Source: Flavobacterium jejuense (GTDB taxonomy: Bacteria; Bacteroidota; Bacteroidia; Flavobacteriales; Flavobacteriaceae). From it: a stretch of 64,000 bases of DNA. The notes beneath the pieces are model-generated. The model saw only the letters and a list, made by a program, of their open reading frames with translations, did no database searches and had not been told where the DNA came from. Position numbers and translations under genes: made by a program. The stretch is taken from contig NZ_VEVQ02000001.1 of assembly GCF_006491595.2 (NCBI RefSeq), forward strand, positions 372,001 through 436,000, read 5' to 3'. Shown piece by piece: positions 1 to 64,000 of the stretch (position 1 is the stretch's first letter; the number at the start of each line of letters is the position of its first letter).

Positions 1-1
1 G

Positions 2-577
2 ATGGGTAAAGATTTTGAGAACCCTTGGGGATTAACAACTCCAAAAGGAGATGTAAGAATGATGTCTCATATTTTAGATATGGCTGTTTTTCCTGGGAAT
101 CAAGGTGGTCCTTTAATGCATATCATAGCAGCTAAAGCTGTGGCATTTGGTGAGGCACTTACAGATGAATTCTTTAGATATACGATGCAAGTACAAAAAA
201 ATGCACAAGCTATGGCTGTTGCTTTTGTAAAAAGAGGGTATCATTTAATTTCTGGAGGAACTGACAATCATATGATGTTGATCGATTTGAGAAATAAAAA
301 TATTACCGGTAAAGAGGCTGAAAACGCATTAGTAAAAGCTGAAATAACGGTAAATAAAAATATGGTTCCTTTTGATGACAAATCTCCATTTGTTACTTCT
401 GGAATAAGAGTTGGAACTCCTGCTATTACTACTCGTGGTTTAGTAGAAGAAGATATGGAAACAATAGTTGCTTTAATTGATAAAGTAATTACAAACCATA
501 CTGATGAAACTATTCTAGAACAAGTAGCAGAAGAAGTGAATGATTTAATGGGTGAAAGAGCCATGTTTGTTTTTTAA
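2..577 (+). CDS. glyA: Serine hydroxymethyltransferase, C-terminal part (5' end outside window)
   Basis: This is the C-terminal ~190 residues of the PLP enzyme that interconverts serine and glycine while charging tetrahydrofolate. Visible family landmarks are [11 protein letters not shown], the [13 protein letters not shown] block, ITVNKN, and the [14 protein letters not shown] block near the end. The PLP lysine motif lies upstream of the window, so the ATG at base 2 is an internal methionine rather than the start. The reading frame is open to the edge. A strong hairpin terminator follows the stop. Family assignment is secure; only the length is unknown. Confidence 0.95.
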
Positions 578-603
578 AAGTTATAGCTTCTTTAAAATAA
601 TAG

Positions 604-632
604 AAAAGTCCGATATTTTATCGGACTTTTTT
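604..632 (+). terminator. Rho-independent terminator between convergent glyA and the PH-like gene
   Basis: A perfect 12-bp stem (AAAAGTCCGATA / TATCGGACTTTT) with a 3-base loop is followed by a T run. The A run on its left gives a T run on the other strand, so it can serve both glyA and the convergent minus-strand gene. Confidence 0.9.
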
Positions 633-633
633 G

Positions 634-1062
634 TTATTCAGTTATTTTGATGGTGTGATTTAACTCTTTTATGCTATCAATAAATTGGTTGTTAGATTTA
701 GGGCTTATATACATTTCATCATATTTATTATACTTTATAATCAATCCATTTCTTGCAGTTGCAGTTTTGAATCCAACCCATAACGTTCTATTTTTAATAA
801 TTTCATGGATACTTTCAATCTCTATCTTTCCTTTTATTGGTCCAGATTTATAAATCAGTGTTTTATTTTTTAATTCATAATTAGTTCCAAAATATATCCA
901 AAAGAGTAAACTTACTACTACTGTAATAATAAAAATAGGAATATAGTCATCAATTGTAAGTTTTCCTTGAATTAATTTCCAAATAATAATACTAATAAGT
1001 AATAAATTGGTTCCAAAAATAATACTACTAAATAAAGTATCTTTTTTACTTTTAAATTGCAT
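634..1062 (-). CDS. Small membrane protein with PH-like domain
   Basis: This 142-residue protein has two hydrophobic segments (about residues 12-31 and 38-58), followed by a soluble, beta-rich tail with YELKNKTLIYKSGPIKGKIEIESIHEI. That tail pattern resembles the bacterial PH domain of the DUF1200/bPH_4 type seen in many Bacteroidetes membrane proteins. No catalytic motif is visible. It stands alone, convergent with glyA. The specific role is unknown; the PH-like assignment is from sequence pattern only. Confidence 0.65.
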   Translation of the reverse strand: MQFKSKKDTLFSSIIFGTNLLLISIIIWKLIQGKLTIDDYIPIFIITVVVSLLFWIYFGTNYELKNKTLIYKSGPIKGKIEIESIHEIIKNRTLWVGFKTATARNGLIIKYNKYDEMYISPKSNNQFIDSIKELNHTIKITE

Positions 1063-1146
1063 TGAAATTAGCTTTTATTGAATATATGTAGTAAAATTAA
1101 TAGTTTATAATTTAAAATTCAAATGGTATTTTTAGTTTTTTGAAAA

Positions 1147-1180
1147 TAAAAAAATCTTCAACTATTACTAATTGAAGATT
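1147..1180 (-). terminator. Terminator after the nucleoid-associated protein gene
   Basis: Read on the minus strand, a 9-bp stem (AATCTTCAA / TTGAAGATT) is followed by a run of T residues just past the stop codon of the gene at 1205-2263. Confidence 0.8.
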
Positions 1181-1204
1181 CTATATATAATAAATTATTA
1201 AAAT

Positions 1205-2263
1205 CTAGCTTTTTTGTTCTTTATTGAAATACACTAAATAATAGTACATTTGTTTTTCTTCGTCCCAACCTTTTTCTACAAATTTCTCAGCACTTTCAGG
1301 GTTAATGAAATCTAATTTTATTTGAATATTAGTATCCAATTGAATTGTATTTTTCATTTTCTTTCTAGCATCAGTAACCGCAGCATTCGCAATTGGAAAA
1401 TTAGAAACGTCTTCAATACTATATTTAGCTCCTTTATCTACTTTGTAATTTTTAAATTCAGGAATAAATTCAGGATTTTGCATTACTTCGTTTAAGAATG
1501 CAGTTTCTTCAAACTCATCATTCTTAGCAAAATGATTCACGGCTCTGTTCATAAACAATACCTCTTGTTGTTTGTCTTCAGCAGGTAAAACTACATCTTT
1601 GGCAAAATCCTGACAGAATTTTAAATATTTTTTAGTAATGAAATTTTCATCTTGAAATACATCTACTGATAAGAAATGTTCCAACCAATATCTGGCATCA
1701 TAACGATTACTATCCACTGTAAGAATTTTGTATCCTTCTTCTTTTTTATAATTGAAGATGATACATCCTTTATCTAATTTATTCAAGTTGATACCTTGTT
1801 GTAAAATCATTTCAAGATTACTTCCTTTTTCTTCAAATTGCAAGAAATCGGTTTGAATTTCACTTTTGAAAACGCCAATAGCATCGACTACATTATTATC
1901 AATCGAAACATTAGTAAAATAAGTTACATATACTTCACCATTTTTAATATGTGGGTGATTAGATTGCTCAAAAAGATGTAGGGTTATTTTTTTTGAAACT
2001 GTATGTATTTCACTTGGATTATCAAAAACTTCTGAAGCTAATTTATACATTTCATTGTATTCTAAATCTACTTCGTGAGCAAATTGATAGTAGTTTTCTT
2101 CTTTTTCGCGAAAAGCTTTAAAAAAATATTCTTTTAATAAAGGCATTATTTCATCATTCAGCCCATATGGACTTTCCGATAAAAACGTATTTTCACTTCT
2201 ACTTTTATTTCCCACTCTATGAATGGAAAGGTTTTCTATGTGCGTGTTGAATAAGTTTATCAT
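1205..2263 (-). CDS. Nucleoid-associated protein (NdpA/YejK family)
   Basis: At 352 residues it matches the 37-kDa nucleoid-associated protein family (PF04245). The N-terminal half holds the typical IENLSIHRVGNKS start and a segment (GVFKSEIQTDFLQ) before a region on a conserved 'single-stranded tail' layout; the end (IQIKLDFINPESAEKFVEKGW) is characteristic of the family in Bacteroidetes. Members bind DNA in the nucleoid, but their function is poorly defined. It lies downstream of the pRiA4b-like gene on the same strand, separated by a 94-bp repeat-containing spacer. Confidence 0.85.
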   Translation of the reverse strand: MINLFNTHIENLSIHRVGNKSRSENTFLSESPYGLNDEIMPLLKEYFFKAFREKEENYYQFAHEVDLEYNEMYKLASEVFDNPSEIHTVSKKITLHLFEQSNHPHIKNGEVYVTYFTNVSIDNNVVDAIGVFKSEIQTDFLQFEEKGSNLEMILQQGINLNKLDKGCIIFNYKKEEGYKILTVDSNRYDARYWLEHFLSVDVFQDENFITKKYLKFCQDFAKDVVLPAEDKQQEVLFMNRAVNHFAKNDEFEETAFLNEVMQNPEFIPEFKNYKVDKGAKYSIEDVSNFPIANAAVTDARKKMKNTIQLDTNIQIKLDFINPESAEKFVEKGWDEEKQMYYYLVYFNKEQKS

Positions 2264-2271
2264 TTTCTTTT

Positions 2272-2342
2272 AATGTGTCAATTATTAATGTGTCAATTTT
2301 ATGTTTATGAGAAATGTACAATAGGTACATTGACACATTTTC
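2272..2342. repeat. Intergenic AATGTGTCAATT repeats, two direct and one inverted
   Basis: AATGTGTCAATT occurs at 2272 and 2287 (15-base offset), and its reverse complement ATTGACACATT lies at 2329. The direct and inverted copies can form a hairpin in the leader of the nucleoid-associated protein gene. The same word recurs near 15557, also in a spacer. Confidence 0.7.
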
Positions 2343-2357
2343 ATATTGACTAGTTAT

Positions 2358-2888
2358 TTAATTCCAATTCTCTTCAAAACCAAAATCTTCAAAGCTATCA
2401 TCACCGTCAAAAGCGTCTAAATCATCTTCATCATAGTCGTCATTAAATTCAGCACCAAAGTCTTCTGCTTCAAAAGTCTTATCAGGAGCATCCAATGGAA
2501 GTTGACCATGAGAGAATAAAAGAGATGGATAAGTTTCACCTTCTACTTTTTCTTCAATTGCCGCTAGTTCAACTAAAAAAGTCCACATATTAAAGAAATC
2601 ATATACATAGATAATTTTAGTTTGGTACTTATCTAAATTATCTTCTAATATGAAATTATTCATAATTCTCATTTCTCCAGGTATATCACCAGTATCAAAT
2701 AAAGGAATTTCATCTTCTTGATTCCAGGTTTCATCACAGGTATAAAAAGAGGCCATTTCAGTACCATCAAATCCAAATGCATTCACTAAGGCATTGTGTA
2801 AATCTTCTAAGGTTGCTTCTTTTTCTATAGCAATATCTCTAAAAATATCTTCTTCTGCATCGAGTATCGCTCGGAATTTATAAATCAT
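2358..2888 (-). CDS. Plasmid pRiA4b ORF-3-like / IS1096 TnpR-like family protein
   Basis: This 176-residue protein begins with the family's core fold: FRAILDAEEDIFRDIAIEKEATLEDLHNALVNAFGFDG, written here only as IEKEATLEDLHNALVNAFGF, then YDFFNMWTFLVEL. It ends in a very acidic Asp/Glu tail (about residues 140-176). It fits PF07929. Despite the family name it is not a transposition gene here: no transposase or inverted repeats are nearby. Function is unknown. Confidence 0.8.
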   Translation of the reverse strand: MIYKFRAILDAEEDIFRDIAIEKEATLEDLHNALVNAFGFDGTEMASFYTCDETWNQEDEIPLFDTGDIPGEMRIMNNFILEDNLDKYQTKIIYVYDFFNMWTFLVELAAIEEKVEGETYPSLLFSHGQLPLDAPDKTFEAEDFGAEFNDDYDEDDLDAFDGDDSFEDFGFEENWN

Positions 2889-2972
2889 AATCTTGAAATT
2901 TTAGGAAAGGCAAAAGTAAGGATTATTTACCATTATTGATTTATCAAATTCGGATTGTTAATAATATTTTGT

Positions 2973-3887
2973 CTAAAATATTGAAGCTTCGGTAATTGTA
3001 GTTAAACGTTCTAAAGTTTCTAATCCATAGTAGGAGTTGCCTTTTTTATTTAGTTTCGGACTCCAAACTGCTACGGTGTAATGATTTGGATAAATGGCTA
3101 CAACACCACCACCAACTCCACTTTTTCCAGGTAAACCTACTTTAAATGTAAATTCACCTGCTTGATCATAAAAACCACACATTTGCATCAAAGCATTCAT
3201 TCGTTTGCATTGACTAGTTGTAAGAAATTTAAATTTTGTTTTTGGAACTATGCCATTATTTGAAAAAACTTGGAATACTTTGGCTAAATCTAAACAACTC
3301 ATTTCAATGGAACATTGGTGGAAATAAAAATCTAAAACGTCATCTGGATGATTTTGTATGTTATGAAATGATTTTATATAATTTACTAAAGCTGCATTTC
3401 TATATCCATTTTCTTTTTCAGATTGAGCTACAGTTTCATTATATTCTATGTTTTCATTTTCTGATAATTCTTTCATAAAACTTAGAAAATATTCTTTTGG
3501 ATTTTCAAAATGAGAAACCATTAAGTCAGCAATTACTAAAGCTCCAGCATTAATAAAAGGATTTCTAGGAATTCCATTTTCGTATTCTAATTGAACCAAT
3601 GAATTAAAAGCATTTCCAGAAGGTTCAAAGCCTACTCGTTGCCACAAATCATTTCCCATTTTTGAAAAAATAATAGAAGTTGTAATGACTTTTGAAATAC
3701 TTTGAATTGAAAACTGCTCTGTTGCATTTCCAATTGAGTACCTGTTTTGGAAATTATCAATTAAAGCAATTCCAAATTTATCAGTATTAATTTTTTGTAA
3801 TTCAGGAATATAATCTGCTATTGTTCCTTTATTCTCTAAAAGAGATACTTCTTTATATATTGAGTTGATGATACTTTGGTACTCCAT
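2973..3887 (-). CDS. glsA: Glutaminase
   Basis: A 304-residue serine-dependent glutaminase that hydrolyses glutamine to glutamate and ammonia. The catalytic Ser-x-x-Lys pair is visible as SISK at residues 63-66 inside FSIQSISKVITT. NPFINAGALV (substrate pocket) and GLPGKSGVGGG near the C-terminus are also typical. Length is normal for GlsA-type enzymes. It is monocistronic and divergent from the TonB receptor gene, so its promoter shares the 139-bp spacer that carries the LytTR-like sites. Confidence 0.93.
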   Translation of the reverse strand: MEYQSIINSIYKEVSLLENKGTIADYIPELQKINTDKFGIALIDNFQNRYSIGNATEQFSIQSISKVITTSIIFSKMGNDLWQRVGFEPSGNAFNSLVQLEYENGIPRNPFINAGALVIADLMVSHFENPKEYFLSFMKELSENENIEYNETVAQSEKENGYRNAALVNYIKSFHNIQNHPDDVLDFYFHQCSIEMSCLDLAKVFQVFSNNGIVPKTKFKFLTTSQCKRMNALMQMCGFYDQAGEFTFKVGLPGKSGVGGGVVAIYPNHYTVAVWSPKLNKKGNSYYGLETLERLTTITEASIF

Positions 3888-3926
3888 TTTGTAAATTTTG
3901 GTAAATGTACTAAAATGTTACAAGCT

Positions 3927-3997
3927 ACAATTCAGTTGCTAAAAATTACAGTTCGGTCATCATAAATTGAATTCTTTTTTTTTCTAATGCAACTTTG
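3927..3997 (+). promoter_or_regulatory. Predicted LytTR operator and promoter of the TonB receptor gene
   Basis: Two direct half-sites, ACAATTCAG (3927-3935) and ACAGTTCGG (3948-3956), lie exactly 21 bases apart. Each matches 8 of 9 positions of the published LytTR consensus [TA][AC][CA]GTTN[AT][TG]. A -33-like TTG (3967-3969) and the -7-like CAACTTTG (3990-3997) follow, with a 20-base gap. The same arrangement recurs at 6458-6528. Confidence 0.7.
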
Positions 3998-4026
3998 CTT
4001 CATCAAAAACAATAAATAGTTAAGAC

Positions 4027-6180
4027 ATGAAAGTATTTTTTACAATTTTAATAGCATTACTAACCACTTTAAGTTATTCGCAAATTCAAATTACTGGAAC
4101 AATTCAAGATGAATTTGGCCAACCTATTTATGGAGCTAATATTTTTATCAAAGGCACTTATGATGGAGCCATTTCTGATGAAAAAGGAGTTTTTAAGTTT
4201 GAAACTACTGCAAAAGGGGAACAAATTTTGCAAATAAGTTTTATGTCTTATGAAACGATTACTTCGAAAATTAGCATTGAAAATTATAAGAAAAAGACTT
4301 ATACTTTAAAAGAAAATATAAATACGTTAGACGCTGTTGTGGTTTCTGCTGGAACTTTTAAAGCGGGTGATAATAGTAAAACAACTGCTTTAAAACCGCT
4401 AGACATTGTAACTACTGCTGGTTCTGTGGGAAATATTATTGGAGCTTTAGAAACATTACCAGGAACACAAACAGTAGGAGAGAGTGGAAGGCTTTTTGTT
4501 CGTGGAGGCGAAAGTGATGAAACCCAAACCTTTGTTGATGGAATTCGTGTAGCACAACCTTATGGAGCAACAGCTAATAACCTACCAACTAGAAGTAGGT
4601 TTTCTCCTTTTTTGTTTGATGGAGTAACGTTTTCAACTGGTGGTTACAGTGCAGAATTCGGAAATGCTTTATCTAGTGTATTGTTATTAAATACCATCAA
4701 TGAACCCGATCAAAGTCAGACCGATATTTCTGTAATGTCAGTTGGTGCTGGTTTGGGAAAAACACAAAAATGGGAGAAAAGTTCGTTAACATTTAATGCT
4801 AGTTATATCAATTTAGCTCCTTATCAGTTATTAGTTCCTCAAAAAATAGATTGGAACAAACCTGTTCAATCGTATTCAGGGGAAAGTGTGTACAGAAGAA
4901 AATTTAAAAACGGACTTTTAAAAGTATATGGTGCTTTTGATTATACTACTTTCGATATCAATCAAAAAGATGTGAATTTTGCTGAAAAGAGGAACATTGA
5001 CATTCAAAACAAGAATTTTTATTTGAATACAAGCTACAAAGGGTACTTAAATGATAATTTACAATTGCAAACTGGTTTCGGATTTGGCTATGGCCAAAAT
5101 AAAATAGGTATTCAAAACGATTTACTTCAAAATAATGAAAGAGCGTTGCATTATAAATTGAAATTTCGTCAAACGATTACTAGTAGAATTAAGTTGAATG
5201 TAGGTGGTGATTTTTTTCATACTAATTTTGATGAAAATTATACCGCTTTTCAAACCAACCGATTTGATTATGGCTATCAAAATAATATGACGGCTATTTA
5301 TTCTGAAGCGGAAATATTCTTTTCTAAGAAAACGGCAATGAATGTAGGTTTACGTTCTTCAAATGCTTCAATAATTGATCAATTTACGATAGAGCCTAGA
5401 GTTTCTTTTGCTTATAAAATTGCTCAAAACAGTCAGTTCTCTTTGGCTTATGGTAATTTCAATCAAACCGCTAATGCAGATTATTTGAAATATAATTCCA
5501 ATTTAGATTATGAGAAAACCCAACATTATATTTTTAATTACATGTACAATAAAGAAGGCAGAATGTTGCGAGCTGAAGCTTATTTTAAAAACTATGATGA
5601 TTTAGTAAAATATGACGACAATCAACCTAATTTCAATAGTAACTATACGAATACGGGTTATGGTTATGCAAAAGGAATCGATTTGTTTTGGAGAGACAAT
5701 AAAACGGTTAAAAACTTAGATTATTGGGTTTCTTACTCTTTTATTGATTCGGAAAGAGATTATAAAAATTATAATAAGGAAGTTACTCCAAATTTTATTG
5801 CTAATCATAATTTTTCAGTAGTGACTAAGTATTGGTCTGATAAATTAAAATCACAAATTAGTGCTACATATTCTTTCAATTCTGGAAGACCTTATAATAA
5901 TCCAAATATTGCTGAATTTATGAATGAAAAAACCAAATCATTCAATAATTTAAGTTTGAGTTGGGCCTATTTACTTTCGCAACAAAAGATTTTATTCTTT
6001 TCGGTTACCAATGTTTTAAATGCCAATAATATTTTTGGTTACCAATATGCTAATACTGCAAACATAAACGGTCAGTTTCAAAGACAAGCTATTACACAAC
6101 CTGCTAATCAATTCTTCTTTGTTGGTTTCTTTTGGACCATTAGCGATAATAATAAGACTAATAATTTAGATAATTTGTAG
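4027..6180 (+). CDS. TonB-dependent receptor with carboxypeptidase-like N-terminal domain
   Basis: This 717-residue outer-membrane transporter has a signal peptide (about residues 1-18, ending SYSQ), a carboxypeptidase D regulatory-like beta domain (about 20-105, GTIQDEFGQPIYGANIFIKG), a plug domain (about 125-225, including GRLFVRGGESDETQTFVDG), and then an aromatic-rich beta-barrel to the end. There is no SusD partner next to it, and it is shorter than SusC proteins, so it is probably not a polysaccharide-utilisation receptor. The substrate cannot be told. The shared LytTR-like site suggests co-regulation with the kinase operon downstream. Confidence 0.88.
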   Translation: MKVFFTILIALLTTLSYSQIQITGTIQDEFGQPIYGANIFIKGTYDGAISDEKGVFKFETTAKGEQILQISFMSYETITSKISIENYKKKTYTLKENINTLDAVVVSAGTFKAGDNSKTTALKPLDIVTTAGSVGNIIGALETLPGTQTVGESGRLFVRGGESDETQTFVDGIRVAQPYGATANNLPTRSRFSPFLFDGVTFSTGGYSAEFGNALSSVLLLNTINEPDQSQTDISVMSVGAGLGKTQKWEKSSLTFNASYINLAPYQLLVPQKIDWNKPVQSYSGESVYRRKFKNGLLKVYGAFDYTTFDINQKDVNFAEKRNIDIQNKNFYLNTSYKGYLNDNLQLQTGFGFGYGQNKIGIQNDLLQNNERALHYKLKFRQTITSRIKLNVGGDFFHTNFDENYTAFQTNRFDYGYQNNMTAIYSEAEIFFSKKTAMNVGLRSSNASIIDQFTIEPRVSFAYKIAQNSQFSLAYGNFNQTANADYLKYNSNLDYEKTQHYIFNYMYNKEGRMLRAEAYFKNYDDLVKYDDNQPNFNSNYTNTGYGYAKGIDLFWRDNKTVKNLDYWVSYSFIDSERDYKNYNKEVTPNFIANHNFSVVTKYWSDKLKSQISATYSFNSGRPYNNPNIAEFMNEKTKSFNNLSLSWAYLLSQQKILFFSVTNVLNANNIFGYQYANTANINGQFQRQAITQPANQFFFVGFFWTISDNNKTNNLDNL

Positions 6181-6183
6181 AAG

Positions 6184-6239
6184 AGTGATTAGAAACTAGT
6201 TCCTAGTATTTAGTCCTTAGGGATTAGTAAAAAGCTATT
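6184..6239 (+). repeat. Post-stop degenerate heptamer array (AGTGATT type)
   Basis: Eight consecutive 7-base units start with AG: AGTGATT, AGAAACT, AGTTCCT, then AGTATTT, AGTCCTT, and on to AGCTATT. The array starts 4 bases after the receptor stop codon. TAG recurs every 7 bases and therefore falls in all three frames. Confidence 0.8.
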
Positions 6240-6415
6240 ATAAACAAACTTAAAGCATCTATTAATTAACTAAAAGTATATAATATATTACTTTAAGTAA
6301 ATAAAGTATTACTTAAAGTAAATATATGAATACTAAAAGCTTATAAAATGTTGCAAAAAGGTATTAAATAAGAGCTATTAGTGAATAATTAGAAGTTAAA
6401 TGAATCTCTAAGGTT

Positions 6416-6457
6416 GCTAATAACTAAGGACTAAGGACTAAATACTAGGTACTAAAA
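6416..6457. repeat. Degenerate heptamer array (ACTAAGG type), complementary to the 6184 array
   Basis: Six units with a 7-base period: GCTAATA, ACTAAGG twice, then ACTAAAT, ACTAGGT and ACTAAAA. It is the reverse-complement class of the 6184 array, which creates a 19-bp inverted repeat between them. It ends one base before the first LytTR half-site. Confidence 0.75.
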
Positions 6458-6528
6458 ACAATTGATCCTCAAAAAACGACAGTTCGGTAATAATCAATTT
6501 TATTAGAAAGCTAACTAACCGAAATTTG
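6458..6528 (+). promoter_or_regulatory. Predicted LytTR operator and promoter of the 2TM/kinase operon
   Basis: Half-sites ACAATTGAT (6458-6466) and ACAGTTCGG (6479-6487) are 21 bases apart, as in the receptor promoter. ACAGTTCGGTnAT is shared by both. The -7-like GAAATTTG ends at 6528. The distance from the second half-site to TTTG is 46 bases at both promoters. Confidence 0.7.
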
Positions 6529-6582
6529 TTCTATCAAAAAGGAAGAAAGAGTAAAGAAGAAAGAAAAAAGAGTAAAGAAAAT

Positions 6583-6638
6583 TGAAACAACATACAACTT
6601 AGAACATATAACAAATAACAATTTAAAATTTAAACATT
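6583..6638 (+). repeat. Pre-start degenerate heptamer array (ACATATA type)
   Basis: Eight 7-base units, including ACATACA, ACTTAGA, then ACATATA, ACAAATA and ACAATTT, run in phase up to the base before the ATG at 6639. They take the place where a ribosome binding site would be. Confidence 0.8.
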
Positions 6639-7265
6639 ATGACACGAATTATCACATTTATCGCAATCTTCGTAATTTCAGTAGTAACAGCTCAAGCACA
6701 ATATGAAAAAGGAATGCAAGAAGCTTTAACCTTATGGCAAAATGATAAACCAACAGAAGCGATTGCTCTATTTGAAAGGATAGCCTCTGTAGACGAACAA
6801 AATTGGTTGCCTAATTATTACATAGCCTTAATCAACACCACACAATCTTTTCGTTATATGAATGATAAAGCAAAAGTAAAAACACTTTTAGAGGAAGCAC
6901 AAAAAGCACAAGACAAGATGAACAAAATTGCTTTAGATAATCCAGAAGTATTAGTTATGCAAGCTATGATTCATACAGGTTGGATAGTTTATGATCCTAT
7001 GACTAATGGTCAAAAGTTATCTGGTGATGTAATGTATATTTACAATAAAGCGTATCAAATTGCTCCAGAGAATCCAAGAGTTGTGTTTCAAAAAGCTTCT
7101 TATGAAATTGGAATGGCTTCTTATTTTGGTCAAGATACCAAGCCAATGTGTGCTCAAATAGAAAAATCTATAGAACTTTTTGCTAACTTTAAACCGGAAA
7201 CACCATTTCATCCAACTTGGGGTTTAGAAAGAGCACAACAGGAGTTGGAGAAATGTAAAAAATAA
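6639..7265 (+). CDS. Periplasmic TPR-like protein, first gene of the 2TM/LytTR operon
   Basis: This 208-residue protein starts with a clear signal peptide (MTRIITFIAIFVISVVTAQA). Helical repeat-like segments follow: EALTLWQNDKPTEAIALFER looks like one tetratricopeptide unit, and YNKAYQIAPENPRVVFQKAS looks like another. TPR proteins mediate protein contacts. It is 12 bases upstream of the sensor kinase and probably in the same transcript. It could feed an envelope signal to the kinase, but that is inference from position. Confidence 0.7.
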   Translation: MTRIITFIAIFVISVVTAQAQYEKGMQEALTLWQNDKPTEAIALFERIASVDEQNWLPNYYIALINTTQSFRYMNDKAKVKTLLEEAQKAQDKMNKIALDNPEVLVMQAMIHTGWIVYDPMTNGQKLSGDVMYIYNKAYQIAPENPRVVFQKASYEIGMASYFGQDTKPMCAQIEKSIELFANFKPETPFHPTWGLERAQQELEKCKK

Positions 7266-7277
7266 TAAATATTTAGA

Positions 7278-8612
7278 ATGAATTATCTAAGAGAAATTAA
7301 AAAAGCATTGTTAATAGGACTAATTATTTTTATTGTCTTACAAGTAATTAATTTAGTTTTAAACCAAAGCTTACCCAATTTTGAAAGCATCAAATGGAAT
7401 TTTTTATATACTATGCTTTATGCTGTTGTTTTGTATATGGCTAATGCTATTATTTTTATTCAATTAGATAAACATTTTGAAAAAAACAGGTTTCATTTAA
7501 AGCGATTAGTAGTTGGTTTTTTAGCTTCATTTGCCATCTCTGGTTTTGTTATTTTTTTACTGCGAATGTTAGAAGATGTAGTTTTTGAAAGTAAACCTTT
7601 AGATCAATTTTTTAAAACTGAAAGCCCATCAAACTATTTAGTAGCTATGATTATAACCGTTATAGTTACCCTTTTAATTCATTTGGTATATTTCTATAAG
7701 GCTTATCAAGAAAATAAACTGAAAGAACAAAAGATAATTGCAGGAACAGCTTCAGCTAAGTTTGAGAGTTTGAAAAATCAATTGGATCCTCACTTTTTAT
7801 TCAATAGTTTAAATGTGTTAAGCTCTTTAATTGAAGAAAATCCAGAAAATGCTCAAAAATTCACGACTTCATTATCTAAAATTTACAGATATGTGTTGGA
7901 ACAAAGAGATAAAGAATTAGTTTCTGTAGATGAAGAATTACAATTTGCAAAAACCTATATGAATCTTCTAAAAATGAGATTTGAAAACAGTATTACATTT
8001 GAATTGCCTGAAAAATTTGGTAATGAAGAAGCAAAAGTAGTTCCGTTATCACTTCAATTATTATTAGAGAATTGCATCAAACACAATGTGGTGAGTGAAT
8101 CAAAACCATTACATATAAAAATTGCAATTGAAGAAAATCAATTAACAATAAGTAACAATTTTCAAAAGAAAGAAGTATTGCAAAGTAGAAAAGGAGTGGG
8201 TTTACAAAACATTGTAAATCGCTATGCGATACTAACAAAAAGAAATGTATTAGTGGAAGAAAATGAAAAGCATTTTAAAGTTTTCTTACCTATTTTAACC
8301 AAACAAATTACAATTATGGAATCAAAAAATATATATTCAGAAAATATGGCTTATGCTCGAGCTAAAGAAAGAGTAGAAAAATTAAAAGGTTTTTATGGCA
8401 ATCTTATTTCTTATTGTTGTGTTATTCCTATTTTGATAATTATTAATTTAAATACGTCAAGTTTCCAATGGTTTTGGTTTCCTATGTTGGGTTGGGGATT
8501 AGGAGTTACGTTTCATGCTTTGGAAACGTTTGGTTACGGTAAATCTTGGGAAGAAAAGAAAATTCAAGAGATACTAGAAAAGGAAAATAGAGAACAATCA
8601 AAATGGAAGTAA
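7278..8612 (+). CDS. LytS-type sensor histidine kinase fused to a C-terminal 2TM domain
   Basis: This 444-residue protein has four N-terminal membrane helices (about residues 10-30, 42-62, 76-98, 121-142), then the His_kinase domain (PF06580 type) with phospho-acceptor H172 in NQLDPHFLFNSLNV, and an ATP-binding part with ENCIKHNV and KGVGLQNIVNRY. A linker leads to an added C-terminal 2TM domain (about 350-440: RAKERVEKLKGFYGNL, then FPMLGWGLGV and KSWEEKKIQEIL). Such kinases pair with LytTR regulators, and one lies at the end of this operon. The C-terminal 2TM unit matches the four small proteins that follow. Confidence 0.9.
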   Translation: MNYLREIKKALLIGLIIFIVLQVINLVLNQSLPNFESIKWNFLYTMLYAVVLYMANAIIFIQLDKHFEKNRFHLKRLVVGFLASFAISGFVIFLLRMLEDVVFESKPLDQFFKTESPSNYLVAMIITVIVTLLIHLVYFYKAYQENKLKEQKIIAGTASAKFESLKNQLDPHFLFNSLNVLSSLIEENPENAQKFTTSLSKIYRYVLEQRDKELVSVDEELQFAKTYMNLLKMRFENSITFELPEKFGNEEAKVVPLSLQLLLENCIKHNVVSESKPLHIKIAIEENQLTISNNFQKKEVLQSRKGVGLQNIVNRYAILTKRNVLVEENEKHFKVFLPILTKQITIMESKNIYSENMAYARAKERVEKLKGFYGNLISYCCVIPILIIINLNTSSFQWFWFPMLGWGLGVTFHALETFGYGKSWEEKKIQEILEKENREQSKWK

Positions 8613-8938
8613 GGATGGAAAATGATACGAATTCAAAAGAATTGATGGAAGAAATAGCAAGAGAGAAAGTTCAAAAAATTAAAAAGTTTTATACGCATTT
8701 ATTCATTTTTGTAATTGGAGTTATAGTTTATGTTTCTAAGGCTTATTTGGGAGCTCCTTTAAACTTTTGGCCTATAAAGTTTATTAATGAATTCTTTATG
8801 TGGTGTTGGACTTTTATAATTGTAGTACAAGGAATTAGATTGTTTCTTAGCCAAAATATACTTAGTAAAAATTGGGAAGACCAAAAAATTAAAGAGATTT
8901 TAGAGAAAGAAAAAACTAACAAACAAAATTGGGAATAA
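8603..8938 (+). CDS. 2TM-domain protein, copy 1
   Basis: This 111-residue protein is made almost entirely of a 2TM domain: a basic amphipathic helix (AREKVQKIKKFYTHLFIF), two membrane helices, and the closing ENWEDQKIKEILEKE-like motif. The start at 8603 overlaps the kinase stop by ten bases; an alternative in-frame ATG at 8615 would remove the overlap. It is more diverged than the other copies, lacking the GWGLGV motif between the helices. No enzymatic residues are seen. Its role in the kinase pathway is unknown. Confidence 0.82.
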   Translation: MEVRMENDTNSKELMEEIAREKVQKIKKFYTHLFIFVIGVIVYVSKAYLGAPLNFWPIKFINEFFMWCWTFIIVVQGIRLFLSQNILSKNWEDQKIKEILEKEKTNKQNWE

Positions 8939-8939
8939 A

Positions 8940-9245
8940 ATGGAAAAGTATAGTAATGATTATGAGCGTTATCAAAAAGCGCAAAAAAAAGTAAAAGAAA
9001 TAAAAGGATTTTATGGAAACTTAATAAGTTACATAGTAGTTATTTCCGTTTTAGCTTTTATTAACTTGAGCTATTCACCTAATCATTTATGGTTTTTTTA
9101 TCCTATGTTAGGTTGGGGATTGGGTGTTTTCCTTCAGGCAATGAGTGTTTTTAATTTTTTTCCTTTTTTAAATAAAAATTGGGAAGAAAAAAAGATTAAA
9201 CAGTTTATGGAAGAAGAGAAAAATGAAGTAAATAAGTATAAATAA
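8940..9245 (+). CDS. 2TM-domain protein, copy 2
   Basis: A 101-residue protein with the 2TM layout: KAQKKVKEIKGFYGNLISY leads into helix 1, YPMLGWGLGVFLQ forms the entry to helix 2, and NKNWEEKKIKQFMEEEK closes the domain. It is the copy closest to the kinase-fused 2TM domain (shared KGFYGNLISY and PMLGWGLGV). It starts one base after copy 1 ends, so translation is probably coupled. Confidence 0.83.
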   Translation: MEKYSNDYERYQKAQKKVKEIKGFYGNLISYIVVISVLAFINLSYSPNHLWFFYPMLGWGLGVFLQAMSVFNFFPFLNKNWEEKKIKQFMEEEKNEVNKYK

Positions 9246-9254
9246 AAGGAAAAT

Positions 9255-9560
9255 ATGAAAGAAGATTTAAACTATTATAAGGCGAAGAAAAGAGTAGAAC
9301 GAATTAAAGGGTTTTATGGGCATTTAGTGTCATTTATAGTAATCAATTTAGTTTTATACGTAGTTAACTTGGTTACTTACCCTAATGATTTTTGGTTTGA
9401 TTATTGGTTTTACTGGCAACTTCTAATTTGGGGAGTAGGTTTAGTATTTCATGGGATAGTCGTTTTTTATTCACTTCCTTTTTTTGGTAAAGAATGGGAA
9501 GAAAGAAAGGTAAAACAATTTATGGCAGAAGAAGAATATCAAAATAATAAAATGGAATAA
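9255..9560 (+). CDS. 2TM-domain protein, copy 3
   Basis: A 101-residue protein: KAKKRVERIKGFYGHLVSF, two membrane segments separated by an aromatic loop (FWFDYWFYWQ), WGVGLVFHG, and KEWEERKVKQFMAEEE at the end. It has the same organisation as its neighbours, with a 9-base gap to copy 2 and 1 base to copy 4. Confidence 0.83.
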   Translation: MKEDLNYYKAKKRVERIKGFYGHLVSFIVINLVLYVVNLVTYPNDFWFDYWFYWQLLIWGVGLVFHGIVVFYSLPFFGKEWEERKVKQFMAEEEYQNNKME

Positions 9561-9561
9561 A

Positions 9562-9930
9562 ATGAGTATAGAGGATAGAATACAAAGAAGAATGGATAGA
9601 AGAGGAGGTGCCGATTTTACTTCTTCAAATCCAGATGAGATTAAATATCAAGAAGCTTTAAAAAGAGTAAAGCGAATTAAAGGTTTTTATACACATGCCT
9701 TGGTTTATATTGTAATTAATATTATGATAATTATTGTTAATGTTCAAGGTTTAAAAGAAGGCGAAAGTTATTTTCAAATTCATAATTTCTTCACTCTTTT
9801 TTTCTGGGGAATTGGTTTGTTAGCACATGGTTTATCCGTTTTTCTGCCAGGAATGATTTTAGGAAGTAATTGGGAAGAACGTAAAATTAGAGAGCTAATG
9901 GAGAAAGAAAAAAAAGAGAAATGGGAATAA
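9562..9930 (+). CDS. 2TM-domain protein, copy 4
   Basis: A 122-residue protein with an extra ~25-residue charged N-terminus (IEDRIQRRMDRRGG) before the 2TM domain (EALKRVKRIKGFYTHALVY, WGIGLLAHGLSVF, NWEERKIRELMEKEK). In other Flavobacteriaceae, 2TM proteins of this form sit beside LytTR systems. The arginine-rich head is the only distinguishing feature of this copy. Confidence 0.83.
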   Translation: MSIEDRIQRRMDRRGGADFTSSNPDEIKYQEALKRVKRIKGFYTHALVYIVINIMIIIVNVQGLKEGESYFQIHNFFTLFFWGIGLLAHGLSVFLPGMILGSNWEERKIRELMEKEKKEKWE

Positions 9931-9953
9931 ATTGTAATCGATTTTAATTTAAA

Positions 9954-11444
9954 ATGAAAAAAATATTATCTCTAATTCTTGCACTATCTGTAGTTAAATT
10001 AATAATTCATTTTATTGGAAATCAAAATTATGGTTTCCATAGAGATGAATTATTGCATCTATCAGTTAGCGAACATTTAGATTGGGGTTATTTTGAATTT
10101 CCACCATTTATTGCTTTGGCTGGAAAGTTGTCCCATTTTTTATTTGGGTATTCTTTATTTGGAATGCGTTTGTTTCCAACTCTTGCAGGTATTACTATTT
10201 TGATTTTAACTTGTTTAATAGCAATTGAAATTGGAGGAAGAAAGAAAGCAGTTCTATTATCAGGAGTTTTGATTTTAGTTTTTATACCTTTTTATAGAAA
10301 TCATTTACTTTTTCAACCTGTTGCTTTTGATCAGTTGTTCTGGACCTTAAGTTTTTATTATTTAGTTCGATTTTTAAAAACAGAAGCTCATAAATATTTA
10401 CTGCTTTTGGGAATCAGTTTAGCTATAGGATTTCTAAATAAGTATACCATAGTTATTTTAATAGTGGCCATTTTGATTGGATTACTGGTAACACAAAAAG
10501 GAAAAATAATAAAGAATAAATGGCTATATAGTACTGGATTTATTTCTTTTTGTATGGTTTTACCCAATTTAATTTGGCAAATGCAACATCATTTTCCTGT
10601 TTTAAAACATTTTCAGAAATTAAATGAAAAGCAATTAGATGAAATTGGAACTTTTGATTTTATTTTAGATCAATTACATTCTCCTTTTACCTTTATAATT
10701 GCAATAATAGGTTTAATTACTATCTTCTTTGATGTAGAAATTAAGAAGTATAAAGCAATAGGAATTACTTTTTTAGTTGTGTTTTTTGCTATGTGGATTT
10801 TAAAATCCAAAACATACTATTTTTATGCGATTTATCCAGTTGTTTTTGCTTTTGGAGCTTATAAAGTAGAAAAAATGCTTTTAACTAAAAATGTAGTTTT
10901 TTATTCTTTAGTTAGTTTTTTAGTTTTGATTTCTGTTTATTTTATACCAGAAGCTATTCCTGTTTTACCTATCGAAAAATATGTAGATTTTAAAAAAATT
11001 AAACCAAATAGTGAAGGAAGGTATATTTTAACTGGTGATTATGCAGACATGTTTGGTTGGGAAGAACAGGTTAAAATTATTGACAGTGTTTATCAAACAC
11101 TATCAGATAAAGAAAAGAAGGAATGTATTATTTTAGCTGAAAATTATGGTGAAGCAGGTGCTTTAACTGTTTTAGGAGAAAAGTACAATTTACCAAAACC
11201 TGTTTGTAGTCATGGAAGTTTTTGGTTATGGGGAACAGGAACCACATCTGGAGAAATAACCATCACACTTGGAATTGAAAAAGAAATAATTGAAAAAGTG
11301 TTTGAAGAATATCAGTTAATAAAAATTATACACCATAAATATGCAATTGAAGAGGAAAATAACATTCCTATTTATCTTTGTAAAAAAACAAAAATTAAAT
11401 TAAAGAAGATTTGGCCTTCATTTGAGAGTCATGTTTTCGATTAA
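9954..11444 (+). CDS. GT39/PMT-like membrane glycosyltransferase
   Basis: A 496-residue polytopic membrane protein of the ArnT/PMT superfamily, which transfers sugars from polyprenyl-phosphate donors at the outer face of the inner membrane. The conserved acidic pair after the first helix is seen as HRDELLHL (D31, E32), followed by YFEFPPFIALAGKLS, a typical second motif. About ten hydrophobic segments precede a soluble C-terminal ~150 residues. It lies within the 2TM/LytTR operon, 23 bases after copy 4. The acceptor is unknown. Confidence 0.85.
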   Translation: MKKILSLILALSVVKLIIHFIGNQNYGFHRDELLHLSVSEHLDWGYFEFPPFIALAGKLSHFLFGYSLFGMRLFPTLAGITILILTCLIAIEIGGRKKAVLLSGVLILVFIPFYRNHLLFQPVAFDQLFWTLSFYYLVRFLKTEAHKYLLLLGISLAIGFLNKYTIVILIVAILIGLLVTQKGKIIKNKWLYSTGFISFCMVLPNLIWQMQHHFPVLKHFQKLNEKQLDEIGTFDFILDQLHSPFTFIIAIIGLITIFFDVEIKKYKAIGITFLVVFFAMWILKSKTYYFYAIYPVVFAFGAYKVEKMLLTKNVVFYSLVSFLVLISVYFIPEAIPVLPIEKYVDFKKIKPNSEGRYILTGDYADMFGWEEQVKIIDSVYQTLSDKEKKECIILAENYGEAGALTVLGEKYNLPKPVCSHGSFWLWGTGTTSGEITITLGIEKEIIEKVFEEYQLIKIIHHKYAIEEENNIPIYLCKKTKIKLKKIWPSFESHVFD

Positions 11445-11459
11445 AATTACCTATTTAAA

Positions 11460-12215
11460 ATGAACATCATAATTATAGAAGACGAAAAACCAGCTGCAAG
11501 ATTATTACAAAGAAAAGTAGAAAAACTAGGACTACAAGTTAATCAAATGTTACATTCTGTAGAAGAATCATTGCATTGGTTTCAAAATAATATACATCCT
11601 GATTTAATTTTTTTAGACATTCAATTGTCTGATGGTTTGTCTTTTGAAATTTTTGAACAAATTGATATTAAAAGTGCTGTGATTTTTACTACTGCTTATG
11701 ATGAATATGCTTTAAGAGCTTTTAAATTGAATAGTATCGATTATTTATTAAAACCTATTGATGAAGATGATTTGGAAACGGCTGTTGCCAAATTTAAAGC
11801 GAGAACCACTGCAAATACTTCTGTAAGTTTAGATTTTGAAGCAATTAAACGAATGTTGATCAATCCTGTGGAAAGAGAATATAAAACTCGTTTTTCTGTT
11901 AAAATTGGTCAACAAATTAAAGTTATTCCCATTCAAGAAGTGGAGTGTTTTTACAGCGAAAATAAAGGTACCTACTTGCACACATTTGAAAATAGAAATT
12001 ACTTATTAGATCTCACAATGGAACAATTGGAAAATGAATTGAACCCAAAAGAGTTCTTTAGAATTAATCGAAAATTCATTTTGCCTTTAAAAGGAATTAA
12101 AGAAATTCAAGTGCACACTAATTCTCGTTTAAAAATTATTTTGCCCTCTTACAAAGAAGATGAAGTAATTGTTGCTAGAGAAAGAGTCAATGATTTTAAG
12201 ACTTGGTTGGATTAA
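11460..12215 (+). CDS. LytTR response regulator
   Basis: A 251-residue two-domain regulator. The receiver domain (about 1-115) has the acidic pair E7/D8, phospho-acceptor D53 in LIFLDIQLSDG, and K98 in YLLKPIDED. The LytTR DNA-binding domain (about 145-248) includes FYSENKGTYLHT and FFRINRKFILPL. It closes the operon headed by the TPR gene and is the natural partner of the LytS-type kinase. The LytTR-like direct repeats before this operon and before the TonB receptor are its likely targets, implying autoregulation. It overlaps the convergent gene by 4 bases. Confidence 0.93.
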   Translation: MNIIIIEDEKPAARLLQRKVEKLGLQVNQMLHSVEESLHWFQNNIHPDLIFLDIQLSDGLSFEIFEQIDIKSAVIFTTAYDEYALRAFKLNSIDYLLKPIDEDDLETAVAKFKARTTANTSVSLDFEAIKRMLINPVEREYKTRFSVKIGQQIKVIPIQEVECFYSENKGTYLHTFENRNYLLDLTMEQLENELNPKEFFRINRKFILPLKGIKEIQVHTNSRLKIILPSYKEDEVIVARERVNDFKTWLD

Positions 12216-13009
12216 ATTAGGTATTTTTTTCTGATACCTATAAATACAAAGATTAAGATACTGGAGAAGATAAAAAACGGGATAATGTATTCGATCAAAC
12301 CTAAAGGTAACATAATCGACATGACTAATAATTGAAATCCTAAACCATAAACAGATAGAAAGGTCATAAACCAACTCGGAAATGATTTTACTTTATAGGC
12401 TTCTGCATCCATGAAATGAATAATTTTGTCAAATTTGCCATATAAAATAGAATAGGTTTTAAATAAAATATTTACAGATTGCTGACTTTCACCTGGCAAC
12501 GCTTTTGGACTTTTATATTCAAAAATTTTACTTGTAGCATCACCACCAACGGATTTATTTCTTAAAATTACATAGTAATAATTATATAATGTTCCTTGTA
12601 ATTGAAGACATATAAATGCTATTAATGTTAGCCAAAGTGGTGTTTGAGAAACATAGCAAATGGTCATCAAAAAGATAAAATTTAAAAGGATATCAAAAAC
12701 ACTATCTAAATACCTTCCAAAATAAGAAGGAGTTTTCTTTAATCGTGCTAATTCTCCATCAGCAGCATCAATACCCGATTTTAGAAGAATAAAAAAAGCA
12801 GCAAATAAATAGTGATTTGTCAAGATGCAATACACAGCAATTAAACCAGAAATTCCAAAAAGTAATGTAACATGAATAGGAGTGAAGCGTGTTTCTTTTA
12901 ATTGATAAGCTAAAATTCTTCCAAAAGAACGGCCATAATCTGATAAATCTAAAAACTTATCTTCTTTTTTTAATTTTGACATTGTAATGTTGTACAAAAC
13001 GGGTGACAA
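12212..13009 (-). CDS. CDP-alcohol phosphatidyltransferase family protein
   Basis: A 265-residue membrane enzyme with the full family signature: D81, D84, G85, A88, R89, G98, D102, D106 (DAADGELARL, then FGRYLDSVFD). These residues bind two metal ions and the CDP moiety and transfer a phospho-alcohol to a lipid-linked or soluble acceptor. The substrate cannot be read from sequence; it may be a phosphatidylglycerol-, choline- or inositol-type synthase. It is convergent with the LytTR regulator gene. Confidence 0.85.
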   Translation of the reverse strand: MSPVLYNITMSKLKKEDKFLDLSDYGRSFGRILAYQLKETRFTPIHVTLLFGISGLIAVYCILTNHYLFAAFFILLKSGIDAADGELARLKKTPSYFGRYLDSVFDILLNFIFLMTICYVSQTPLWLTLIAFICLQLQGTLYNYYYVILRNKSVGGDATSKIFEYKSPKALPGESQQSVNILFKTYSILYGKFDKIIHFMDAEAYKVKSFPSWFMTFLSVYGLGFQLLVMSIMLPLGLIEYIIPFFIFSSILIFVFIGIRKKYLI

Positions 13010-13038
13010 TATAGTCGGATTGTAAAAATACTACATTT

Positions 13039-14064
13039 TTATGAAATGGACTTTCTTTTTATAGTGTTTTCAAGTACTAAGTAAAATTGGATCCCAAATA
13101 AAACAGAAGCTAAAACAATATGAACCGTTTGTGTTCCAAATGGAAAATCAAAATAATACATTACAATTCCTGAAAAAATCTCCAATAATACGATAGCCAA
13201 AATTAATTTTACTTTAGAAAAACCTAATTTAAGTTTAGCATTTGTATATACTAAATAAACAGCTATTAAAGTTACCAAAATAGAGAAGCTTCTATGAATA
13301 TAAAAAGTTACTGATGGGTTTTGTAACCAAAATTCTTTAGGTAAACCTGTCTCAGCAATATGATCTATAAACTCTCTTACAGATGTTCCTAAAACTACTT
13401 GAATTAAGGTTACACCTAATGCAAATAGCAATACATTTTTAAATTTATTATTGTAAACAAATGTTTTTTCTTTCCCTTTCTGAAAATAAAAAATCAAATA
13501 TAATTGAAGAGCTACTATCAAAAATGCAACCAGCATATGAGTGGTAATCTTAACAGGATTTAAAACCGAATCTACTACTGTTTTACCTAACCAAGCTTGA
13601 AACCCCATTAAAACACAGATTATAAATGCATAAAGAGTTAATTTTTTATTGGTTTTCCAATGCCAAAAGGCCAAAATAAAACTAGCAAAACAAGCTATAC
13701 CTGCTAAAGCTCCACAAAGACGATTAATATATTCCACCCAAGTATGAAACGGATTAAAAATGGCATAATCATGTTTGGTATATTTTTCCCAATTAGCTTC
13801 CGAAAAAGAGCTTGTAGTTGTAAAATCTTCTTTGGCAACTAATAAACTTTCATCTTTAATAATCACCATTCCTTTATTATAACTCTTATTTGGTGCGAAA
13901 AGTAGTTCACTTTCTTGAGTAGGAGGAATGTAGTAACCAAAGCATTTTGGCCAATCTGGGCAACCCATACCTGAACCAGTCATACGCACTAAAGCTCCTG
14001 CTATAATTACAAGATAAACCAGTACAAGAGCAATTTTAGTTATGGGTAAAAAGTAGTTTTTCAT
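13039..14064 (-). CDS. ctaA: Heme A synthase (COX15/CtaA family)
   Basis: A 341-residue polytopic membrane protein converting heme O to heme A for aa3-type cytochrome oxidases. Family marks: GALVRMTGSGMGCPDWPKC after the first helix, and the heme-ligand histidines in NPFHTWVEYINRL, KITTHML, FYIHRSF and TVHIVLAS. It has a ~50-residue periplasmic insert before the second helix. The presence of this gene implies that the organism also makes an aa3-type oxidase elsewhere, in addition to the cbb3 enzyme coded here. Confidence 0.92.
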   Translation of the reverse strand: MKNYFLPITKIALVLVYLVIIAGALVRMTGSGMGCPDWPKCFGYYIPPTQESELLFAPNKSYNKGMVIIKDESLLVAKEDFTTTSSFSEANWEKYTKHDYAIFNPFHTWVEYINRLCGALAGIACFASFILAFWHWKTNKKLTLYAFIICVLMGFQAWLGKTVVDSVLNPVKITTHMLVAFLIVALQLYLIFYFQKGKEKTFVYNNKFKNVLLFALGVTLIQVVLGTSVREFIDHIAETGLPKEFWLQNPSVTFYIHRSFSILVTLIAVYLVYTNAKLKLGFSKVKLILAIVLLEIFSGIVMYYFDFPFGTQTVHIVLASVLFGIQFYLVLENTIKRKSIS

Positions 14065-14111
14065 TTTTAACTAAATTAATGATTTTAAATGTAGCATTTT
14101 TTTATCAAAAG

Positions 14112-15527
14112 TTACACTTTTTGCAATCCCATTTTTTCAGCTCTTTTAATTACAAAAGCTAAGGCATCACTATATTCATTGGGAATTTCTCCTTCTAAAA
14201 TCGCTTCTTTTACAGCTTCTTTTAGTGTGCCAATTTCTCTTCCTGGTTTCAATCCAAATAATTCCATAATCTCTTCACCAGAAATAGGGGGTTGAAAATT
14301 ACGCACATGATCGCGTTCTTCTACTTCAACAATCTTTTGACGAACAATCTTAAAATTATGATGGTATTTATTGAATTTTTTAGGATTCTTAGTAGTGATA
14401 TCAGCTTCGCACAAAATCATTAGGTTTTCTACATCTTCACCAGCATCAAAAACTAACCTCCTAACAGCTGAATCTGTAACAATGTCTTGTGATAATACTA
14501 TTGGACGCGAGCTCATAGTTACCATTTTTTGTACAAATTTCATTTTTTGGTTTAAAGGCATGTGCAAACGTTCAAAGATACGTTTTACCATTTTTCCACC
14601 TAAAAACTCATGTCCGTGAAACGTCCAACCTTGTTTTTTGTTGAATTTTTTTGTTGGAGCTTTACCAATATCATGTAATAAAGCTGACCAACGTAGCCAA
14701 ACATCATCTGTATTAGGACAAATATTATCTACGACTTCTAAAGAATGATAAAAGTTATTTTTATGAGTATGACCTTCAATTTCTTCTACCTGATTTAAAG
14801 CTGTTAATTCAGGTAAAATTATGTCTAATAATCCTGTTTCATACAATAATAAAAATCCAATAGATGGTTTTTCAGACAATAGAATTTTATTCAATTCTTC
14901 AACAATGCGTTCTCCAGAAATAATTGTAATACGATCTTTATTTCTGCTAATAGCTTGTAATGACTTTAACTCAATTTCAAAATGCAATTGGGAAGCAAAT
15001 CGAATAGCGCGTAACATTCGTAAAGGATCATCAGAATAAGTGATATCAGAATCTAATGGTGTTTTTATAATTTTATTTTCTAAATCGTTAACACCATTAA
15101 AAGGATCAACTAATTCACCAAATGTAGTTTTATTAAGTGAGAAAGCTAATGCATTTATGGTAAAATCTCTTCTCTCTTGATCATCTTCTAATGTTCCATT
15201 TTCAACTATAGGATTTCTACTATCATGATTGTAAGATTCTTTTCTTGCTCCTACAAATTCAATATCCATATCATGGTATCGTAGCATCGCTGTGCCATAG
15301 TTTTTAAAAACTTGGACTTTAGGTTTGTTAGGAATCAATTCTGAAACCTTTAAGGCTAATTCAATACCACTACCAACAGCAACAATATCAATGTCTTTTT
15401 TGTGATTTCTATTCAATAAGATGTCTCTAACAAAACCACCAATCACATAACATTCTAAGTTAAGTTCTTGAGCAGCTTGAGAAACTATCGTAAATATTTT
15501 ATCCTCTAAATGTTTTTTGTAATTCAT
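14112..15527 (-). CDS. cca: CCA-adding tRNA nucleotidyltransferase with HD domain
   Basis: A 471-residue enzyme that adds or repairs the 3' CCA of tRNAs. The nucleotidyltransferase head (about 20-180) has the GGFVRD motif and the DIDIVAVG catalytic pair. An RNA-binding middle (DDPLRMLRAIRFA) and an HD phosphohydrolase domain (LLHDIGKAPT, HGHEFLGG) follow. The length and HD fusion match the usual Bacteroidetes form. It is preceded by a spacer with AATTGACTAATTGAC-like repeats. Confidence 0.93.
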   Translation of the reverse strand: MNYKKHLEDKIFTIVSQAAQELNLECYVIGGFVRDILLNRNHKKDIDIVAVGSGIELALKVSELIPNKPKVQVFKNYGTAMLRYHDMDIEFVGARKESYNHDSRNPIVENGTLEDDQERRDFTINALAFSLNKTTFGELVDPFNGVNDLENKIIKTPLDSDITYSDDPLRMLRAIRFASQLHFEIELKSLQAISRNKDRITIISGERIVEELNKILLSEKPSIGFLLLYETGLLDIILPELTALNQVEEIEGHTHKNNFYHSLEVVDNICPNTDDVWLRWSALLHDIGKAPTKKFNKKQGWTFHGHEFLGGKMVKRIFERLHMPLNQKMKFVQKMVTMSSRPIVLSQDIVTDSAVRRLVFDAGEDVENLMILCEADITTKNPKKFNKYHHNFKIVRQKIVEVEERDHVRNFQPPISGEEIMELFGLKPGREIGTLKEAVKEAILEGEIPNEYSDALAFVIKRAEKMGLQKV

Positions 15528-15534
15528 ACATTTT

Positions 15535-15604
15535 AATTAGTCAATTAGTCAATTTGAAAATGTGTCAATTTAAGTAGGTAGATTGTTACATTTGACTAAT
15601 TTTA
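15535..15604. repeat. Spacer repeats of TCAATTAG/AATGTGTCAATT type
   Basis: Octamer-like units (AGTCAATT twice, then a TGTCAATT) lie in the leader of cca, with AAAATGTGTCAATTT matching the words at 2272 and 2287. TTTGACTAAT near 15592 gives an inverted partner. No coding potential is seen in this 116-bp gap. Confidence 0.6.
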
Positions 15605-15643
15605 CATTGGCATATTAATCTATTTGCGAATTTATGGTCATTT

Positions 15644-16204
15644 TTATTTTCTAATAACTTTGACCTGACTATCCAATCCTAATTTTATAATAGTTGAAGG
15701 ATTTTTGCAAATTTTATCCTGATGCAAATTTACTACATAGTCCACACCTTTTAAAATTTCAGGAGAAATTTCTTTAAAAGTTTTAGGGGTAAACATACCT
15801 GAAATATTTGCTGAAGTGGAAACTAGTGGCTTTTTCATTCTTTCCATTAATTTATAGCAAAAAGGCTCAGAAACTATGCGTACTGCTAGTGAATTATCTT
15901 CAGCAATTATGTTTTTAGCGACATTTTTTGGTTTATCTAGAATTAAAGTAGTTGGTTTTTCCGAAAAATCTAGAATTTGCCATGCTACTTCTGGTATTTC
16001 ATTAAAGACTTGATGCATCATTCTTTCTCCATTAACTAAAACAATCATACTTTTACTTTCTTCACGTTGTTTTAAGGCATAAATTTTCTTAATTGCTTCC
16101 TCATTAGTTGCATCACAACCAATTCCCCAAACTGTGTCAGTAGGATATAGGATTATTCCTCCATTTTTAATTACTTCGTAAGCTTTATGTATTTCTGTGT
16201 TCAT
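15644..16204 (-). CDS. Threonylcarbamoyl-AMP synthase (Sua5/YrdC/YciO family)
   Basis: A 186-residue single-domain YrdC-fold protein that makes threonylcarbamoyl-adenylate for the t6A modification of tRNA. Motifs: NGGIILYPTDTVWGIGCDA at the N-terminus, KQREESKSM (ATP and substrate binding) and PLVSTSANISG. The C-terminal Sua5 domain is absent, as in YrdC proteins. The gene is followed by cca, so two tRNA-maturation genes are neighbours on one strand. Confidence 0.92.
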   Translation of the reverse strand: MNTEIHKAYEVIKNGGIILYPTDTVWGIGCDATNEEAIKKIYALKQREESKSMIVLVNGERMMHQVFNEIPEVAWQILDFSEKPTTLILDKPKNVAKNIIAEDNSLAVRIVSEPFCYKLMERMKKPLVSTSANISGMFTPKTFKEISPEILKGVDYVVNLHQDKICKNPSTIIKLGLDSQVKVIRK

Positions 16205-16207
16205 AAT

Positions 16208-17122
16208 TTATTTTTCAAATAAAAACTTTTTTATTTTTAATTCAACTTTTAATAAAAAAGGAAGCTTCATTTGTTTTTTTAAGTTTAATAATAAGGAATA
16301 GGTATGTTGTTGAGGAAATAATAAACTTGCATTTTTAATTAATGATTTTACATCTTTATATTTTAATAATACTAAATTATGCCAAACTTTCGGTTCCACT
16401 GGGTGAAAGTCGATTAAATTTTTATAATTATTTACATTAATATTTGCCCAAGTCTTAAAATATTCATCACCATTAAAATCATTTTTATGCCCCCAATTAT
16501 CTAATTTTTGTTTTATTTCATGTTCATCTCTTGCCCAAGATTGATGTAATACTTTTTGATTAGTGTATAAACATGTCCAATTTGTTTGTCTTGCTCTTAT
16601 GTATTTTGGATTATTAGTTGCAAAGTAAAAATCTTCATTTATTGGATTTATTACATAAAATCCATTTTTATCTTTTTTATATAAAACTATAACTTGAGCA
16701 ATTAAAGAGTAAGGTTTGTTTATAGGATCTTTTAGCAGAAAAGCACTTTTTTTTAAATATGTTAGCATTTTTTTAAAATCATAAACATATTCATCAACAT
16801 CAAGTTGAATGTGCCAACCACCTTTCCCCATGAATTCTCCTAATTTATTTCTTTGGAAAGTTTCACTTAACATTGGATTTGAAATGTTTTCAGGAATATA
16901 AAAGTTATCAGAATAAAACTTTATTTTATTTTTAGTATCAAATTTTTTTATTGATTCAAAAAATGTTTCTGGAATACTAAAAGAATTTCCAGTCCATGTT
17001 TTAAAATCTTTATCATAACAAAGAACTATTAAATCTACATATTTATAAATACTTTCAAGGGAATTCATTAAATAACTGTAATCATATGAAATAAGGTATC
17101 CTACTTTTATTTTAGCTTTCAT
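16208..17122 (-). CDS. Putative glycosyltransferase (unclassified GT-A type)
   Basis: This 304-residue soluble protein has GYLISYDYSYLMNSLESIYKYVD at the N-terminus (seen as YLMNSLESIYKYVD) and WHIQLDVDEYVYDF, a D-x-D-like metal-binding motif typical of GT-A glycosyltransferases. C-terminal residues are strongly basic. It lacks the standard GT2 opening. It lies 3 bases downstream of nothing else but the acyltransferase gene on the same strand in the surface-glycan cluster, which supports a sugar-transfer role. The family assignment is tentative. Confidence 0.55.
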   Translation of the reverse strand: MKAKIKVGYLISYDYSYLMNSLESIYKYVDLIVLCYDKDFKTWTGNSFSIPETFFESIKKFDTKNKIKFYSDNFYIPENISNPMLSETFQRNKLGEFMGKGGWHIQLDVDEYVYDFKKMLTYLKKSAFLLKDPINKPYSLIAQVIVLYKKDKNGFYVINPINEDFYFATNNPKYIRARQTNWTCLYTNQKVLHQSWARDEHEIKQKLDNWGHKNDFNGDEYFKTWANINVNNYKNLIDFHPVEPKVWHNLVLLKYKDVKSLIKNASLLFPQQHTYSLLLNLKKQMKLPFLLKVELKIKKFLFEK

Positions 17123-17166
17123 CAGAAATCATTATTAGTTTACTAATTATAGTTTTTTTAAAATTA

Positions 17167-19035
17167 CTAATTAAAGACATTTATTTTGTTTGTTAACAAA
17201 CTATCTGAAATTATTTCAGCAAACTCAAAACTTAAGTGATTACTATCATAAGTCATTGGAGCATTTTGAGCTGTAAAAATAACACAATCTTTAATGTCGT
17301 TTGAATTATTTTTACATAATAAATCCTTTTTACTAATATATCTGTACAGTCCTTTAGATTTAAGTTTCAATTCATTTTCATATAAGGCTAAACTTTTAAC
17401 ATCATCATTAGTTAAGCTTTTACCTAAATTGGTATGGTTAACTAAATCATTATTTAGAATAATATAATTTCCAAAAACAATGATTTTAGCATCGGTTTTC
17501 TTTTTTAATTCCTTTATATAATTAACTAAGTTATCAGGTTTATACCAGTCAAACATAACATTGATAACAATATATTCATAACCTGATAAATTTAATGTTA
17601 TAACCTTATCCATTAAAGCATAACAATTGTTTTTTATTTCTACTGGGTGGTTATCAATTAATTTTAAATCTGATTTGATCATGGGTGGACAACCTCCTTC
17701 TGTTAACATTCTATAATCATAATCTGGATAAGCAAGTTTTAAGAAATTAAGTGCATCTGGTGCATGACTGTCACCAAGAATTAAAACATGTTCTTTGTGA
17801 TTAGTTTTTTCTAAAGCTATATCATTTAAAAACGGCTCATTACAAAATTTAAACCTTAATTGTTTTCCTTCTTCAATTTGCTTTAAGCTATAATTAGTTG
17901 TGTTTTTTGTATTGAAAATTAATGAGCCAAATTTAAGTGTCAATAAATTGACTGTTAATATCATTGCTATTGTTGTAATGATATAAATAATTGTTTTTGA
18001 TGGTTTTGTGCTTTTTTGGGTTTCTCTAAAAGGAGTTTCAACAAATTTATAAATAAGGAATCCTATAAAGGTTGAAGCAATAAATAAAATAACTTGGTCT
18101 ATTGAATCTAATTCTGGAGTATATAAGAACTTGTAAAAAACTATAAATGGCCAGTGGATTAGATATAATGAATAGGATATTTTACCAAACCATCTTATAA
18201 GTTGGTTGTTATAAATTAAACTTACATATTTTGATTGTCCAGTGTTGTGAATTAAAATCGCAGAAAAAAGACAAGGTAATAAAGCATTAACACCTGGAAA
18301 ATCTACATTGTTGTCATAAAAATAACTAAGAAAAACTAATCCAGCAATACTAATAAATGAGAGTATTTCTTTAATAAATAATTTAAATTCAATTTTCTTT
18401 ACCCAAAATAATATGGTTCCAATAAGAAATTCAAAAACGCGAAAGGGTGTTAAGAAAAATGCGGCAGAACTATTAATAGTTAAATAATACTCACAGTAAA
18501 TTAAACTAATAATACCTATAACAGTTAATACTAAAATTCTATAAATTTTTTTCTTGATTTTTAAAGTAAAAAATAATAATAAAGGCCAAATTAAATAGAA
18601 TTGTTCTTCAACAGATAATGACCAGGTATGGAGTAATGGTTTTAAATGAGCACCTGAATCAAAATAACCAGATTCATTGAAAAAGAATATATTAGAAAAA
18701 GATAATATTGATGCAGTTGCTGATTTTAATGATTTTTCTAATAAATGTAATGGAAAAATGAAATATCCCATTATCATAGTCAATAGTACCACAAATAACA
18801 TTGCAGGCATTAATCTTTTCATTCTTCTTAGGTAAAAGTCTTTAAATGAAAAAGTATTGCTATCAATTTTATTAATTAGTATTGTGCTAATTAAGTAACC
18901 ACTAATTACAAAAAAAACATCAACACCTATATATCCTCCTTTAAAAAATGAATTGTCAAGGTGAAATAGTAAAACTAATAAAACAGCAATTCCACGCAAT
19001 CCATCAATATGTGGGAAGTATTTTTTCTGCGACAT
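17167..19035 (-). CDS. OafA-like acyltransferase with SGNH domain
   Basis: A 622-residue membrane protein: an acyltransferase-3 domain (about 1-345) with HIDGLRGIAVLLVLLFHL at the start (the histidine after the first helix is catalytic), then WSLSVEEQFYLIWPLL. It is followed by a periplasmic SGNH hydrolase-like domain (about 400-620) with ILGDSHAPDA and a terminal YDSNHLSF (Asp-x-x-His). Such proteins O-acetylate surface polysaccharides or LPS. It is placed in a glycan cluster between glycosyltransferase genes. Confidence 0.9.
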   Translation of the reverse strand: MSQKKYFPHIDGLRGIAVLLVLLFHLDNSFFKGGYIGVDVFFVISGYLISTILINKIDSNTFSFKDFYLRRMKRLMPAMLFVVLLTMIMGYFIFPLHLLEKSLKSATASILSFSNIFFFNESGYFDSGAHLKPLLHTWSLSVEEQFYLIWPLLLFFTLKIKKKIYRILVLTVIGIISLIYCEYYLTINSSAAFFLTPFRVFEFLIGTILFWVKKIEFKLFIKEILSFISIAGLVFLSYFYDNNVDFPGVNALLPCLFSAILIHNTGQSKYVSLIYNNQLIRWFGKISYSLYLIHWPFIVFYKFLYTPELDSIDQVILFIASTFIGFLIYKFVETPFRETQKSTKPSKTIIYIITTIAMILTVNLLTLKFGSLIFNTKNTTNYSLKQIEEGKQLRFKFCNEPFLNDIALEKTNHKEHVLILGDSHAPDALNFLKLAYPDYDYRMLTEGGCPPMIKSDLKLIDNHPVEIKNNCYALMDKVITLNLSGYEYIVINVMFDWYKPDNLVNYIKELKKKTDAKIIVFGNYIILNNDLVNHTNLGKSLTNDDVKSLALYENELKLKSKGLYRYISKKDLLCKNNSNDIKDCVIFTAQNAPMTYDSNHLSFEFAEIISDSLLTNKINVFN

Positions 19036-19092
19036 TTACAATTATTTATATTTAGTTTCTTTAATTTTTAAACTTTATTATTAGAGGAAAAA

Positions 19093-21132
19093 TTAAAAAT
19101 TTTCATTAATTACATCATTTACTTTTTCAACAGAAAAAGGATACAAACTTTTTTCTGAATTTTGAGAAAGTTTATTCCAAATGACTTCATCAGTATATAA
19201 TTTTATAATTGAGTTAGCAAAATCTATAGGTTGATCTGCAATTAAAACATTTTCTTCATCCTTTAAAAACATTCCTTCTGCTCCAATAGTAGTTGTTACA
19301 ACTGGTAAGTAATATTCAAAAGCTTGACCAATTTTCCCTTTAACACCTGCACCTATTAATAAAGGAGCTACCATCAATTTTGCAGTATTAAAGAGTGGTT
19401 CGATATTAGAAACAAAACCATGGAAAATGAATCTTTCATCATTAATATCTTTAACAACTGTATTTATATTACCAATAATATTTACTTTCATTTTTGGATG
19501 TGATTTCCATACAATTGGCATTATATTATTGTATAAAAAATAAATAGCATCTACGTTTGGATGATGTGTTGAACCAATGAATAGAATGTCATTTCTATAG
19601 TTAAACTGATTTATTTCGTTTTGTTTTACTTTTGGATAATGAATATTTGATATTGTAAGTAGTTGTTCCTTATTGCAATATGTTTTCATAAACTCTTTTT
19701 CATCATCAGAAATAGTAATTGTATAATCAGATACTTTTGCTGCTTCTAGTTCTATTTTTTTGTAGGCTGAATAGTTTTTTAAATTGCTTTCATCTTCTTT
19801 GTTGATTTCAGATGCTCTTTTAAATCTTAAATGATGAATGTCAACCATATCATAAATGAATTTTGCATTTGAAAAAAGAGGCTTAATTTTTTCATAATAA
19901 TTTTTAAAACTATTAGGGCCATAAATCCAAACATAGTTAGCATTTGCACAATATTTTGAAATAAAATATTTATAATCTTTGTACTGCAAATGTTCATAAA
20001 AAATATTAATTCCCATTCTTTGATAAACTTCTAAATAGGCTTGCCAAATGAATATATCTTTAGAAACGAAAGTTACATTGTATCCTTTTTCAATAAATAC
20101 ATTCATAATTTCTTTCAATCTATTTGAGCCTGAATCTCTATCAAACTCTGGAACAGTATCGTTTATAAATAAAATAGATTTATTGTTGTTGATTTCTAAA
20201 ATTCTATCTTCAACGCATTCAGCTTGAATGCTATTTATTTGTTGATTCCATTTATCATAAAACTTCTTTTGATTCGTTTTAAATAAAATTTCTTTACGGT
20301 TATTACTTTCTTGATTTTGTTTAGATTTATCGTTGTATGTAATTCCATTAAAATGTAAAACCTTTGAAAAAGGGGTATAATAAACACTTTTATTTTGATT
20401 GTACTTTAAATCAAAACATAAATCAGTTTCTTCAAAATAAGCTGGAGCAAATTGTTCATCGAATAGATTTAAATCTCCATTATCTTTATATTTTTTAAAT
20501 AATAAACTACATCCTGAGCAATAATCCACTTTTCTTATATAATTAACTTCTGGATAGAACGGTTTTCTGTTTCTCACAATTTGATGAATAGTAAAATCTT
20601 TCATAAAGACAGAGCCAGCTTCTTGTAATGTTTGATCAGGATTTAATAACATAGAACCAACAGCACCAACATTCTTATGGTTCTCAAAAACATAAAAAAG
20701 TTCATCTAGAAAGTTTTCATAGACTTCTGTGTCATTATTTAATAAATAAATATACTCACCTTTTGAAGCGTTTATTCCTTTATTAATATTTTTTAAAAAG
20801 CCTAAATTGGTTTCGTTTTTAATAATATTAATTCCAGAAGCATTTGTGAAATCATATTTTTCTGAACTATTATCGTCAATTAATATAATTTCAAATGGAT
20901 AATTATCCGTTAAATTCTTATGTAAATACTGAAGACAATTCCAAGTGTAAATTTCTTGATTATAAAATGGAATAATTATTGAAACTTTTGGATTTTCAGA
21001 ACTTTTAAATGAAATAGGTGTTCTATCAATATTAGTAAGTTCTTTAGGTTGTATGTTTTTTAGTTTATCTTCTAGTTGTTTAACTTTTCTTCTTCTTCTA
21101 AAAAAAAGGCTAATTTTTTTTTTAAATTTCAT
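19093..21132 (-). CDS. Two-domain glycosyltransferase (GT2 plus GT4-like)
   Basis: A 679-residue protein. The N-terminal GT2 domain (about 45-290) opens with PKVSIIIPFYNQEIYTWNC and carries LLNNDTEVY as the donor-binding Asp region. The C-terminal GT-B-like domain (about 315-679) has DRDSGSNRLKEIMNVF, IYDMVDIHHLRFKRA and GAGVKGKIGQAFEYYLPVV. The second half is clearly paralogous to the whole next protein (21137-22309). The 4-base spacing indicates one operon. The bifunctional form suggests polymerisation of an alternating sugar unit, which is inference. Confidence 0.85.
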   Translation of the reverse strand: MKFKKKISLFFRRRRKVKQLEDKLKNIQPKELTNIDRTPISFKSSENPKVSIIIPFYNQEIYTWNCLQYLHKNLTDNYPFEIILIDDNSSEKYDFTNASGINIIKNETNLGFLKNINKGINASKGEYIYLLNNDTEVYENFLDELFYVFENHKNVGAVGSMLLNPDQTLQEAGSVFMKDFTIHQIVRNRKPFYPEVNYIRKVDYCSGCSLLFKKYKDNGDLNLFDEQFAPAYFEETDLCFDLKYNQNKSVYYTPFSKVLHFNGITYNDKSKQNQESNNRKEILFKTNQKKFYDKWNQQINSIQAECVEDRILEINNNKSILFINDTVPEFDRDSGSNRLKEIMNVFIEKGYNVTFVSKDIFIWQAYLEVYQRMGINIFYEHLQYKDYKYFISKYCANANYVWIYGPNSFKNYYEKIKPLFSNAKFIYDMVDIHHLRFKRASEINKEDESNLKNYSAYKKIELEAAKVSDYTITISDDEKEFMKTYCNKEQLLTISNIHYPKVKQNEINQFNYRNDILFIGSTHHPNVDAIYFLYNNIMPIVWKSHPKMKVNIIGNINTVVKDINDERFIFHGFVSNIEPLFNTAKLMVAPLLIGAGVKGKIGQAFEYYLPVVTTTIGAEGMFLKDEENVLIADQPIDFANSIIKLYTDEVIWNKLSQNSEKSLYPFSVEKVNDVINENF

Positions 21133-21136
21133 TACA

Positions 21137-22309
21137 CTATATTTTTTTTAAATTTTCTAATAGCTTCTCTCTTGAAAAAGGTTTTAAACTTTCTTCAGAA
21201 TTGTTTTGAAGCTTTTCCCAAAGGTCTTTGTTTTCATAAAGATTTAAGATCTCATTTGCAAAATCTTCAGCCTTGTCAGCTATTAAAACATTTTTATTAT
21301 GTAATAACCCCATTCCTTCAACCCCAATGCTAGATGAAACTATAGGTAAGTAATATTCAAAGGCTTGTCCTAGTTTTCCTTTTACACCAGCACCGTATCT
21401 TAATGGAGCTACCATCATCTTATTTGAAATAAAAATATCTTCAATATTTTCTACATAACCATGAAAAATAAAATTAGGATGTGAAATATTATTAATTTCT
21501 TCATTTAAATTTCCAATAACATTAACTTTGATATTACTATTTTTATTCCAAACTAACGGCATTATATCATTGTATAAATAATATATAGCATCAATATTTG
21601 GTGTGTGTGTTGAACCAATAAAAAGAATGTCTTTTCTGTCTTCAAAAGAATATATTCTATCCTTATTAATTTTTGGATAATGAACATTTGATATTGTTTT
21701 TACTCTATTTGGGTTAAGATATTCTGATATATATTTATTTTCTTCATCTGAAATAGCTACAACAATATTGGCTTTTTTAGCTAATTTTGTTTCAATTTTA
21801 TAAAATTTCTTGAATCTTTTTCTAAATGAATATTTGATAGGATTTAAGTCAATTGCACGTTGAAGGCGTAAATGATGAATATCAATCATATCATATATTT
21901 TTTTGATTTTTCTAAAATGTTTATTTAATTTGAAGATATTTTTTTTGAATGTATATGGACCATATAACCAAATTAAATCAATTGTATTAATTGATTTTAA
22001 AAAAGGAACAATATGATATTCTTTAAATTGAAATAACATTATACCTTGATCTTTGAAAAAGGAATAATATTTATTGCTATAATCTTTTACCTCATAGCAA
22101 ATTACACAGTTGTAATTTAATTTTTTGTAGGCCAAAATTATTTCTTTCAATCTATTTGAACCTGAATCTTTGTCAAAAGTGGGAATAACACCAGTAATAA
22201 AAATTATTGTTTTTTTATTAGTATCGTAAGAATTTATATTGACTAAATCATCAATATGAATATCTTCTTTTTTAATAAAAAGTTGTTTGAAAAATTTAAA
22301 TACAATCAT
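21137..22309 (-). CDS. GT4-like glycosyltransferase, paralog of the neighbour's C-terminal domain
   Basis: A 390-residue protein with FDKDSGSNRLKEIILAYKK, IWLYGPYTFKK, IYDMIDIHHLRLQRA, LFIGSTHTPNIDAIYYLYN and GAGVKGKLGQAFEYYLPIV. Each block has a near-identical counterpart in residues ~315-679 of the downstream 679-residue protein. It looks like a tandem duplicate of a GT domain, free in one gene and fused to GT2 in the other. It abuts the next gene with no gap. Confidence 0.85.
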   Translation of the reverse strand: MIVFKFFKQLFIKKEDIHIDDLVNINSYDTNKKTIIFITGVIPTFDKDSGSNRLKEIILAYKKLNYNCVICYEVKDYSNKYYSFFKDQGIMLFQFKEYHIVPFLKSINTIDLIWLYGPYTFKKNIFKLNKHFRKIKKIYDMIDIHHLRLQRAIDLNPIKYSFRKRFKKFYKIETKLAKKANIVVAISDEENKYISEYLNPNRVKTISNVHYPKINKDRIYSFEDRKDILFIGSTHTPNIDAIYYLYNDIMPLVWNKNSNIKVNVIGNLNEEINNISHPNFIFHGYVENIEDIFISNKMMVAPLRYGAGVKGKLGQAFEYYLPIVSSSIGVEGMGLLHNKNVLIADKAEDFANEILNLYENKDLWEKLQNNSEESLKPFSREKLLENLKKI

Positions 22310-23221
22310 TTATTCTTGCCTTTGCTTTAATGAATCAGATATATGAGCTCCTTTTATTAAAATTTTAAATATATACCAATATTTAAATTTGAAAATACTT
22401 TTAACTAAAAATTGAAGTCTTAATTTGTTTAATAAAAAAACATGCCAAAAATAACCATAATGTTTGCGAATTACATATAAAAACGAAATTTTTAATTCAG
22501 TTTTAATTAAAATTGACTTTGGAGTACTTGCTCCATGGTAATGAATAAACTCTGCCTCAGGTATTAAGTAGGCTTTTTTTCCTAGTTCTAATAGTCTTTT
22601 ACATAGATCGGTCTCTTCATAATATAAAAATATGTTAGTGTCAAAACCTCCAACTTTCCAAAAGTCTATAGCTCTGACCATCATAAAGCTACCAGAAACA
22701 AATTGGCCTACTTGATGATCTACATAATCTTTAGTTCTATCAATATACTTCTTAGGGTTAATCCTATGTAAAAGTGAACGCCCAAACAATTCTTTTATTG
22801 GTGAAGCAAAATAATCCAAAGTAGGTAAAATAGTTCCATCCTCTTTATAAGCTTTTGGACCACAAATACCATATTCAGGATTATTATCCATTGCTTTTTT
22901 TAATAGGAATAAGCAATCATTTTTAAATATAGAATCATTATTAACAAAGGCATAATAGGTCGCATTTGAATGTTGAACACCTAAAAGATTTCCACCTCCA
23001 AAACCTAAATTTATATTGCTTTTTATTATTACTATATCTTTAAAATCTAAATTTTTAGAGAATTCAACTAATCTTTCAAACTCATTATTTTTAGAATCAT
23101 TGTCAACTATAATTATTTCAAAAGAAATTCCACTACATGTTTTTTTTTGTATACTTTTTACACAATTGATTGTGTAATCAATTGAATTGTAATTTATTAA
23201 TATTACAGCTATATCTTTCAT
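22310..23221 (-). CDS. GT2 glycosyltransferase (rhamnosyltransferase-like)
   Basis: A 303-residue family 2 glycosyltransferase: AVILINYNSIDYTINCVKSI at the start, IIIVDNDSKN, FVNNDSIFKNDCL with the D-x-D-like donor site, and FLYYEETDLCKRL (ED motif) in the acceptor domain. The pattern is that of WbbL/RfbF-type rhamnosyltransferases. It is part of a run of four minus-strand glycosyltransferase genes with gaps of 0-4 bases. Confidence 0.85.
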   Translation of the reverse strand: MKDIAVILINYNSIDYTINCVKSIQKKTCSGISFEIIIVDNDSKNNEFERLVEFSKNLDFKDIVIIKSNINLGFGGGNLLGVQHSNATYYAFVNNDSIFKNDCLFLLKKAMDNNPEYGICGPKAYKEDGTILPTLDYFASPIKELFGRSLLHRINPKKYIDRTKDYVDHQVGQFVSGSFMMVRAIDFWKVGGFDTNIFLYYEETDLCKRLLELGKKAYLIPEAEFIHYHGASTPKSILIKTELKISFLYVIRKHYGYFWHVFLLNKLRLQFLVKSIFKFKYWYIFKILIKGAHISDSLKQRQE

Positions 23222-23223
23222 AC

Positions 23224-24021
23224 CTATAAATATTGATTAACACCTTTTTCAATAAAAGAAATCTTTTTTTCTGTAGTTTCTCTTTCAATTGCGTTATTGA
23301 TTTCTAAATTGTTCTTATTTTGCTCTTTATGATAAATATGATATGCTATTGCAGTTTGTTTTAACCTCTTCCCTTTAATGCCAATATTATGTAAACGCTG
23401 AATCATTTCAGAATCATCAATTCCCCAACCCACTAATCCTTCATTAAAACCATTTACTTTAATGAAATCTTGTTTCCAAAAAGACATGTTACAACCTCTC
23501 AATTTTCTAGAACGTTCGTCGTGAGTTTTAGCAAATTTCATAAATAAAGGAAAACGAACTGTCCTTGTTCTTTTCTTGATTCCTTCAGCAAAAAAACCAA
23601 AGGTGATTGTTTTTTTATTAAAAATTGTTTTTAGGATTTTTTGTTGAATGTTAACTCTTGAACCAAATAGATAGAATCCTTTTTCAGAATAAGTCAAATG
23701 ATCTTTTATAAAATTTTTATGCATTATAATATCGCCATCAATTTCAATAATATAATCATACTTTGCTTTAGCAATTGCTTTATTCATTATTTTTGGCTTC
23801 TGATTGCCATTATCCTCATGCCATACATGAATCAAAGGAATTGGAAATTCAACTTGAAATTTTTTTATGAGTTTGATAGTTTCTTCTTTTGAACCATCAT
23901 CAGCAATTATAACTTCATTTGGTAAGTAAGTTTGATTTTTAATACTTAAAAGTAAAAGTTCTAAAGCTTCTGGCCAATTGTAAGTTGGAGTTACTAATGT
24001 ACACTTTGGAAAACTATTCAT
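23224..24021 (-). CDS. GT2 glycosyltransferase with galactosyltransferase-like C-terminus
   Basis: A 265-residue protein: TLVTPTYNWPEALELLLLSI, VIIADDGSKEETI, IIEIDGDIIMHKNF (D-G-D), and a C-terminal VNGFNEGLVGWGIDDSEMI block typical of Glyco_transf_7C. It resembles the divergent gene at 24880-25695 (same VIxADDGS, IxHVW, NKAI and DGD blocks). It is the first gene of the minus-strand run and probably acts in LPS or capsule assembly. Confidence 0.87.
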   Translation of the reverse strand: MNSFPKCTLVTPTYNWPEALELLLLSIKNQTYLPNEVIIADDGSKEETIKLIKKFQVEFPIPLIHVWHEDNGNQKPKIMNKAIAKAKYDYIIEIDGDIIMHKNFIKDHLTYSEKGFYLFGSRVNIQQKILKTIFNKKTITFGFFAEGIKKRTRTVRFPLFMKFAKTHDERSRKLRGCNMSFWKQDFIKVNGFNEGLVGWGIDDSEMIQRLHNIGIKGKRLKQTAIAYHIYHKEQNKNNLEINNAIERETTEKKISFIEKGVNQYL

Positions 24022-24095
24022 GCTTAATTTTTGGTAAAAATATTGAATTAATTGGAATTATTAAACACAATATCTACTTTTGATAAAAAAATAGC

Positions 24096-24854
24096 TTGAT
24101 AAAAATAGCATCTCCATACCAAGATAAATCATCACAAATTAGTATTTGTATAGAAAAATTTGAACAGCAAGGTAAAATGTTTGTTCAAGGCTCGCGTAAT
24201 TCTATAAAGCTTTTTGAAATAGATGGACAAATTGTAAATATTAAATCTTTTAAAAAGCCTAATTTAATAAATAAAATTGCTTACAAATATTTCCGTAAAT
24301 CTAAAGCAAAACGTTCTTTTGAATATGCATCTATTTTAAAAGAAAAAGGAATTGGAACACCTGAACCAATAGCTTTTTACGAAGATTTTGACTTTATAGG
24401 TTTAAATCAAAGTTATTATGCGTGTGAACATCTAGAATGCGATTTAACTTATAGAGAATTAGTTGAAACAGACTATCCCGATGCGGAAAATATATTACGT
24501 CAGTTTACTCAATTTACTTTTGATATGCATGAAAAGGGAATTGAATTTTTAGATCATTCTCCAGGAAATACATTGATAAAGAAAGAAGCCAATGGAAAGT
24601 ATTCTTTTTATTTAGTAGATTTGAACAGAATGAAATTTCATGATTTTTTAAGTTTTGAAACTCGAATGAAAAACCTTTCCAAAATAACTCCTAAAGAAGA
24701 TATGGTTGCTATTATGAGTAATGAATATGCCAAGATTTCTGGTGAAGTTGAAGAAAAAGTATTTGGATTAATGTGGCAATTGACAAAAGATTTTCAACAT
24801 CGTTTTTACCGTAAAAAAAGGATTAAAAAGAAACTAAAATTCTGGAAAAAGTAG
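24096..24854 (+). CDS. Lipopolysaccharide kinase-like protein (Kdo/WaaP family)
   Basis: A 252-residue protein with a protein-kinase-like fold: VNIKSFKKPNLINKIAYKYF (lysine region), a long helix with KRSFEYASILKEKGIGTPEP, then FLDHSPGNTLI (catalytic loop) and YLVDLNRMKF (metal-binding Asp). Such enzymes phosphorylate the inner core of LPS. The start is uncertain: TTG at 24096 gives full length, and the next in-frame ATG is at 24177. It is flanked by glycosyltransferases; the one after it follows by 25 bases. Confidence 0.8.
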   Translation: MIKIASPYQDKSSQISICIEKFEQQGKMFVQGSRNSIKLFEIDGQIVNIKSFKKPNLINKIAYKYFRKSKAKRSFEYASILKEKGIGTPEPIAFYEDFDFIGLNQSYYACEHLECDLTYRELVETDYPDAENILRQFTQFTFDMHEKGIEFLDHSPGNTLIKKEANGKYSFYLVDLNRMKFHDFLSFETRMKNLSKITPKEDMVAIMSNEYAKISGEVEEKVFGLMWQLTKDFQHRFYRKKRIKKKLKFWKK

Positions 24855-24879
24855 TACTTTCAATTTTTTAAACCTTTGC

Positions 24880-25695
24880 ATGAAAGTTTCGGTAATAATT
24901 ACAACTTACAATTCTGAAGAATGGCTCAAAAAAGTACTTCTTGGCTACAGTGTCCAAACGGAGGAAAATTTTGAAGTTGTTGTTGCTGATGATGGTTCTA
25001 CTGAAGCTACTAAAAATATTATTAAAGAATTTCAATCAAAATTTAAATTTCCGATAGTTCATGTTTGGCAAGCTGATGATGGTTTTCAAAAGTGTAAAAT
25101 TTTAAATAAAGCTATTTTGAAAACAAATTCTGAATATCTAATTTTTACAGATGGAGATTGTATTCCGAGAAAGGATTTTGTTTTCCAACATTTAAAGCAT
25201 AAAGAAAAAGGTTATTTTCTTTCTGGTGGTTATTTCAAATTACCAATGACTACTTCACATTTAATTTCAATGGATGAGATTATTAATCAAAAAACATTTT
25301 TAACTAATTGGTTAATTAAAAACGGAGTAAAAAAATCATTTAAATTATCAAAATTGACACAAAATAGATGGTTTGCAGCATTCATGAATTGGCTAACACC
25401 TACAAAAAAGACATTTAATGGTCATAATACATCTTGTTTTAAAGAAGATTTAATAGCTATAAATGGGTTTAATGAAGAAATGCAATATGGTGGTTTAGAT
25501 AGAGAATTAGGGGAAAGATTGTTTAATTACGGAATTTTAGGTAAGCAAATTCGCTATAGTGCTATTTGTTTGCATTTAGACCATAAAAGAGGTTATGCAA
25601 CAACTGAAACTTGGCAAAAAAATTATGCTATTAGGACTTATAATAAAAAGCATAACATAATTAAAATTAAAAAAGGGTTAAGTCAATATCTTTAA
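24880..25695 (+). CDS. GT2 glycosyltransferase with galactosyltransferase-like C-terminus
   Basis: A 271-residue protein: VSVIITTYNSEEWLKKVL, VVVADDGSTEATKNI, IFTDGDCIPRKDF and INGFNEEMQYGGLDRELGERL. It is a paralog of the 265-residue enzyme at 23224-24021, and the two genes flank the kinase gene in divergent orientation. It probably adds a hexose to the LPS core or surface glycan. The stop codon overlaps the convergent heptosyltransferase gene by 4 bases. Confidence 0.87.
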   Translation: MKVSVIITTYNSEEWLKKVLLGYSVQTEENFEVVVADDGSTEATKNIIKEFQSKFKFPIVHVWQADDGFQKCKILNKAILKTNSEYLIFTDGDCIPRKDFVFQHLKHKEKGYFLSGGYFKLPMTTSHLISMDEIINQKTFLTNWLIKNGVKKSFKLSKLTQNRWFAAFMNWLTPTKKTFNGHNTSCFKEDLIAINGFNEEMQYGGLDRELGERLFNYGILGKQIRYSAICLHLDHKRGYATTETWQKNYAIRTYNKKHNIIKIKKGLSQYL

Positions 25696-26756
25696 GATTG
25701 TATTATATCAAAAAAAGAAGCTAATTTTTCTTTAATTACATCAATAGGATATTCTTCAAAGTATTTGAACGTATGCTCTTTAATAAATTTTTCATCGTGC
25801 TCTTTATAAATTTCAGGTTTTAAGTCTTTCAAATGAATTGAAATATTTCTCTCATCTTCAAAAATTTGCCAAGTTTCCTTATCTACACTAGGAGAAAACA
25901 ATGAAAATGTAGGAACAAACAAAGCTTTAGCCATATTTACTGAACCACCCTCATTACCAATTAAGGCATTGCATTGAGATAATAATCCTAAAAAAGAGCG
26001 TAAGTCATTGGCATATAAATCAAAATAAATACGTTTTTGCGTATTTGGTTGACATAAATTATAAATTTTTTGAGCATCTTCTTTTTGTTTTGGAATGTAA
26101 TTGAATAATAAATTAGCATTAGTTGTAGCAACAGTATAATCTAGTAATTCAGCCATTTTTTCAAAAGGATAAGTTTTGTACCATTCACTTCCTAAAATAC
26201 CAATCATAAAGGTTGGTTTGTCTTTTTGTAATGGAAATGATGCTAATAATTGTTTAGCGTCATTAATCTCACTTACTGTAAGGAAAATCTTAGGTTTATA
26301 GTCAGTAATTTCTTCAGAAATTAGCGGTTTTAAAAGTCTCAAACGATTAATTATGGCTAGACCTATATCAGACTGTGTTCCGTTATTTAAACGTTCAATA
26401 TTGTAGTTGTAAAACAAACGAGAATACCCTTTTTTATAGGATATTTTATACTTAGATCCAGAAAAAAATGTAATTAAATTAGTCTCTAATTTACTGTAAG
26501 CATCAATTATAATATCATATTTTTTATTTCTAATGCTGAAAATAAACCTAAATAAAGAAAAGTAATTTTTTCTTACTTTTTCTTCTAGAACAATGATATT
26601 AGCTATGTTTGGATTGTTTTCCAAAACTGCTACACAATTTGCATAACACATGTAGTCAATTTCAGCATTCGGATAAGCTTTTTTTAGGTTATTCGATAAA
26701 ATAGTTGAAGTTAAAACATCACCAATTCTTTTTTGCTGTATAATTAGAATTTTCAT
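25692..26756 (-). CDS. GT9 glycosyltransferase (heptosyltransferase family)
   Basis: A 354-residue GT9 protein: KILIIQQKRIGDVLTSTILS at the start and CNALIGNEGGSVNMAKAL near the C-terminus (nucleotide-sugar site; usual form is D/N-x-G-x-x-H or similar). The usual third motif histidine is replaced by V in GGSVN, which is a small departure. Heptosyltransferases add sugars to the LPS inner core. It is convergent with the GT2 gene at 24880. Confidence 0.87.
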   Translation of the reverse strand: MKILIIQQKRIGDVLTSTILSNNLKKAYPNAEIDYMCYANCVAVLENNPNIANIIVLEEKVRKNYFSLFRFIFSIRNKKYDIIIDAYSKLETNLITFFSGSKYKISYKKGYSRLFYNYNIERLNNGTQSDIGLAIINRLRLLKPLISEEITDYKPKIFLTVSEINDAKQLLASFPLQKDKPTFMIGILGSEWYKTYPFEKMAELLDYTVATTNANLLFNYIPKQKEDAQKIYNLCQPNTQKRIYFDLYANDLRSFLGLLSQCNALIGNEGGSVNMAKALFVPTFSLFSPSVDKETWQIFEDERNISIHLKDLKPEIYKEHDEKFIKEHTFKYFEEYPIDVIKEKLASFFDIIQS

Positions 26757-26825
26757 TTCTTATATTTTGTGCTAAAATACACAACTAAGCAAGATTTTGA
26801 AACTGTGAGAACAAAATAATTTAGT

Positions 26826-26833
26826 TACTTTTG
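26826..26833 (+). promoter_or_regulatory. -7 promoter element (TACTTTTG) of the WaaE-like gene
   Basis: TACTTTTG matches the Bacteroidetes -7 consensus TAnnTTTG and lies 17 bases before the ATG at 26851. No convincing -33 TTG is seen. Confidence 0.5.
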
Positions 26834-26850
26834 CAAAAAATCATTTCAAT

Positions 26851-27603
26851 ATGGCAATTAGCGGTTTGGTTATCACTTTTAATGAAGAAAAAAACATTGG
26901 AAAATGTATTGATGCACTTTTTGAGGTGTGTGATGAAGTAATTGTTGTTGATTCTTTAAGTTCTGATAACACTGTTAAAATAGCTGAAGAGAAAGGAGCG
27001 AAGGTTATTTTACAAAATTTTTTAGGTGATGGGCCACAACGTTCACATGGACTTCCTTATTGTAAAAATGATTGGATTTTAAATCTTGATGCGGATGAGT
27101 TTTTAGACAATGATGCTAAAGATTTTGTTTTAAAGCAAAAGTATTTAGAAGGTAATTATGATGCATTTTCTTTTCGTGTTAAAAATTTCTTGGCTGATGA
27201 ATTAATTGATTTCTCTGGTTGGTATCCAGATAGTAAAGTTCGTTTTTTTAATCAAAAGACAGCTAAACCATCAGAAGATAAAGTACATCAAAAGATAGTA
27301 ACGACTAATGAAAAAAAAGTAGCCGTTCATATTTTACATTACGGATGGAGTTCTTTTGAGCAAATTTTAGCTAAAAAAAATCAATATTCTACTTGGCATG
27401 CACAACAACTCTTCGATCAAGGAAAACGAATTAATGCTTTAAAACCCATTTTAAATGGAACTGTTTCTTTTGTTCGTTGTTATTTCTTCAAAAAAGGAAT
27501 CATTAATGGTATAGATGGATTGACCATTGCAATGATTCAAGCTTTTTTTTCTTACATGAAATATGCTAAATTACTAAAGTTACAACAAGAAGTAAAGAAT
27601 TAG
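26851..27603 (+). CDS. GT2 glycosyltransferase, WaaE/KdtX-like
   Basis: A 250-residue protein of the LPS-core beta-glucosyltransferase type: ISGLVITFNEEKNIGKCIDAL, EVIVVDSLSSDNTVKIA, NLDADEFLDNDA (the D-A-D-E-F catalytic region), and VHQKIV. A C-terminal membrane-associated basic helix follows. It overlaps the stop codon of the convergent LTA-synthase-like gene by 4 bases. Confidence 0.87.
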   Translation: MAISGLVITFNEEKNIGKCIDALFEVCDEVIVVDSLSSDNTVKIAEEKGAKVILQNFLGDGPQRSHGLPYCKNDWILNLDADEFLDNDAKDFVLKQKYLEGNYDAFSFRVKNFLADELIDFSGWYPDSKVRFFNQKTAKPSEDKVHQKIVTTNEKKVAVHILHYGWSSFEQILAKKNQYSTWHAQQLFDQGKRINALKPILNGTVSFVRCYFFKKGIINGIDGLTIAMIQAFFSYMKYAKLLKLQQEVKN

Positions 27604-29471
27604 TGAACAGTTAATTTATTGTTAATGATACGTTCGTTAAAAGATTGAACATAGGCTTTTATAAATCGTTCCATTTTATCTTTTATTTCCTTATTGGTTT
27701 CTAATTCATTTTTTTTGAGAAGTTCATCTTCTTTAAAATTATATAAACCTATTGCTTTTTTACCGTCAAATGCCATGTAATAATCACCTTCTAAATAATG
27801 GTAAATATTATCTAAATAATAGACTACAAAATCTTTTTCAGATTGATAAGGTTTACCAAACGATATCATCTTGGTATTAATATTTAAATATTTTAAAATA
27901 GAAGGCATTATATCTATTTGTTGAGTATTTCTATAACTTATTCCACCAAAAGTAGGTTCTCCTGGATTAAAAAATAAGATAGGAATTCTAAATTTCCCTA
28001 CATTAGTTTTAAATTTTTCTGCTGTGGGTTCTGCTGAAGTATGATCCGCTGTAATAACAAAAAGAGTATTTTTATACCATTCTTGTTGTTGAGCTGAATC
28101 AAAGAATTTTCTTAGTGCAAAATCTGAGTAGGCTATACTTTCTTGTATTTTTGAGTTTCCTTTTGGAAATTTTCCTTTATATTTTTCAGGAATGGTATAA
28201 GGATTATGTGAAGAAATACTAAAAATTGAAGTAAAAAAAGGTTGTTTGAATTCAGTCATTTTATGGCAATAATATTGAAAGAATTCTTCGTCAAAAATTC
28301 CCCAATTTCCATCAAAAGCTTCTGGACCAACATATTCATTTTTGCCATAATAAGCATCAAAACCAGCAACTTTACAATATTGATCAAAATTTTGACTACC
28401 ATTAAAGGCTCCATGAAAAAAAGCAGTGTAGTATCCGTTGTCTTTTAAAATTTTAGGTAAACCATAAATTTCGTTTATAGAATAACTTGAAGTGATTAAC
28501 GAGTTATTCATTAAACTGGGAATACTTGATAAAGTAGATGGAACAGCGTCGATAGATAACTTACCATTAGCAAAACCATTTTCAAAGAATAATGATTTTG
28601 TAAGTAAGGAATCTAAGAAAGGAGTTTGTCCTATTTGTAAATTCTCTCTTCCAAAACTTTCTAAAATAAGTATTACAACATTTTTATTCAGTTTTTCTTC
28701 TTTTGGATTTAATGTTAGAACAGGATTAAATATAGCATTCAATTCTTCATCAGAATAAAATTTTGGAGATTCAAGAGTCTCTTTTTTACCAATAGTTTTT
28801 AAGATGCAAAAAGGAGTATTTAATACTAAAGCAGAGTGACTAATAGAACCATAGTTCACAGCATCAACTACTTTTAGAGGTTTTTGTTGAAACCCACCAC
28901 GACCTAGTAAGAATACAATGCCTAATAAAAATATAAAAAGACCAATTTGTTTTAAATTTGTAATTGAATTAGTTTTTTCATCAGAAAAGATCAGTCTTAT
29001 GTTTGGTATGGTCTTCCAAAAAACAAAAGCTAATATCAATGCAATTATTGGTAAATACCAAAATTCAGCTAAAAATACAAAAATTAAACCACCAATTTCA
29101 TTTTCCATTCCTGTAGCAGTTATCATTCCAAAAGAACTTCTTCTTCCAGTGAATTTATAATATTCAAAATCAACAAAATTGGTTAAAATAAATATTAAAT
29201 TGACTACAAAAAAAGCTATTTTTAACCCTTTTTGATAACCGGATTTATATTTAAACTTTCCAGGAATAAAATGTAAAATAGCAAAAAGAATATTGATGTA
29301 TGCTATAGCTGATAAATCAAAGTGTAATCCTCCTAAAAAAGCTTTAAGCGTTACTCCATCAAAGGCACTTTTATTGAAAAATAAGAACAAAAGTCTACAC
29401 AGTTGATAAATAATGACAATAAGTAAAAAGCGTTTAAAAAAAAGGAATATACTTTGAAAGTAATTTTTCAT
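27600..29471 (-). CDS. LTA synthase family phosphoglycerol transferase-like protein
   Basis: A 623-residue protein with five N-terminal membrane segments (about 1-190) and an extracytoplasmic sulfatase-fold domain (about 245-560). Metal and nucleophile region: NVVILILESFGRENL; then GKLSIDAVPSTLSSIPS, with the nucleophile expected among S/T residues; ITADHTSAEPT near the end supplies the last metal ligands. In Gram-negatives such enzymes transfer phosphoglycerol or phosphoethanolamine to surface glycans. It closes the glycan cluster. The donor is not known. Confidence 0.85.
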   Translation of the reverse strand: MKNYFQSIFLFFKRFLLIVIIYQLCRLLFLFFNKSAFDGVTLKAFLGGLHFDLSAIAYINILFAILHFIPGKFKYKSGYQKGLKIAFFVVNLIFILTNFVDFEYYKFTGRRSSFGMITATGMENEIGGLIFVFLAEFWYLPIIALILAFVFWKTIPNIRLIFSDEKTNSITNLKQIGLFIFLLGIVFLLGRGGFQQKPLKVVDAVNYGSISHSALVLNTPFCILKTIGKKETLESPKFYSDEELNAIFNPVLTLNPKEEKLNKNVVILILESFGRENLQIGQTPFLDSLLTKSLFFENGFANGKLSIDAVPSTLSSIPSLMNNSLITSSYSINEIYGLPKILKDNGYYTAFFHGAFNGSQNFDQYCKVAGFDAYYGKNEYVGPEAFDGNWGIFDEEFFQYYCHKMTEFKQPFFTSIFSISSHNPYTIPEKYKGKFPKGNSKIQESIAYSDFALRKFFDSAQQQEWYKNTLFVITADHTSAEPTAEKFKTNVGKFRIPILFFNPGEPTFGGISYRNTQQIDIMPSILKYLNINTKMISFGKPYQSEKDFVVYYLDNIYHYLEGDYYMAFDGKKAIGLYNFKEDELLKKNELETNKEIKDKMERFIKAYVQSFNERIINNKLTVH

Positions 29472-29552
29472 TTGTAAAATATTTCAGCAAATTTATAAAA
29501 TGAAAAAATATTTACAATTAATTAAGTATTTATTTACATAAAGTTTTCAATA

Positions 29553-29583
29553 AATAATCCAAGCTTATAAAACTTGGATTATT
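29553..29583 (-). terminator. Terminator after dapD
   Basis: An 11-bp stem, AATAATCCAAG / CTTGGATTATT, with a 9-base loop lies 26 bases past the dapD stop. On the minus strand it runs into ATTTATTG, a weak T tract, so it may act mainly as a hairpin that stabilises the 3' end. Confidence 0.65.
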
Positions 29584-29608
29584 AGAATTTATATTATTTT
29601 ACAATGAA

Positions 29609-30424
29609 TTACACAGCTACATTATATTCGCGTAAAGCATCATTTAACGATGTTTTTAAATCGGTTGAAGGCTTTCTTTTTCCAATAATTATGGCACAAG
29701 GAACTTGATAGTCACCAGCTGGGAATTTCTTTGTATAACTTCCAGGAATTACAACTGATCGTGCAGGAACAATTCCTTTATATTCAATAGGTTCTGTACC
29801 TGTAACATCAATTATTTTTGTAGAACCAGTTAGTACCACATTTGCACCTAAAACAGCTTCTTTTTCTACACGAACACCTTCGACTACTATACAACGAGAT
29901 CCTATAAAAGCTCCATCTTCAATAATTACTGGAGCGGCTTGCAATGGTTCTAAAACACCACCTATTCCTACACCACCAGATAAATGTACATTTTTACCAA
30001 TTTGAGCGCAACTTCCTACTGTTGCCCAAGTATCAACCATAGTTCCTTCATCTACATAAGCACCTATATTTACATAACTTGGCATTAAAATAACACCTTT
30101 AGAAATATATGCTCCATGACGAGCTACAGCATTGGGAACAACCCGAATTCCTTTTTCAGCATACCCTCTTTTTAAAGGCATTTTATCATGATATTCAAAA
30201 ATACCAGCTTCTAAAGTTTCCATTTTTTGAATAGGAAAATACATAATCACTGCTTTTTTTACCCATTCGTTCACTTTCCAGCCACTATCAATTGGCTCTG
30301 CAACTCTTAATTGACCAGAATCTAATAATTCAATAACTTCTCTAATGGCTTTTTGTGTGTTTTCATCTTGTAATAAAGCTCTATTTTCCCAAGCTTGTTC
30401 TATTGTTGATTGTAATTGTGTCAT
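29609..30424 (-). CDS. dapD: Tetrahydrodipicolinate N-succinyltransferase
   Basis: A 271-residue hexapeptide-repeat enzyme of the lysine/diaminopimelate pathway. It has the left-handed beta helix with MPSYVNIGAYVDEGTMVDT, GSCAQIGKNVHLSGGVGIGG and DGAFIGSRCIVVEGV repeats, and a C-terminal GKRKPSTDLKTSLNDALRE. The length is standard. It is monocistronic with its own -7 element (30445-30452) and a hairpin after the stop. Confidence 0.96.
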   Translation of the reverse strand: MTQLQSTIEQAWENRALLQDENTQKAIREVIELLDSGQLRVAEPIDSGWKVNEWVKKAVIMYFPIQKMETLEAGIFEYHDKMPLKRGYAEKGIRVVPNAVARHGAYISKGVILMPSYVNIGAYVDEGTMVDTWATVGSCAQIGKNVHLSGGVGIGGVLEPLQAAPVIIEDGAFIGSRCIVVEGVRVEKEAVLGANVVLTGSTKIIDVTGTEPIEYKGIVPARSVVIPGSYTKKFPAGDYQVPCAIIIGKRKPSTDLKTSLNDALREYNVAV

Positions 30425-30444
30425 TTCTTTTTATGAATTTAGCA

Positions 30445-30452
30445 CAAAGATA
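30445..30452 (-). promoter_or_regulatory. -7 promoter element (TATCTTTG) of dapD
   Basis: On the minus strand TATCTTTG matches TAnnTTTG and lies 20 bases before the dapD ATG. No clear TTG is seen at the -33 position. Confidence 0.55.
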
Positions 30453-30640
30453 ATTCGATTTTTTTTAAATCATAACTTGTTTTTAGTTACATATTTTTAG
30501 TTTGTCTATATAAATGTGAGTTTTAATTGTTTAAATAATATAATTGAAATAATAGATTGATTTTATTTATTAAATTCTAAATAGACTTTTTTATAAAATG
30601 AAAACTGATTTTTATCAGGTTTTAAAAGAGGATGATTAAA

Positions 30641-30648
30641 TAGTTTTG
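30641..30648 (+). promoter_or_regulatory. -7 promoter element (TAGTTTTG) of the PAS protein gene
   Basis: TAGTTTTG matches TAnnTTTG, 17 bases before the ATG at 30666. The rest of the 241-bp spacer between the divergent dapD and this gene shows only AT-rich sequence. Confidence 0.5.
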
Positions 30649-30665
30649 CAACATAATAAAACAAG

Positions 30666-31280
30666 ATGGATTTAGAAATAAATAATAAGTCAAATAATAA
30701 AATGGATATAATAGATAAAGAAGTTGCTTGGGATAAAACACAAGTAATTATGAGTAAAACAAATTCAAGAGGAATAATTGAGTATGCTAATGAAGTTTTT
30801 GTTGATGTATGTGGTTATGAAGACTATGAATTAATGGGGCAACCTCACAATATTATCAGACATCCAGATATGCCAAAAGTAATTTTTAAAGTGTTATGGG
30901 AAAAATTAAAGAATAGTGAAAACTTTCATGCAATAGTAAAAAACTTAGCAAAATCAGGAAGATATTATTGGGTAATAACTGATTTTGAAATTTCAAAAAA
31001 TAAAGAAGGGGAAATTGTTAATTATTTTGCAAGAAGAAGAGCTGTACCTCAAGAAGTAATTACAAATCATATAGAACCGTTGTATAAAAAATTACTTCAA
31101 ATAGAAGGAGCAAGTGGAATTGAGTATAGTGAAAAGTATTTAAATGGATTTTTAGAAGAAAAGAATAAAACTTATGTGCAATATATTTTGGAGCTAATTT
31201 ACAACCAAGAAAAATTAGACAATGAAAATAATAAAGTTGAGGAAGAAAAAGGTTTTTTTAGCAGATTTTTTAGTAGATAA
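30666..31280 (+). CDS. Aer-type PAS-domain protein without an output domain
   Basis: A 204-residue protein. The PAS domain (about 25-130) has SKTNSRGIIEYANEVFVDVC, GQPHNIIRHPDMPKVIFK and KSGRYYWVITDFEISKN, closest to the energy-sensing PAS of Aer. The C-terminal ~70 residues are helical and charged, ending in a Phe/Arg cluster (GFFSRFFSR). No kinase, methyl-accepting or cyclic-nucleotide domain is attached. It may bind FAD and report through a partner; that is inference. It is monocistronic. Confidence 0.75.
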   Translation: MDLEINNKSNNKMDIIDKEVAWDKTQVIMSKTNSRGIIEYANEVFVDVCGYEDYELMGQPHNIIRHPDMPKVIFKVLWEKLKNSENFHAIVKNLAKSGRYYWVITDFEISKNKEGEIVNYFARRRAVPQEVITNHIEPLYKKLLQIEGASGIEYSEKYLNGFLEEKNKTYVQYILELIYNQEKLDNENNKVEEEKGFFSRFFSR

Positions 31281-31353
31281 AAATTATTATTAATTTAATA
31301 TTTTAAGCTCGTATTTTTATGGATTTATTATAATTTTCTGTTTGTTCTTTGTT

Positions 31354-31361
31354 TATCTTTG
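31354..31361 (+). promoter_or_regulatory. -7 promoter element (TATCTTTG) of mqo
   Basis: TATCTTTG, a perfect TAnnTTTG match, lies 46 bases before the mqo ATG. Confidence 0.55.
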
Positions 31362-31407
31362 TACTACATTTTAGGTATAAGTTTAGAGTATATAAAGAAG
31401 TAAAAGA

Positions 31408-32886
31408 ATGGAAAATCCAGATGTGGTTCTAATAGGAGCTGGAATAATGAGTGCAACTTTAGGGATTTTATTAAAAGAATTAAATCCTGATTGTAAAATT
31501 GAAATTTTTGAACGTTTATCAGAAGCAGCCTCGGAAAGTAGTGATGCTTGGAATAATGCAGGAACAGGTCATGCTGCCTTTTGTGAATTGAATTATACAC
31601 CTGAAAAGGAAGATGGTTCAATTGATATATCAAAAGCATTAAAGATTTCTGAAGCTTATGAGGTTTCAAGGCAGTTTTGGAGTTATTTGATTCAAAAAGG
31701 GGTTTTGAAAAATCCAGAAGATTTTATTCATTCCATACCTCATATAAGTTTTGTTTGGGGTAAAGAAAATGTTGAATTTCTACGAAAAAGACACGAAGCA
31801 TTAACCCAGAAATGTTTATTTAAAAGGATGCTTTTTAGCTCAGATGAAGCTGTTTTGAAGGAATGGATGCCATTAGTCATGCATAATAGAGATGAAAATG
31901 AACTTCATGCAGCTACATATATGCCAATTGGTACCGATGTGAATTTTGGTACATTAACAAGAGCTTTATTCGACTATTTAAAAGACCAAGAAGGAGTGAC
32001 TTTATATTTTCAAACAGAAGTTGAAAAGTTGAAGAAACAAAAAGAAGGAGACTGGAAAATAAAAGTTAGAGATTTAAAAACAAAAAAATCTAGAAAAACC
32101 AAAACACCATTTGTTTTTATTGGTGCTGGAGGTGGTTCTTTACCATTATTAGAGAAGGCTGATATTGAAGAAGGTGATGGATATGGTGGATTCCCAATTA
32201 GTGGTCAATGGTTGCGCTGTATGAATCCGGAAATAATAAAACAACATAAAGCTAAAGTTTACGGGAAAGCTGCTGTTGGTTCTCCACCAATGTCAGTTCC
32301 GCATATTGATACGCGTGTTATAGATGGAAAACAAGAATTACTTTTCGGACCTTATGCAGGTTTTACCACTAAATTCTTAAAAAATGGTTCTTATCTTGAT
32401 TTAATAAAATCTATTCAAACGGATAATATTCGTCCCATGCTTTCTGCTGGAATTCATAATATTCCTTTGACTAAATATTTGATTGAGCAAGTGATGCAAT
32501 CGCAAGAAGATAGAATGCATGCCCTTAGAAATTATTTTCCAGATGCAAAAGCAGAAGATTGGGTTTTAGAGACTGCAGGAAAACGAGTACAAGTGATTAA
32601 AAAAGATAAAAACGGAAAAGGTGTTTTAGAGTTTGGTACTGAAGTCGTAAACGATGATGATGGTTCATTAGCGGTCTTGTTAGGAGCTTCTCCAGGAGCA
32701 TCAACATCAGTTTCTATTATGATAGAAGTGATTAGTAGATGTTTTGCCTCTAAATACAATTCTGATGAATGGCAAACTAAATTTAAAGAAATGATTCCTG
32801 CTTTTGGTCAACATCTAAATGATAATGAAGAGTTGTGTACTCAAATTAGAGAAATGACTAGTAAAACATTGAAATTGGTGAATTAA
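31408..32886 (+). CDS. mqo: Malate:quinone oxidoreductase
   Basis: A 492-residue FAD-dependent peripheral membrane enzyme oxidising malate to oxaloacetate with electrons passed to quinone. The N-terminal dinucleotide-binding motif is VVLIGAGIMSATLGILLKEL; also SSDAWNNAGTGHAAFCELNY, FIGAGGGSLPLLEKADI and LLGASPGASTSVSIM near the end. The length fits the family. It has its own promoter and is followed by a short unrelated gene. Confidence 0.96.
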   Translation: MENPDVVLIGAGIMSATLGILLKELNPDCKIEIFERLSEAASESSDAWNNAGTGHAAFCELNYTPEKEDGSIDISKALKISEAYEVSRQFWSYLIQKGVLKNPEDFIHSIPHISFVWGKENVEFLRKRHEALTQKCLFKRMLFSSDEAVLKEWMPLVMHNRDENELHAATYMPIGTDVNFGTLTRALFDYLKDQEGVTLYFQTEVEKLKKQKEGDWKIKVRDLKTKKSRKTKTPFVFIGAGGGSLPLLEKADIEEGDGYGGFPISGQWLRCMNPEIIKQHKAKVYGKAAVGSPPMSVPHIDTRVIDGKQELLFGPYAGFTTKFLKNGSYLDLIKSIQTDNIRPMLSAGIHNIPLTKYLIEQVMQSQEDRMHALRNYFPDAKAEDWVLETAGKRVQVIKKDKNGKGVLEFGTEVVNDDDGSLAVLLGASPGASTSVSIMIEVISRCFASKYNSDEWQTKFKEMIPAFGQHLNDNEELCTQIREMTSKTLKLVN

Positions 32887-32952
32887 AAAGAGTATACAGA
32901 TTAATTTGTATTATTTGTGTTTTTCGTATAATTGTTTTAAAATATTAGAGGA

Positions 32953-33315
32953 ATGACTATAAAAGATGAATTAAATGCTGAGGAAGGTTCTTTCTTACTA
33001 GAATTAAGGACTGATCTTAACTGGAACCATAGTTCATTCATCAATCTTTTGACCGAATTAAATAATGAGTGTAAACGAACAAATGGTATTCCGAATTTAT
33101 CGAGAGAAATTGCTTCTGGAATTTGGTACATATCAGATTTTATAAAAAGTTGGACTGAACATAAAAACTTTCCGAAAATATATACTCATGAATATTATGA
33201 GAAATCATATGAACTAATAAGTGATTTGGCTAATACATACTTTATGTCTGAATCACCTTATGAATCGGAATCTGAAATTGAAAATAGAATTGTGGAATTA
33301 AAAAAGAGTATTTAA
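32953..33315 (+). CDS. Unrecognised 120-residue protein
   Basis: I do not recognise this protein. It is acidic and mostly helical (ELRTDLNWNHSSFINLLTEL, IASGIWYISDFIKSW), without signal peptide, membrane segment or cysteine motif. The pattern resembles small immunity-like or DUF proteins of variable regions, but no family can be named. It lies 66 bases after mqo on the same strand and is followed by a 275-bp spacer holding the ruvX promoter. Confidence 0.6.
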   Translation: MTIKDELNAEEGSFLLELRTDLNWNHSSFINLLTELNNECKRTNGIPNLSREIASGIWYISDFIKSWTEHKNFPKIYTHEYYEKSYELISDLANTYFMSESPYESESEIENRIVELKKSI

Positions 33316-33539
33316 CAACGATTTGTATGAAAAAGCTAAATTAGTTGCTAATAAAAATGGAACTTTCTATATATAAAAACAAATACGATAAATAATAATC
33401 AACTGATATTAACAAAGTTTCTTGTCTTTTTAAGATTAAAGTCAGGGTGAAGATTAAATCTACAAAAGATTTAATATGCATTAATTTGTGAAATTCGTTT
33501 TTTTATTGTTTGAAAAGAGAGATGACCCTTGTTAAATCT

Positions 33540-33573
33540 TTGTGTTTAATAAGGGTTTCTTTCCGTATCTTTG
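33540..33573 (+). promoter_or_regulatory. Promoter of ruvX (TTG N23 TATCTTTG)
   Basis: TTG at 33540-33542 and TATCTTTG at 33566-33573 are separated by 23 bases, within the Flavobacterium consensus range. The ruvX ATG follows 17 bases later. Confidence 0.6.
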
Positions 33574-33590
33574 TTTCATAAAACAAAACT

Positions 33591-34004
33591 ATGCCTAGAA
33601 TACTTTCCATCGATTATGGTTTAAAACGAACAGGAATTGCAGTTACCGATGAAATGCAAATTATTGCTTCGGGTTTGACCACAATTGCTTCTGATACTTT
33701 AGTTGTTTTCTTAAAAGAGTATTTTTCGAAAGAAAAAGTAGAAAAAGTAATCATTGGTGAACCAAAACAAATGGATGGAACTCCTTCCGAAAGTGCTCTT
33801 ATCATTGAAAAATTCATAAAAGTGTTCCAAAAAGAATTTCCTGAAATGAAATTGGATAGAGTAGATGAGCGATTTACTTCAAAAATGGCTTTTCAAACAA
33901 TGATTGATAGTGGTTTGAAGAAAAACCAACGTAAAAATAAAGCTTTAATAGATGAAATTGCTGCAACCATTATGCTTCAAGATTATTTGCAATATAAAAG
34001 ATAA
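33591..34004 (+). CDS. ruvX: Putative Holliday junction resolvase / pre-16S rRNA nuclease
   Basis: A 137-residue YqgF-fold nuclease: ILSIDYGLKRTGIAVTDE (first catalytic Asp), VIIGEPKQMDGTPSESA, VDERFTSKMA and a terminal DEIAATIMLQDYL (last catalytic Asp). The family is assigned to Holliday junction resolution or 16S rRNA 5'-end processing. It is followed 8 bases later by lrp, so the two are probably co-transcribed. Confidence 0.93.
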   Translation: MPRILSIDYGLKRTGIAVTDEMQIIASGLTTIASDTLVVFLKEYFSKEKVEKVIIGEPKQMDGTPSESALIIEKFIKVFQKEFPEMKLDRVDERFTSKMAFQTMIDSGLKKNQRKNKALIDEIAATIMLQDYLQYKR

Positions 34005-34012
34005 TAGTAAAA

Positions 34013-34486
34013 ATGAAAGACCAATTAGATACTAAAGACCAATTAATATTAGAAATTTTGCAAAATGATTCTACTATTTCAGTAAAAGATATTGGGGAAA
34101 AAATCGGACTTTCGTTTACACCTACATACGAACGTATAAAAAATTTAGAACGCAACGGTGTCATAAAAAAGTACGTCGCTTTGGTGGACCGATTCAAAAT
34201 TGGTGTTGAAATTGTTGTCTATTGTAATGTTACACTGAAAGAGCAATCCAAAGAAGCTTTAGACGAATTTGAAAAAATAATTACACCGATTCCACAAGTT
34301 TTAGATGTTATTAGTTTATCTGGAAATTACGATTACATGCTTAAAATTGTGGCTCACGACATTAGAACTTACAATGAGTTTGTAGTGGATGTCATTTCAA
34401 ATATTCCAAACATAGGACAATACCATAGTAGTATTGTAATGAATGAATGTAAAAAAGAAACGGCTTATCCTTTGAAGGTGAAGTAG
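34013..34486 (+). CDS. Lrp/AsnC-family transcription regulator
   Basis: A 157-residue regulator: N-terminal winged helix-turn-helix (about 8-60: LILEILQNDSTISVKDIGEK, then TYERIKNLERNGVIKKY) and a C-terminal RAM ligand-binding domain (about 75-150, VIYCNVTL-like strand, DVISLSGNYDYMLKIV). Such proteins sense amino acids and act on metabolic genes. A decayed copy of its last 16 codons lies beyond the next gene (35395-35445). Confidence 0.92.
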   Translation: MKDQLDTKDQLILEILQNDSTISVKDIGEKIGLSFTPTYERIKNLERNGVIKKYVALVDRFKIGVEIVVYCNVTLKEQSKEALDEFEKIITPIPQVLDVISLSGNYDYMLKIVAHDIRTYNEFVVDVISNIPNIGQYHSSIVMNECKKETAYPLKVK

Positions 34487-34546
34487 GTTATTAATTTAGT
34501 CGATGTTTGAAGGAAATATAATATATAATACGCAAAAGACTCCTAA

Positions 34547-35284
34547 ATGAGAATATATTCAGCAATACAAATCGGAGATTATCATCAAAATAATTGTGAA
34601 GACCATTTGTATATTGGAGAATATGGGAAAAATAAAATTCTTTGTGCAGTAATGGATGGTTGCACAACTGCATTGGAAAGTCATTTCGTTTCAACTTTAG
34701 TTGGAAAAATTCTAAAGAAAATTTGCATTGAAAAAGGTTATAAAGAATTTATTGAACAAAATGATTTACAGCTCAATATTGAAGAAAATTTAAAATCAAT
34801 TCTCAAGAATTTATTAAATGAGCTCAAAATTGTGAAAAATTTATTAATGCTTGACTCCAAAGAATTATTGACAACTTTAATCATAATGTTGTACGACAAA
34901 AATAATAAACAAGGAATAATTTTAGCAATTGGAGATGGGTTTGTAAATATTAATGGTAAAATAACTGAATTTGAGCAAGACAACAAACCCGATTATTTAG
35001 GTTTTCATTTATCTGAGGATTTTGAAACATTTTATAATTCTCAAAAGCAGAAAATCGAATTTAACAAAATAATAGATTTGAGTATTTCGACTGACGGAAT
35101 ATTTACTTTTGAGAAATTAATACCAAATAAATCCAAAGAAGAGATTAATGTAATTGATTTTTTAACAAATGAAAAAACGAATAGTGAGAAAGAGGAAATG
35201 CTTAATCTAAAACTAAAGATATTAGAAAATGAATTTGGATTAAAGCCTACTGATGATTTTTCTATAATCAGAATAATGCAATAA
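34547..35284 (+). CDS. PP2C-like protein phosphatase
   Basis: A 245-residue protein with a degenerate PP2C pattern: NNCEDHLYIGEYG (acidic metal site), AVMDGCTTALESH in place of D-G-x-G, ILAIGDGFVNING, LSISTDGIFTFE and TDDFSIIRI at the end. These are the expected metal ligands of PP2C enzymes acting on phospho-Ser/Thr proteins. No Ser/Thr kinase is beside it. The gene lies between the intact lrp 3' end and a decayed duplicate of it, suggesting later insertion into this site. Confidence 0.8.
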   Translation: MRIYSAIQIGDYHQNNCEDHLYIGEYGKNKILCAVMDGCTTALESHFVSTLVGKILKKICIEKGYKEFIEQNDLQLNIEENLKSILKNLLNELKIVKNLLMLDSKELLTTLIIMLYDKNNKQGIILAIGDGFVNINGKITEFEQDNKPDYLGFHLSEDFETFYNSQKQKIEFNKIIDLSISTDGIFTFEKLIPNKSKEEINVIDFLTNEKTNSEKEEMLNLKLKILENEFGLKPTDDFSIIRIMQ

Positions 35285-35350
35285 AAATTGAGATTAGAAT
35301 TAAACTAGTAAGTGATAGTCAAGAATTAATCTTAATTTGTAGTATATATC

Positions 35351-35383
35351 ACCTTTGTCAAAGTTCAAAACTTTGACAAAGGT
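35351..35383. repeat. Perfect 15-bp palindrome (ACCTTTGTCAAAGTT)
   Basis: Arms ACCTTTGTCAAAGTT and AACTTTGACAAAGGT flank a CAA loop. No T run follows, so it is a weak terminator candidate. It lies between the PP2C gene and the lrp 3' remnant and looks like a mobile extragenic palindrome. Confidence 0.75.
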
Positions 35384-35394
35384 ATTAGATAAAT

Positions 35395-35445
35395 AGTATA
35401 GTAATAAATGAATTTAAAAAGGAAACAGCTTATACTTTTAATTAG
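35395..35445 (+). pseudogene. Decayed duplicate of the lrp 3' end
   Basis: In frame, this stretch reads SIVINEFKKETAYTFN and a stop, against SIVMNECKKETAYPLKVK at the end of the intact Lrp protein. At base level 38 of 44 positions match 34430-34473. The rest of the gene is absent. It forms, with the intact end, an imperfect direct repeat around the PP2C gene. Confidence 0.85.
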
Positions 35446-35488
35446 TGAATTGTTTTAACTTTTTTATTAATTTTAATACCCTTAAAAT

Positions 35489-35725
35489 ATGGAAATAAGT
35501 AGTTTTGCTAAATATCCTAAACTGAATAAATTTTTTATCATAAGAACAATATTAATTATTGTTTTTATTATTCTTTCTGGTTATTTTAAATATACTATTT
35601 CACAAACATTAGATGAGATAGAAAACCTCAAAATTGAAAATTTTAAACTAAATATTAAAAATGAAATCAAATCCAAGATTGCATATGATATGAATATAAC
35701 AAGTTTAAAAAATAAAATTGATTAA
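35489..35725 (+). CDS. Unrecognised 78-residue single-span membrane protein
   Basis: I do not recognise this protein. It has one membrane helix (about residues 18-36, RTILIIVFIILSGYF) and a charged coiled-coil-like tail (QTLDEIENLKIENFKLNIKN). It follows the lrp remnant. A second short frame overlaps its stop codon. Short single-span proteins like this are common in accessory regions and may be partners or toxins, but nothing here proves that. Confidence 0.5.
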   Translation: MEISSFAKYPKLNKFFIIRTILIIVFIILSGYFKYTISQTLDEIENLKIENFKLNIKNEIKSKIAYDMNITSLKNKID

Positions 35726-35819
35726 TATATTGATTTCATTTTTAATATTTAGTTTACTTTTAATTATTAAAGAAAAAACAATTGAAGGAAATAATAGACT
35801 TGATGAAATTGAAAAATAA
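35718..35819 (+). CDS. Possible 33-residue membrane peptide with TTG start
   Basis: The frame starts at TTG (35718), overlapping the stop of the preceding gene, and codes a hydrophobic segment (INILISFLIFSLLLIIK) followed by a short charged tail (GNNRLDEIEK). Overlap and hydrophobic layout suggest a translationally coupled small protein. The tail RLDEIE echoes LDEIENL in the preceding protein. No family support. Confidence 0.3.
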   Translation: MINILISFLIFSLLLIIKEKTIEGNNRLDEIEK

Positions 35820-35825
35820 TCAATT

Positions 35826-37139
35826 TTAAAGCTCAAACCTACTCTTCACTTCCTTAAAATTTTCCACAATCAAATCATTACAAAGGTTACCTATACTTCC
35901 TTCGTGTGAATGTTGTACGTTATAGTTAGGTTCAAAGGCATTGTTTTCAATAGCTAAGCCAATATTTTTGTAGGCATCTCTAAATACAATTCCTTCTAAT
36001 ACTTGTTGGTTTACATTTTCGACACTAAACATATATTTGTATTTTTCGTCTTTTACAATTTCTGGTTTTATTTGAATGTGTGCCAACATGAATTCGAGCA
36101 TTTCCAAACATTCTTTTAAAGAAGTTATTGCTGGAAAGAGAATTTCTTTGGTTAATTGCACATCTCTATGATAACCAGAAGGTAAATTATTGGTTACCAA
36201 AATCAATTCATTGGAAATTGCTTGAATTCTGTTGCACTTGGCTCTCATTATTTCAAAAACATCTGGATTTTTTTTATGAGGCATAATACTACTTCCAGTC
36301 GTTAACGAATCAGGAAAGGAAATAAAACCAAAATTCTGATTCAAATACAAACACATATCAAAAGCAAATTTGCTCAATGTTCCAGCCATTGTTGCCAAAG
36401 CCATTCCAAACACTTTTTCCGATTTCCCTCTAGTCATTTGTGCATATACTGAATTTACATTTAAGGTTTTAAAACCTAATAATTCAGTGGTTAAAGTCCT
36501 ATTCAACGGAAAAGAAGTACCATAACCAGCTCCAGAACCTAATGGGTTTTTATTCACCACATTATAAGAAGCTAAAAACATTTCTAAATCGTCAATTAAA
36601 CTTTCTGCATACGCTCCAAACCAAAGTCCGAAAGAAGAAGGCATTGCAATTTGTAAGTGTGTGTATCCTGGTAAAAGGATGTCTCTATGTTGATTACTTA
36701 ATGCTATTAAAGTATTGAAAAGCGTTTCTGTAAGAGAAACAATTGCTGAAATTTCGGCTTTGAAATATAATTTTAAATCGGTTAAAACTTGGTCATTTCT
36801 AGAGCGTCCGCTGTGAATTTTTTTACCAATGTCTCCAATCCTTTGAATTAATAAATGTTCTACTTGAGAATGGACATCTTCAATTCCTGCTTCAATTTTG
36901 AAATTATCATTTTCAATTTCAGTAGCTATGTTTTTCAACTCTTTTTGGATAGCCAACCATTCTTCTTTAGTTAATAAATCTATAGAATGAAGCATTTCGC
37001 AATGAGCCAAAGAACCTTGCACATCATATTTAGCTAATTTATAATCAAAAATAACATCGTTACCAACTGTAAATTTTTCTACAATTGACGCATGTTCTTG
37101 ATTGGAGCTTTCTTTTTTTTGCCAAATTTTAGTAGCCAT
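35826..37139 (-). CDS. argH: Argininosuccinate lyase
   Basis: A 437-residue fumarase-fold enzyme making arginine and fumarate from argininosuccinate. Signature: TTGSSIMPHKKNPDVFEIMR; also SGRSRNDQVLTDLKLY and YTHLQIAMP. It is the last gene of the minus-strand arginine operon and begins 2 bases after argE. No clear terminator follows its stop, only A/T-rich sequence. Confidence 0.96.
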   Translation of the reverse strand: MATKIWQKKESSNQEHASIVEKFTVGNDVIFDYKLAKYDVQGSLAHCEMLHSIDLLTKEEWLAIQKELKNIATEIENDNFKIEAGIEDVHSQVEHLLIQRIGDIGKKIHSGRSRNDQVLTDLKLYFKAEISAIVSLTETLFNTLIALSNQHRDILLPGYTHLQIAMPSSFGLWFGAYAESLIDDLEMFLASYNVVNKNPLGSGAGYGTSFPLNRTLTTELLGFKTLNVNSVYAQMTRGKSEKVFGMALATMAGTLSKFAFDMCLYLNQNFGFISFPDSLTTGSSIMPHKKNPDVFEIMRAKCNRIQAISNELILVTNNLPSGYHRDVQLTKEILFPAITSLKECLEMLEFMLAHIQIKPEIVKDEKYKYMFSVENVNQQVLEGIVFRDAYKNIGLAIENNAFEPNYNVQHSHEGSIGNLCNDLIVENFKEVKSRFEL

Positions 37140-37141
37140 GG

Positions 37142-38227
37142 TTACAATATTTGAGTTAAAATTGAAATATGAATTTGGATGGCTTCCTTAATTTCATCTA
37201 AATAAATAAATTCATCACTACTATGGGAACGAGTCGATAAACCTGGACCCATTTTTAAAGAAGGACAAGGAAGTACAGCTTGATCTGATGAGGTTGGTGA
37301 ACCATAATAAGTTCTTCCTATTGCTAAACCCGCTTTTACATAAGGATGATCCATTGGAATAGAAGAGGAGTTCAATCGTAAAGAACGAGCCGTTACTTTT
37401 GAATTCACGTTTTCTTGAATTAAATTATAAACTTCCTCGTTAGAATACAATTCATTGGTACGAACATCAACTGTAAAGGAACACGAATTTGGAACCACAT
37501 TATGTTGGGAACCACTGTTTATAATAGTTGGAGTCATTTTTACTTCCCCTAGAATTGGAGAAACTTTATCGAATTGATATTGGGTAAACCAATGAATGTC
37601 TTTTACAGCATTTAAAATAGCATTGTCATCATTTGGATGTGCAGCGTGAGAAGAAGTTCCAGAAGCTTCACAATCTAAAACCAATAATCCTTTTTCGGCT
37701 ATAGCCAAATTCATTTCGGTTGGTTCTCCTACAATCGCAAAATCAATTTTTCCTAATTCTTTATAAATTGATTCCACACCATTTACACCAGAAATTTCCT
37801 CTTCTGCAGTTGCTGTCATGATGATGTTATAATTCAGATTTTCTTTTTCGTAGAAGTATAAGAATGCACATATAAGACTTACTAAAGGACCTCCAGCATC
37901 ATTACTTCCTAAACCGTATAGTTTTCCGTCTTTCTCAATTGGTTCAAAAGGATCTAAAGTATAACCTGTATTTGGTTTTACTGTGTCGTGATGTGAATTT
38001 AAAAGTATAGTTGGTTTTGAAGCATCATAATATTTATTGTAAGCCCAAATATTATTCATACTGCGGTTTGTTGGGATTTCATGAGATTTAAAAAAATCTT
38101 CTATTATAGTTGCTGTTTTGTCCTCACTTTTACTAAAGGAAGGTGTAATTATTAATTTTTTTAATAGAGAAAGTGCCTTTTCATATAATTGCGTAATAGT
38201 ATTATTTGATAATTCTTGTGTATTCAT
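37142..38227 (-). CDS. argE: Acylornithine deacylase (ArgE-like, M20 family)
   Basis: A 361-residue zinc hydrolase that releases ornithine... in this pathway it removes the acyl group from acyl-citrulline after carbamoylation. Motifs: LLNSHHDTVKPN (metal His/Asp), GLGSNDAGGPLVSLI, TATAEEEISG (catalytic and metal Glu) and HAAHPNDDNA. Start overlaps argB by 26 bases. Whether the natural acyl group is acetyl or succinyl is not clear. Confidence 0.9.
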   Translation of the reverse strand: MNTQELSNNTITQLYEKALSLLKKLIITPSFSKSEDKTATIIEDFFKSHEIPTNRSMNNIWAYNKYYDASKPTILLNSHHDTVKPNTGYTLDPFEPIEKDGKLYGLGSNDAGGPLVSLICAFLYFYEKENLNYNIIMTATAEEEISGVNGVESIYKELGKIDFAIVGEPTEMNLAIAEKGLLVLDCEASGTSSHAAHPNDDNAILNAVKDIHWFTQYQFDKVSPILGEVKMTPTIINSGSQHNVVPNSCSFTVDVRTNELYSNEEVYNLIQENVNSKVTARSLRLNSSSIPMDHPYVKAGLAIGRTYYGSPTSSDQAVLPCPSLKMGPGLSTRSHSSDEFIYLDEIKEAIQIHISILTQIL

Positions 38228-39002
38228 GATTTGTGTTGTTTAAAAAGCCTAAAATATTTGTGGCTTTTAAGATTCCTATTTCATTTACTCCGTTTTGTAA
38301 GGCATTGAAACAATTATCCAGTTTTGGTAACATTCCTTTCGAAATAATTCCATCCTTTCTTAATTGTTCAAATTGTTGATGATTCAAAGTTGTAATTACT
38401 GAATCATCATTACTGGGTTCAGATAACACTCCTTTTTTTTCAAAACAATAGAGTAAAGACACTTCATATTTTGAAGCTAAACTAATTGCTAGAGCATTAG
38501 CAATTGAATCAGCATTTGTGTTTAATAATTGACCGTTTCCATCATGTGTTATTGCATTTATAACAGGTGTTAAGCTAAAATTTATCAGATTTTCAATAAA
38601 ATCTATATTTACACTAGTTGCATTCAAATCACCAACAAAACCATAATCGATTGTTGGATGAATTCGTTTTGTGGTTTGTATCAAATTGGCATCAGCACCA
38701 GAAAGTCCGATGCTATTTTTTTTGTTTTTTTGTAACAAAGCCACAATATTTTTATTAATGTAACCCGCATAAACCATCGTTGCAATTTTAATGGTTTCTG
38801 CATCTGTTATTCTTCGTCCATCTATTAATTGTTGTGGAATGTTTAATTTTTCGGCTAAATCAGTGGCTAACTTTCCTCCACCATGCACCAGAATAAAAGG
38901 AGTAGAAATAGTGGCAACAGCTTCTAAAAATTGTACTAACTCAAACTGATTGTCGATACTGTTGCCACCTATTTTTATGATTAATAGCTTTTGGTTATTC
39001 AT
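38202..39002 (-). CDS. argB: Acylglutamate kinase (ArgB)
   Basis: A 266-residue amino-acid kinase family enzyme phosphorylating N-acylglutamate. It has LLIIKIGGNSIDNQ at the start (phosphate-binding K and G), FILVHGGGKLATDLAEKL (substrate loop) and INTNADSIANALA-like LLNTNADSIANALA. It overlaps argF' by 8 bases and argE by 26, showing tight coupling inside the operon. Confidence 0.93.
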   Translation of the reverse strand: MNNQKLLIIKIGGNSIDNQFELVQFLEAVATISTPFILVHGGGKLATDLAEKLNIPQQLIDGRRITDAETIKIATMVYAGYINKNIVALLQKNKKNSIGLSGADANLIQTTKRIHPTIDYGFVGDLNATSVNIDFIENLINFSLTPVINAITHDGNGQLLNTNADSIANALAISLASKYEVSLLYCFEKKGVLSEPSNDDSVITTLNHQQFEQLRKDGIISKGMLPKLDNCFNALQNGVNEIGILKATNILGFLNNTNHEYTRIIK

Positions 39003-39948
39003 TATTTTCTAAAATTTTTTGTAGAACGATTTGTGCTGCAAAGGTTCTGTTATAAGCCTGTTGGTAAACTAATGAATTTTCGCTGTCAATCACTTCATCA
39101 CTAATTTCAACATTTCTTCTAACTGGTAAACAGTGCATTATTTTGGCATTATTACTTGCTTTTAACTTCTCATTGGTTAATAACCAATCTTCTTCAACAG
39201 GAATCATTTTTCCATATTCCTTGAAAGAAGACCAATTTTTAACATATACAAAATCCGCATTTTCTATCGCTTTTTGCTGATTATATTCAATGGTTGCATC
39301 TTGTGTAAACTTAGTATCTAACTCATATCCTTCTGGATGTGTTATCACAAATTCGTAATCACTTGCATTCATCCATTGAGCAAAGGAATTCCCAACAGCT
39401 TGCGGAATTGGTTTTATATGTGGTGCCCAAGTCAACACAACTTTTGGCTTTTTATTCTTTGGCAAGTTTTCCTCAATAGTAATACAATCTGCCAAACTTT
39501 GTAGTGGATGTAATGTAGCAGACTCTAAAGAAACTACAGGAACTTTAGCATGTTTTTCAAATAATTGATATATTTTTTCGGAAACATCATCTTCTTTATT
39601 GGTTAAACCAGCAAAACAGCGAATTCCTATGACATCACAATATTGACTCAGCACGTTTGCTGCATCTTTTACATGTTCAACCGTATTCCCATTCATAATT
39701 GCACCATCTTCATATTCCCATGTCCATGCTTCTTGAGCAGCATTTAATAGAATAGTATATAACCCTAAATTATGTGCTGCTTTTTGCGTACTTAATCTTG
39801 TACGTAAACTTGAGTTTAGAAATACTAAACCGATTGTTTTTCCTTTGCCAAGGTGACTATTTTGTTGAGGTGCTTTTTTTAATGCAATTGCCTCTTTTAT
39901 AGTTGTATGTAAATCTGTTATATCGTTAACAGAGAAGAATCTTTTCAT
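38995..39948 (-). CDS. N-acylornithine carbamoyltransferase (ArgF'-type)
   Basis: A 317-residue carbamoyltransferase: SSLRTRLSTQKAAHNLG (carbamoyl phosphate site), VVSLESATLHPLQSLADC, and HCLPVRRNVEISDEV. The WTWEYEDGAIMNGN stretch and the absence of an ordinary ornithine motif match the acetyl-/succinyl-ornithine carbamoyltransferases of Bacteroidetes and Xanthomonads rather than ArgF. The position that separates acetyl from succinyl forms carries Val here (NTVEH). argD lies upstream across a 67-bp gap with heptamer repeats. Confidence 0.87.
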   Translation of the reverse strand: MKRFFSVNDITDLHTTIKEAIALKKAPQQNSHLGKGKTIGLVFLNSSLRTRLSTQKAAHNLGLYTILLNAAQEAWTWEYEDGAIMNGNTVEHVKDAANVLSQYCDVIGIRCFAGLTNKEDDVSEKIYQLFEKHAKVPVVSLESATLHPLQSLADCITIEENLPKNKKPKVVLTWAPHIKPIPQAVGNSFAQWMNASDYEFVITHPEGYELDTKFTQDATIEYNQQKAIENADFVYVKNWSSFKEYGKMIPVEEDWLLTNEKLKASNNAKIMHCLPVRRNVEISDEVIDSENSLVYQQAYNRTFAAQIVLQKILENNE

Positions 39949-39981
39949 CTCTTTATCGTCTTATTTATTAATTTAATTTAG

Positions 39982-40016
39982 CACTAATCACTAATCACTA
40001 ATCACTAATCACTAAT
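39982..40016 (-). repeat. Five perfect CACTAAT heptamers after the argD stop
   Basis: Five perfect tandem copies of CACTAAT are present. On the sense (minus) strand they read ATTAGTG, so TAG or TGA falls in every frame. The array begins at the argD stop codon (TAA at 40018-40016), inside the arginine operon. Confidence 0.9.
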
Positions 40017-41194
40017 TATGTCAGTATTGTTTTTTTACTTTGGTTTACTTCCTCTTTTTTCGCATTTAATCTTGAAACTGTTTTAAAAGCACTAATGAAA
40101 ATATCTAATTCCTTTTTTCCAATATTCAAAGCTGGTAAAATTCGTAAAGTGTTAGGACAAGAAGCATTTCCAGTTAAAATTCTAAAATCTTTCAATAACT
40201 GATTTCTGAAAGGAGCACAAGGTGTTTTTAATTCAATACCAAACATTAATCCTTGGTATCTTATTTCCTTAATGCTTTCATAATCTTTCAATTGTTCGTA
40301 AAGATAATCGCCCATTTCTTTAGCATTTTGCATTAATTTTTCAGATTCGATGACTTCTAAAACCGCTTTTGAAGCCGCACAAGCTAAATAGTTTCCACCA
40401 AATGTGGTTCCTAGTAAACCATGTCTTGCTTCAATTTTTGGAGAAATAATAACTCCACCAACTGGAAATCCATTTCCCATTCCTTTTGCTACTGTAATGA
40501 TATCTGCTTGCACATTGGCATGTTGGTGCGCAAAGAATTTACCCGTTCTTCCATAACCCGATTGAATTTCGTCAGCAATAAATAAGACTTCATAACGATC
40601 ACATAATACTCTTATTTTTTGTAAAAAAGCAGTTGTCGGAATTTGGACACCACCAACACCTTGAATACCTTCAATAATAACGGCAGCAATATCATTATTT
40701 TTAAATGCATTATCTAATGCTTCAATATCATTAAAAGGCAAGAAAATAAAGTTGTCACTTTCATTAATAGGAGCAATTATTTTTTTATTATCGGTTGCTG
40801 CCACTGCTGCTGCAGTTCTTCCGTGAAACGCTTTTGTGAAGCAAATTACTTTTTTTCTATTAGTATGAAAAGAAGCCAGTTTCAAGGCATTTTCATTGGC
40901 TTCAGCTCCAGAATTACACATGAAAAATTCGTAAGTATCATAACCACTAGCTTTACCTAATAATTTGGCAACTTCTTCCTGAATAGGAATACGAACTGAA
41001 TTGGAATAAAAACCTATGTTGTGTAACTGTCTAGTTAACATTTTTACATAAGTAGGATGACTATGACCAATAGAAATCACAGCATGACCACCATATAAAT
41101 CTAGGTATTTTTCGTTTTTATCACTCCATAAATAGCTGCCTTCAGCTTCTATGAAGTTTAAATCGAATAACGGATATACATCAAATAATTTCAT
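40016..41194 (-). CDS. argD: Acylornithine aminotransferase
   Basis: A 392-residue class III PLP aminotransferase. It has MCNSGAEANENALKLA, AFHGRTAAAVAATDN, ADEIQSGYGRTGKFFAHQH (PLP-binding Asp), ITVAKGMGNGFPVGGVI (Schiff-base lysine) and TTFGGNYLACAAS. It converts N-acylglutamate semialdehyde to N-acylornithine. It is followed at once by heptamer repeats. Confidence 0.95.
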   Translation of the reverse strand: MKLFDVYPLFDLNFIEAEGSYLWSDKNEKYLDLYGGHAVISIGHSHPTYVKMLTRQLHNIGFYSNSVRIPIQEEVAKLLGKASGYDTYEFFMCNSGAEANENALKLASFHTNRKKVICFTKAFHGRTAAAVAATDNKKIIAPINESDNFIFLPFNDIEALDNAFKNNDIAAVIIEGIQGVGGVQIPTTAFLQKIRVLCDRYEVLFIADEIQSGYGRTGKFFAHQHANVQADIITVAKGMGNGFPVGGVIISPKIEARHGLLGTTFGGNYLACAASKAVLEVIESEKLMQNAKEMGDYLYEQLKDYESIKEIRYQGLMFGIELKTPCAPFRNQLLKDFRILTGNASCPNTLRILPALNIGKKELDIFISAFKTVSRLNAKKEEVNQSKKTILT

Positions 41195-41215
41195 ACGTAG
41201 AATATTAATTGTTTT

Positions 41216-42190
41216 TTAAAATGCAGAAGCTTTTAATTTTAGACCTAATGTAGGTTCCCAACCTAACATTAAATTCATATTTTGAATGGCTTGACCTGAA
41301 GCTCCTTTTACCAAATTGTCTATAATAGAATGAACAACAACCTGTTCATCTTGTTTTTCTATATGTATCAAGCACTTATTTGTGTTGACTACCTGTTTTA
41401 AATCGATTGTATTTCTAGAAACAAAAACAAAAGGATTGCCTTTGTAAAAGGTTTCATAAATGGCATAAATAGATTCTAACGATAAATAGGTTTCCAATGT
41501 AGAACTGGTAAAAATTCCTCTTGTAAAATCGCCTCTCCAAGGAACAAATTCCAACTTAACTTTGTTTTTATTTAATTTTTCCAATGTTTGACAGATTTCA
41601 GGAACATGTTGGTGATTCAAAGTTTTATAAGCTGAAATATTATTAGTTCTCCAACTAAAATGCGATGTTGGTTGCAATTGTTGACCAGCTCCTGTTGCTC
41701 CCGTAATTCCAGTGGTATATACTTTGTTTAATAGTTTTTCTTTTGCCAACGGAAGCAAAGCCAACTGAATTGCGGTTGCAAAACAACCAGGATTAGCAAC
41801 ATATTTTGCCTTTTTTATTGCTTCTTCACAGGTTTCGGATAATCCATATATAAATTCACCTTGAGTGAAATTGCCATCTAATCTGAAATCGTTTCCTAAA
41901 TCAATTATTTTTATTGGGTTGGAAATCGAATTATTTTCAATCCAACTTTTACTTTCTTTATGTGGTAAACACAGAAATAATAGGTCTACATTGTTAGCAT
42001 ATTCATTGGTAAACTCTAAATTGGTTTCTCCAAATAAATCTGAATGAACTTCATAAACTGGTTTGTTTGCGTTACTTCTACTTAAAGCGAATGTAAGTTC
42101 CACATTTGGATGATTCAACAACAAACGAATCAATTCACCACCTGTATAACCTGCTGCGCCAATAATTCCAACTTTTGTTTTAGTTTGCAT
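41216..42190 (-). CDS. argC: N-acyl-gamma-glutamyl-phosphate reductase
   Basis: A 324-residue NADPH-dependent dehydrogenase: VGIIGAAGYTGGELIRLLLN (nucleotide binding) and VANPGCFATAIQLALLPL, holding the catalytic cysteine. GATGAGQQLQPTSHFSWR follows. It overlaps argG by 11 bases. Confidence 0.96.
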   Translation of the reverse strand: MQTKTKVGIIGAAGYTGGELIRLLLNHPNVELTFALSRSNANKPVYEVHSDLFGETNLEFTNEYANNVDLLFLCLPHKESKSWIENNSISNPIKIIDLGNDFRLDGNFTQGEFIYGLSETCEEAIKKAKYVANPGCFATAIQLALLPLAKEKLLNKVYTTGITGATGAGQQLQPTSHFSWRTNNISAYKTLNHQHVPEICQTLEKLNKNKVKLEFVPWRGDFTRGIFTSSTLETYLSLESIYAIYETFYKGNPFVFVSRNTIDLKQVVNTNKCLIHIEKQDEQVVVHSIIDNLVKGASGQAIQNMNLMLGWEPTLGLKLKASAF

Positions 42191-43397
42191 CTACTTCAGT
42201 TTGATTAGCATTTACTTTGTGATAAATCGAAAGCGAATTACTAATGATTTTTGAATATCCTTTTACATCTTCACCTGACCAGCCTAAGTTCATTTCTCCA
42301 TAACTACCAAATTTCGCATGCATCAAATCATTATCAGATTCAATTCCGTTAAGGATAAAACGATAGGGAAGTAGCGTAATAAATACTTTTCCATTTACTT
42401 TAGCTTGTGTGCTTTCAAAGAAAACTTCTATATCTCTCATTGCTGGATCTAAAAACAACCCTTCGTGTAACCAACTTCCATACCAATCTGCTAATTGGGA
42501 TTTAAGATTTAATTGGAATTTAGAAAGGGTATGTTTTTCTAATAAATGATGTGCTTTTAATATTAAAATAGCAGCAGCTGCTTCAAACCCAACTCTTCCT
42601 TTAATGCCAACAATAGTATCACCTACGTGAATGTCTCTACCTATTGCATAAGGAGTTGCAATACTTTCGAGATATTGAATGGCTTTTACAGGATTTGAAA
42701 ACGTTTTGTTATTAATACCTACTATTTCTCCCTTTTTAAAGTGAAGTGTTAGTTCGGTAGAAGTAGCTGCTGTACTATCTAATTGTGAAGGAAAGGCAAT
42801 TTCTGGTAAATACCCATGAGAGGTTAAGGTTTCTTTACCGCCTACAGATGTTCCCCAAAGACCTTTATTGATTGAATATTGTGCTTTTTCAAAGTTAATT
42901 TCGAATCCGTTTTCTGCTAAAAATTGAATCTCAGCTTCTCTGGATAATTTTAAATCTCTTATTGGAGTTATAATTTCAACATTTGGACAAAGGATATTAA
43001 AAATGACATCAAAACGAACTTGGTCATTTCCTGCACCTGTGCTTCCGTGAGCTACTGAGTCTGCATTTATAGTTGCTGCATATTCAGCAATAGATTTTGC
43101 TTGAATGGTTCTTTCTGCACTAACTGATAAAGGATAGGTGTTGTTTTTTAAAACATTGCCATAGATTAAATATTTCACACAAGTATTGTAATATGTTTCT
43201 GTTGCATCTATGCAAGTATAAGAATAGACGCCTAATTCGTAAGCACGCTTTTCAATTGCAGTTATTTCATCTTCTGAAAACCCACCAGTGTTAATGGTTA
43301 CAGCATAAACTTCGTATTCTAATTTTTTAGATAAATAGACCGCACAGAAAGAAGTATCTAAACCACCACTATACGCTAAAACTATTTTTTTTTTCAT
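42180..43397 (-). CDS. argG: Argininosuccinate synthase
   Basis: A 405-residue ATP-dependent ligase of citrulline and aspartate. It has the PP-loop AYSGGLDTSFCAVYLSKKL, HGSTGAGNDQVRFD, and GLWGTSVGGKE blocks. The ATG at 43397 lies 9 bases after the GNAT gene, in keeping with one operon. Confidence 0.96.
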   Translation of the reverse strand: MKKKIVLAYSGGLDTSFCAVYLSKKLEYEVYAVTINTGGFSEDEITAIEKRAYELGVYSYTCIDATETYYNTCVKYLIYGNVLKNNTYPLSVSAERTIQAKSIAEYAATINADSVAHGSTGAGNDQVRFDVIFNILCPNVEIITPIRDLKLSREAEIQFLAENGFEINFEKAQYSINKGLWGTSVGGKETLTSHGYLPEIAFPSQLDSTAATSTELTLHFKKGEIVGINNKTFSNPVKAIQYLESIATPYAIGRDIHVGDTIVGIKGRVGFEAAAAILILKAHHLLEKHTLSKFQLNLKSQLADWYGSWLHEGLFLDPAMRDIEVFFESTQAKVNGKVFITLLPYRFILNGIESDNDLMHAKFGSYGEMNLGWSGEDVKGYSKIISNSLSIYHKVNANQTEVDAN

Positions 43398-43406
43398 TTC
43401 AATTAT

Positions 43407-44081
43407 TTAAATAATATTAAAAAAGGGTTTACTTTTTTTTTTGAATTGTAAGGATATGATTTTAAGTAATGAATGTTTTTTTTTCATTCTACTCAATCTT
43501 TCTTTAGCTAAAATTTTTTGTTCAATTTTTATCTTTTTATCTTTTTCTTTTTCAATTGGATCCCAAATCATAGCTGTGCACATACAATTTTTCCGGTCTT
43601 TACTTAAAAGAATCTCAAAATTGATACAAGAAGTACATCCTTTCCAAAAATCTTCATCTTGAGTAAGTTCTGAATAGGTTACAGGTTCGTATCCTAAATC
43701 GCTATTAATCTTCATTACAGCTAATCCAGTGGTTAACCCAAAAATTTTAGAATTAGGATATTTATTTCGAGATAATTTAAAAATGGCTTGTTTAATTCTT
43801 TTAGCTAAGCCAAATTCCCGATATTCTGGAGACACTATTAAACCTGAATTGGCTACAAATTTTTCATGACTCCATACTTCAATGTAACAAAAACCAGCCC
43901 AATTACCAGATTCTGTCAAAGCAATGATTGCATTACCTTGAGTCATTTTTTTTTGTAAATATTCAGGTGAACGCTTAGCAATACCAGTACCTCTCACTTT
44001 TGCAGAGGCTTCCATTTCGTTGCAAATAGCTTCTGCATGATGTAAATGTTTTTCAGAAGCTTGTTCAATTGTAAATGTCAT
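43407..44081 (-). CDS. GNAT acyltransferase heading the arginine operon
   Basis: A 224-residue protein with a GNAT fold: YRGFGLAKRIK-like EFGLAKRIKQAIFKLSR forms the acyl-CoA-binding loop, after LIVSPEYR. An unusual cysteine-rich segment follows (FWKGCTSCINFEILLSKDRK, then CMCTAMIW), and a basic C-terminal tail. As first gene of the operon, 9 bases before argG, it is a candidate for the missing first enzyme, N-acylglutamate synthase. The window has no argA or argJ. The role is inference from position. Confidence 0.75.
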   Translation of the reverse strand: MTFTIEQASEKHLHHAEAICNEMEASAKVRGTGIAKRSPEYLQKKMTQGNAIIALTESGNWAGFCYIEVWSHEKFVANSGLIVSPEYREFGLAKRIKQAIFKLSRNKYPNSKIFGLTTGLAVMKINSDLGYEPVTYSELTQDEDFWKGCTSCINFEILLSKDRKNCMCTAMIWDPIEKEKDKKIKIEQKILAKERLSRMKKKHSLLKIISLQFKKKSKPFFNII

Positions 44082-44103
44082 AATAAAAATAAATAATAAG
44101 TTG

Positions 44104-44135
44104 CAAATATAGATTTATTATTTGTTTAATTACAA
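44104..44135 (-). promoter_or_regulatory. Promoter of the arginine operon (TTG N21 TATATTTG)
   Basis: On the minus strand TTG (44135-44133) and TATATTTG (44111-44104) are 21 bases apart, a strong match to the Flavobacterium consensus. The GNAT ATG follows 22 bases later. Confidence 0.65.
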
Positions 44136-44171
44136 TATTGAAGATAAATAATATTTAAAAAATATAAAATT

Positions 44172-44214
44172 AGATATTTTATCTATTTAAATTGATTTTA
44201 AAAATAAAATATCT
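44172..44214. repeat. AT-rich dyad between the arg operon and def
   Basis: AGATATTTTAT (44172-44182) and ATAAAATATCT (44204-44214) are perfect inverted repeats with a 21-base loop, and AGATATTTTATCT is itself a dyad. It lies between the divergent promoters and could be an operator, or chance in AT-rich DNA. Confidence 0.4.
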
Positions 44215-44258
44215 TTTTATAGTTTAAAAAATGTGAAGGAACATATAATTTAATTGTT

Positions 44259-44266
44259 TAATTTTG
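44259..44266 (+). promoter_or_regulatory. -7 promoter element (TAATTTTG) of def
   Basis: TAATTTTG matches TAnnTTTG. Transcription would begin near 44273, which is downstream of the alternative TTG start at 44264 and so supports the ATG at 44294 as the def start. Confidence 0.55.
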
Positions 44267-44293
44267 CACTTTATTAAAAAAAATCAAAATAGA

Positions 44294-44881
44294 ATGATTT
44301 TATCAATATATGGATACGGTGAACCCGTTTTAAGAAAAGTTGCAACAGATATTACTCCAGATTATCCTAATTTAAAAGAGACTATTGCTAATATGTATGA
44401 AACTATGTATCATGCTTATGGGTTAGGTTTAGCAGCTCCTCAAGTAGGATTACCTATTCGTTTGTTTATTTTGGATACTGAGCCATTAGCAGATAGTGAT
44501 GAAGTTTCTAAAGAAGAAGCAGAACAATTAAAAACTTTTAAAAAAGCTTTTATTAATGCAAAGATTTTAAAAGAAGAAGGAGATATTTGGGGATTTAATG
44601 AAGGTTGTTTGAGTATTCCAGATGTTAGGGAAGATGTTTTTCGTCATGAAACAATTACTATAGAGTATTATGATGAAGACTTTAATAAAAAAACAGAAGT
44701 GTATTCAGGGTTAATTGCGAGGGTAATTCAACATGAATACGACCATATAGAAGGAATTTTGTTTACTGATCATTTATCAGCTTTGAAAAAGAAATTAATT
44801 GGTAAAAAATTAAGTAACATTTTAGAAGGAAAAGCAAAACCAGATTATAAAATGAAATTTGCTAAAGTAAAAGGTAAATAA
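44294..44881 (+). CDS. def: Peptide deformylase
   Basis: A 195-residue metallo-enzyme that removes the N-formyl group from new proteins. It shows all three motifs: GLGLAAPQVGL, EGCLSIPD (metal Cys) and QHEYDHIEG (metal His pair). The frame extends to a TTG at 44264, but MILSIYGYGEPVLRK at 44294 is the normal family N-terminus and the -7 element overlaps the longer start, so I use 44294. Confidence 0.95.
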   Translation: MILSIYGYGEPVLRKVATDITPDYPNLKETIANMYETMYHAYGLGLAAPQVGLPIRLFILDTEPLADSDEVSKEEAEQLKTFKKAFINAKILKEEGDIWGFNEGCLSIPDVREDVFRHETITIEYYDEDFNKKTEVYSGLIARVIQHEYDHIEGILFTDHLSALKKKLIGKKLSNILEGKAKPDYKMKFAKVKGK

Positions 44882-44958
44882 TTTAATTCGTAATTTGTCG
44901 TTATAGATAGTAATTGGATTTTTTTTACTTTAAACTTTCGACTTTGAACATTAAAATA

Positions 44959-44966
44959 TATATTTG
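44959..44966 (+). promoter_or_regulatory. -7 promoter element (TATATTTG) of the DUF5606 gene
   Basis: TATATTTG matches TAnnTTTG and lies 21 bases before the ATG at 44988. No convincing TTG is seen at -33. Confidence 0.5.
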
Positions 44967-44987
44967 CCACCTTAAATTTAAAACAAC

Positions 44988-45425
44988 ATGAGTATTCAAA
45001 AAATATTAGCTATTGCTGGAAAACCAGGTTTATACGAATTAAAAATACAAACACGTACAGGATTTGTTGCTGAATCATTATTAGATGGAAAGCGAATTAC
45101 TGTTGGAATGAGAAGTAATGTAAGTTTATTATCTGAAATTGCCGTTTACACTTATACAGAAGAAATTCGTTTAGCAGATGTACTAAAAGCGATAGCAACC
45201 AAAGAAAATGATGGTCCGGCTATTTCTCATAAAGAAGATGATGCAAAATTAAAAGCTTATTTTAGAGAAGTGTTACCAGAATTTGATGAAGATAGAGTAT
45301 ATACTTCTGATATTAAGAAAATTTTCAATTGGTATAATATTTTACAACCTAAAGGATTTGTGACAGTTGAAGCTTTGTCAAAAGAAGAAGTTAAGGAAGA
45401 GACAAAAGAAGAAAACGCAGAGTAA
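44988..45425 (+). CDS. DUF5606-like protein
   Basis: A 145-residue protein conserved in Bacteroidetes: IQKILAIAGKPGLYELKIQ, LLDGKRITVGMRSNVSLLSE, and YTSDIKKIFNWYNILQ. It ends in an acidic Glu/Lys tail. The function is unknown, though its stable position near def is typical of the family. A bidirectional hairpin terminator follows. Confidence 0.8.
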   Translation: MSIQKILAIAGKPGLYELKIQTRTGFVAESLLDGKRITVGMRSNVSLLSEIAVYTYTEEIRLADVLKAIATKENDGPAISHKEDDAKLKAYFREVLPEFDEDRVYTSDIKKIFNWYNILQPKGFVTVEALSKEEVKEETKEENAE

Positions 45426-45444
45426 TCTTCTATTTTATAAACAT

Positions 45445-45471
45445 AAAAAGTTCTCATATGAGGACTTTTTT
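45445..45471 (+). terminator. Terminator after the DUF5606 gene
   Basis: AAAAAGTTCTCAT pairs with ATGAGGACTTTTT (one G-T pair) around a tight turn, then TTTTTT. It lies 20 bases past the stop codon. Confidence 0.85.
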
Positions 45472-45609
45472 GTTTGAAATATACTTCTTAAATACTAAAA
45501 ATCCTTTTTTATATTCATCGAAATTATTGTATATGATTAATACCTTAATTTTATTAAAAAGCACATTTATGTTTTCTCTACTCTTCTCTTCTCTCTTAGA
45601 ATGGTTAGT

Positions 45610-45978
45610 TTATGACTTATTAAATGTTCCAAAATGCCATAATATTCCTGATGGATCATGTATAAAACATTCTTTTCCCCAATCTAGTTTACGAATAGGA
45701 ACTATACGAACAGTATCATACTTCTCTGTTAATTTTAAGAGAGTTAATTCATTCCAGAATGTCTCCAAATTATTAACTTCCATAAAAACCATAGTATTAT
45801 CAATCCAATCTTTTACATAGGCATCTTGAAGATAAAAGCCAAAGTCACCAGAATAAAAATAACTCATCGTGTTTGATAAAATAGTTTCTTGGAAACCTAA
45901 ATCTTTATAAAAATTTCGAGATACTTCACAATTTTTCGCTCCAATAAAAGGTCTAATGGATTTTGCATTATGGTTCAT
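45610..45978 (-). CDS. VOC-family (glyoxalase/bleomycin-resistance-like) protein
   Basis: A 122-residue beta-alpha-beta-beta-beta module. It opens IRPFIGAKNCEVSRNFYKDL with FYSGDFGFYLQDA, and closes FIHDPSGILWHFGTF, the usual end pattern of one VOC half. As a single module it should dimerise. Metal ligands are not clearly conserved, so the activity cannot be named. Confidence 0.78.
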   Translation of the reverse strand: MNHNAKSIRPFIGAKNCEVSRNFYKDLGFQETILSNTMSYFYSGDFGFYLQDAYVKDWIDNTMVFMEVNNLETFWNELTLLKLTEKYDTVRIVPIRKLDWGKECFIHDPSGILWHFGTFNKS

Positions 45979-46030
45979 AGCTAAATTTTTTAATATTTGA
46001 AGGTTATAAATATAAAATTAAAAACTCATT

Positions 46031-46234
46031 TTATTCTATGAATTCTAAAATATCTCCAGGTTGGCAATCTAATGCTTTACAAATAGCTTCTAATGTACTA
46101 AACCTAATGGCTTTTGCCTTTCCTGTTTTCAAGATGGAGAGGTTGGATAAGGTAAGTTCTACTTTTTCCGAGAGTTCGTTTAATGACATTTTTCGTTTTG
46201 CCATCATAACATCTAAATTGACTACTATTGGCAT
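46031..46234 (-). CDS. Small XRE-family HTH regulator
   Basis: A 67-residue helix-turn-helix protein: NLDVMMAKRKMSLNELSEKV, LSNLSILKTGKAKAIRFSTL, and CKALDCQPGDILEFIE. It matches the short Cro/CI-type (YozG-like) regulators. It starts 2 bases after the DUF2975 gene, a pairing often seen, so it probably controls its own operon. Confidence 0.85.
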   Translation of the reverse strand: MPIVVNLDVMMAKRKMSLNELSEKVELTLSNLSILKTGKAKAIRFSTLEAICKALDCQPGDILEFIE

Positions 46235-46236
46235 AA

Positions 46237-46785
46237 TTAAATGGTTAATTCATTTTCTGATTGAAGTGCTATACCTTTTTTAAATATTTCCGCAATTACT
46301 AAAAGTGTAATTCCCATAAACAACCAAACATCAGCTCCACCAAGACCTAAGTTTTGAATATCTGGTATTGAAACACCTTGAGTAACTAACCATTTTGTGT
46401 TTTGTATTCCCCAATATGAAAATAAACCAATTCCTAACGTTAGATAAGAAGCATTTGAAATAAACGCTTTTATTTCAATATTGAAAGGTTGTGATAAATT
46501 GAGTTTTTTCTTATGTAAAATCTTTACAATTAAATAGAATAGTATTGCCTTCATTACTGCTACAATACTCATTAATAAAGTTTCTGAAATAAAATAACCT
46601 TTGTCAAAATTATATAAATTTGATAAATCGACTTCTTCCCAAAAACTTTTTACTGCAATTGGGTTGATAACAAGTGTAAAAAAAGTATTAAACAAAATAC
46701 CACCAGCAGTAATACATAGACCAATAAAAATAACCCAAGAAATAACGGTTATAAATTTTAAAACAGAAGTTGATTTAGCTGTCAT
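46237..46785 (-). CDS. DUF2975 membrane protein
   Basis: A 182-residue protein with four membrane helices (about 12-35, 63-85, 108-128, 148-170) and the family arrangement: FITVISWVIFIGLCITAGGI, SETLLMSIVAVMKAILFYLI, and DVWLFMGITLLVIAEIFKKG. It forms an operon with the downstream HTH gene. The function is unknown, though it is a widespread DUF2975/HTH cassette. Confidence 0.85.
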   Translation of the reverse strand: MTAKSTSVLKFITVISWVIFIGLCITAGGILFNTFFTLVINPIAVKSFWEEVDLSNLYNFDKGYFISETLLMSIVAVMKAILFYLIVKILHKKKLNLSQPFNIEIKAFISNASYLTLGIGLFSYWGIQNTKWLVTQGVSIPDIQNLGLGGADVWLFMGITLLVIAEIFKKGIALQSENELTI

Positions 46786-46810
46786 AATTATATTTAATTA
46801 TAATATGTAG

Positions 46811-46818
46811 CAAATATA
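46811..46818 (-). promoter_or_regulatory. -7 promoter element (TATATTTG) of the DUF2975/HTH operon
   Basis: Reads TATATTTG on the minus strand, 25 bases before the DUF2975 start. Confidence 0.5.
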
Positions 46819-46970
46819 AATAAAAATTTATTTTTTTTCGATTTGATTATTTTTTAAGTTGAATTGTATACAAATAATAAATAGGATTGGTATCGATATA
46901 CTTCTGAAATTAATCCATAATTTTACAGTTACTAAATAGAACTTCAATTATAATTTCAAAAAAGCAATAC

Positions 46971-47744
46971 ATGAACAATCGAGAAAACCAACTTAAAGCT
47001 TTTAATAGATTATTAGATATCATGGATGATTTACGTGAGAAGTGTCCATGGGATAAAAAACAAACATTGGAAAGTTTACGTCATTTAACAATTGAAGAAA
47101 CCTATGAATTGGGAGATGCAATTTTGGATAATGATTTGCAAGAAATAAAAAAGGAATTGGGCGATTTATTATTACACATTGTTTTTTATGCTAAAATAGG
47201 AAGTGAAACTAATGCTTTTGATATTGAAGATGTTGCCAATTCAATTTGTGATAAACTAATTGATCGTCATCCTCATATTTATGGAGATGTTGTGGTTGCT
47301 GATGAAGAAGAAGTGAAGCAAAACTGGGAAAAATTAAAACTTAAAGAAGGAAAAAAATCGGTTTTGGAAGGTGTGCCAAAAAGTTTACCAGCACTTGTTA
47401 AGGCAAGTCGCATTCAAGATAAGGTGAAAGGAGTAGGGTTTGACTGGGAAGAATCGCACCAAGTGTGGGATAAAGTACAAGAAGAATTACAAGAACTTCA
47501 GGAAGAAGTAACATTGGGTAACCAAGATACTATAGAAGCTGAATTTGGGGATGTTTTATTTTCAATGATAAATTATGCACGATTTTTAAAAGTTAATCCA
47601 GAAGATGCTTTGGAACGTACCAATAAAAAATTCATCAAGCGTTTTATGTATCTAGAAAGCAAAGCAGGAGAATTAGGGAAACCATTAGCTGATATGACCT
47701 TAGCTGAAATGGATGTTTTTTGGGAAGAAGCGAAGAAGTTGTAG
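46971..47744 (+). CDS. mazG: Nucleoside triphosphate pyrophosphohydrolase
   Basis: A 257-residue two-domain MazG. Both halves have an EExxE...D-type metal site: EETYELGDAILDNDLQEIKK and ELGDLLLHIVFYAK in the first, ELQELQEEVTLGNQ and EFGDVLFSMINYARF in the second. The N-terminal CPWDKKQTLESLRHLTIEE is diagnostic. It hydrolyses NTPs, lowering mis-incorporated or alarmone-related nucleotides. Heptamer repeats begin at its stop codon. Confidence 0.95.
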   Translation: MNNRENQLKAFNRLLDIMDDLREKCPWDKKQTLESLRHLTIEETYELGDAILDNDLQEIKKELGDLLLHIVFYAKIGSETNAFDIEDVANSICDKLIDRHPHIYGDVVVADEEEVKQNWEKLKLKEGKKSVLEGVPKSLPALVKASRIQDKVKGVGFDWEESHQVWDKVQEELQELQEEVTLGNQDTIEAEFGDVLFSMINYARFLKVNPEDALERTNKKFIKRFMYLESKAGELGKPLADMTLAEMDVFWEEAKKL

Positions 47745-47776
47745 TGTTTGTTCAGTGTTCAGTTATCAGTTATCAG
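47742..47776 (+). repeat. Post-stop heptamer array (TGTTCAG/TTATCAG type) after mazG
   Basis: Five 7-base units start at the stop codon: TAGTGTT, then TGTTCAG twice, and TTATCAG twice. Stops in every frame result. Confidence 0.8.
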
Positions 47777-47838
47777 TTTTTCTGGATAATAAATCTTTTT
47801 TTTCAAAACCAATTTGTAATTTTCTAATCACTAAAAAC

Positions 47839-48132
47839 ATGTATTACGCAGTAATTTTCACATCTATAAGAACAGAAATAGATTCAGGTTATAGTGAAAT
47901 GGCTCAAAAAATGGAAGCTTTAGCCAAGCTTCAAAAAGGATTTATTGGTGTTGAAAGTGCTCGTAATGAAATAGGAATTACTGTTTCTTATTGGGAAAAT
48001 CTAGAAGCTATTCGAAATTGGAAATCAAATATGGATCATTTATTGGCACAAGAAAAAGGAAAATCCACTTGGTATAAAAATTATAAAGTTAGAATAGCTA
48101 AAATAGAACGTGAATATGAGTTTGGTTTTTAA
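47839..48132 (+). CDS. Small antibiotic-biosynthesis-monooxygenase-like protein
   Basis: A 97-residue protein: YYAVIFTSIRTEIDSGYSEM, KLQKGFIGVESARNE, and SYWENLEAIRNWKSNMDHL, matching the ferredoxin-like ABM fold of quinol or heme oxygenases. The frame is open to 47713, overlapping mazG, but MYYAVIF at 47839 is the natural N-terminus and the extra residues look non-coding. The substrate is unknown. Confidence 0.85.
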   Translation: MYYAVIFTSIRTEIDSGYSEMAQKMEALAKLQKGFIGVESARNEIGITVSYWENLEAIRNWKSNMDHLLAQEKGKSTWYKNYKVRIAKIEREYEFGF

Positions 48133-48138
48133 TAATAA

Positions 48139-48174
48139 AAAAGGTCTAACATTACGAAGAATATTAGACCTTTT
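48139..48174. terminator. Bidirectional terminator between convergent genes
   Basis: AAAAGGTCTAA and TTAGACCTTTT form an 11-bp stem with a 14-base loop. It separates the monooxygenase-like gene from the convergent endonuclease gene. Confidence 0.85.
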
Positions 48175-48196
48175 GAATGGTTTTGTATAAGTGAGA

Positions 48197-49315
48197 CTAA
48201 TTCACTACGATTTTTTTAGTTGTAGCTCCATAATCAGAAGATAATTTCACCATATAGAAACCACTATTTAGATTAGTAACTTGGTACGTTTCGTTACTAA
48301 TAGTATTTGGATTTTTAATTTCTTGTACAATTTGTCCGTTTATATTGTATATAATTATATCTTTTAAACTTGTCGATGAAGAAATGTATACGGTATTATT
48401 GATTGTAGGATTCGGATAAACATTAACTGAAGCTAATAAATCAAAATTTTCAGCAGATAAAAATACTGTTGGCCATCTGTTTTCAGCTACTGGTCCACCC
48501 CATATTACAGTTGCTAAATAAGGATTGTCGATAAAGGGATTACGATTACCTTGTGCATATGTATTTGAAGTATTACCATGATAGGTGTTTCTATTATCTT
48601 CATATTGCGATACTGGATCATCAGCATTCCATTGTAAGAATAAATCAATCATATTAGCATCACTAGCAACAGGATTTCCTACACCAACATTTATTGGTAA
48701 ACATTGAGAACCATATCTTAGGTACATGTACATCATCATTCTTGCTACATCACCTTTCCATTCATCACCAGGATACCAAGTAGTAGAAGTTATATCACCA
48801 GAATTTCCGCTTCCTGCAGCAAATTTCTCACTTGATCTATCGTTATTTCTATCTACATCAGAAGCTCTTAAATGATGTGCATCTTCACCAGCATCACTTG
48901 AACCACCTTGATCTAATGGAGGACTTGCTAGTGCTTTTGCATAAACATGTTCTCTGTTCCATTCACATGAAGTACCACCGCCATTTGAAAATTTATTTCT
49001 TGTTCTGTGGTCATTGTCATCAGTAGGAGAGGAAGGACAAGTATTAGAACTAAATCCATATAGTAATAAAACATTAGAATTTGTTATATCATTAGGATCT
49101 AAGTCAGTTACCTGAGTAGCATCCCAAACTTCAGAATAAGTTAAATAATTTGTATGGGTATTCGCAATTTTAGTTTCTAAAGTACTTTTTAGAGCACTTG
49201 CGCTTAAGCTATTCCAGTTAGAAATATCATCATAATATGGACTAGCTGGAGCTCCGTTTTGTGCATAATTTAAAGCAATACTTAATAGTAATAATAATGT
49301 AAATTTGTTTTTCAT
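48197..49315 (-). CDS. Secreted endonuclease I with T9SS sorting domain
   Basis: A 372-residue protein. It has a signal peptide (about 1-18), an endonuclease I domain (PF04231, about 30-290) with the beta-beta-alpha-metal catalytic segment CEWNREHVYAKAL and the DAHHLRASDVDRNND block. A C-terminal type A sorting domain (about 298-372: VYPNPTINNTVYI, ending MVKLSSDYGATTKKIVVN) sends it through the type IX secretion system. It probably degrades extracellular DNA for nutrients. Confidence 0.93.
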   Translation of the reverse strand: MKNKFTLLLLLSIALNYAQNGAPASPYYDDISNWNSLSASALKSTLETKIANTHTNYLTYSEVWDATQVTDLDPNDITNSNVLLLYGFSSNTCPSSPTDDNDHRTRNKFSNGGGTSCEWNREHVYAKALASPPLDQGGSSDAGEDAHHLRASDVDRNNDRSSEKFAAGSGNSGDITSTTWYPGDEWKGDVARMMMYMYLRYGSQCLPINVGVGNPVASDANMIDLFLQWNADDPVSQYEDNRNTYHGNTSNTYAQGNRNPFIDNPYLATVIWGGPVAENRWPTVFLSAENFDLLASVNVYPNPTINNTVYISSSTSLKDIIIYNINGQIVQEIKNPNTISNETYQVTNLNSGFYMVKLSSDYGATTKKIVVN

Positions 49316-49319
49316 TTTT

Positions 49320-50534
49320 TTATAGTTTTCGTTCTAATAAAGCCATATAAAACCCATCATATCCACTTTGATGAGCTAATACTTTTTTTTCTTTTACAAA
49401 TGTGAAATTTTTCCCTTCTTCTGTAGTCAAAAATTTTTCTATCTGTTGTTCGTTTTCTGATGGAAGTACCGAACAAGTTGCATAAACCATTTTTCCACCT
49501 GGTTTTACTATCTTAGAATAATTTTGAAGTACTTCAGCTTGAACTTTTTTAATATTATCAATAAATTCAGGTTGTAATTTCCATTTACTATCAGGATTAC
49601 GTTTCATTACACCTAATCCACTACAAGGAGCATCAATTAAAACGCGATCAGCTTTTTCATGTAGTTTTTTGATGACTTTAGTAGAATCAATTACTCTAAA
49701 TTCAATATTGTGAACCCCATTTCTTTTGGCACGAAGTTTTAATTGTTTCAATTTACTTTCGTAAATATCCATAGCTATTAATTGGCCTTTGTTTTCCATT
49801 AAAGAAGCTAAATGTAAGCTTTTTCCACCAGCACCAGCACAAGTGTCAACTACTCGCATTCCAGGTGCTACATCTAAGAAATAGGCTACTAATTGAGAAG
49901 AAGCATCTTGTACTTCAAAATACCCTTGTTTGAAGATATCTGTCATGAAAACATTAGCTCTCTCTTTCAATATTAAGGCATCAGGATAATCTTTGGAAGC
50001 ATAAGTTTCAATATTCAAGTCCATCAAGATAGCTCTTACTTTTTCTTTAGTAGTTTTTAAGGTATTCACTCTAAGAATTACTTCAGCTTGTTTGTTTTGA
50101 GCTTCTAATTCTTTTGACCAAGTGGCTTCACCTAATTCTTTAACCCCTAATTCATCAATCCAATCAGGAATAGATTCTTTGAATTTTCTAATTTTAGATA
50201 ATTCATCAAACTTACCTTTTATTTTTCGTGAAGGAGTTCCTTCAAAGTATTTCCAATCAGGTAACATAATACCTCTTAAAACTGCCCAAACAGCAAACAC
50301 TCTCCAAATATTATCTCTATCGTAAGGTTCTCTTACTTCAGCAATTTCTGCATATAAACGTTTCCAGCGTACTATTTCATAAATCGTTTCTGCAACAAAT
50401 TTTCTGTCACTGCTTCCCCAACGTTTGTCTTTTTTTAAAGCACGGGCCACAACTTTATCTGCATATTCTCCTTCGTTGAAAATTGCTAGCAAAGAATCTA
50501 TAACCGTGAATACTAAATTTCTATGTAATCTCAT
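49320..50534 (-). CDS. RsmB/NOP-family RNA cytosine-5-methyltransferase
   Basis: A 404-residue m5C RNA methyltransferase with an N-terminal NusB-like region and a Rossmann domain: DTCAGAGGKSLHLASLM (SAM binding), DAPCSGLGVMKRNPD (motif IV Cys) and YATCSVLPSENE (motif VI catalytic Cys). The target is presumably 16S rRNA. Other members target tRNA. Confidence 0.92.
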   Translation of the reverse strand: MRLHRNLVFTVIDSLLAIFNEGEYADKVVARALKKDKRWGSSDRKFVAETIYEIVRWKRLYAEIAEVREPYDRDNIWRVFAVWAVLRGIMLPDWKYFEGTPSRKIKGKFDELSKIRKFKESIPDWIDELGVKELGEATWSKELEAQNKQAEVILRVNTLKTTKEKVRAILMDLNIETYASKDYPDALILKERANVFMTDIFKQGYFEVQDASSQLVAYFLDVAPGMRVVDTCAGAGGKSLHLASLMENKGQLIAMDIYESKLKQLKLRAKRNGVHNIEFRVIDSTKVIKKLHEKADRVLIDAPCSGLGVMKRNPDSKWKLQPEFIDNIKKVQAEVLQNYSKIVKPGGKMVYATCSVLPSENEQQIEKFLTTEEGKNFTFVKEKKVLAHQSGYDGFYMALLERKL

Positions 50535-50553
50535 TTTTTATTTAATCAGCGTG

Positions 50554-50561
50554 CAAAGATA
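50554..50561 (-). promoter_or_regulatory. -7 promoter element (TATCTTTG) of the methyltransferase gene
   Basis: TATCTTTG on the minus strand lies 19 bases before the ATG and immediately after the terminator of the upstream gene. Confidence 0.5.
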
Positions 50562-50571
50562 GTGATTTAAA

Positions 50572-50600
50572 CAAAAAAAGCTGTCAATTATGACAGCTTT
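50572..50600 (-). terminator. Terminator after the Arg/Ser-rich protein gene
   Basis: On the minus strand AAAGCTGTCA / TGACAGCTTT with a 4-base loop is followed by a 7-T run. It lies 27 bases past the stop codon. Confidence 0.88.
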
Positions 50601-50627
50601 GTTAAGATATGGGTTATTAAATTTTTT

Positions 50628-51890
50628 TTATCCTCTTCTAGAACTACCGCGAGATGATGATGAGCTTCTACTTCCTCCAGAATTTCCACTTTGTCTAGAT
50701 GAACTACCTGAACCTCTTGTAGATGAGTTATTTCTTGAGGAACTTTTAGTAGCACTTCCTCTATTAGATGAATTACTTCTTGACGAACCTATAGTTTTAT
50801 TTCCTCTTGTTGAAGTATTATTTCTTGAAGAACCTATATTAGAGTTATTGTTTCTAGTGGAAGAAGTATTTCTTGTAGACATTGTATTACTTCTAGTAGA
50901 AGAATTATTTCTTGGAGTATTTGTTACAGATTTTGTACCTCTAGTAGAAGAATAGGTTCTTGGAGCATTACCAGTTGTAGTGTTGCTTCTAGTAGAAGAG
51001 TAGCTTCTAGGTGTTGTAGTAGAATTATTATTTCTTGAAGAAGAATAATTTCTAGTTGAACCTTGAGCATTATTTCTATTTCCTCTTGTAGAACTATTTC
51101 TTGTATTAGTATAAGCTAATTCTCTAGAACCAGGTACTCTTGTTCTAATGTTTCTATTTTGATCCATTTCTCGACGATTTGAATAACCTGAATTTCTATG
51201 ACTGAACGATCTATTAGGATATCTTCTTTCGTAACCATTAGCTCTTCTACCATAATATGCGTTGTAAGCATAACTACATCTTCTGGTGTTTACATAATGG
51301 TAAGTATGACCAAAATTAATGTGAACTGCTATATGATTTCTATATCTAAAAATCGGGAATGGATTCCAATAGGTGTAGTAAGAAGGGTAGTAATTCCAAT
51401 ACCAACTTGAGCAATAAGGGCGATAGCTACTTACCCAAAATGAAGTGTAAATTATTGGACGATGTACGTATATAGGCTCATAAATATAATTATCACCATA
51501 CATGTAAACATCACCAACCACCTGTACTTGAACATTGTTGTTTCTGTCCTTTTCCACTTCAATAGACGCTACATCTTGATATAAGTCTTTATCCAAAACC
51601 GCTTGAACAACTATAATGTGTGCATTTCCTTCAACAGATTCTATTACTCTTAAATAGTCAACATAGTTGTCATTATTTAGATCCAAATTTGAGATTTGAG
51701 ATTTGGGATCATTTAAGCGTCTTTCAAAATCTTCTAAATCAGAAGCGTCTCCAAAAATGGTAGCTACTGCTCTTAAATCTAAGTTATCACTAATATCAGT
51801 ACTGTTAGCAGTAACTGTTGTTTTATCTTGTGCAAAAGTGTTAATGACTAAGAAAAAACTAAATATCGCTGTAAGTAAATTCGTTTTCAT
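50628..51890 (-). CDS. Secreted protein with a long Arg/Ser/Asn repeat tail
   Basis: A 420-residue protein: signal peptide (about 1-21, ending NTFAQ), an N-terminal module with a calcium-loop-like DLNNDNYVDYLRVIE, an aromatic tract with many Tyr and Trp (about 145-200), then ~180 residues of low-complexity Arg/Ser/Asn/Thr repeats such as RNNSSTRSNT and SSTRGNK. The tail has no acidic residue over long stretches, so is highly cationic and probably disordered. It may bind polyanions such as DNA, LPS or RNA. No family function is known to me. Confidence 0.75.
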   Translation of the reverse strand: MKTNLLTAIFSFFLVINTFAQDKTTVTANSTDISDNLDLRAVATIFGDASDLEDFERRLNDPKSQISNLDLNNDNYVDYLRVIESVEGNAHIIVVQAVLDKDLYQDVASIEVEKDRNNNVQVQVVGDVYMYGDNYIYEPIYVHRPIIYTSFWVSSYRPYCSSWYWNYYPSYYTYWNPFPIFRYRNHIAVHINFGHTYHYVNTRRCSYAYNAYYGRRANGYERRYPNRSFSHRNSGYSNRREMDQNRNIRTRVPGSRELAYTNTRNSSTRGNRNNAQGSTRNYSSSRNNNSTTTPRSYSSTRSNTTTGNAPRTYSSTRGTKSVTNTPRNNSSTRSNTMSTRNTSSTRNNNSNIGSSRNNTSTRGNKTIGSSRSNSSNRGSATKSSSRNNSSTRGSGSSSRQSGNSGGSRSSSSSRGSSRRG

Positions 51891-51946
51891 ATCTTCATTG
51901 TTTAATGTTACAATTAAGACTATCCAATTACTATGCCAAAAATGGA

Positions 51947-52624
51947 CTAACTGATTTTTTGTAATGCTTTTTTGTCTTTTAAAAATATCTTTTTTCCTTG
52001 TATTTCAATGACTTTTGTTTTGTTCATCTCTGATAATAATCGGATACAACTTTCGGTAGCAGTTCCAATCATTCCAGCTAATTCTTCTCTTGATAATTGA
52101 ATGCGAATACTTCCATCCTCATTTTTTCCAAAACTCTCTTCTAAATAAATTAGAACTTCAGCTAAACGTTGTTTGACGGTTTTTTGTGCCATATCAACCA
52201 TATGCTCATCTGCTTCTTTTAAATCTCCACAAATGGTTCTCATTACATTCATAGAAAAATCATTATTTTGATTGAAAAATTGGAGTATTTCATTTTTAGG
52301 AACAAAACAAACTTCCATATCTTCTAATGCAGTTGCAGATAGATTTGCCGATTCATCACTTATCATAGAACGTTGTCCTAATAATTCTCCTGGTTTGCCT
52401 AATTTAATAATTTGGTCTTTTCCGTTCTGACTTAATTTGGATAGCTTGCAAACACCATCTTTAATACAGTAAACACCATTCAAGGTTTCACCTTCTTCAA
52501 AAATAGATTCCCCTTTTTTAATTGTATATGAAGTTTTACAATTAGCCATTTGAACTAATTGTTCTTTATTTAAAGCTTTTATAGAGCTAAATTGTCTTAC
52601 AATACATTGTTCGCATTTACTCAT
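51947..52624 (-). CDS. Crp/Fnr-family regulator, divergent from the cbb3 cluster
   Basis: A 225-residue regulator with cyclic-nucleotide-binding-like fold (about 15-130) and HTH domain (about 150-220; IRIQLSREELAGMIGTATES, CIRLLSEM). An FNR-like cysteine pair lies at C4 and C7, and C106 matches the FNR position in EVCFVP. The third N-terminal cysteine of E. coli FNR is absent at the usual spacing; C29, C53 and C59 are other candidates. The recognition helix keeps E and R (TESCIR). It probably senses oxygen and controls ccoI and ccoS through the 14-bp dyad in their promoters. Confidence 0.82.
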   Translation of the reverse strand: MSKCEQCIVRQFSSIKALNKEQLVQMANCKTSYTIKKGESIFEEGETLNGVYCIKDGVCKLSKLSQNGKDQIIKLGKPGELLGQRSMISDESANLSATALEDMEVCFVPKNEILQFFNQNNDFSMNVMRTICGDLKEADEHMVDMAQKTVKQRLAEVLIYLEESFGKNEDGSIRIQLSREELAGMIGTATESCIRLLSEMNKTKVIEIQGKKIFLKDKKALQKIS

Positions 52625-52646
52625 GTATGATTCTTTTAAAGATTTT

Positions 52647-52654
52647 CAAAGATA
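52647..52654 (-). promoter_or_regulatory. -7 promoter element (TATCTTTG) of the Fnr-like gene
   Basis: TATCTTTG on the minus strand, 22 bases before the ATG. The Fnr-like dyad at 52663-52676 starts 8 bases upstream, covering the -33 side, so binding there could repress this promoter. Confidence 0.55.
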
Positions 52655-52662
52655 ATCAAAGT

Positions 52663-52676
52663 ATGACAAATATCAT
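52663..52676. promoter_or_regulatory. Predicted Fnr-like operator upstream of ccoI
   Basis: ATGACAAATATCAT is a 5-4-5 dyad (ATGAY N4 RTCAT). The -7-like AACCTTTG of ccoI is at 52699-52706, with operator start to TTTG of 40 bases. The same dyad and spacing occur before ccoS. Confidence 0.7.
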
Positions 52677-52728
52677 ATTTTAAATTGGAAGCATTTGCAA
52701 CCTTTGTTACAGGTAAAATGAGCAAATT

Positions 52729-55101
52729 ATGGATGCAAAAAATTGTTTCCATTGTGGAATTGAAATTATAAAAAAAGACGAAATTATTTATGATAATAAA
52801 AGTTTCTGTTGTAATGGTTGCAAAACTGTTTATGAGATTTTTAGTCAAAATGATTTAAGCTGTTATTATGATTTTGAAAAAGCACCAGGTGCTACTCCAC
52901 AGGAAATTAAAGGTAAATATGACTTTTTAGACGATGAAAAAATTAACACAAAACTGTTGGAATTTCAAGAAGAAACAACAAATATTGTTTCACTTTTCAT
53001 TCCTCATATACATTGTAGTTCGTGCATTTGGATTTTGGAAAATTTACAAAAGCTACAGAAAGGAGTAAGTACTTCACAGGTTAACTTTCCAGAGAAAAAG
53101 GTTAGAATAACTTTTGATTCTTCAAAAACATCTTTGAAAGAGCTAGTTTATTTGTTGAGTTCCATTGGTTACGAACCATACATAAGTCTGGAAAATTTCG
53201 AAACAGGAAAGAAAAATGTAGATAGAAGTTTAATCTATAAGCTAGGTGTAGCCTTTTTTTGTTTTGGAAATATAATGTTACTCTCTTTTCCAGAATATTT
53301 TGAAGTTGAAGAATTTTGGATTAATCAATATAGAGGATTCTTTCGTTGGTTAATTTTTGCTTTATCACTTCCTTCTTTTTTGTATGCAGCAAGTGATTAT
53401 TATATTTCGGCTTATAAAAGTATTAAATCAAGAATGTTGAATATTGATATTCCTATTGCTTTAGGAATTATCGTCATGTTTGTAAGAAGTACGATTGATA
53501 TTGTATTGGATTATGGGCAAGGCTATTTTGATAGTTTAACAGGTTTGGTTTTCTTTATGTTATTAGGAAAGTTATTCCAACAAAAAACGTATAATTTTCT
53601 CTCATTCGAAAGAGATTATAAATCTTATTTTCCAATAGCTATTACCAAATTGAATTCGGATGGAACTGAAATTCCTATTCAAGTGTATGATATTGAAAAA
53701 GCTGACCGGTTGTTAATTCGTAATCAAGAATTAATTCCTGTTGATGGTATTTTAATTTCTGATACAACTTCAATTGATTACAGTTTTGTTACTGGTGAAG
53801 CTATTCCAATAGAAAAAAAATCAGGAGATAAACTTTTTGCAGGAGGGAAAATAATAGGAAGTGTCATTGAAATGGAAGTTTTGTTTTCGGTTTCCCAAAG
53901 TTACTTAACTCAATTATGGAGTAATGACATTTTTCAGAAGAAAATCGATCAAAAACATAAGACCATAACGGATAAAATAAGTCGTTATTTTACACCTATT
54001 TTATTACTACTAGCAGCAATTGTATTCATTATTTGGTTATTTATAGATGTTCCAACGGCTTTTAATGTCTTAACTGCGGTTTTAATTGTGGCTTGTCCTT
54101 GTGCGTTGGCTTTAACTGCACCTTTTACTTTAGGAAATGTCTTACGTATTATGGGAAAACAGAAAATGTATCTTAAAAACGCAATGGTTATTGAACAATT
54201 AGCCAAAGTAGATACGTTGGTTTTTGATAAAACAGGAACCATTACTTCTAATAAAAAATCGGCTGTAGAATTTGTTGGAAACGAACTTTCATTAGACGAA
54301 CTTTCACTAATTAAAAATGCAATGCGAGGCTCAAACCATCCTTTGAGTAGAAAGATTTATGATTTTTTGCCTAATGTACCTAAAGTTGAAATACAAGAAT
54401 TTGAAGAAATTACTGGAAAAGGAATTATAGCTAAAGCAAATGATACAACAGTGAAGATTGGTTCCGCTTTTTTATTAGGAATTATTGATGAAGAAATGTC
54501 CCAACAAACCAAAGTTTACATAAAAATAAACAATACTTTCAAAGGATATTTCGTATTCGATAATCAATATAGAAAGGGTGTTATTGAGTTATTTGACCAA
54601 TTGAGTAATAAGTATGAATTAAAAATTCTTTCAGGAGATAACGAAGGAGAAAAAGAAACACTTCAAACGTTATTACCTAAAACCACTGAACTAGTATTCA
54701 ACCAAAAGCCTGAACAAAAACTTGAATTTATCAAACACTTACAAGAAAAAGGCAAGAATGTGATGATGATAGGTGATGGGTTAAATGATGCTGGAGCATT
54801 GGCACAAAGTAATGTGGGAATATCCCTTTCAGAAAATGTAAATGTGTTTTCACCAGCTTGTGATGGTATTATGGATGCCTCTCAATTTTCAAAATTAGGA
54901 TACTATTTGAAGTACTCTAAAAATGCCATGCGAACGATTTACATGAGCTTCGGACTTTCCTTATTATATAATTTAGTAGGCTTATCATTTGCTATTTCTG
55001 GCAATTTATCTCCATTAGTAGCAGCCATAATCATGCCTTTAAGTTCTATTACAGTAGTGAGTTTTGTAACGATAATGAGTAATTATTATGCTAAAAAATA
55101 A
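52729..55101 (+). CDS. ccoI: Copper-transporting P-type ATPase for cbb3 oxidase assembly
   Basis: A 790-residue P1B-type ATPase: an N-terminal cysteine-rich metal-binding domain (CFHCG, then FCCNGCKTVYE), an HMA domain with IHCSSCIW (C96-C99), the membrane CPCALALTAPF copper site near residue 454, phospho-acceptor in FDKTGT near 500, and GDGLND near 681. In Proteobacteria the CcoI/FixI product delivers copper to the cbb3 oxidase. It starts the cco cluster and is separated from ccoS by 114 bases containing a second promoter. Confidence 0.94.
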   Translation: MDAKNCFHCGIEIIKKDEIIYDNKSFCCNGCKTVYEIFSQNDLSCYYDFEKAPGATPQEIKGKYDFLDDEKINTKLLEFQEETTNIVSLFIPHIHCSSCIWILENLQKLQKGVSTSQVNFPEKKVRITFDSSKTSLKELVYLLSSIGYEPYISLENFETGKKNVDRSLIYKLGVAFFCFGNIMLLSFPEYFEVEEFWINQYRGFFRWLIFALSLPSFLYAASDYYISAYKSIKSRMLNIDIPIALGIIVMFVRSTIDIVLDYGQGYFDSLTGLVFFMLLGKLFQQKTYNFLSFERDYKSYFPIAITKLNSDGTEIPIQVYDIEKADRLLIRNQELIPVDGILISDTTSIDYSFVTGEAIPIEKKSGDKLFAGGKIIGSVIEMEVLFSVSQSYLTQLWSNDIFQKKIDQKHKTITDKISRYFTPILLLLAAIVFIIWLFIDVPTAFNVLTAVLIVACPCALALTAPFTLGNVLRIMGKQKMYLKNAMVIEQLAKVDTLVFDKTGTITSNKKSAVEFVGNELSLDELSLIKNAMRGSNHPLSRKIYDFLPNVPKVEIQEFEEITGKGIIAKANDTTVKIGSAFLLGIIDEEMSQQTKVYIKINNTFKGYFVFDNQYRKGVIELFDQLSNKYELKILSGDNEGEKETLQTLLPKTTELVFNQKPEQKLEFIKHLQEKGKNVMMIGDGLNDAGALAQSNVGISLSENVNVFSPACDGIMDASQFSKLGYYLKYSKNAMRTIYMSFGLSLLYNLVGLSFAISGNLSPLVAAIIMPLSSITVVSFVTIMSNYYAKK

Positions 55102-55153
55102 TTTATTCATTACCATTGGTCATTGCAAAAGAAATTTAACAAAATTTTAAAGC

Positions 55154-55167
55154 ATGATAAATGTCAT
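55154..55167. promoter_or_regulatory. Predicted Fnr-like operator upstream of ccoS
   Basis: ATGATAAATGTCAT, a 5-4-5 dyad like 52663-52676; both are followed by ATTTT. The -7 element TAACTTTG is at 55190-55197, 40 bases from operator start to TTTG. This puts the dyad centre near -41 to -43, the usual class II activator position. Confidence 0.72.
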
Positions 55168-55189
55168 ATTTTTTGAACATCAGTCGAAG

Positions 55190-55197
55190 TAACTTTG
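55190..55197 (+). promoter_or_regulatory. -7 promoter element (TAACTTTG) of the ccoS-ccoNO operon
   Basis: TAACTTTG matches TAnnTTTG and lies 18 bases before the ccoS ATG. Confidence 0.6.
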
Positions 55198-55215
55198 TTA
55201 ACACAAATTTAAGGT

Positions 55216-55407
55216 ATGAGTGTCATTTATATATTAATTACAGTAAGTATAGTAGTTGCAGTCGTTTTCTTACTAGCTTTTATCAAAGCAGTAAAAAGTG
55301 GACAGTACGATGACGACTATACACCATCAGTCAGAATGCTTTTTGACGATGAATTAAAAAAAAGTCCGAGTAAAATAATAGAAGTAGAAAAACAAAAACC
55401 AATCTAA
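55216..55407 (+). CDS. ccoS: cbb3 oxidase maturation protein CcoS
   Basis: A 63-residue single-span membrane protein with VIYILITVSIVVAVVFLLAF as membrane helix and SGQYDDDYTPSVRMLFDDE, the acidic CcoS motif. It is needed for heme and copper insertion into the cbb3 oxidase. It lies 2 bases before ccoNO. Confidence 0.93.
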   Translation: MSVIYILITVSIVVAVVFLLAFIKAVKSGQYDDDYTPSVRMLFDDELKKSPSKIIEVEKQKPI

Positions 55408-55409
55408 TT

Positions 55410-57608
55410 ATGGAGATGCAACAATTTTATTACGATAACAAAATTGTAAAGAAGTTTCTTTATGCAAGTATACTTTTCGGTGTCGTAGGAATGCTTGTAG
55501 GCTTAACAGTAGCCTTTATGTTTATTTTTCCAAACATGACCGATGGTATTCCATGGTTGAGTTTTGGACGATTAAGACCTTTACATACAAATGCTGTTAT
55601 TTTCGCCTTTGTAGGTAACGCTATTTTTGCAGGTGTCTATTATTCGTTACAACGTTTATTAAAAACTAGAATGTATAGCGATGTATTAAGTAATATTAAT
55701 TTCTGGGGATGGCAATTAATTATAGTAGCTGCTGCCATTACATTACCATTGGGTTATACCACATCAAAAGAATATGCTGAATTGGAATGGCCTATTGATA
55801 TTGCTATTGCAATAATTTGGGTAGTATTTGGTATTAATATGATTATGACCATTTTAAGAAGAAGAGAGCGTCATTTATATGTAGCAATTTGGTTCTATAT
55901 TGCCACATTTGTTACGGTTGCTGTACTTCATATTTTTAATAGTTTAGAACTTCCTGTTTCTGCTTTAAAAAGTTATTCGGTTTATGCAGGTGTACAAGAT
56001 GCTTTGGTACAATGGTGGTACGGACATAACGCGGTGGCCTTTTTCTTAACCACACCTTTCTTAGGATTGATGTATTATTTTGTGCCAAAAGCTGCCAATC
56101 GTCCAGTTTACTCGTATAGATTATCAATTATACACTTTTGGTCTTTGATCTTCATTTATATTTGGGCTGGACCGCATCATTTATTATATACAGCTTTACC
56201 AGATTGGGCGCAAAATCTTGGAGTGGTTTTCTCTATTATGTTAATTGCTCCATCTTGGGGAGGAATGATTAATGGCTTGTTAACCTTAAGAGGAGTTTGG
56301 GATAAAGTAAGAACAGAACCGGTTTTAAAATTCTTCGTAGTAGGTATTACAGGTTATGGTATGGCTACTTTTGAAGGACCAATGTTATCCTTGAAAAATG
56401 TAAATGCGATTGCCCATTTTACCGATTGGATTGTAGCTCACGTTCACGTAGGAGCATTAGCTTGGAATGGTTTCATGACTTTTGGAATGATTTATTGGTT
56501 AATTCCAAGAATGACTAAAACAAAACTATATTCTACTGCTTTAGCTAATTTCCATTTTTGGATTGGAACGTTAGGTATTATATTATATGCTTTGCCAATG
56601 TATGTGGCTGGGTTTACTCAAGCTTCAATGTGGAAACAATTCAAACCAGACGGAACTTTACAATATGGAAACTTCCTAGAAACAGTTACCGAAATTATGC
56701 CAATGTATTTAATGCGTGCAATTGGAGGAACTTTATTCGTAATTGGACTTTTAGTTTTAGTATATAATATTATTAGAACAGTAATGGCTGGACAAAAAGT
56801 GGAAGATGAACTAGCAGAAGCTCCAGCATTAACAAAAATAACTTCTGGAAGATTAAAAGGAGAGAAATTCCACCCTTGGTTAGAAAGAAGACCTATTCAA
56901 TTGACCATTTTAGCAACGATTGCGATTTTAATAGGAGGTATTCTTCAAATTGTACCAACCATTATGGTTAAATCTAATATTCCAACGATTTCTAGTGTAA
57001 AACCTTACACACCTTTAGAATTAGAAGGAAGAGATATTTATATAAGAGAAGGCTGTAATAACTGCCACTCTCAAATGGTTCGTCCTTTTCGTTCTGAGGT
57101 AGTGCGTTATGGTGAATATTCAAAAGCTGGTGAATTTGTTTACGATCATCCATTTTTATGGGGTTCTAAACGTACTGGACCTGATTTAGCTCGAGAAGGT
57201 GTTTCAGGTAAACCGAATAACGGTGGACGTTCCGATGACTGGCATTTTAATCACCTTTGGGATCCACAAAGTACTTCTTCAGGTTCGATTATGCCAGGTT
57301 ATAAATGGATTATCAGAGGTAAATTAGATACATCCAATACACAAGAAAAAATGAAAGTAATGCAACAATTAGGCGTTCCTTACTCTGATCTTGAAGTAGA
57401 AAAAGCTATGGATTCTATTGAGAAACAAGCCTCTAAAATTGAAGCGAACTTGATGAAGAATGATGATATCAAGAAGTCTTTTGATGAACAGAAAGTGGCT
57501 AATGGAGCCGATTTTGTTCCTGTAAAAGAGAGAGAAATTGTAGCCTTAATTGCTTATTTACAACGGTTAGGTACTGATATTACTAAACAAGATAATACTA
57601 ATAAATAA
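55410..57608 (+). CDS. ccoNO: Fused cbb3 cytochrome oxidase subunits I and II
   Basis: A 732-residue fusion of CcoN (about 1-490) and CcoO (about 510-732). The N part is a 12-helix heme-copper oxidase: GHNAVAFFLTTPFLGLMYY, HHLLYTALPDW (copper-site histidines) and AHVHVGALAWNGF. The O part has one heme c site (GCNNCHSQMVRPFRSEV) and the closing DFVPVKEREIVALIAYLQRL. CcoNO fusions are typical of Bacteroidetes. It reduces oxygen under low-oxygen conditions and pumps protons. Confidence 0.95.
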   Translation: MEMQQFYYDNKIVKKFLYASILFGVVGMLVGLTVAFMFIFPNMTDGIPWLSFGRLRPLHTNAVIFAFVGNAIFAGVYYSLQRLLKTRMYSDVLSNINFWGWQLIIVAAAITLPLGYTTSKEYAELEWPIDIAIAIIWVVFGINMIMTILRRRERHLYVAIWFYIATFVTVAVLHIFNSLELPVSALKSYSVYAGVQDALVQWWYGHNAVAFFLTTPFLGLMYYFVPKAANRPVYSYRLSIIHFWSLIFIYIWAGPHHLLYTALPDWAQNLGVVFSIMLIAPSWGGMINGLLTLRGVWDKVRTEPVLKFFVVGITGYGMATFEGPMLSLKNVNAIAHFTDWIVAHVHVGALAWNGFMTFGMIYWLIPRMTKTKLYSTALANFHFWIGTLGIILYALPMYVAGFTQASMWKQFKPDGTLQYGNFLETVTEIMPMYLMRAIGGTLFVIGLLVLVYNIIRTVMAGQKVEDELAEAPALTKITSGRLKGEKFHPWLERRPIQLTILATIAILIGGILQIVPTIMVKSNIPTISSVKPYTPLELEGRDIYIREGCNNCHSQMVRPFRSEVVRYGEYSKAGEFVYDHPFLWGSKRTGPDLAREGVSGKPNNGGRSDDWHFNHLWDPQSTSSGSIMPGYKWIIRGKLDTSNTQEKMKVMQQLGVPYSDLEVEKAMDSIEKQASKIEANLMKNDDIKKSFDEQKVANGADFVPVKEREIVALIAYLQRLGTDITKQDNTNK

Positions 57609-57613
57609 GGAAT

Positions 57614-57787
57614 ATGCTAAAGTTCATCAAACACAATTTAGAAACAATAGCTGGTGTTGAGATTTATCCAATACTATCATTAAGCATCTTTTTTACTTTT
57701 TTTCTAGTGCTTTTTATTTGGGTGTTTACCTATAAAAAAGATAAAATTAAAGAGTTAAGTGAGTTACCTATTAAAGACGAATTATAA
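57614..57787 (+). CDS. ccoQ: CcoQ-like small membrane subunit
   Basis: A 57-residue protein too short for most gene calls. It starts ATG at 57614, 5 bases after ccoNO, has one membrane helix (PILSLSIFFTFFLVLFIWVF) and a lysine-rich tail (TYKKDKIKELSELPIKDEL). Position between ccoNO and ccoP and the single-span form identify a CcoQ-type subunit, which stabilises the complex. Confidence 0.82.
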   Translation: MLKFIKHNLETIAGVEIYPILSLSIFFTFFLVLFIWVFTYKKDKIKELSELPIKDEL

Positions 57788-57798
57788 AATTTATAGAT

Positions 57799-58773
57799 AT
57801 GAAAAGTATAATCCCTTCATACATTAGAGTTCCATTACTATTTGCCATTGTATTTATGGGAATGGAATATTTTATCGACTCAGGAGAAAAGCCTGCCTTT
57901 ATAGAATTTCCAATGGTGTCTGTTTTCTTGTTTGTTTTTCTATTTCTTTTGATAGCCATAGAAATTGTAATCAGTGCAGTTGATAAAGTAACGTATCAAT
58001 TATTAAACGAAGAACAGAAAAAACAATTAGAAGAAGCACAAGCCTTACCTTTTACAGAGAGTGCTTTTTACAAGAATATCATGAAAAAACTAACCCGTTC
58101 AAAAGCTATCGAACAAGAAGCTGATGTGATGCTAGATCATAATTATGACGGTATTAGAGAGTTGGATAATGTGTTGCCACCTTGGTGGGTGTATTTATTC
58201 TATGGTTGTGTAGTTTTTGCAATAGTATATTTAGTTCGTTTTCATATTGTGGGCGATTATACCCAAAAAGAAGAATATGAAATGGCTATGAATGAAGCAA
58301 AATTAGAACATGAGGAATATTTAAAAAATGCTCCTGATTTAGTAAATGTGGATAATGTTGTGTTAATGACTGATGCAGCTAGCATTGCTGATGGGAAACG
58401 AGTTTTTACTGAAAATAATTGTGCTTCTTGCCATAAAGAGAATTTAGAAGGAAACATTGGACCCAATTTAACAGATAAATACTGGATCAATGGAGGAGGA
58501 GTTAAAAATTTATTTACTGTTATTTCTGAAGGTAGTTCAAAAAACACAGTAATGGCTCCTTGGAAAGAAGTAATTAAACCCACTGATATTCAAAAAGTAG
58601 CCAGTTATATTTTATCTCTTCAAGGTTCAAATCCACTAGGAGCTAAAGCTCCAGAAGGAGAACTTTGGGTGGAAGAAGCTTCTTTAACTGATGAGGTAAC
58701 CAAAGTTAGTGATTCAACTAAAGTTAGTGCTGATGAGGTAACAATTGTTACTGACTCAACTAAAGTTAAGTAG
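57799..58773 (+). CDS. ccoP: cbb3 oxidase subunit III, mono-heme CcoP
   Basis: A 324-residue membrane-anchored cytochrome c. Two N-terminal helices come first (about 10-30 and 37-55), then an FVLW-like third helix at about 132-150 (PPWWVYLFYGCVVFAIVYLV), then one heme c site, NCASCHKENLEGNIGPNL. The usual second C-x-x-C-H of proteobacterial CcoP is not present. The last ~28 residues are two copies of a 14-residue repeat (ADEVTIVTDSTKVK type). It supplies electrons to CcoNO. Confidence 0.92.
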   Translation: MKSIIPSYIRVPLLFAIVFMGMEYFIDSGEKPAFIEFPMVSVFLFVFLFLLIAIEIVISAVDKVTYQLLNEEQKKQLEEAQALPFTESAFYKNIMKKLTRSKAIEQEADVMLDHNYDGIRELDNVLPPWWVYLFYGCVVFAIVYLVRFHIVGDYTQKEEYEMAMNEAKLEHEEYLKNAPDLVNVDNVVLMTDAASIADGKRVFTENNCASCHKENLEGNIGPNLTDKYWINGGGVKNLFTVISEGSSKNTVMAPWKEVIKPTDIQKVASYILSLQGSNPLGAKAPEGELWVEEASLTDEVTKVSDSTKVSADEVTIVTDSTKVK

Positions 58774-58796
58774 TAAATTAGACGTTGTTAGAAAGT

Positions 58797-58850
58797 TGTC
58801 ATTCTGAATCTAAACTATTTTGAAGATTTTGAAATAAGTTCAGAATGACA
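58797..58850. repeat. Extragenic inverted repeat with TGTCATTCTGAA arms
   Basis: TGTCATTCTGAA (58797-58808) and TTCAGAATGACA (58839-58850) are perfect 12-bp arms around a 30-base loop, between ccoP and ccoG. It resembles the GTCATTCTGAA elements scattered in many Bacteroidetes spacers. Confidence 0.75.
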
Positions 58851-58898
58851 TAAAATCTTTAAACAAACTCTTTTTTAATCCCAATTAATGCAAGAATT

Positions 58899-60317
58899 AT
58901 GTCAAATCAACCTGATGAAAGCTTTAGAGATACAATAGGAACCATAGATGAACAAGGAAAAAGAAACTTTATTCATCCTAAAAAACCTGTTGGTAAGTAT
59001 TATGATAAGCGAAAACTACTAAGTTACTTTCTTTTAGCATTTTTATTATCGGCACCTTTTATAAAAATTAACGGAAATCAGTTTTTATTATTTAACGTAC
59101 TAGAACGTAAGTTTTCCATATTTGGATTTCCATTTTGGCCACAAGATTTCTACATTTTTGTATTATCAATGATAGTTGGAGTAGTAGGATTGACACTTTT
59201 TACGGTTGCCTTTGGTCGTATTTTTTGTGGTTGGTTTTGTCCACAAACTATTTTTATGGAAATGGTTTTCAGACGCATTGAATATTGGATTGATGGTGAT
59301 AGAGGAGCACAAATACGATTAGCTAAACAAGAATGGAATGCTGAAAAAATAAGAAAAAGAGTAACCAAATGGATTATCTTTTTTATTATTTCTTTTCTGA
59401 TTGCTAATGTATTTCTAGCGTATCTAATTGGTAGTGATAAATTATTAGAATACATAGAAGAAGGACCAGCGGAAAACATCAGTACATTAATTGCTTTATT
59501 AATTTTCACAGGAGTATTCTATTTCATATTCGCTTGGTTTAGAGAACAAGTGTGTATTATCGCTTGTCCTTATGGAAGAATGCAAGGCGTTTTATTGGAT
59601 AACAAATCCATCAATGTGGCTTACGATCATGTAAGAGGAGAAAAAGAATCAGGAAGAGCCAAATGGGATAAAAGAGAAAATAGAGATGATACAGGAAAAG
59701 GAGATTGTATTGATTGCAAACAATGTGTAGTAGTTTGTCCCACAGGAATAGACATTCGCAACGGTACTCAGTTAGAATGTATCAATTGTACTGCTTGTAT
59801 TGATGAATGTGATACTATAATGGATAAAGTAGGTTTACCAAAAGGACTAATTCGTTATGCTAGTGAAGATGAAATTGTAAAGAAAGAGAAGTTCAAGCTA
59901 ACCACTAGAATGAAAGGGTATATTGCTGTCTTGACTATTCTTATCGGAATTTTAATTGGTTTACTTTTTTTGCGTAATGATGTAGAAGCCAATGTCTTTC
60001 GATTACCAGGACAATTGTATGAACAAAAAGGGAATGTGATTAGTAATGTCTTTACTTATAAAATAGTCAATAAAACGGTGAAAAATTTTGATAATGTGAC
60101 TATTAAACTTGAAAAACCAGAAGGTACTATTCGATTAGTAGGAAACACACATATAACCGTTAAAAAAGAAGCCTTGTTTCAAGGAACTCTATTTATTGAA
60201 ATTCCAACTTCTTTGGTTAAAAAAGATAAAATGAAAATAAAAATAGGTATTTATAATGATGGTAAGTTGATTGAAACCACGACGACGACTTTCTTAGGAC
60301 CAAGATCGTTTAATTAA
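58899..60317 (+). CDS. ccoG: Cytochrome c oxidase accessory protein CcoG
   Basis: A 472-residue membrane iron-sulfur protein: CGWFCPQTIFMEMVFRRIE near residue 110, two 4Fe-4S cysteine groups (CIDCKQCVVVCP and CINCTACIDECD, about 268-308), then a C-terminal Ig-like periplasmic domain (about 370-470). Family members have a role in copper reduction for cbb3 assembly. It is 125 bases after ccoP, across an inverted repeat. Confidence 0.94.
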   Translation: MSNQPDESFRDTIGTIDEQGKRNFIHPKKPVGKYYDKRKLLSYFLLAFLLSAPFIKINGNQFLLFNVLERKFSIFGFPFWPQDFYIFVLSMIVGVVGLTLFTVAFGRIFCGWFCPQTIFMEMVFRRIEYWIDGDRGAQIRLAKQEWNAEKIRKRVTKWIIFFIISFLIANVFLAYLIGSDKLLEYIEEGPAENISTLIALLIFTGVFYFIFAWFREQVCIIACPYGRMQGVLLDNKSINVAYDHVRGEKESGRAKWDKRENRDDTGKGDCIDCKQCVVVCPTGIDIRNGTQLECINCTACIDECDTIMDKVGLPKGLIRYASEDEIVKKEKFKLTTRMKGYIAVLTILIGILIGLLFLRNDVEANVFRLPGQLYEQKGNVISNVFTYKIVNKTVKNFDNVTIKLEKPEGTIRLVGNTHITVKKEALFQGTLFIEIPTSLVKKDKMKIKIGIYNDGKLIETTTTTFLGPRSFN

Positions 60318-60359
60318 AATATTTATTTAAAGGTTTCAAAGTTTAAGGTTGTTTAAAAT

Positions 60360-60401
60360 CGTTACAACTTAGAACTTATAACCTAAAACTTAAAACTATA
60401 C
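60360..60401 (+). repeat. Pre-start heptamer array before fixH
   Basis: Six units with 7-base period: CGTTACA, ACTTAGA, ACTTATA, then ACCTAAA, ACTTAAA and ACTATAC. The ATG follows after three more A bases. Confidence 0.8.
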
Positions 60402-60404
60402 AAA

Positions 60405-60851
60405 ATGAAAATAAATTGGGGAACAGGAATCGTAATTGCTTTTGGCTTGTTTATGACTTTCATACTGTACTTTGTTTTTAAAGTGCAATCCAATTCGAAA
60501 TACGATAACGAGTTGGTCACAGAAGATTATTACCAACAAGAATTAAAAGTACAAGGAAATATTGAAAGAGCCATTAATGCCAATGCATTGGAGCACCAAC
60601 TAACTATAGAAAAAGTTGCAGAAGGCATTCAAGTGACATTTCCAGAAGATTTTAAATACAAAGAAATAACAGGAAAAGTGTCCTTATACAGACCGTCTAA
60701 CCAGAAATTAGATAGTGAAATGCAAATTTCATTGTCTTCTTCACATTTGCTCATACCTAAAAGTAATTTGGTAGGCGGTCTTTGGGACATTACTGTAGAA
60801 TGGCAATATAATGGCGTTTCGTATCGAAACAAGCAGTCGGTTTATTATTAG
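60405..60851 (+). CDS. fixH: FixH-like cbb3 oxidase assembly protein
   Basis: A 148-residue protein: one N-terminal helix (NWGTGIVIAFGLFMTFILYF), then the FixH motif YDNELVTEDYYQQELKVQ and a beta-rich periplasmic domain closing with GLWDITVEWQYNGVSYRNK. FixH proteins assist copper delivery and cbb3 assembly. Heptamer arrays lie on both sides of this gene. Confidence 0.92.
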   Translation: MKINWGTGIVIAFGLFMTFILYFVFKVQSNSKYDNELVTEDYYQQELKVQGNIERAINANALEHQLTIEKVAEGIQVTFPEDFKYKEITGKVSLYRPSNQKLDSEMQISLSSSHLLIPKSNLVGGLWDITVEWQYNGVSYRNKQSVYY

Positions 60852-60897
60852 TGAAAAGTTAGAGATGAGAAGTGAATAGTGATTAGTTTTTAAGGAG
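60849..60897 (+). repeat. Post-stop heptamer array after fixH
   Basis: Seven 7-base units begin with the fixH stop codon: TAGTGAA, AAGTTAG, then AGATGAG and AAGTGAA, and TAGTGAT, TAGTTTT, TAAGGAG. TAG and TGA recur in all frames. Confidence 0.78.
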
Positions 60898-60923
60898 CAC
60901 AAAAATGGTTCTTCGGTTGAAAA

Positions 60924-60998
60924 TCTCACCCGCTATCCGTTACAATCTTTTCTTTTTTATTAGAAAAAGAAAAGGATTTACACTACTATCGGGGCTAA
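60924..60998 (-). ncRNA. Structured element resembling the Flavo-1 RNA
   Basis: On the minus strand a 5' GCCCCGATAGTAGTG flank and a 3' ATAGCGGGTGAG flank bracket a central hairpin (AATCCTTTTC / AGAAAAGATT, with TTTTC-type arms). The flanks are partly self-complementary. GC content is higher than the surroundings. From memory this layout (GCCC...AGYGG, U-rich stem, AGCGGAYAGCGGG) matches the Flavo-1 motif described in Flavobacteria. Its function is unknown. Confidence 0.55.
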
Positions 60999-61035
60999 AA
61001 ATCACGTTTTTACTTTTATATACAAACAAAAGAAA

Positions 61036-61077
61036 ACCTATAACTTACAACATAGAACCTACAACCTACAACAAAAT
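61036..61077 (+). repeat. Pre-start heptamer array before the SafE-like gene
   Basis: Six 7-base units: ACCTATA, ACTTACA, then ACATAGA, ACCTACA twice and ACAAAAT, ending three bases before the ATG at 61081. Confidence 0.82.
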
Positions 61078-61080
61078 AGC

Positions 61081-61782
61081 ATGCTTTACACAGCCATTAT
61101 ATTCGGATTAATTAGTAGTTTTCACTGCATTGGTATGTGTGGTCCTATTGCTATGATGTTGCCTGTGGATCGAAATAACGAGGCTAAAAAAATAACACAA
61201 TTAGTAGTGTATCACTTGGGCAGATTGCTTGCCTATAGTTCATTAGGATTCCTTTTTGGGGTATTGGGTAAAGGTTTTTTCTTGGCAGGTATGCAACAAC
61301 AGCTTTCAATAGTTGTTGGAATCGTTATGATAGTTATTGCATTAGTTCCAGAAAAAACTTTAGCCCGATACAATTTCTCAAAACCTGTTTACCGTATCAT
61401 TTCAAAAGTAAAATCAAATCTAGGCAATCAGTTTAAAAACAGAAGTTACAAGTCCTTTTTTACTATTGGTTTACTAAATGGCTATTTACCTTGTGGAATG
61501 GTGTATGTTGCATTATTCGGAGCATTGGCTATGCTAACCATACAATACAGCATCTTATACATGCTACTGTTCGGATTAGGAACCGTTCCCATGATGAGTT
61601 TGGTAGTCATTATCTCTAACTTACTTAAAAACCCAATAAGAAATACCCTTCAAAAAATGATTCCCATACTCACAGTAGTAATAGGAATGTTATTTATCAT
61701 TAGAGGGCTAGGCTTAAATATTCCTTATGTTTCTCCAAGTACCACCAGTCTTTTTGTACAAACGGAAGCGAACTGTCATTAA
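61081..61782 (+). CDS. SafE/TauE- or DsbD_2-like membrane protein of the cco cluster
   Basis: A 233-residue protein with six membrane helices. It has FHCIGMCGPIAMM in helix 1 and NGYLPCGMVYVALFGALA, the paired-cysteine motifs of the DsbD_2 (PF13386) family. Members beside cbb3 genes are linked with copper handling or cytochrome maturation. It closes the cluster begun by ccoI and ends with an exposed tail. Confidence 0.85.
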   Translation: MLYTAIIFGLISSFHCIGMCGPIAMMLPVDRNNEAKKITQLVVYHLGRLLAYSSLGFLFGVLGKGFFLAGMQQQLSIVVGIVMIVIALVPEKTLARYNFSKPVYRIISKVKSNLGNQFKNRSYKSFFTIGLLNGYLPCGMVYVALFGALAMLTIQYSILYMLLFGLGTVPMMSLVVIISNLLKNPIRNTLQKMIPILTVVIGMLFIIRGLGLNIPYVSPSTTSLFVQTEANCH

Positions 61783-61854
61783 GGAGGAATTGTTTAATGT
61801 TGTTTAAAGGTTTAAAAGTTTAAAGGTTGTTTTCAAAACCCTTTAACTACTCGT

Positions 61855-61939
61855 AATCTTGTCAACCTGTAAGGGTCTCACATGAAGTTCCGTAAAGTTT
61901 TTTGAAATGCTAATGGGATGCTTACAGCATGACAAGATT
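61855..61939. repeat. Extragenic palindrome, AATCTTGTCA arms, copy 1
   Basis: AATCTTGTCA (61855-61864) and TGACAAGATT (61930-61939) are perfect 10-base arms. Just inside, CTGTAAG pairs with CTTACAG. The first 27 bases recur at 62022-62048 with one change. Confidence 0.8.
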
Positions 61940-62020
61940 GTGGATATATTATGCAAAAATGATTGTTGCCATAGAATTAAAAACTTTAAAGAACAATTTG
62001 TTAACTCTAAGATTTAACCG

Positions 62021-62048
62021 CAATCTTGTCACCCTGTAAGGGTCTCAC
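62021..62048. repeat. Partial copy 2 of the CTTGTCACCCTGTAAGG element
   Basis: AATCTTGTCACCCTGTAAGG and the following GTCTCAC match copy 1 in 26 of 27 bases. Here the right arm is not clear, so it is a partial copy. Confidence 0.8.
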
Positions 62049-62204
62049 TCGGGAAGTATTTTGCTTATGTACTACTTTTGACCAGATTACAGCTTAAAAA
62101 ACACAAGCGGATTATCATTAGTCAAGAAAAATCCAAAACTATACATCTATTTTTAATCGCGTAGCGATATAATACTGGTTGCTAATTTAGTAGTTTGAGA
62201 ACCT

Positions 62205-62248
62205 AATCCCTTTAGGGATGGTATTTGTATATCATCCCTAAAGGGATT
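62205..62248. repeat. Perfect 16-bp palindrome (AATCCCTTTAGGGATG)
   Basis: AATCCCTTTAGGGATG and CATCCCTAAAGGGATT flank a 12-base loop. Part of the arm sequence recurs at about 62286 as ATCCCTAAAGG. Not followed by a T run. Confidence 0.85.
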
Positions 62249-62448
62249 TATTGAAACGTGTTAGGTTATCTCTTACCTATATTTTATCCCTAAAGGAATT
62301 TAACTGTAAGAAATCCATCAGTAGTAATAGTAATGTTATTTATCCTTAGAGTATTAGGCATATTCATTGTGTTTCAACAATTACAACCATTTTTTTTGTA
62401 AAAATAGAAGCAGATTATGATTAGAGGATAAATTGTTTAAAGTTGCTA

Positions 62449-63111
62449 TTATTTATTTAGCTTAAATTTCGACTTTTCAAATGTGAATTTTTTAGTTTTG
62501 GGAACTTCATAAGAAGTTAAAAATAAATTATCTGTTAAGGTGTCATTATCCACTAAGAGGTATATTCTAGACATATTTATCATTTTTTCATTATCGATAA
62601 TTGTATCTCTTTCGACTTGTTGATATAAGATGCCTTGTAGTTTATTATTGTAGTAATTTTCATATTCAAATTCTATTGTGTTTTTGGATTTAGAACTCAA
62701 ATAAACTAAATTAACACTATCTTTATTTTGAACACAATAACCAAATTGAAGTTCCCTACGGTTATTTTTATCTAATTTTAGATTTTCATATAAAGAATGT
62801 AAAGTAATAACTCCTTTGTAGCTATTTTTTCTATTAGTTTTAGTAATCTTTAAATCATAATAAATACTTTCTAAAGTGTCAATTATATTCCCTTTTAAAT
62901 ATTTATATTGATTGTATAAGGTGTCTTTTTCTTTTGTAATGTATATTTCGTAGTTTTCAGTTATAGAATCTGAAAAATTTAAATTTAGAAATTGTCTTTT
63001 GTACAGACCTTCATCACTTAATCGGTCAAATTGTTTTCTGTTTTTTTCATTCGTTTTTTCAACACAAGATGAAATAATAAATAGGATGAATATTGATATA
63101 TAAATTTTCAA
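62449..63111 (-). CDS. Unrecognised lipoprotein
   Basis: I do not recognise this 220-residue protein. It has a lipoprotein signal (IFILFIISSC, lipid-modified Cys at about residue 16) and a mature part rich in Asn, Lys and Tyr with repeated beta-strand pattern (SYKGVITLHSLYENLKL, IEFEYENYYNNKLQG). It is probably anchored in the outer or inner membrane. It is the first gene beyond the repeat island. Confidence 0.65.
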   Translation of the reverse strand: MKIYISIFILFIISSCVEKTNEKNRKQFDRLSDEGLYKRQFLNLNFSDSITENYEIYITKEKDTLYNQYKYLKGNIIDTLESIYYDLKITKTNRKNSYKGVITLHSLYENLKLDKNNRRELQFGYCVQNKDSVNLVYLSSKSKNTIEFEYENYYNNKLQGILYQQVERDTIIDNEKMINMSRIYLLVDNDTLTDNLFLTSYEVPKTKKFTFEKSKFKLNK

Positions 63112-63239
63112 GTTATTTTTTATTACGTTTTTTAAATTTCATTCAAAGATTTAGCGAATATACCTTTTTGTCTTAAGATTTTAAAAATTTCTCCAATTTC
63201 TTAAATAGGTGTTACAAAAAATACCATAAATTTAATGTT

Positions 63240-63806
63240 TTACTTCTTAAACCTTTTTTCGAATCTTGATTTTTTATAATTGTATCTAGTTTTATGCACA
63301 TAATATTTAAAGCGATATAAAAACAGATTCCATTCATATCGTATTCCTCCTAATTGCCAATTTACATCGAATTTCTTTTCTTCTTTGGCTGGCTTTCCAA
63401 TAGAACTTAAATATGGGGGAATAGCTACTTTACCATGCCACATGGGGTTATTGTCCTTAATGGTTTCGTAAAAATCTTTAGTATGAGAAGTTTTTAGAAA
63501 GTATTTAATCTCAATGATGGTTTTGTCTTTTGAGGCTTTGTAGATGTAGAAATTTATATCATAGAGATTATCATATAACAAAGCTAAGTCTTGAGTAATT
63601 TCTTGCAATGATTTAGGAGTTTTACCTTCATTAATTTTTTTTCTAATTTTATTTCCTTCAAACAAGTTCTTACCAATAGTTTCATCAATTTCGGATAAGA
63701 GATAAAAGCAATTTCTAGATATAGTGTTCCAACAAAGATCACTTGCCGTATTAATTAAACGAGAGGTTGCATCGGCTATTTTAGTTTCTAAAATTTCTTT
63801 ATTCAC
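63240..63806 (-). CDS. Unrecognised 188-residue basic protein
   Basis: I do not recognise this protein. It has no signal peptide, an N-terminal helical region (ATSRLINTASDLCWNTISRN), and a strongly basic C-terminus (YKKSRFEKRFKK). The middle contains IEIKYFLKTSHTKDF, a strand-rich stretch. It lies 17 bases downstream of the small gene at 63824, so the two may be one operon. Confidence 0.55.
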   Translation of the reverse strand: MNKEILETKIADATSRLINTASDLCWNTISRNCFYLLSEIDETIGKNLFEGNKIRKKINEGKTPKSLQEITQDLALLYDNLYDINFYIYKASKDKTIIEIKYFLKTSHTKDFYETIKDNNPMWHGKVAIPPYLSSIGKPAKEEKKFDVNWQLGGIRYEWNLFLYRFKYYVHKTRYNYKKSRFEKRFKK

Positions 63807-63823
63807 GAGAGTTAATAGTAATG

Positions 63824-63991
63824 TTATTCAATATTAGAAATAATCATTTCATTAATAAGCTCATTTTCAAATTCTAATACGTTCCTTTTTTTACTATTGA
63901 TATAAGCTACAGATTGAATTTTTGGATACCCTTTAAAATAATAATCAAGATAATGAATTGAGATATTATCATTTGATTTAATGTCTTTCAT
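63824..63991 (-). CDS. Short 55-residue protein or 3' end of a gene cut by the window
   Basis: A frame of 55 codons from ATG at 63991 (KSNDNISIHYLDYYFKGY, then INSKKRNVLEFENELINEM) to the stop at 63824. The frame stays open to the window edge, so this may be the C-terminal end of a longer protein. No family is recognised. Confidence 0.45.
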   Translation of the reverse strand: MKDIKSNDNISIHYLDYYFKGYPKIQSVAYINSKKRNVLEFENELINEMIISNIE

Positions 63992-64000
63992 ACTGAAAAC

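Follow-up and report, generated by a model that had tools for sequence, protein, structure and literature searches.

Genes and promoters of the locus

The window analysed here is a 64-kb stretch of DNA that carries, on the forward strand, the gene of a TonB-dependent receptor followed by an operon for membrane signalling (Table 1). Homologs of the TPR-like protein encoded by the operon's first gene, with 37-53% identity, stand at the same position in 73 other loci. The response regulator has both the receiver and the LytTR domain according to Pfam, as expected of a REC-LytTR regulator, and the best NCBIfam matches of the LytS-type kinase and REC-LytTR pair are BtsR and LytR, each below cut-off. 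The glycosyltransferase gene, which sits between the 2TM genes and the LytTR gene, is the variable passenger of the operon: locus L273 has a similar frame there, and L066 has an amidohydrolase instead.

Table 1. Coordinates of the genes and promoter elements in the window.
Feature	Coordinates	Strand	Basis or remark
Receptor promoter, first LytTR-type half-site	3927..3936	+	about -75 to -66; sequence reading
Receptor promoter, second half-site ACAGTTCGGTCAT	3948..3960	+	about -54 to -42; sequence reading
Receptor promoter, -33 element TTG	3967..3969	+	sequence reading
Receptor promoter, -7 box CAACTTTG	3990..3997	+	C instead of T at -12 of consensus TAnnTTTG
TonB-dependent receptor, CarbopepD_reg_2 and Plug, 717 aa	4027..6180	+	Pfam
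Operon promoter, first half-site	6458..6467	+	sequence reading
Operon promoter, second half-site ACAGTTCGGTAAT	6479..6491	+	sequence reading
Operon promoter, -33 region	6498..6500	+	TTT where TTG expected
Operon promoter, -7 box GAAATTTG	6521..6528	+	sequence reading
TPR-like protein, first gene of the operon	6639..7265	+	weak TPR matches, below cut-off; signal-peptide-like start by eye
LytS-type histidine kinase with C-terminal 2TM domain	7278..8612	+	PF06580, PF13239
Four 2TM-domain membrane proteins	8603..9930 (8603-8938, 8940-9245, 9255-9560, 9562-9930)	+	PF13239
PMT_2-type glycosyltransferase, variable passenger	9954..11444	+	PF13231
Response regulator, receiver and LytTR DNA-binding domain	11460..12215	+	PF00072 (E 2.4e-14), PF04397 (E 8.7e-21)

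The pattern ACAATT-N15-ACAGTTCGGT reads identically at 3927-3957 and 6458-6488, before the receptor and before the operon. The half-sites start at 3927 and 3948 in the receptor promoter and at 6458 and 6479 in the operon promoter, with a period of 21 in each, and TTTG starts at 3994 and 6525, each time 46 bases past the start of the second half-site. The original prediction had given this same arrangement, and our re-measurement reproduced it exactly. Its further claim, that the half-sites follow [TA][AC][CA]GTTN[AT][TG], which we take to be the LytTR half-site consensus, agrees with the letters only in part, each of the four half-sites fitting at 8 of the 9 positions and none at all 9. Both promoters also share ATCAAAAA, starting 4 bases past TTTG, which had not been pointed out before. 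Within the 64-kb window, exact matches to ACAATT-N15-ACAGTTCGGT occur at these two places only and no further match exists within 2 mismatches; with up to 3 mismatches there are 4 places compared with 0.74 expected, and none of 100 shuffles gave 4.

The space between the receptor gene and the operon site holds an inverted repeat (6189-6455; arms of 42-80 nt, 70-76% complementary) that ends 2 bases before the site. Parts of this repeat also have matches on three other contigs of the same genome. In the near relative L273, a DUF2141-like gene (assigned by eye) lies between the receptor and TPR genes, at the position of the inverted repeat.

Conservation of the paired site

In the family, ACAATT-N15-ACAGTTCGGTNAT was matched with at most 2 mismatches in 94 of 149 genomes (148 genera), and the reversed control pattern in 26 of the 149, so single matches of such a simple pattern can be chance. 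In the first loci examined, many of the matches precede homologs of the receptor or of the TPR-kinase-2TM-LytTR operon. Stretches of up to 20 kb were fetched around the LytTR orthologs, and the LytTR gene is present in 114 of the 120 loci. The family consensus has ACAATTCAT as first half and ACA[GA]TTC[GA]G as second half; in its fuller form it reads ACAATTCATC-N11-ACAGTTCGGTNAT, a T-rich -33 region and then [CG]A-N-N-TTTG. With up to 6 mismatches over 22 fixed positions, it was found in 45 of 49 receptor upstreams (shuffles 1/147, reversed 0/49; the 49 count the promoter of L059/L060 twice and include the broken receptor of L094) and in 96 of 110 operon upstreams (shuffles 2/330, reversed 1/110).

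Since this consensus was derived from the same loci, the test was repeated, this time scoring each promoter class with matrices that had been trained on the other. A site scoring above every shuffle (5 per region) was then found before all 47 receptors and all 74 TPR-led operons of the family. Among the named loci, a set of 80 added loci that are mostly Flavobacterium, a site above the highest shuffle precedes 47 of 47 receptors and 69 of 69 TPR-led operons, counting only loci that have a receptor or TPR start and at least 150 bases upstream of it. On the opposite strand, the 99% null level was exceeded in 4/47 and 1/74 cases for the family and in 1/47 and 0/69 for the named loci. From the 51 receptor loci, the matrix test leaves out L059 as a duplicate, L094 as broken, and L152 and L169 because no receptor start was found; it also leaves out 36 operons located by the kinase alone. 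Matrices replaced simple mismatch counting, which misses true sites; for example, the receptor site of genome G117, in locus L164, stands at 8 mismatches and was recovered by the sequence model R1 described below. A whole-genome scan with ACARTTCGGTNAT alone was discarded as noise, with 46 matches compared with 53 for the reversed pattern.

Relatives that keep both genes and have lost the half-sites had been named as the outcome that would speak against the original prediction. No such relative was seen, as all the receptors and TPR-led operons tested with the matrices keep the site; on the other side, a few of the 36 kinase-only operons, in which no TPR gene was detected, are without a clear site (L122, L179 and L187 at 9 mismatches, L123 and L177 at 8). 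Locus L298, of Flavobacterium covae, has a receptor gene (4980-7114) seemingly split into two frames of 352 aa each.

The distance to the -7 box is kept as strictly as the half-sites. When sites were chosen by the half-sites alone, 41 of 44 receptor sites and 97 of 103 operon sites had TTTG at offset 67, which is 46 past the second half-site; in the named loci, 46 of 47 receptor sites have TTTG and all 68 operon sites have TTTG or TTTA. Column 40 is T in 44/44 receptor sites and in 99% of the 103 operon sites tabulated. Most of the conservation in the promoters is held by the half-sites and the -33 and -7 boxes. For the named receptor promoters (n=47), the first half-site has 1.61 bits per column and the second 1.52 (first 10 columns), compared with 0.29 in the upstream flank; for the named operon promoters (n=68), the values are 1.84 and 1.72 (again the first 10 columns of the second half-site). 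Each class has its own leanings, with GATATTTG in operon sites and CAAATTTG-like sequences in receptor sites.

Rank in the genome and reach in the order

The sequence model R1 was built from an alignment of 123 sites from which the genome of the window and the same-genus genome G127 were left out. In the 4.75-Mb genome, the two sites of the window rank first and second (E 4.4e-13 and 8.2e-12). The third site (G000:C2:192363, E 0.0013) has the box TTTT rather than TTTG, and a 209-aa protein that matches DUF2306 below threshold starts 24 bases further on. The matches beneath rank three are at noise level.

These results bear on whether the likeness of the two promoters arose by chance or by a recent duplication of a promoter fragment within the genome. 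The two promoters do share 55 of 86 aligned bases, as either origin would allow. Nevertheless, each is separately conserved at its own gene across the family, with the class-specific leanings given above, and the rank under R1 and the cross-trained matrices already refute this explanation, to which we give a negligible probability.

In the order-wide search at E<=1e-4, 45 of 196 genomes have a site, 28 of them in the family of the window and 17 in three other families, where the list omits 131 genomes without a match and the match-less genomes shown begin at the level of the same family. The sites outside the family, in G150, G312 and 15 genomes of family f5, are mostly weaker. Among the genomes listed, all 18 of the same genus have a site at this threshold and 16 of the 18 have exactly two.

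Co-occurrence with the LytTR regulator

Among the 149 genomes searched, 116 besides that of the window have an ortholog of the LytTR regulator with 53-73% identity, which makes 117 when the genome of the window is counted. Genome G061 has a doubtful ortholog at 49%, and the remaining matches are paralogs with at most 47% identity. For the comparison, 118 genomes were scored as LytTR-positive, with G061 counted in and G007 (46%) and G022 (42%) counted out. At E<=1e-5, a site is present in 114 of the 118 genomes with the ortholog and in 2 of the 31 without it (Fisher p 3e-24, uncorrected for phylogeny), and at E<=0.003 in 117/118 compared with 7/31 (Fisher p 2e-20, likewise uncorrected). Because the training sites of R1 and of the matrices lay beside LytTR in LytTR-bearing genomes, the presence of sites there is partly by construction; the absence of sites in LytTR-lacking genomes is not by construction of the model. 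These genomes are often small or incomplete, and the comparison is therefore confounded to that extent.

Both exceptions at the stricter threshold are particular cases. G006 (L241) has a receptor remnant, a broken TPR gene and still recognisable sites, with no kinase or LytTR gene within the fetched stretch, as if the operon were decaying after a recent loss of its regulator. In G051, whose genome is 88% complete, the receptor is a fragment that lies on a short contig. When the best candidates were scored for a receptor ortholog at E<=1e-60, the 31 LytTR-lacking genomes gave none and 27 LytTR-bearing genomes, a set chosen as weak or odd, gave 7; many LytTR-bearing genomes are without the receptor. 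In G074 (L244 and L113) and G054 (L226 and L114), the LytTR gene is unlinked and the operon and receptor sites are still there. That the sites are kept at a distance from the LytTR gene points to action in trans.

The repeat could also be the operator of a different regulator of the LytTR family encoded elsewhere, with the operon and the receptor merely two of its targets. LytTR paralogs share broad half-site preferences, and the genome has 20 LytTR-domain matches, so another LytTR protein could share the site. We consider this unlikely. The site precedes an operon that usually encodes the LytTR ortholog, and it tracks the presence of that ortholog. The three best sites of the genome are far from the other LytTR genes, two being at the locus and the third about 62 kb from the nearest, and the 14 of the other 19 LytTR-domain proteins that align to the regulator at 11460-12215 are at most 34% identical to it. 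The regulator of the operon itself is the better candidate.

Promoter geometry and direction of control

With the TAnnTTTG box counted as -12 to -5, as in the cited part of PMC9723704, the two half-sites fall at about -75 to -66 and -54 to -45, and 10 bases separate ACAGTTCGG from the conserved T at offset 40 (-35). Both promoters and the family alignment therefore show the spacing and position of LytTR-type operators, namely direct repeats about 12 bp apart with a period of 21, placed 10 bp upstream of -35. For LytTR Regulatory Systems (LRS), the passages cited from Zou et al. (2018) describe 9-12-9 bp repeats strongly biased towards a position 10 bp upstream of -35, which are bound by HdrR and required for activation, autoactivation being shown in S. 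mutans (PMC6193735).

In the family set, only 1 of 45 receptor sites and 5 of 103 operon sites carry the consensus T at -12; in the named set, 5 of 47 receptor sites and 32 of 68 operon sites do. From the missing T, a weak core promoter that needs an activator is likely, less so for the operon promoters of Flavobacterium.

Another possibility is that the LytTR regulator binds these sites and mainly represses, as negative autoregulation. A feedback brake is common in two-component systems, the direction of control is not readable from the sequence, and the named operon sites with T at -12, mostly from Flavobacterium, imply that those promoters are not all weak. Against repression, the repeats lie upstream of the -33 element, the position of an activator; T at -12 is rare in the family set, as expected for activator-dependent promoters; and the LRS promoters of the same shape show activation in the cited part of PMC6193735. 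Repression as the main action is thus improbable, and slightly more so than control by another LytTR protein.

The repeats could instead form a variant promoter element of an alternative sigma factor, for which the fixed spacing to the start and the sharing of ATCAAAAA near the start can be cited. A pair of direct repeats at -75 to -45, with 21 bp from one to the next, is, however, not a usual contact pattern of sigma factors. The letters of the repeats are LytTR-like, they co-occur with LytTR, and the TTTG that closes the -7 box belongs to the primary-sigma type described in PMC9723704 (cited part), which leaves a sigma element very improbable.

The two sites are, with high probability, the operator boxes of the LytTR regulator at 11460-12215, which would make the operon and the receptor gene parts of a positively autoregulated two-component envelope regulon. 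As the same paired site is found in relatives at a fixed distance to the start, it is very probable that the regulator encoded in the membrane-signalling operon turns on both this operon and the outer-membrane receptor. From the sequence we infer the following course. The kinase would sense a condition of the cell envelope and phosphorylate the LytTR regulator, and the 2TM membrane proteins would probably help or restrain the kinase. A dimer of the regulator would occupy both direct repeats on one face of the DNA and contact RNA polymerase at a promoter with weak -33 and -7 elements, and so activate its own operon, as positive feedback, together with the TonB-dependent receptor. Further envelope genes may be driven by this switch in other genera.

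The wider regulon in relatives

We examined 40 further stretches, which cover a part of the sites away from LytTR, and 8 of the earlier loci. Among the 71 sites above the cut, 7 belong to the training set or duplicate one of its members. A reading frame follows 67 of the 71: 61 frames belong to eight recurring families, namely DUF2141 (18), the receptor (16), DUF2807 (9), a beta-lactamase fold (5), 2TM genes inside the operon (4), and DUF2306-like, TPR and DUF4440-like proteins (3 each), and 6 are singletons. The Pfam check covered 1-3 members of each family not found in the window, and the DUF2306 and DUF4440 matches are partly below cut-off. Receptor and DUF2141 genes are sometimes divergent with back-to-back sites (L225, L231).

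The original prediction had spoken of a closed regulon of operon and receptor. This fits roughly within the genus, where 16 of the 18 genomes listed have just the two sites, with the genes checked in the genome of the window only, but it fails for the family as a whole, in which the same promoter stands before genes of five or more other families. Since the DUF2141, DUF2807, beta-lactamase-fold, DUF2306-like and 2TM genes of relatives share it, the regulon appears wider than was proposed. We call it an envelope regulon because many of the target proteins start, by eye, like exported or membrane proteins.

Some relatives have an extra site inside the operon, directly past the kinase and before the 2TM genes (L066 10300, L067 9312, L226 5293 and L244 5400), which suggests a separate boosting of the 2TM proteins. 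In G045, two near-identical sites 1.8 kb apart (L068 4797 and 6578) stand before two different proteins of about 200 aa, for which no Pfam match was found.

Comparison with known systems

The pairing of a PF06580 kinase with a REC-LytTR regulator is that of LytS/LytR, AgrC/AgrA and BtsS/BtsR; the operon of the window differs from these in its TPR and 2TM genes and in the target genes seen in Flavobacteriaceae. Compared with LRS (HdrRM, BrsRM), as described in the cited part of PMC6193735, it shares direct repeats of 9 bp with a 12-bp gap, which stand some 10 bp ahead of -35 and before the regulator's own operon, and membrane proteins encoded in that operon. LRS consist of a LytTR protein and a membrane inhibitor with no kinase or receiver, whereas the system of the window has a receiver domain and a PF06580 kinase, promoters of the Bacteroidota type (TTTG box) and membrane proteins with the 2TM domain. 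The Bacteroides 'LRS-like' operons of the same source differ as well: their repeats measure 11 bp, their LytTR proteins have transmembrane segments, and NfeD/DUF2154 proteins accompany them.

There is also a likeness to the Psp/Lia envelope-stress systems, as the targets in relatives include DUF2807 proteins, united under the name 'Toastrack' in the cited part of PMC11237479, and the target in L055 adjoins PadR and PspC genes. The differences are that a Pfam search of the operon genes found no PspA/LiaH, LiaI or LiaF family members, that control would be by LytTR, and that no DUF2807-type target is among the three best sites of the window's genome.

The kinase/LytTR pair of F. johnsoniae mutated in five of five coevolved lines (PMC10197871, cited part) was considered as the same system. 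It has neighbouring locus tags, whereas four 2TM genes lie between kinase and LytTR in F. panacis, and it was therefore not adopted. The Riemerella system is named PhoP/PhoR in the part of PMC5399024 consulted, where the term LytT is absent; the LytTR mentions in the text seen of PMC10057207 and PMC5395568 are not about this regulon; and the main text of the F. psychrophilum start-site paper (PMC9723704), as far as covered, has no 'LytT' term. Among the matches listed by a full-text search of the open-licence literature, no earlier description of the regulon was found. Its kind, a LytTR regulator with direct-repeat autoregulation, is already known; the regulon itself is not found in the part of that literature searched.

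Significance

To our knowledge, few transcription-factor regulons have been described in Flavobacteriaceae. The promoter of this one is regular enough to be recognised at E<=1e-5 in 116 of the 149 genomes, almost every one of which represents a genus of its own, and the weaker sites in three other families indicate that the system may extend past the family. More tentatively, and at somewhat less than even chances, we suggest that it is the dedicated envelope-stress system of the Flavobacteriaceae, in which a kinase with a 2TM domain of its own would be flanked, and tuned in its sensitivity, by arrays of small 2TM proteins, feed back positively through its own operon and act through one promoter design shared by the receptor, membrane proteins, enzymes of the beta-lactamase fold and the secreted DUF2141 and DUF2807 proteins. 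If true, a new type of sensor would be joined to a new regulon. The regulon would also give a context of shared regulation to families of unknown function (2TM, DUF2141, DUF2807, DUF2306-like and the 717-aa receptor), and the question of what these genes do would become a test of a single regulator.
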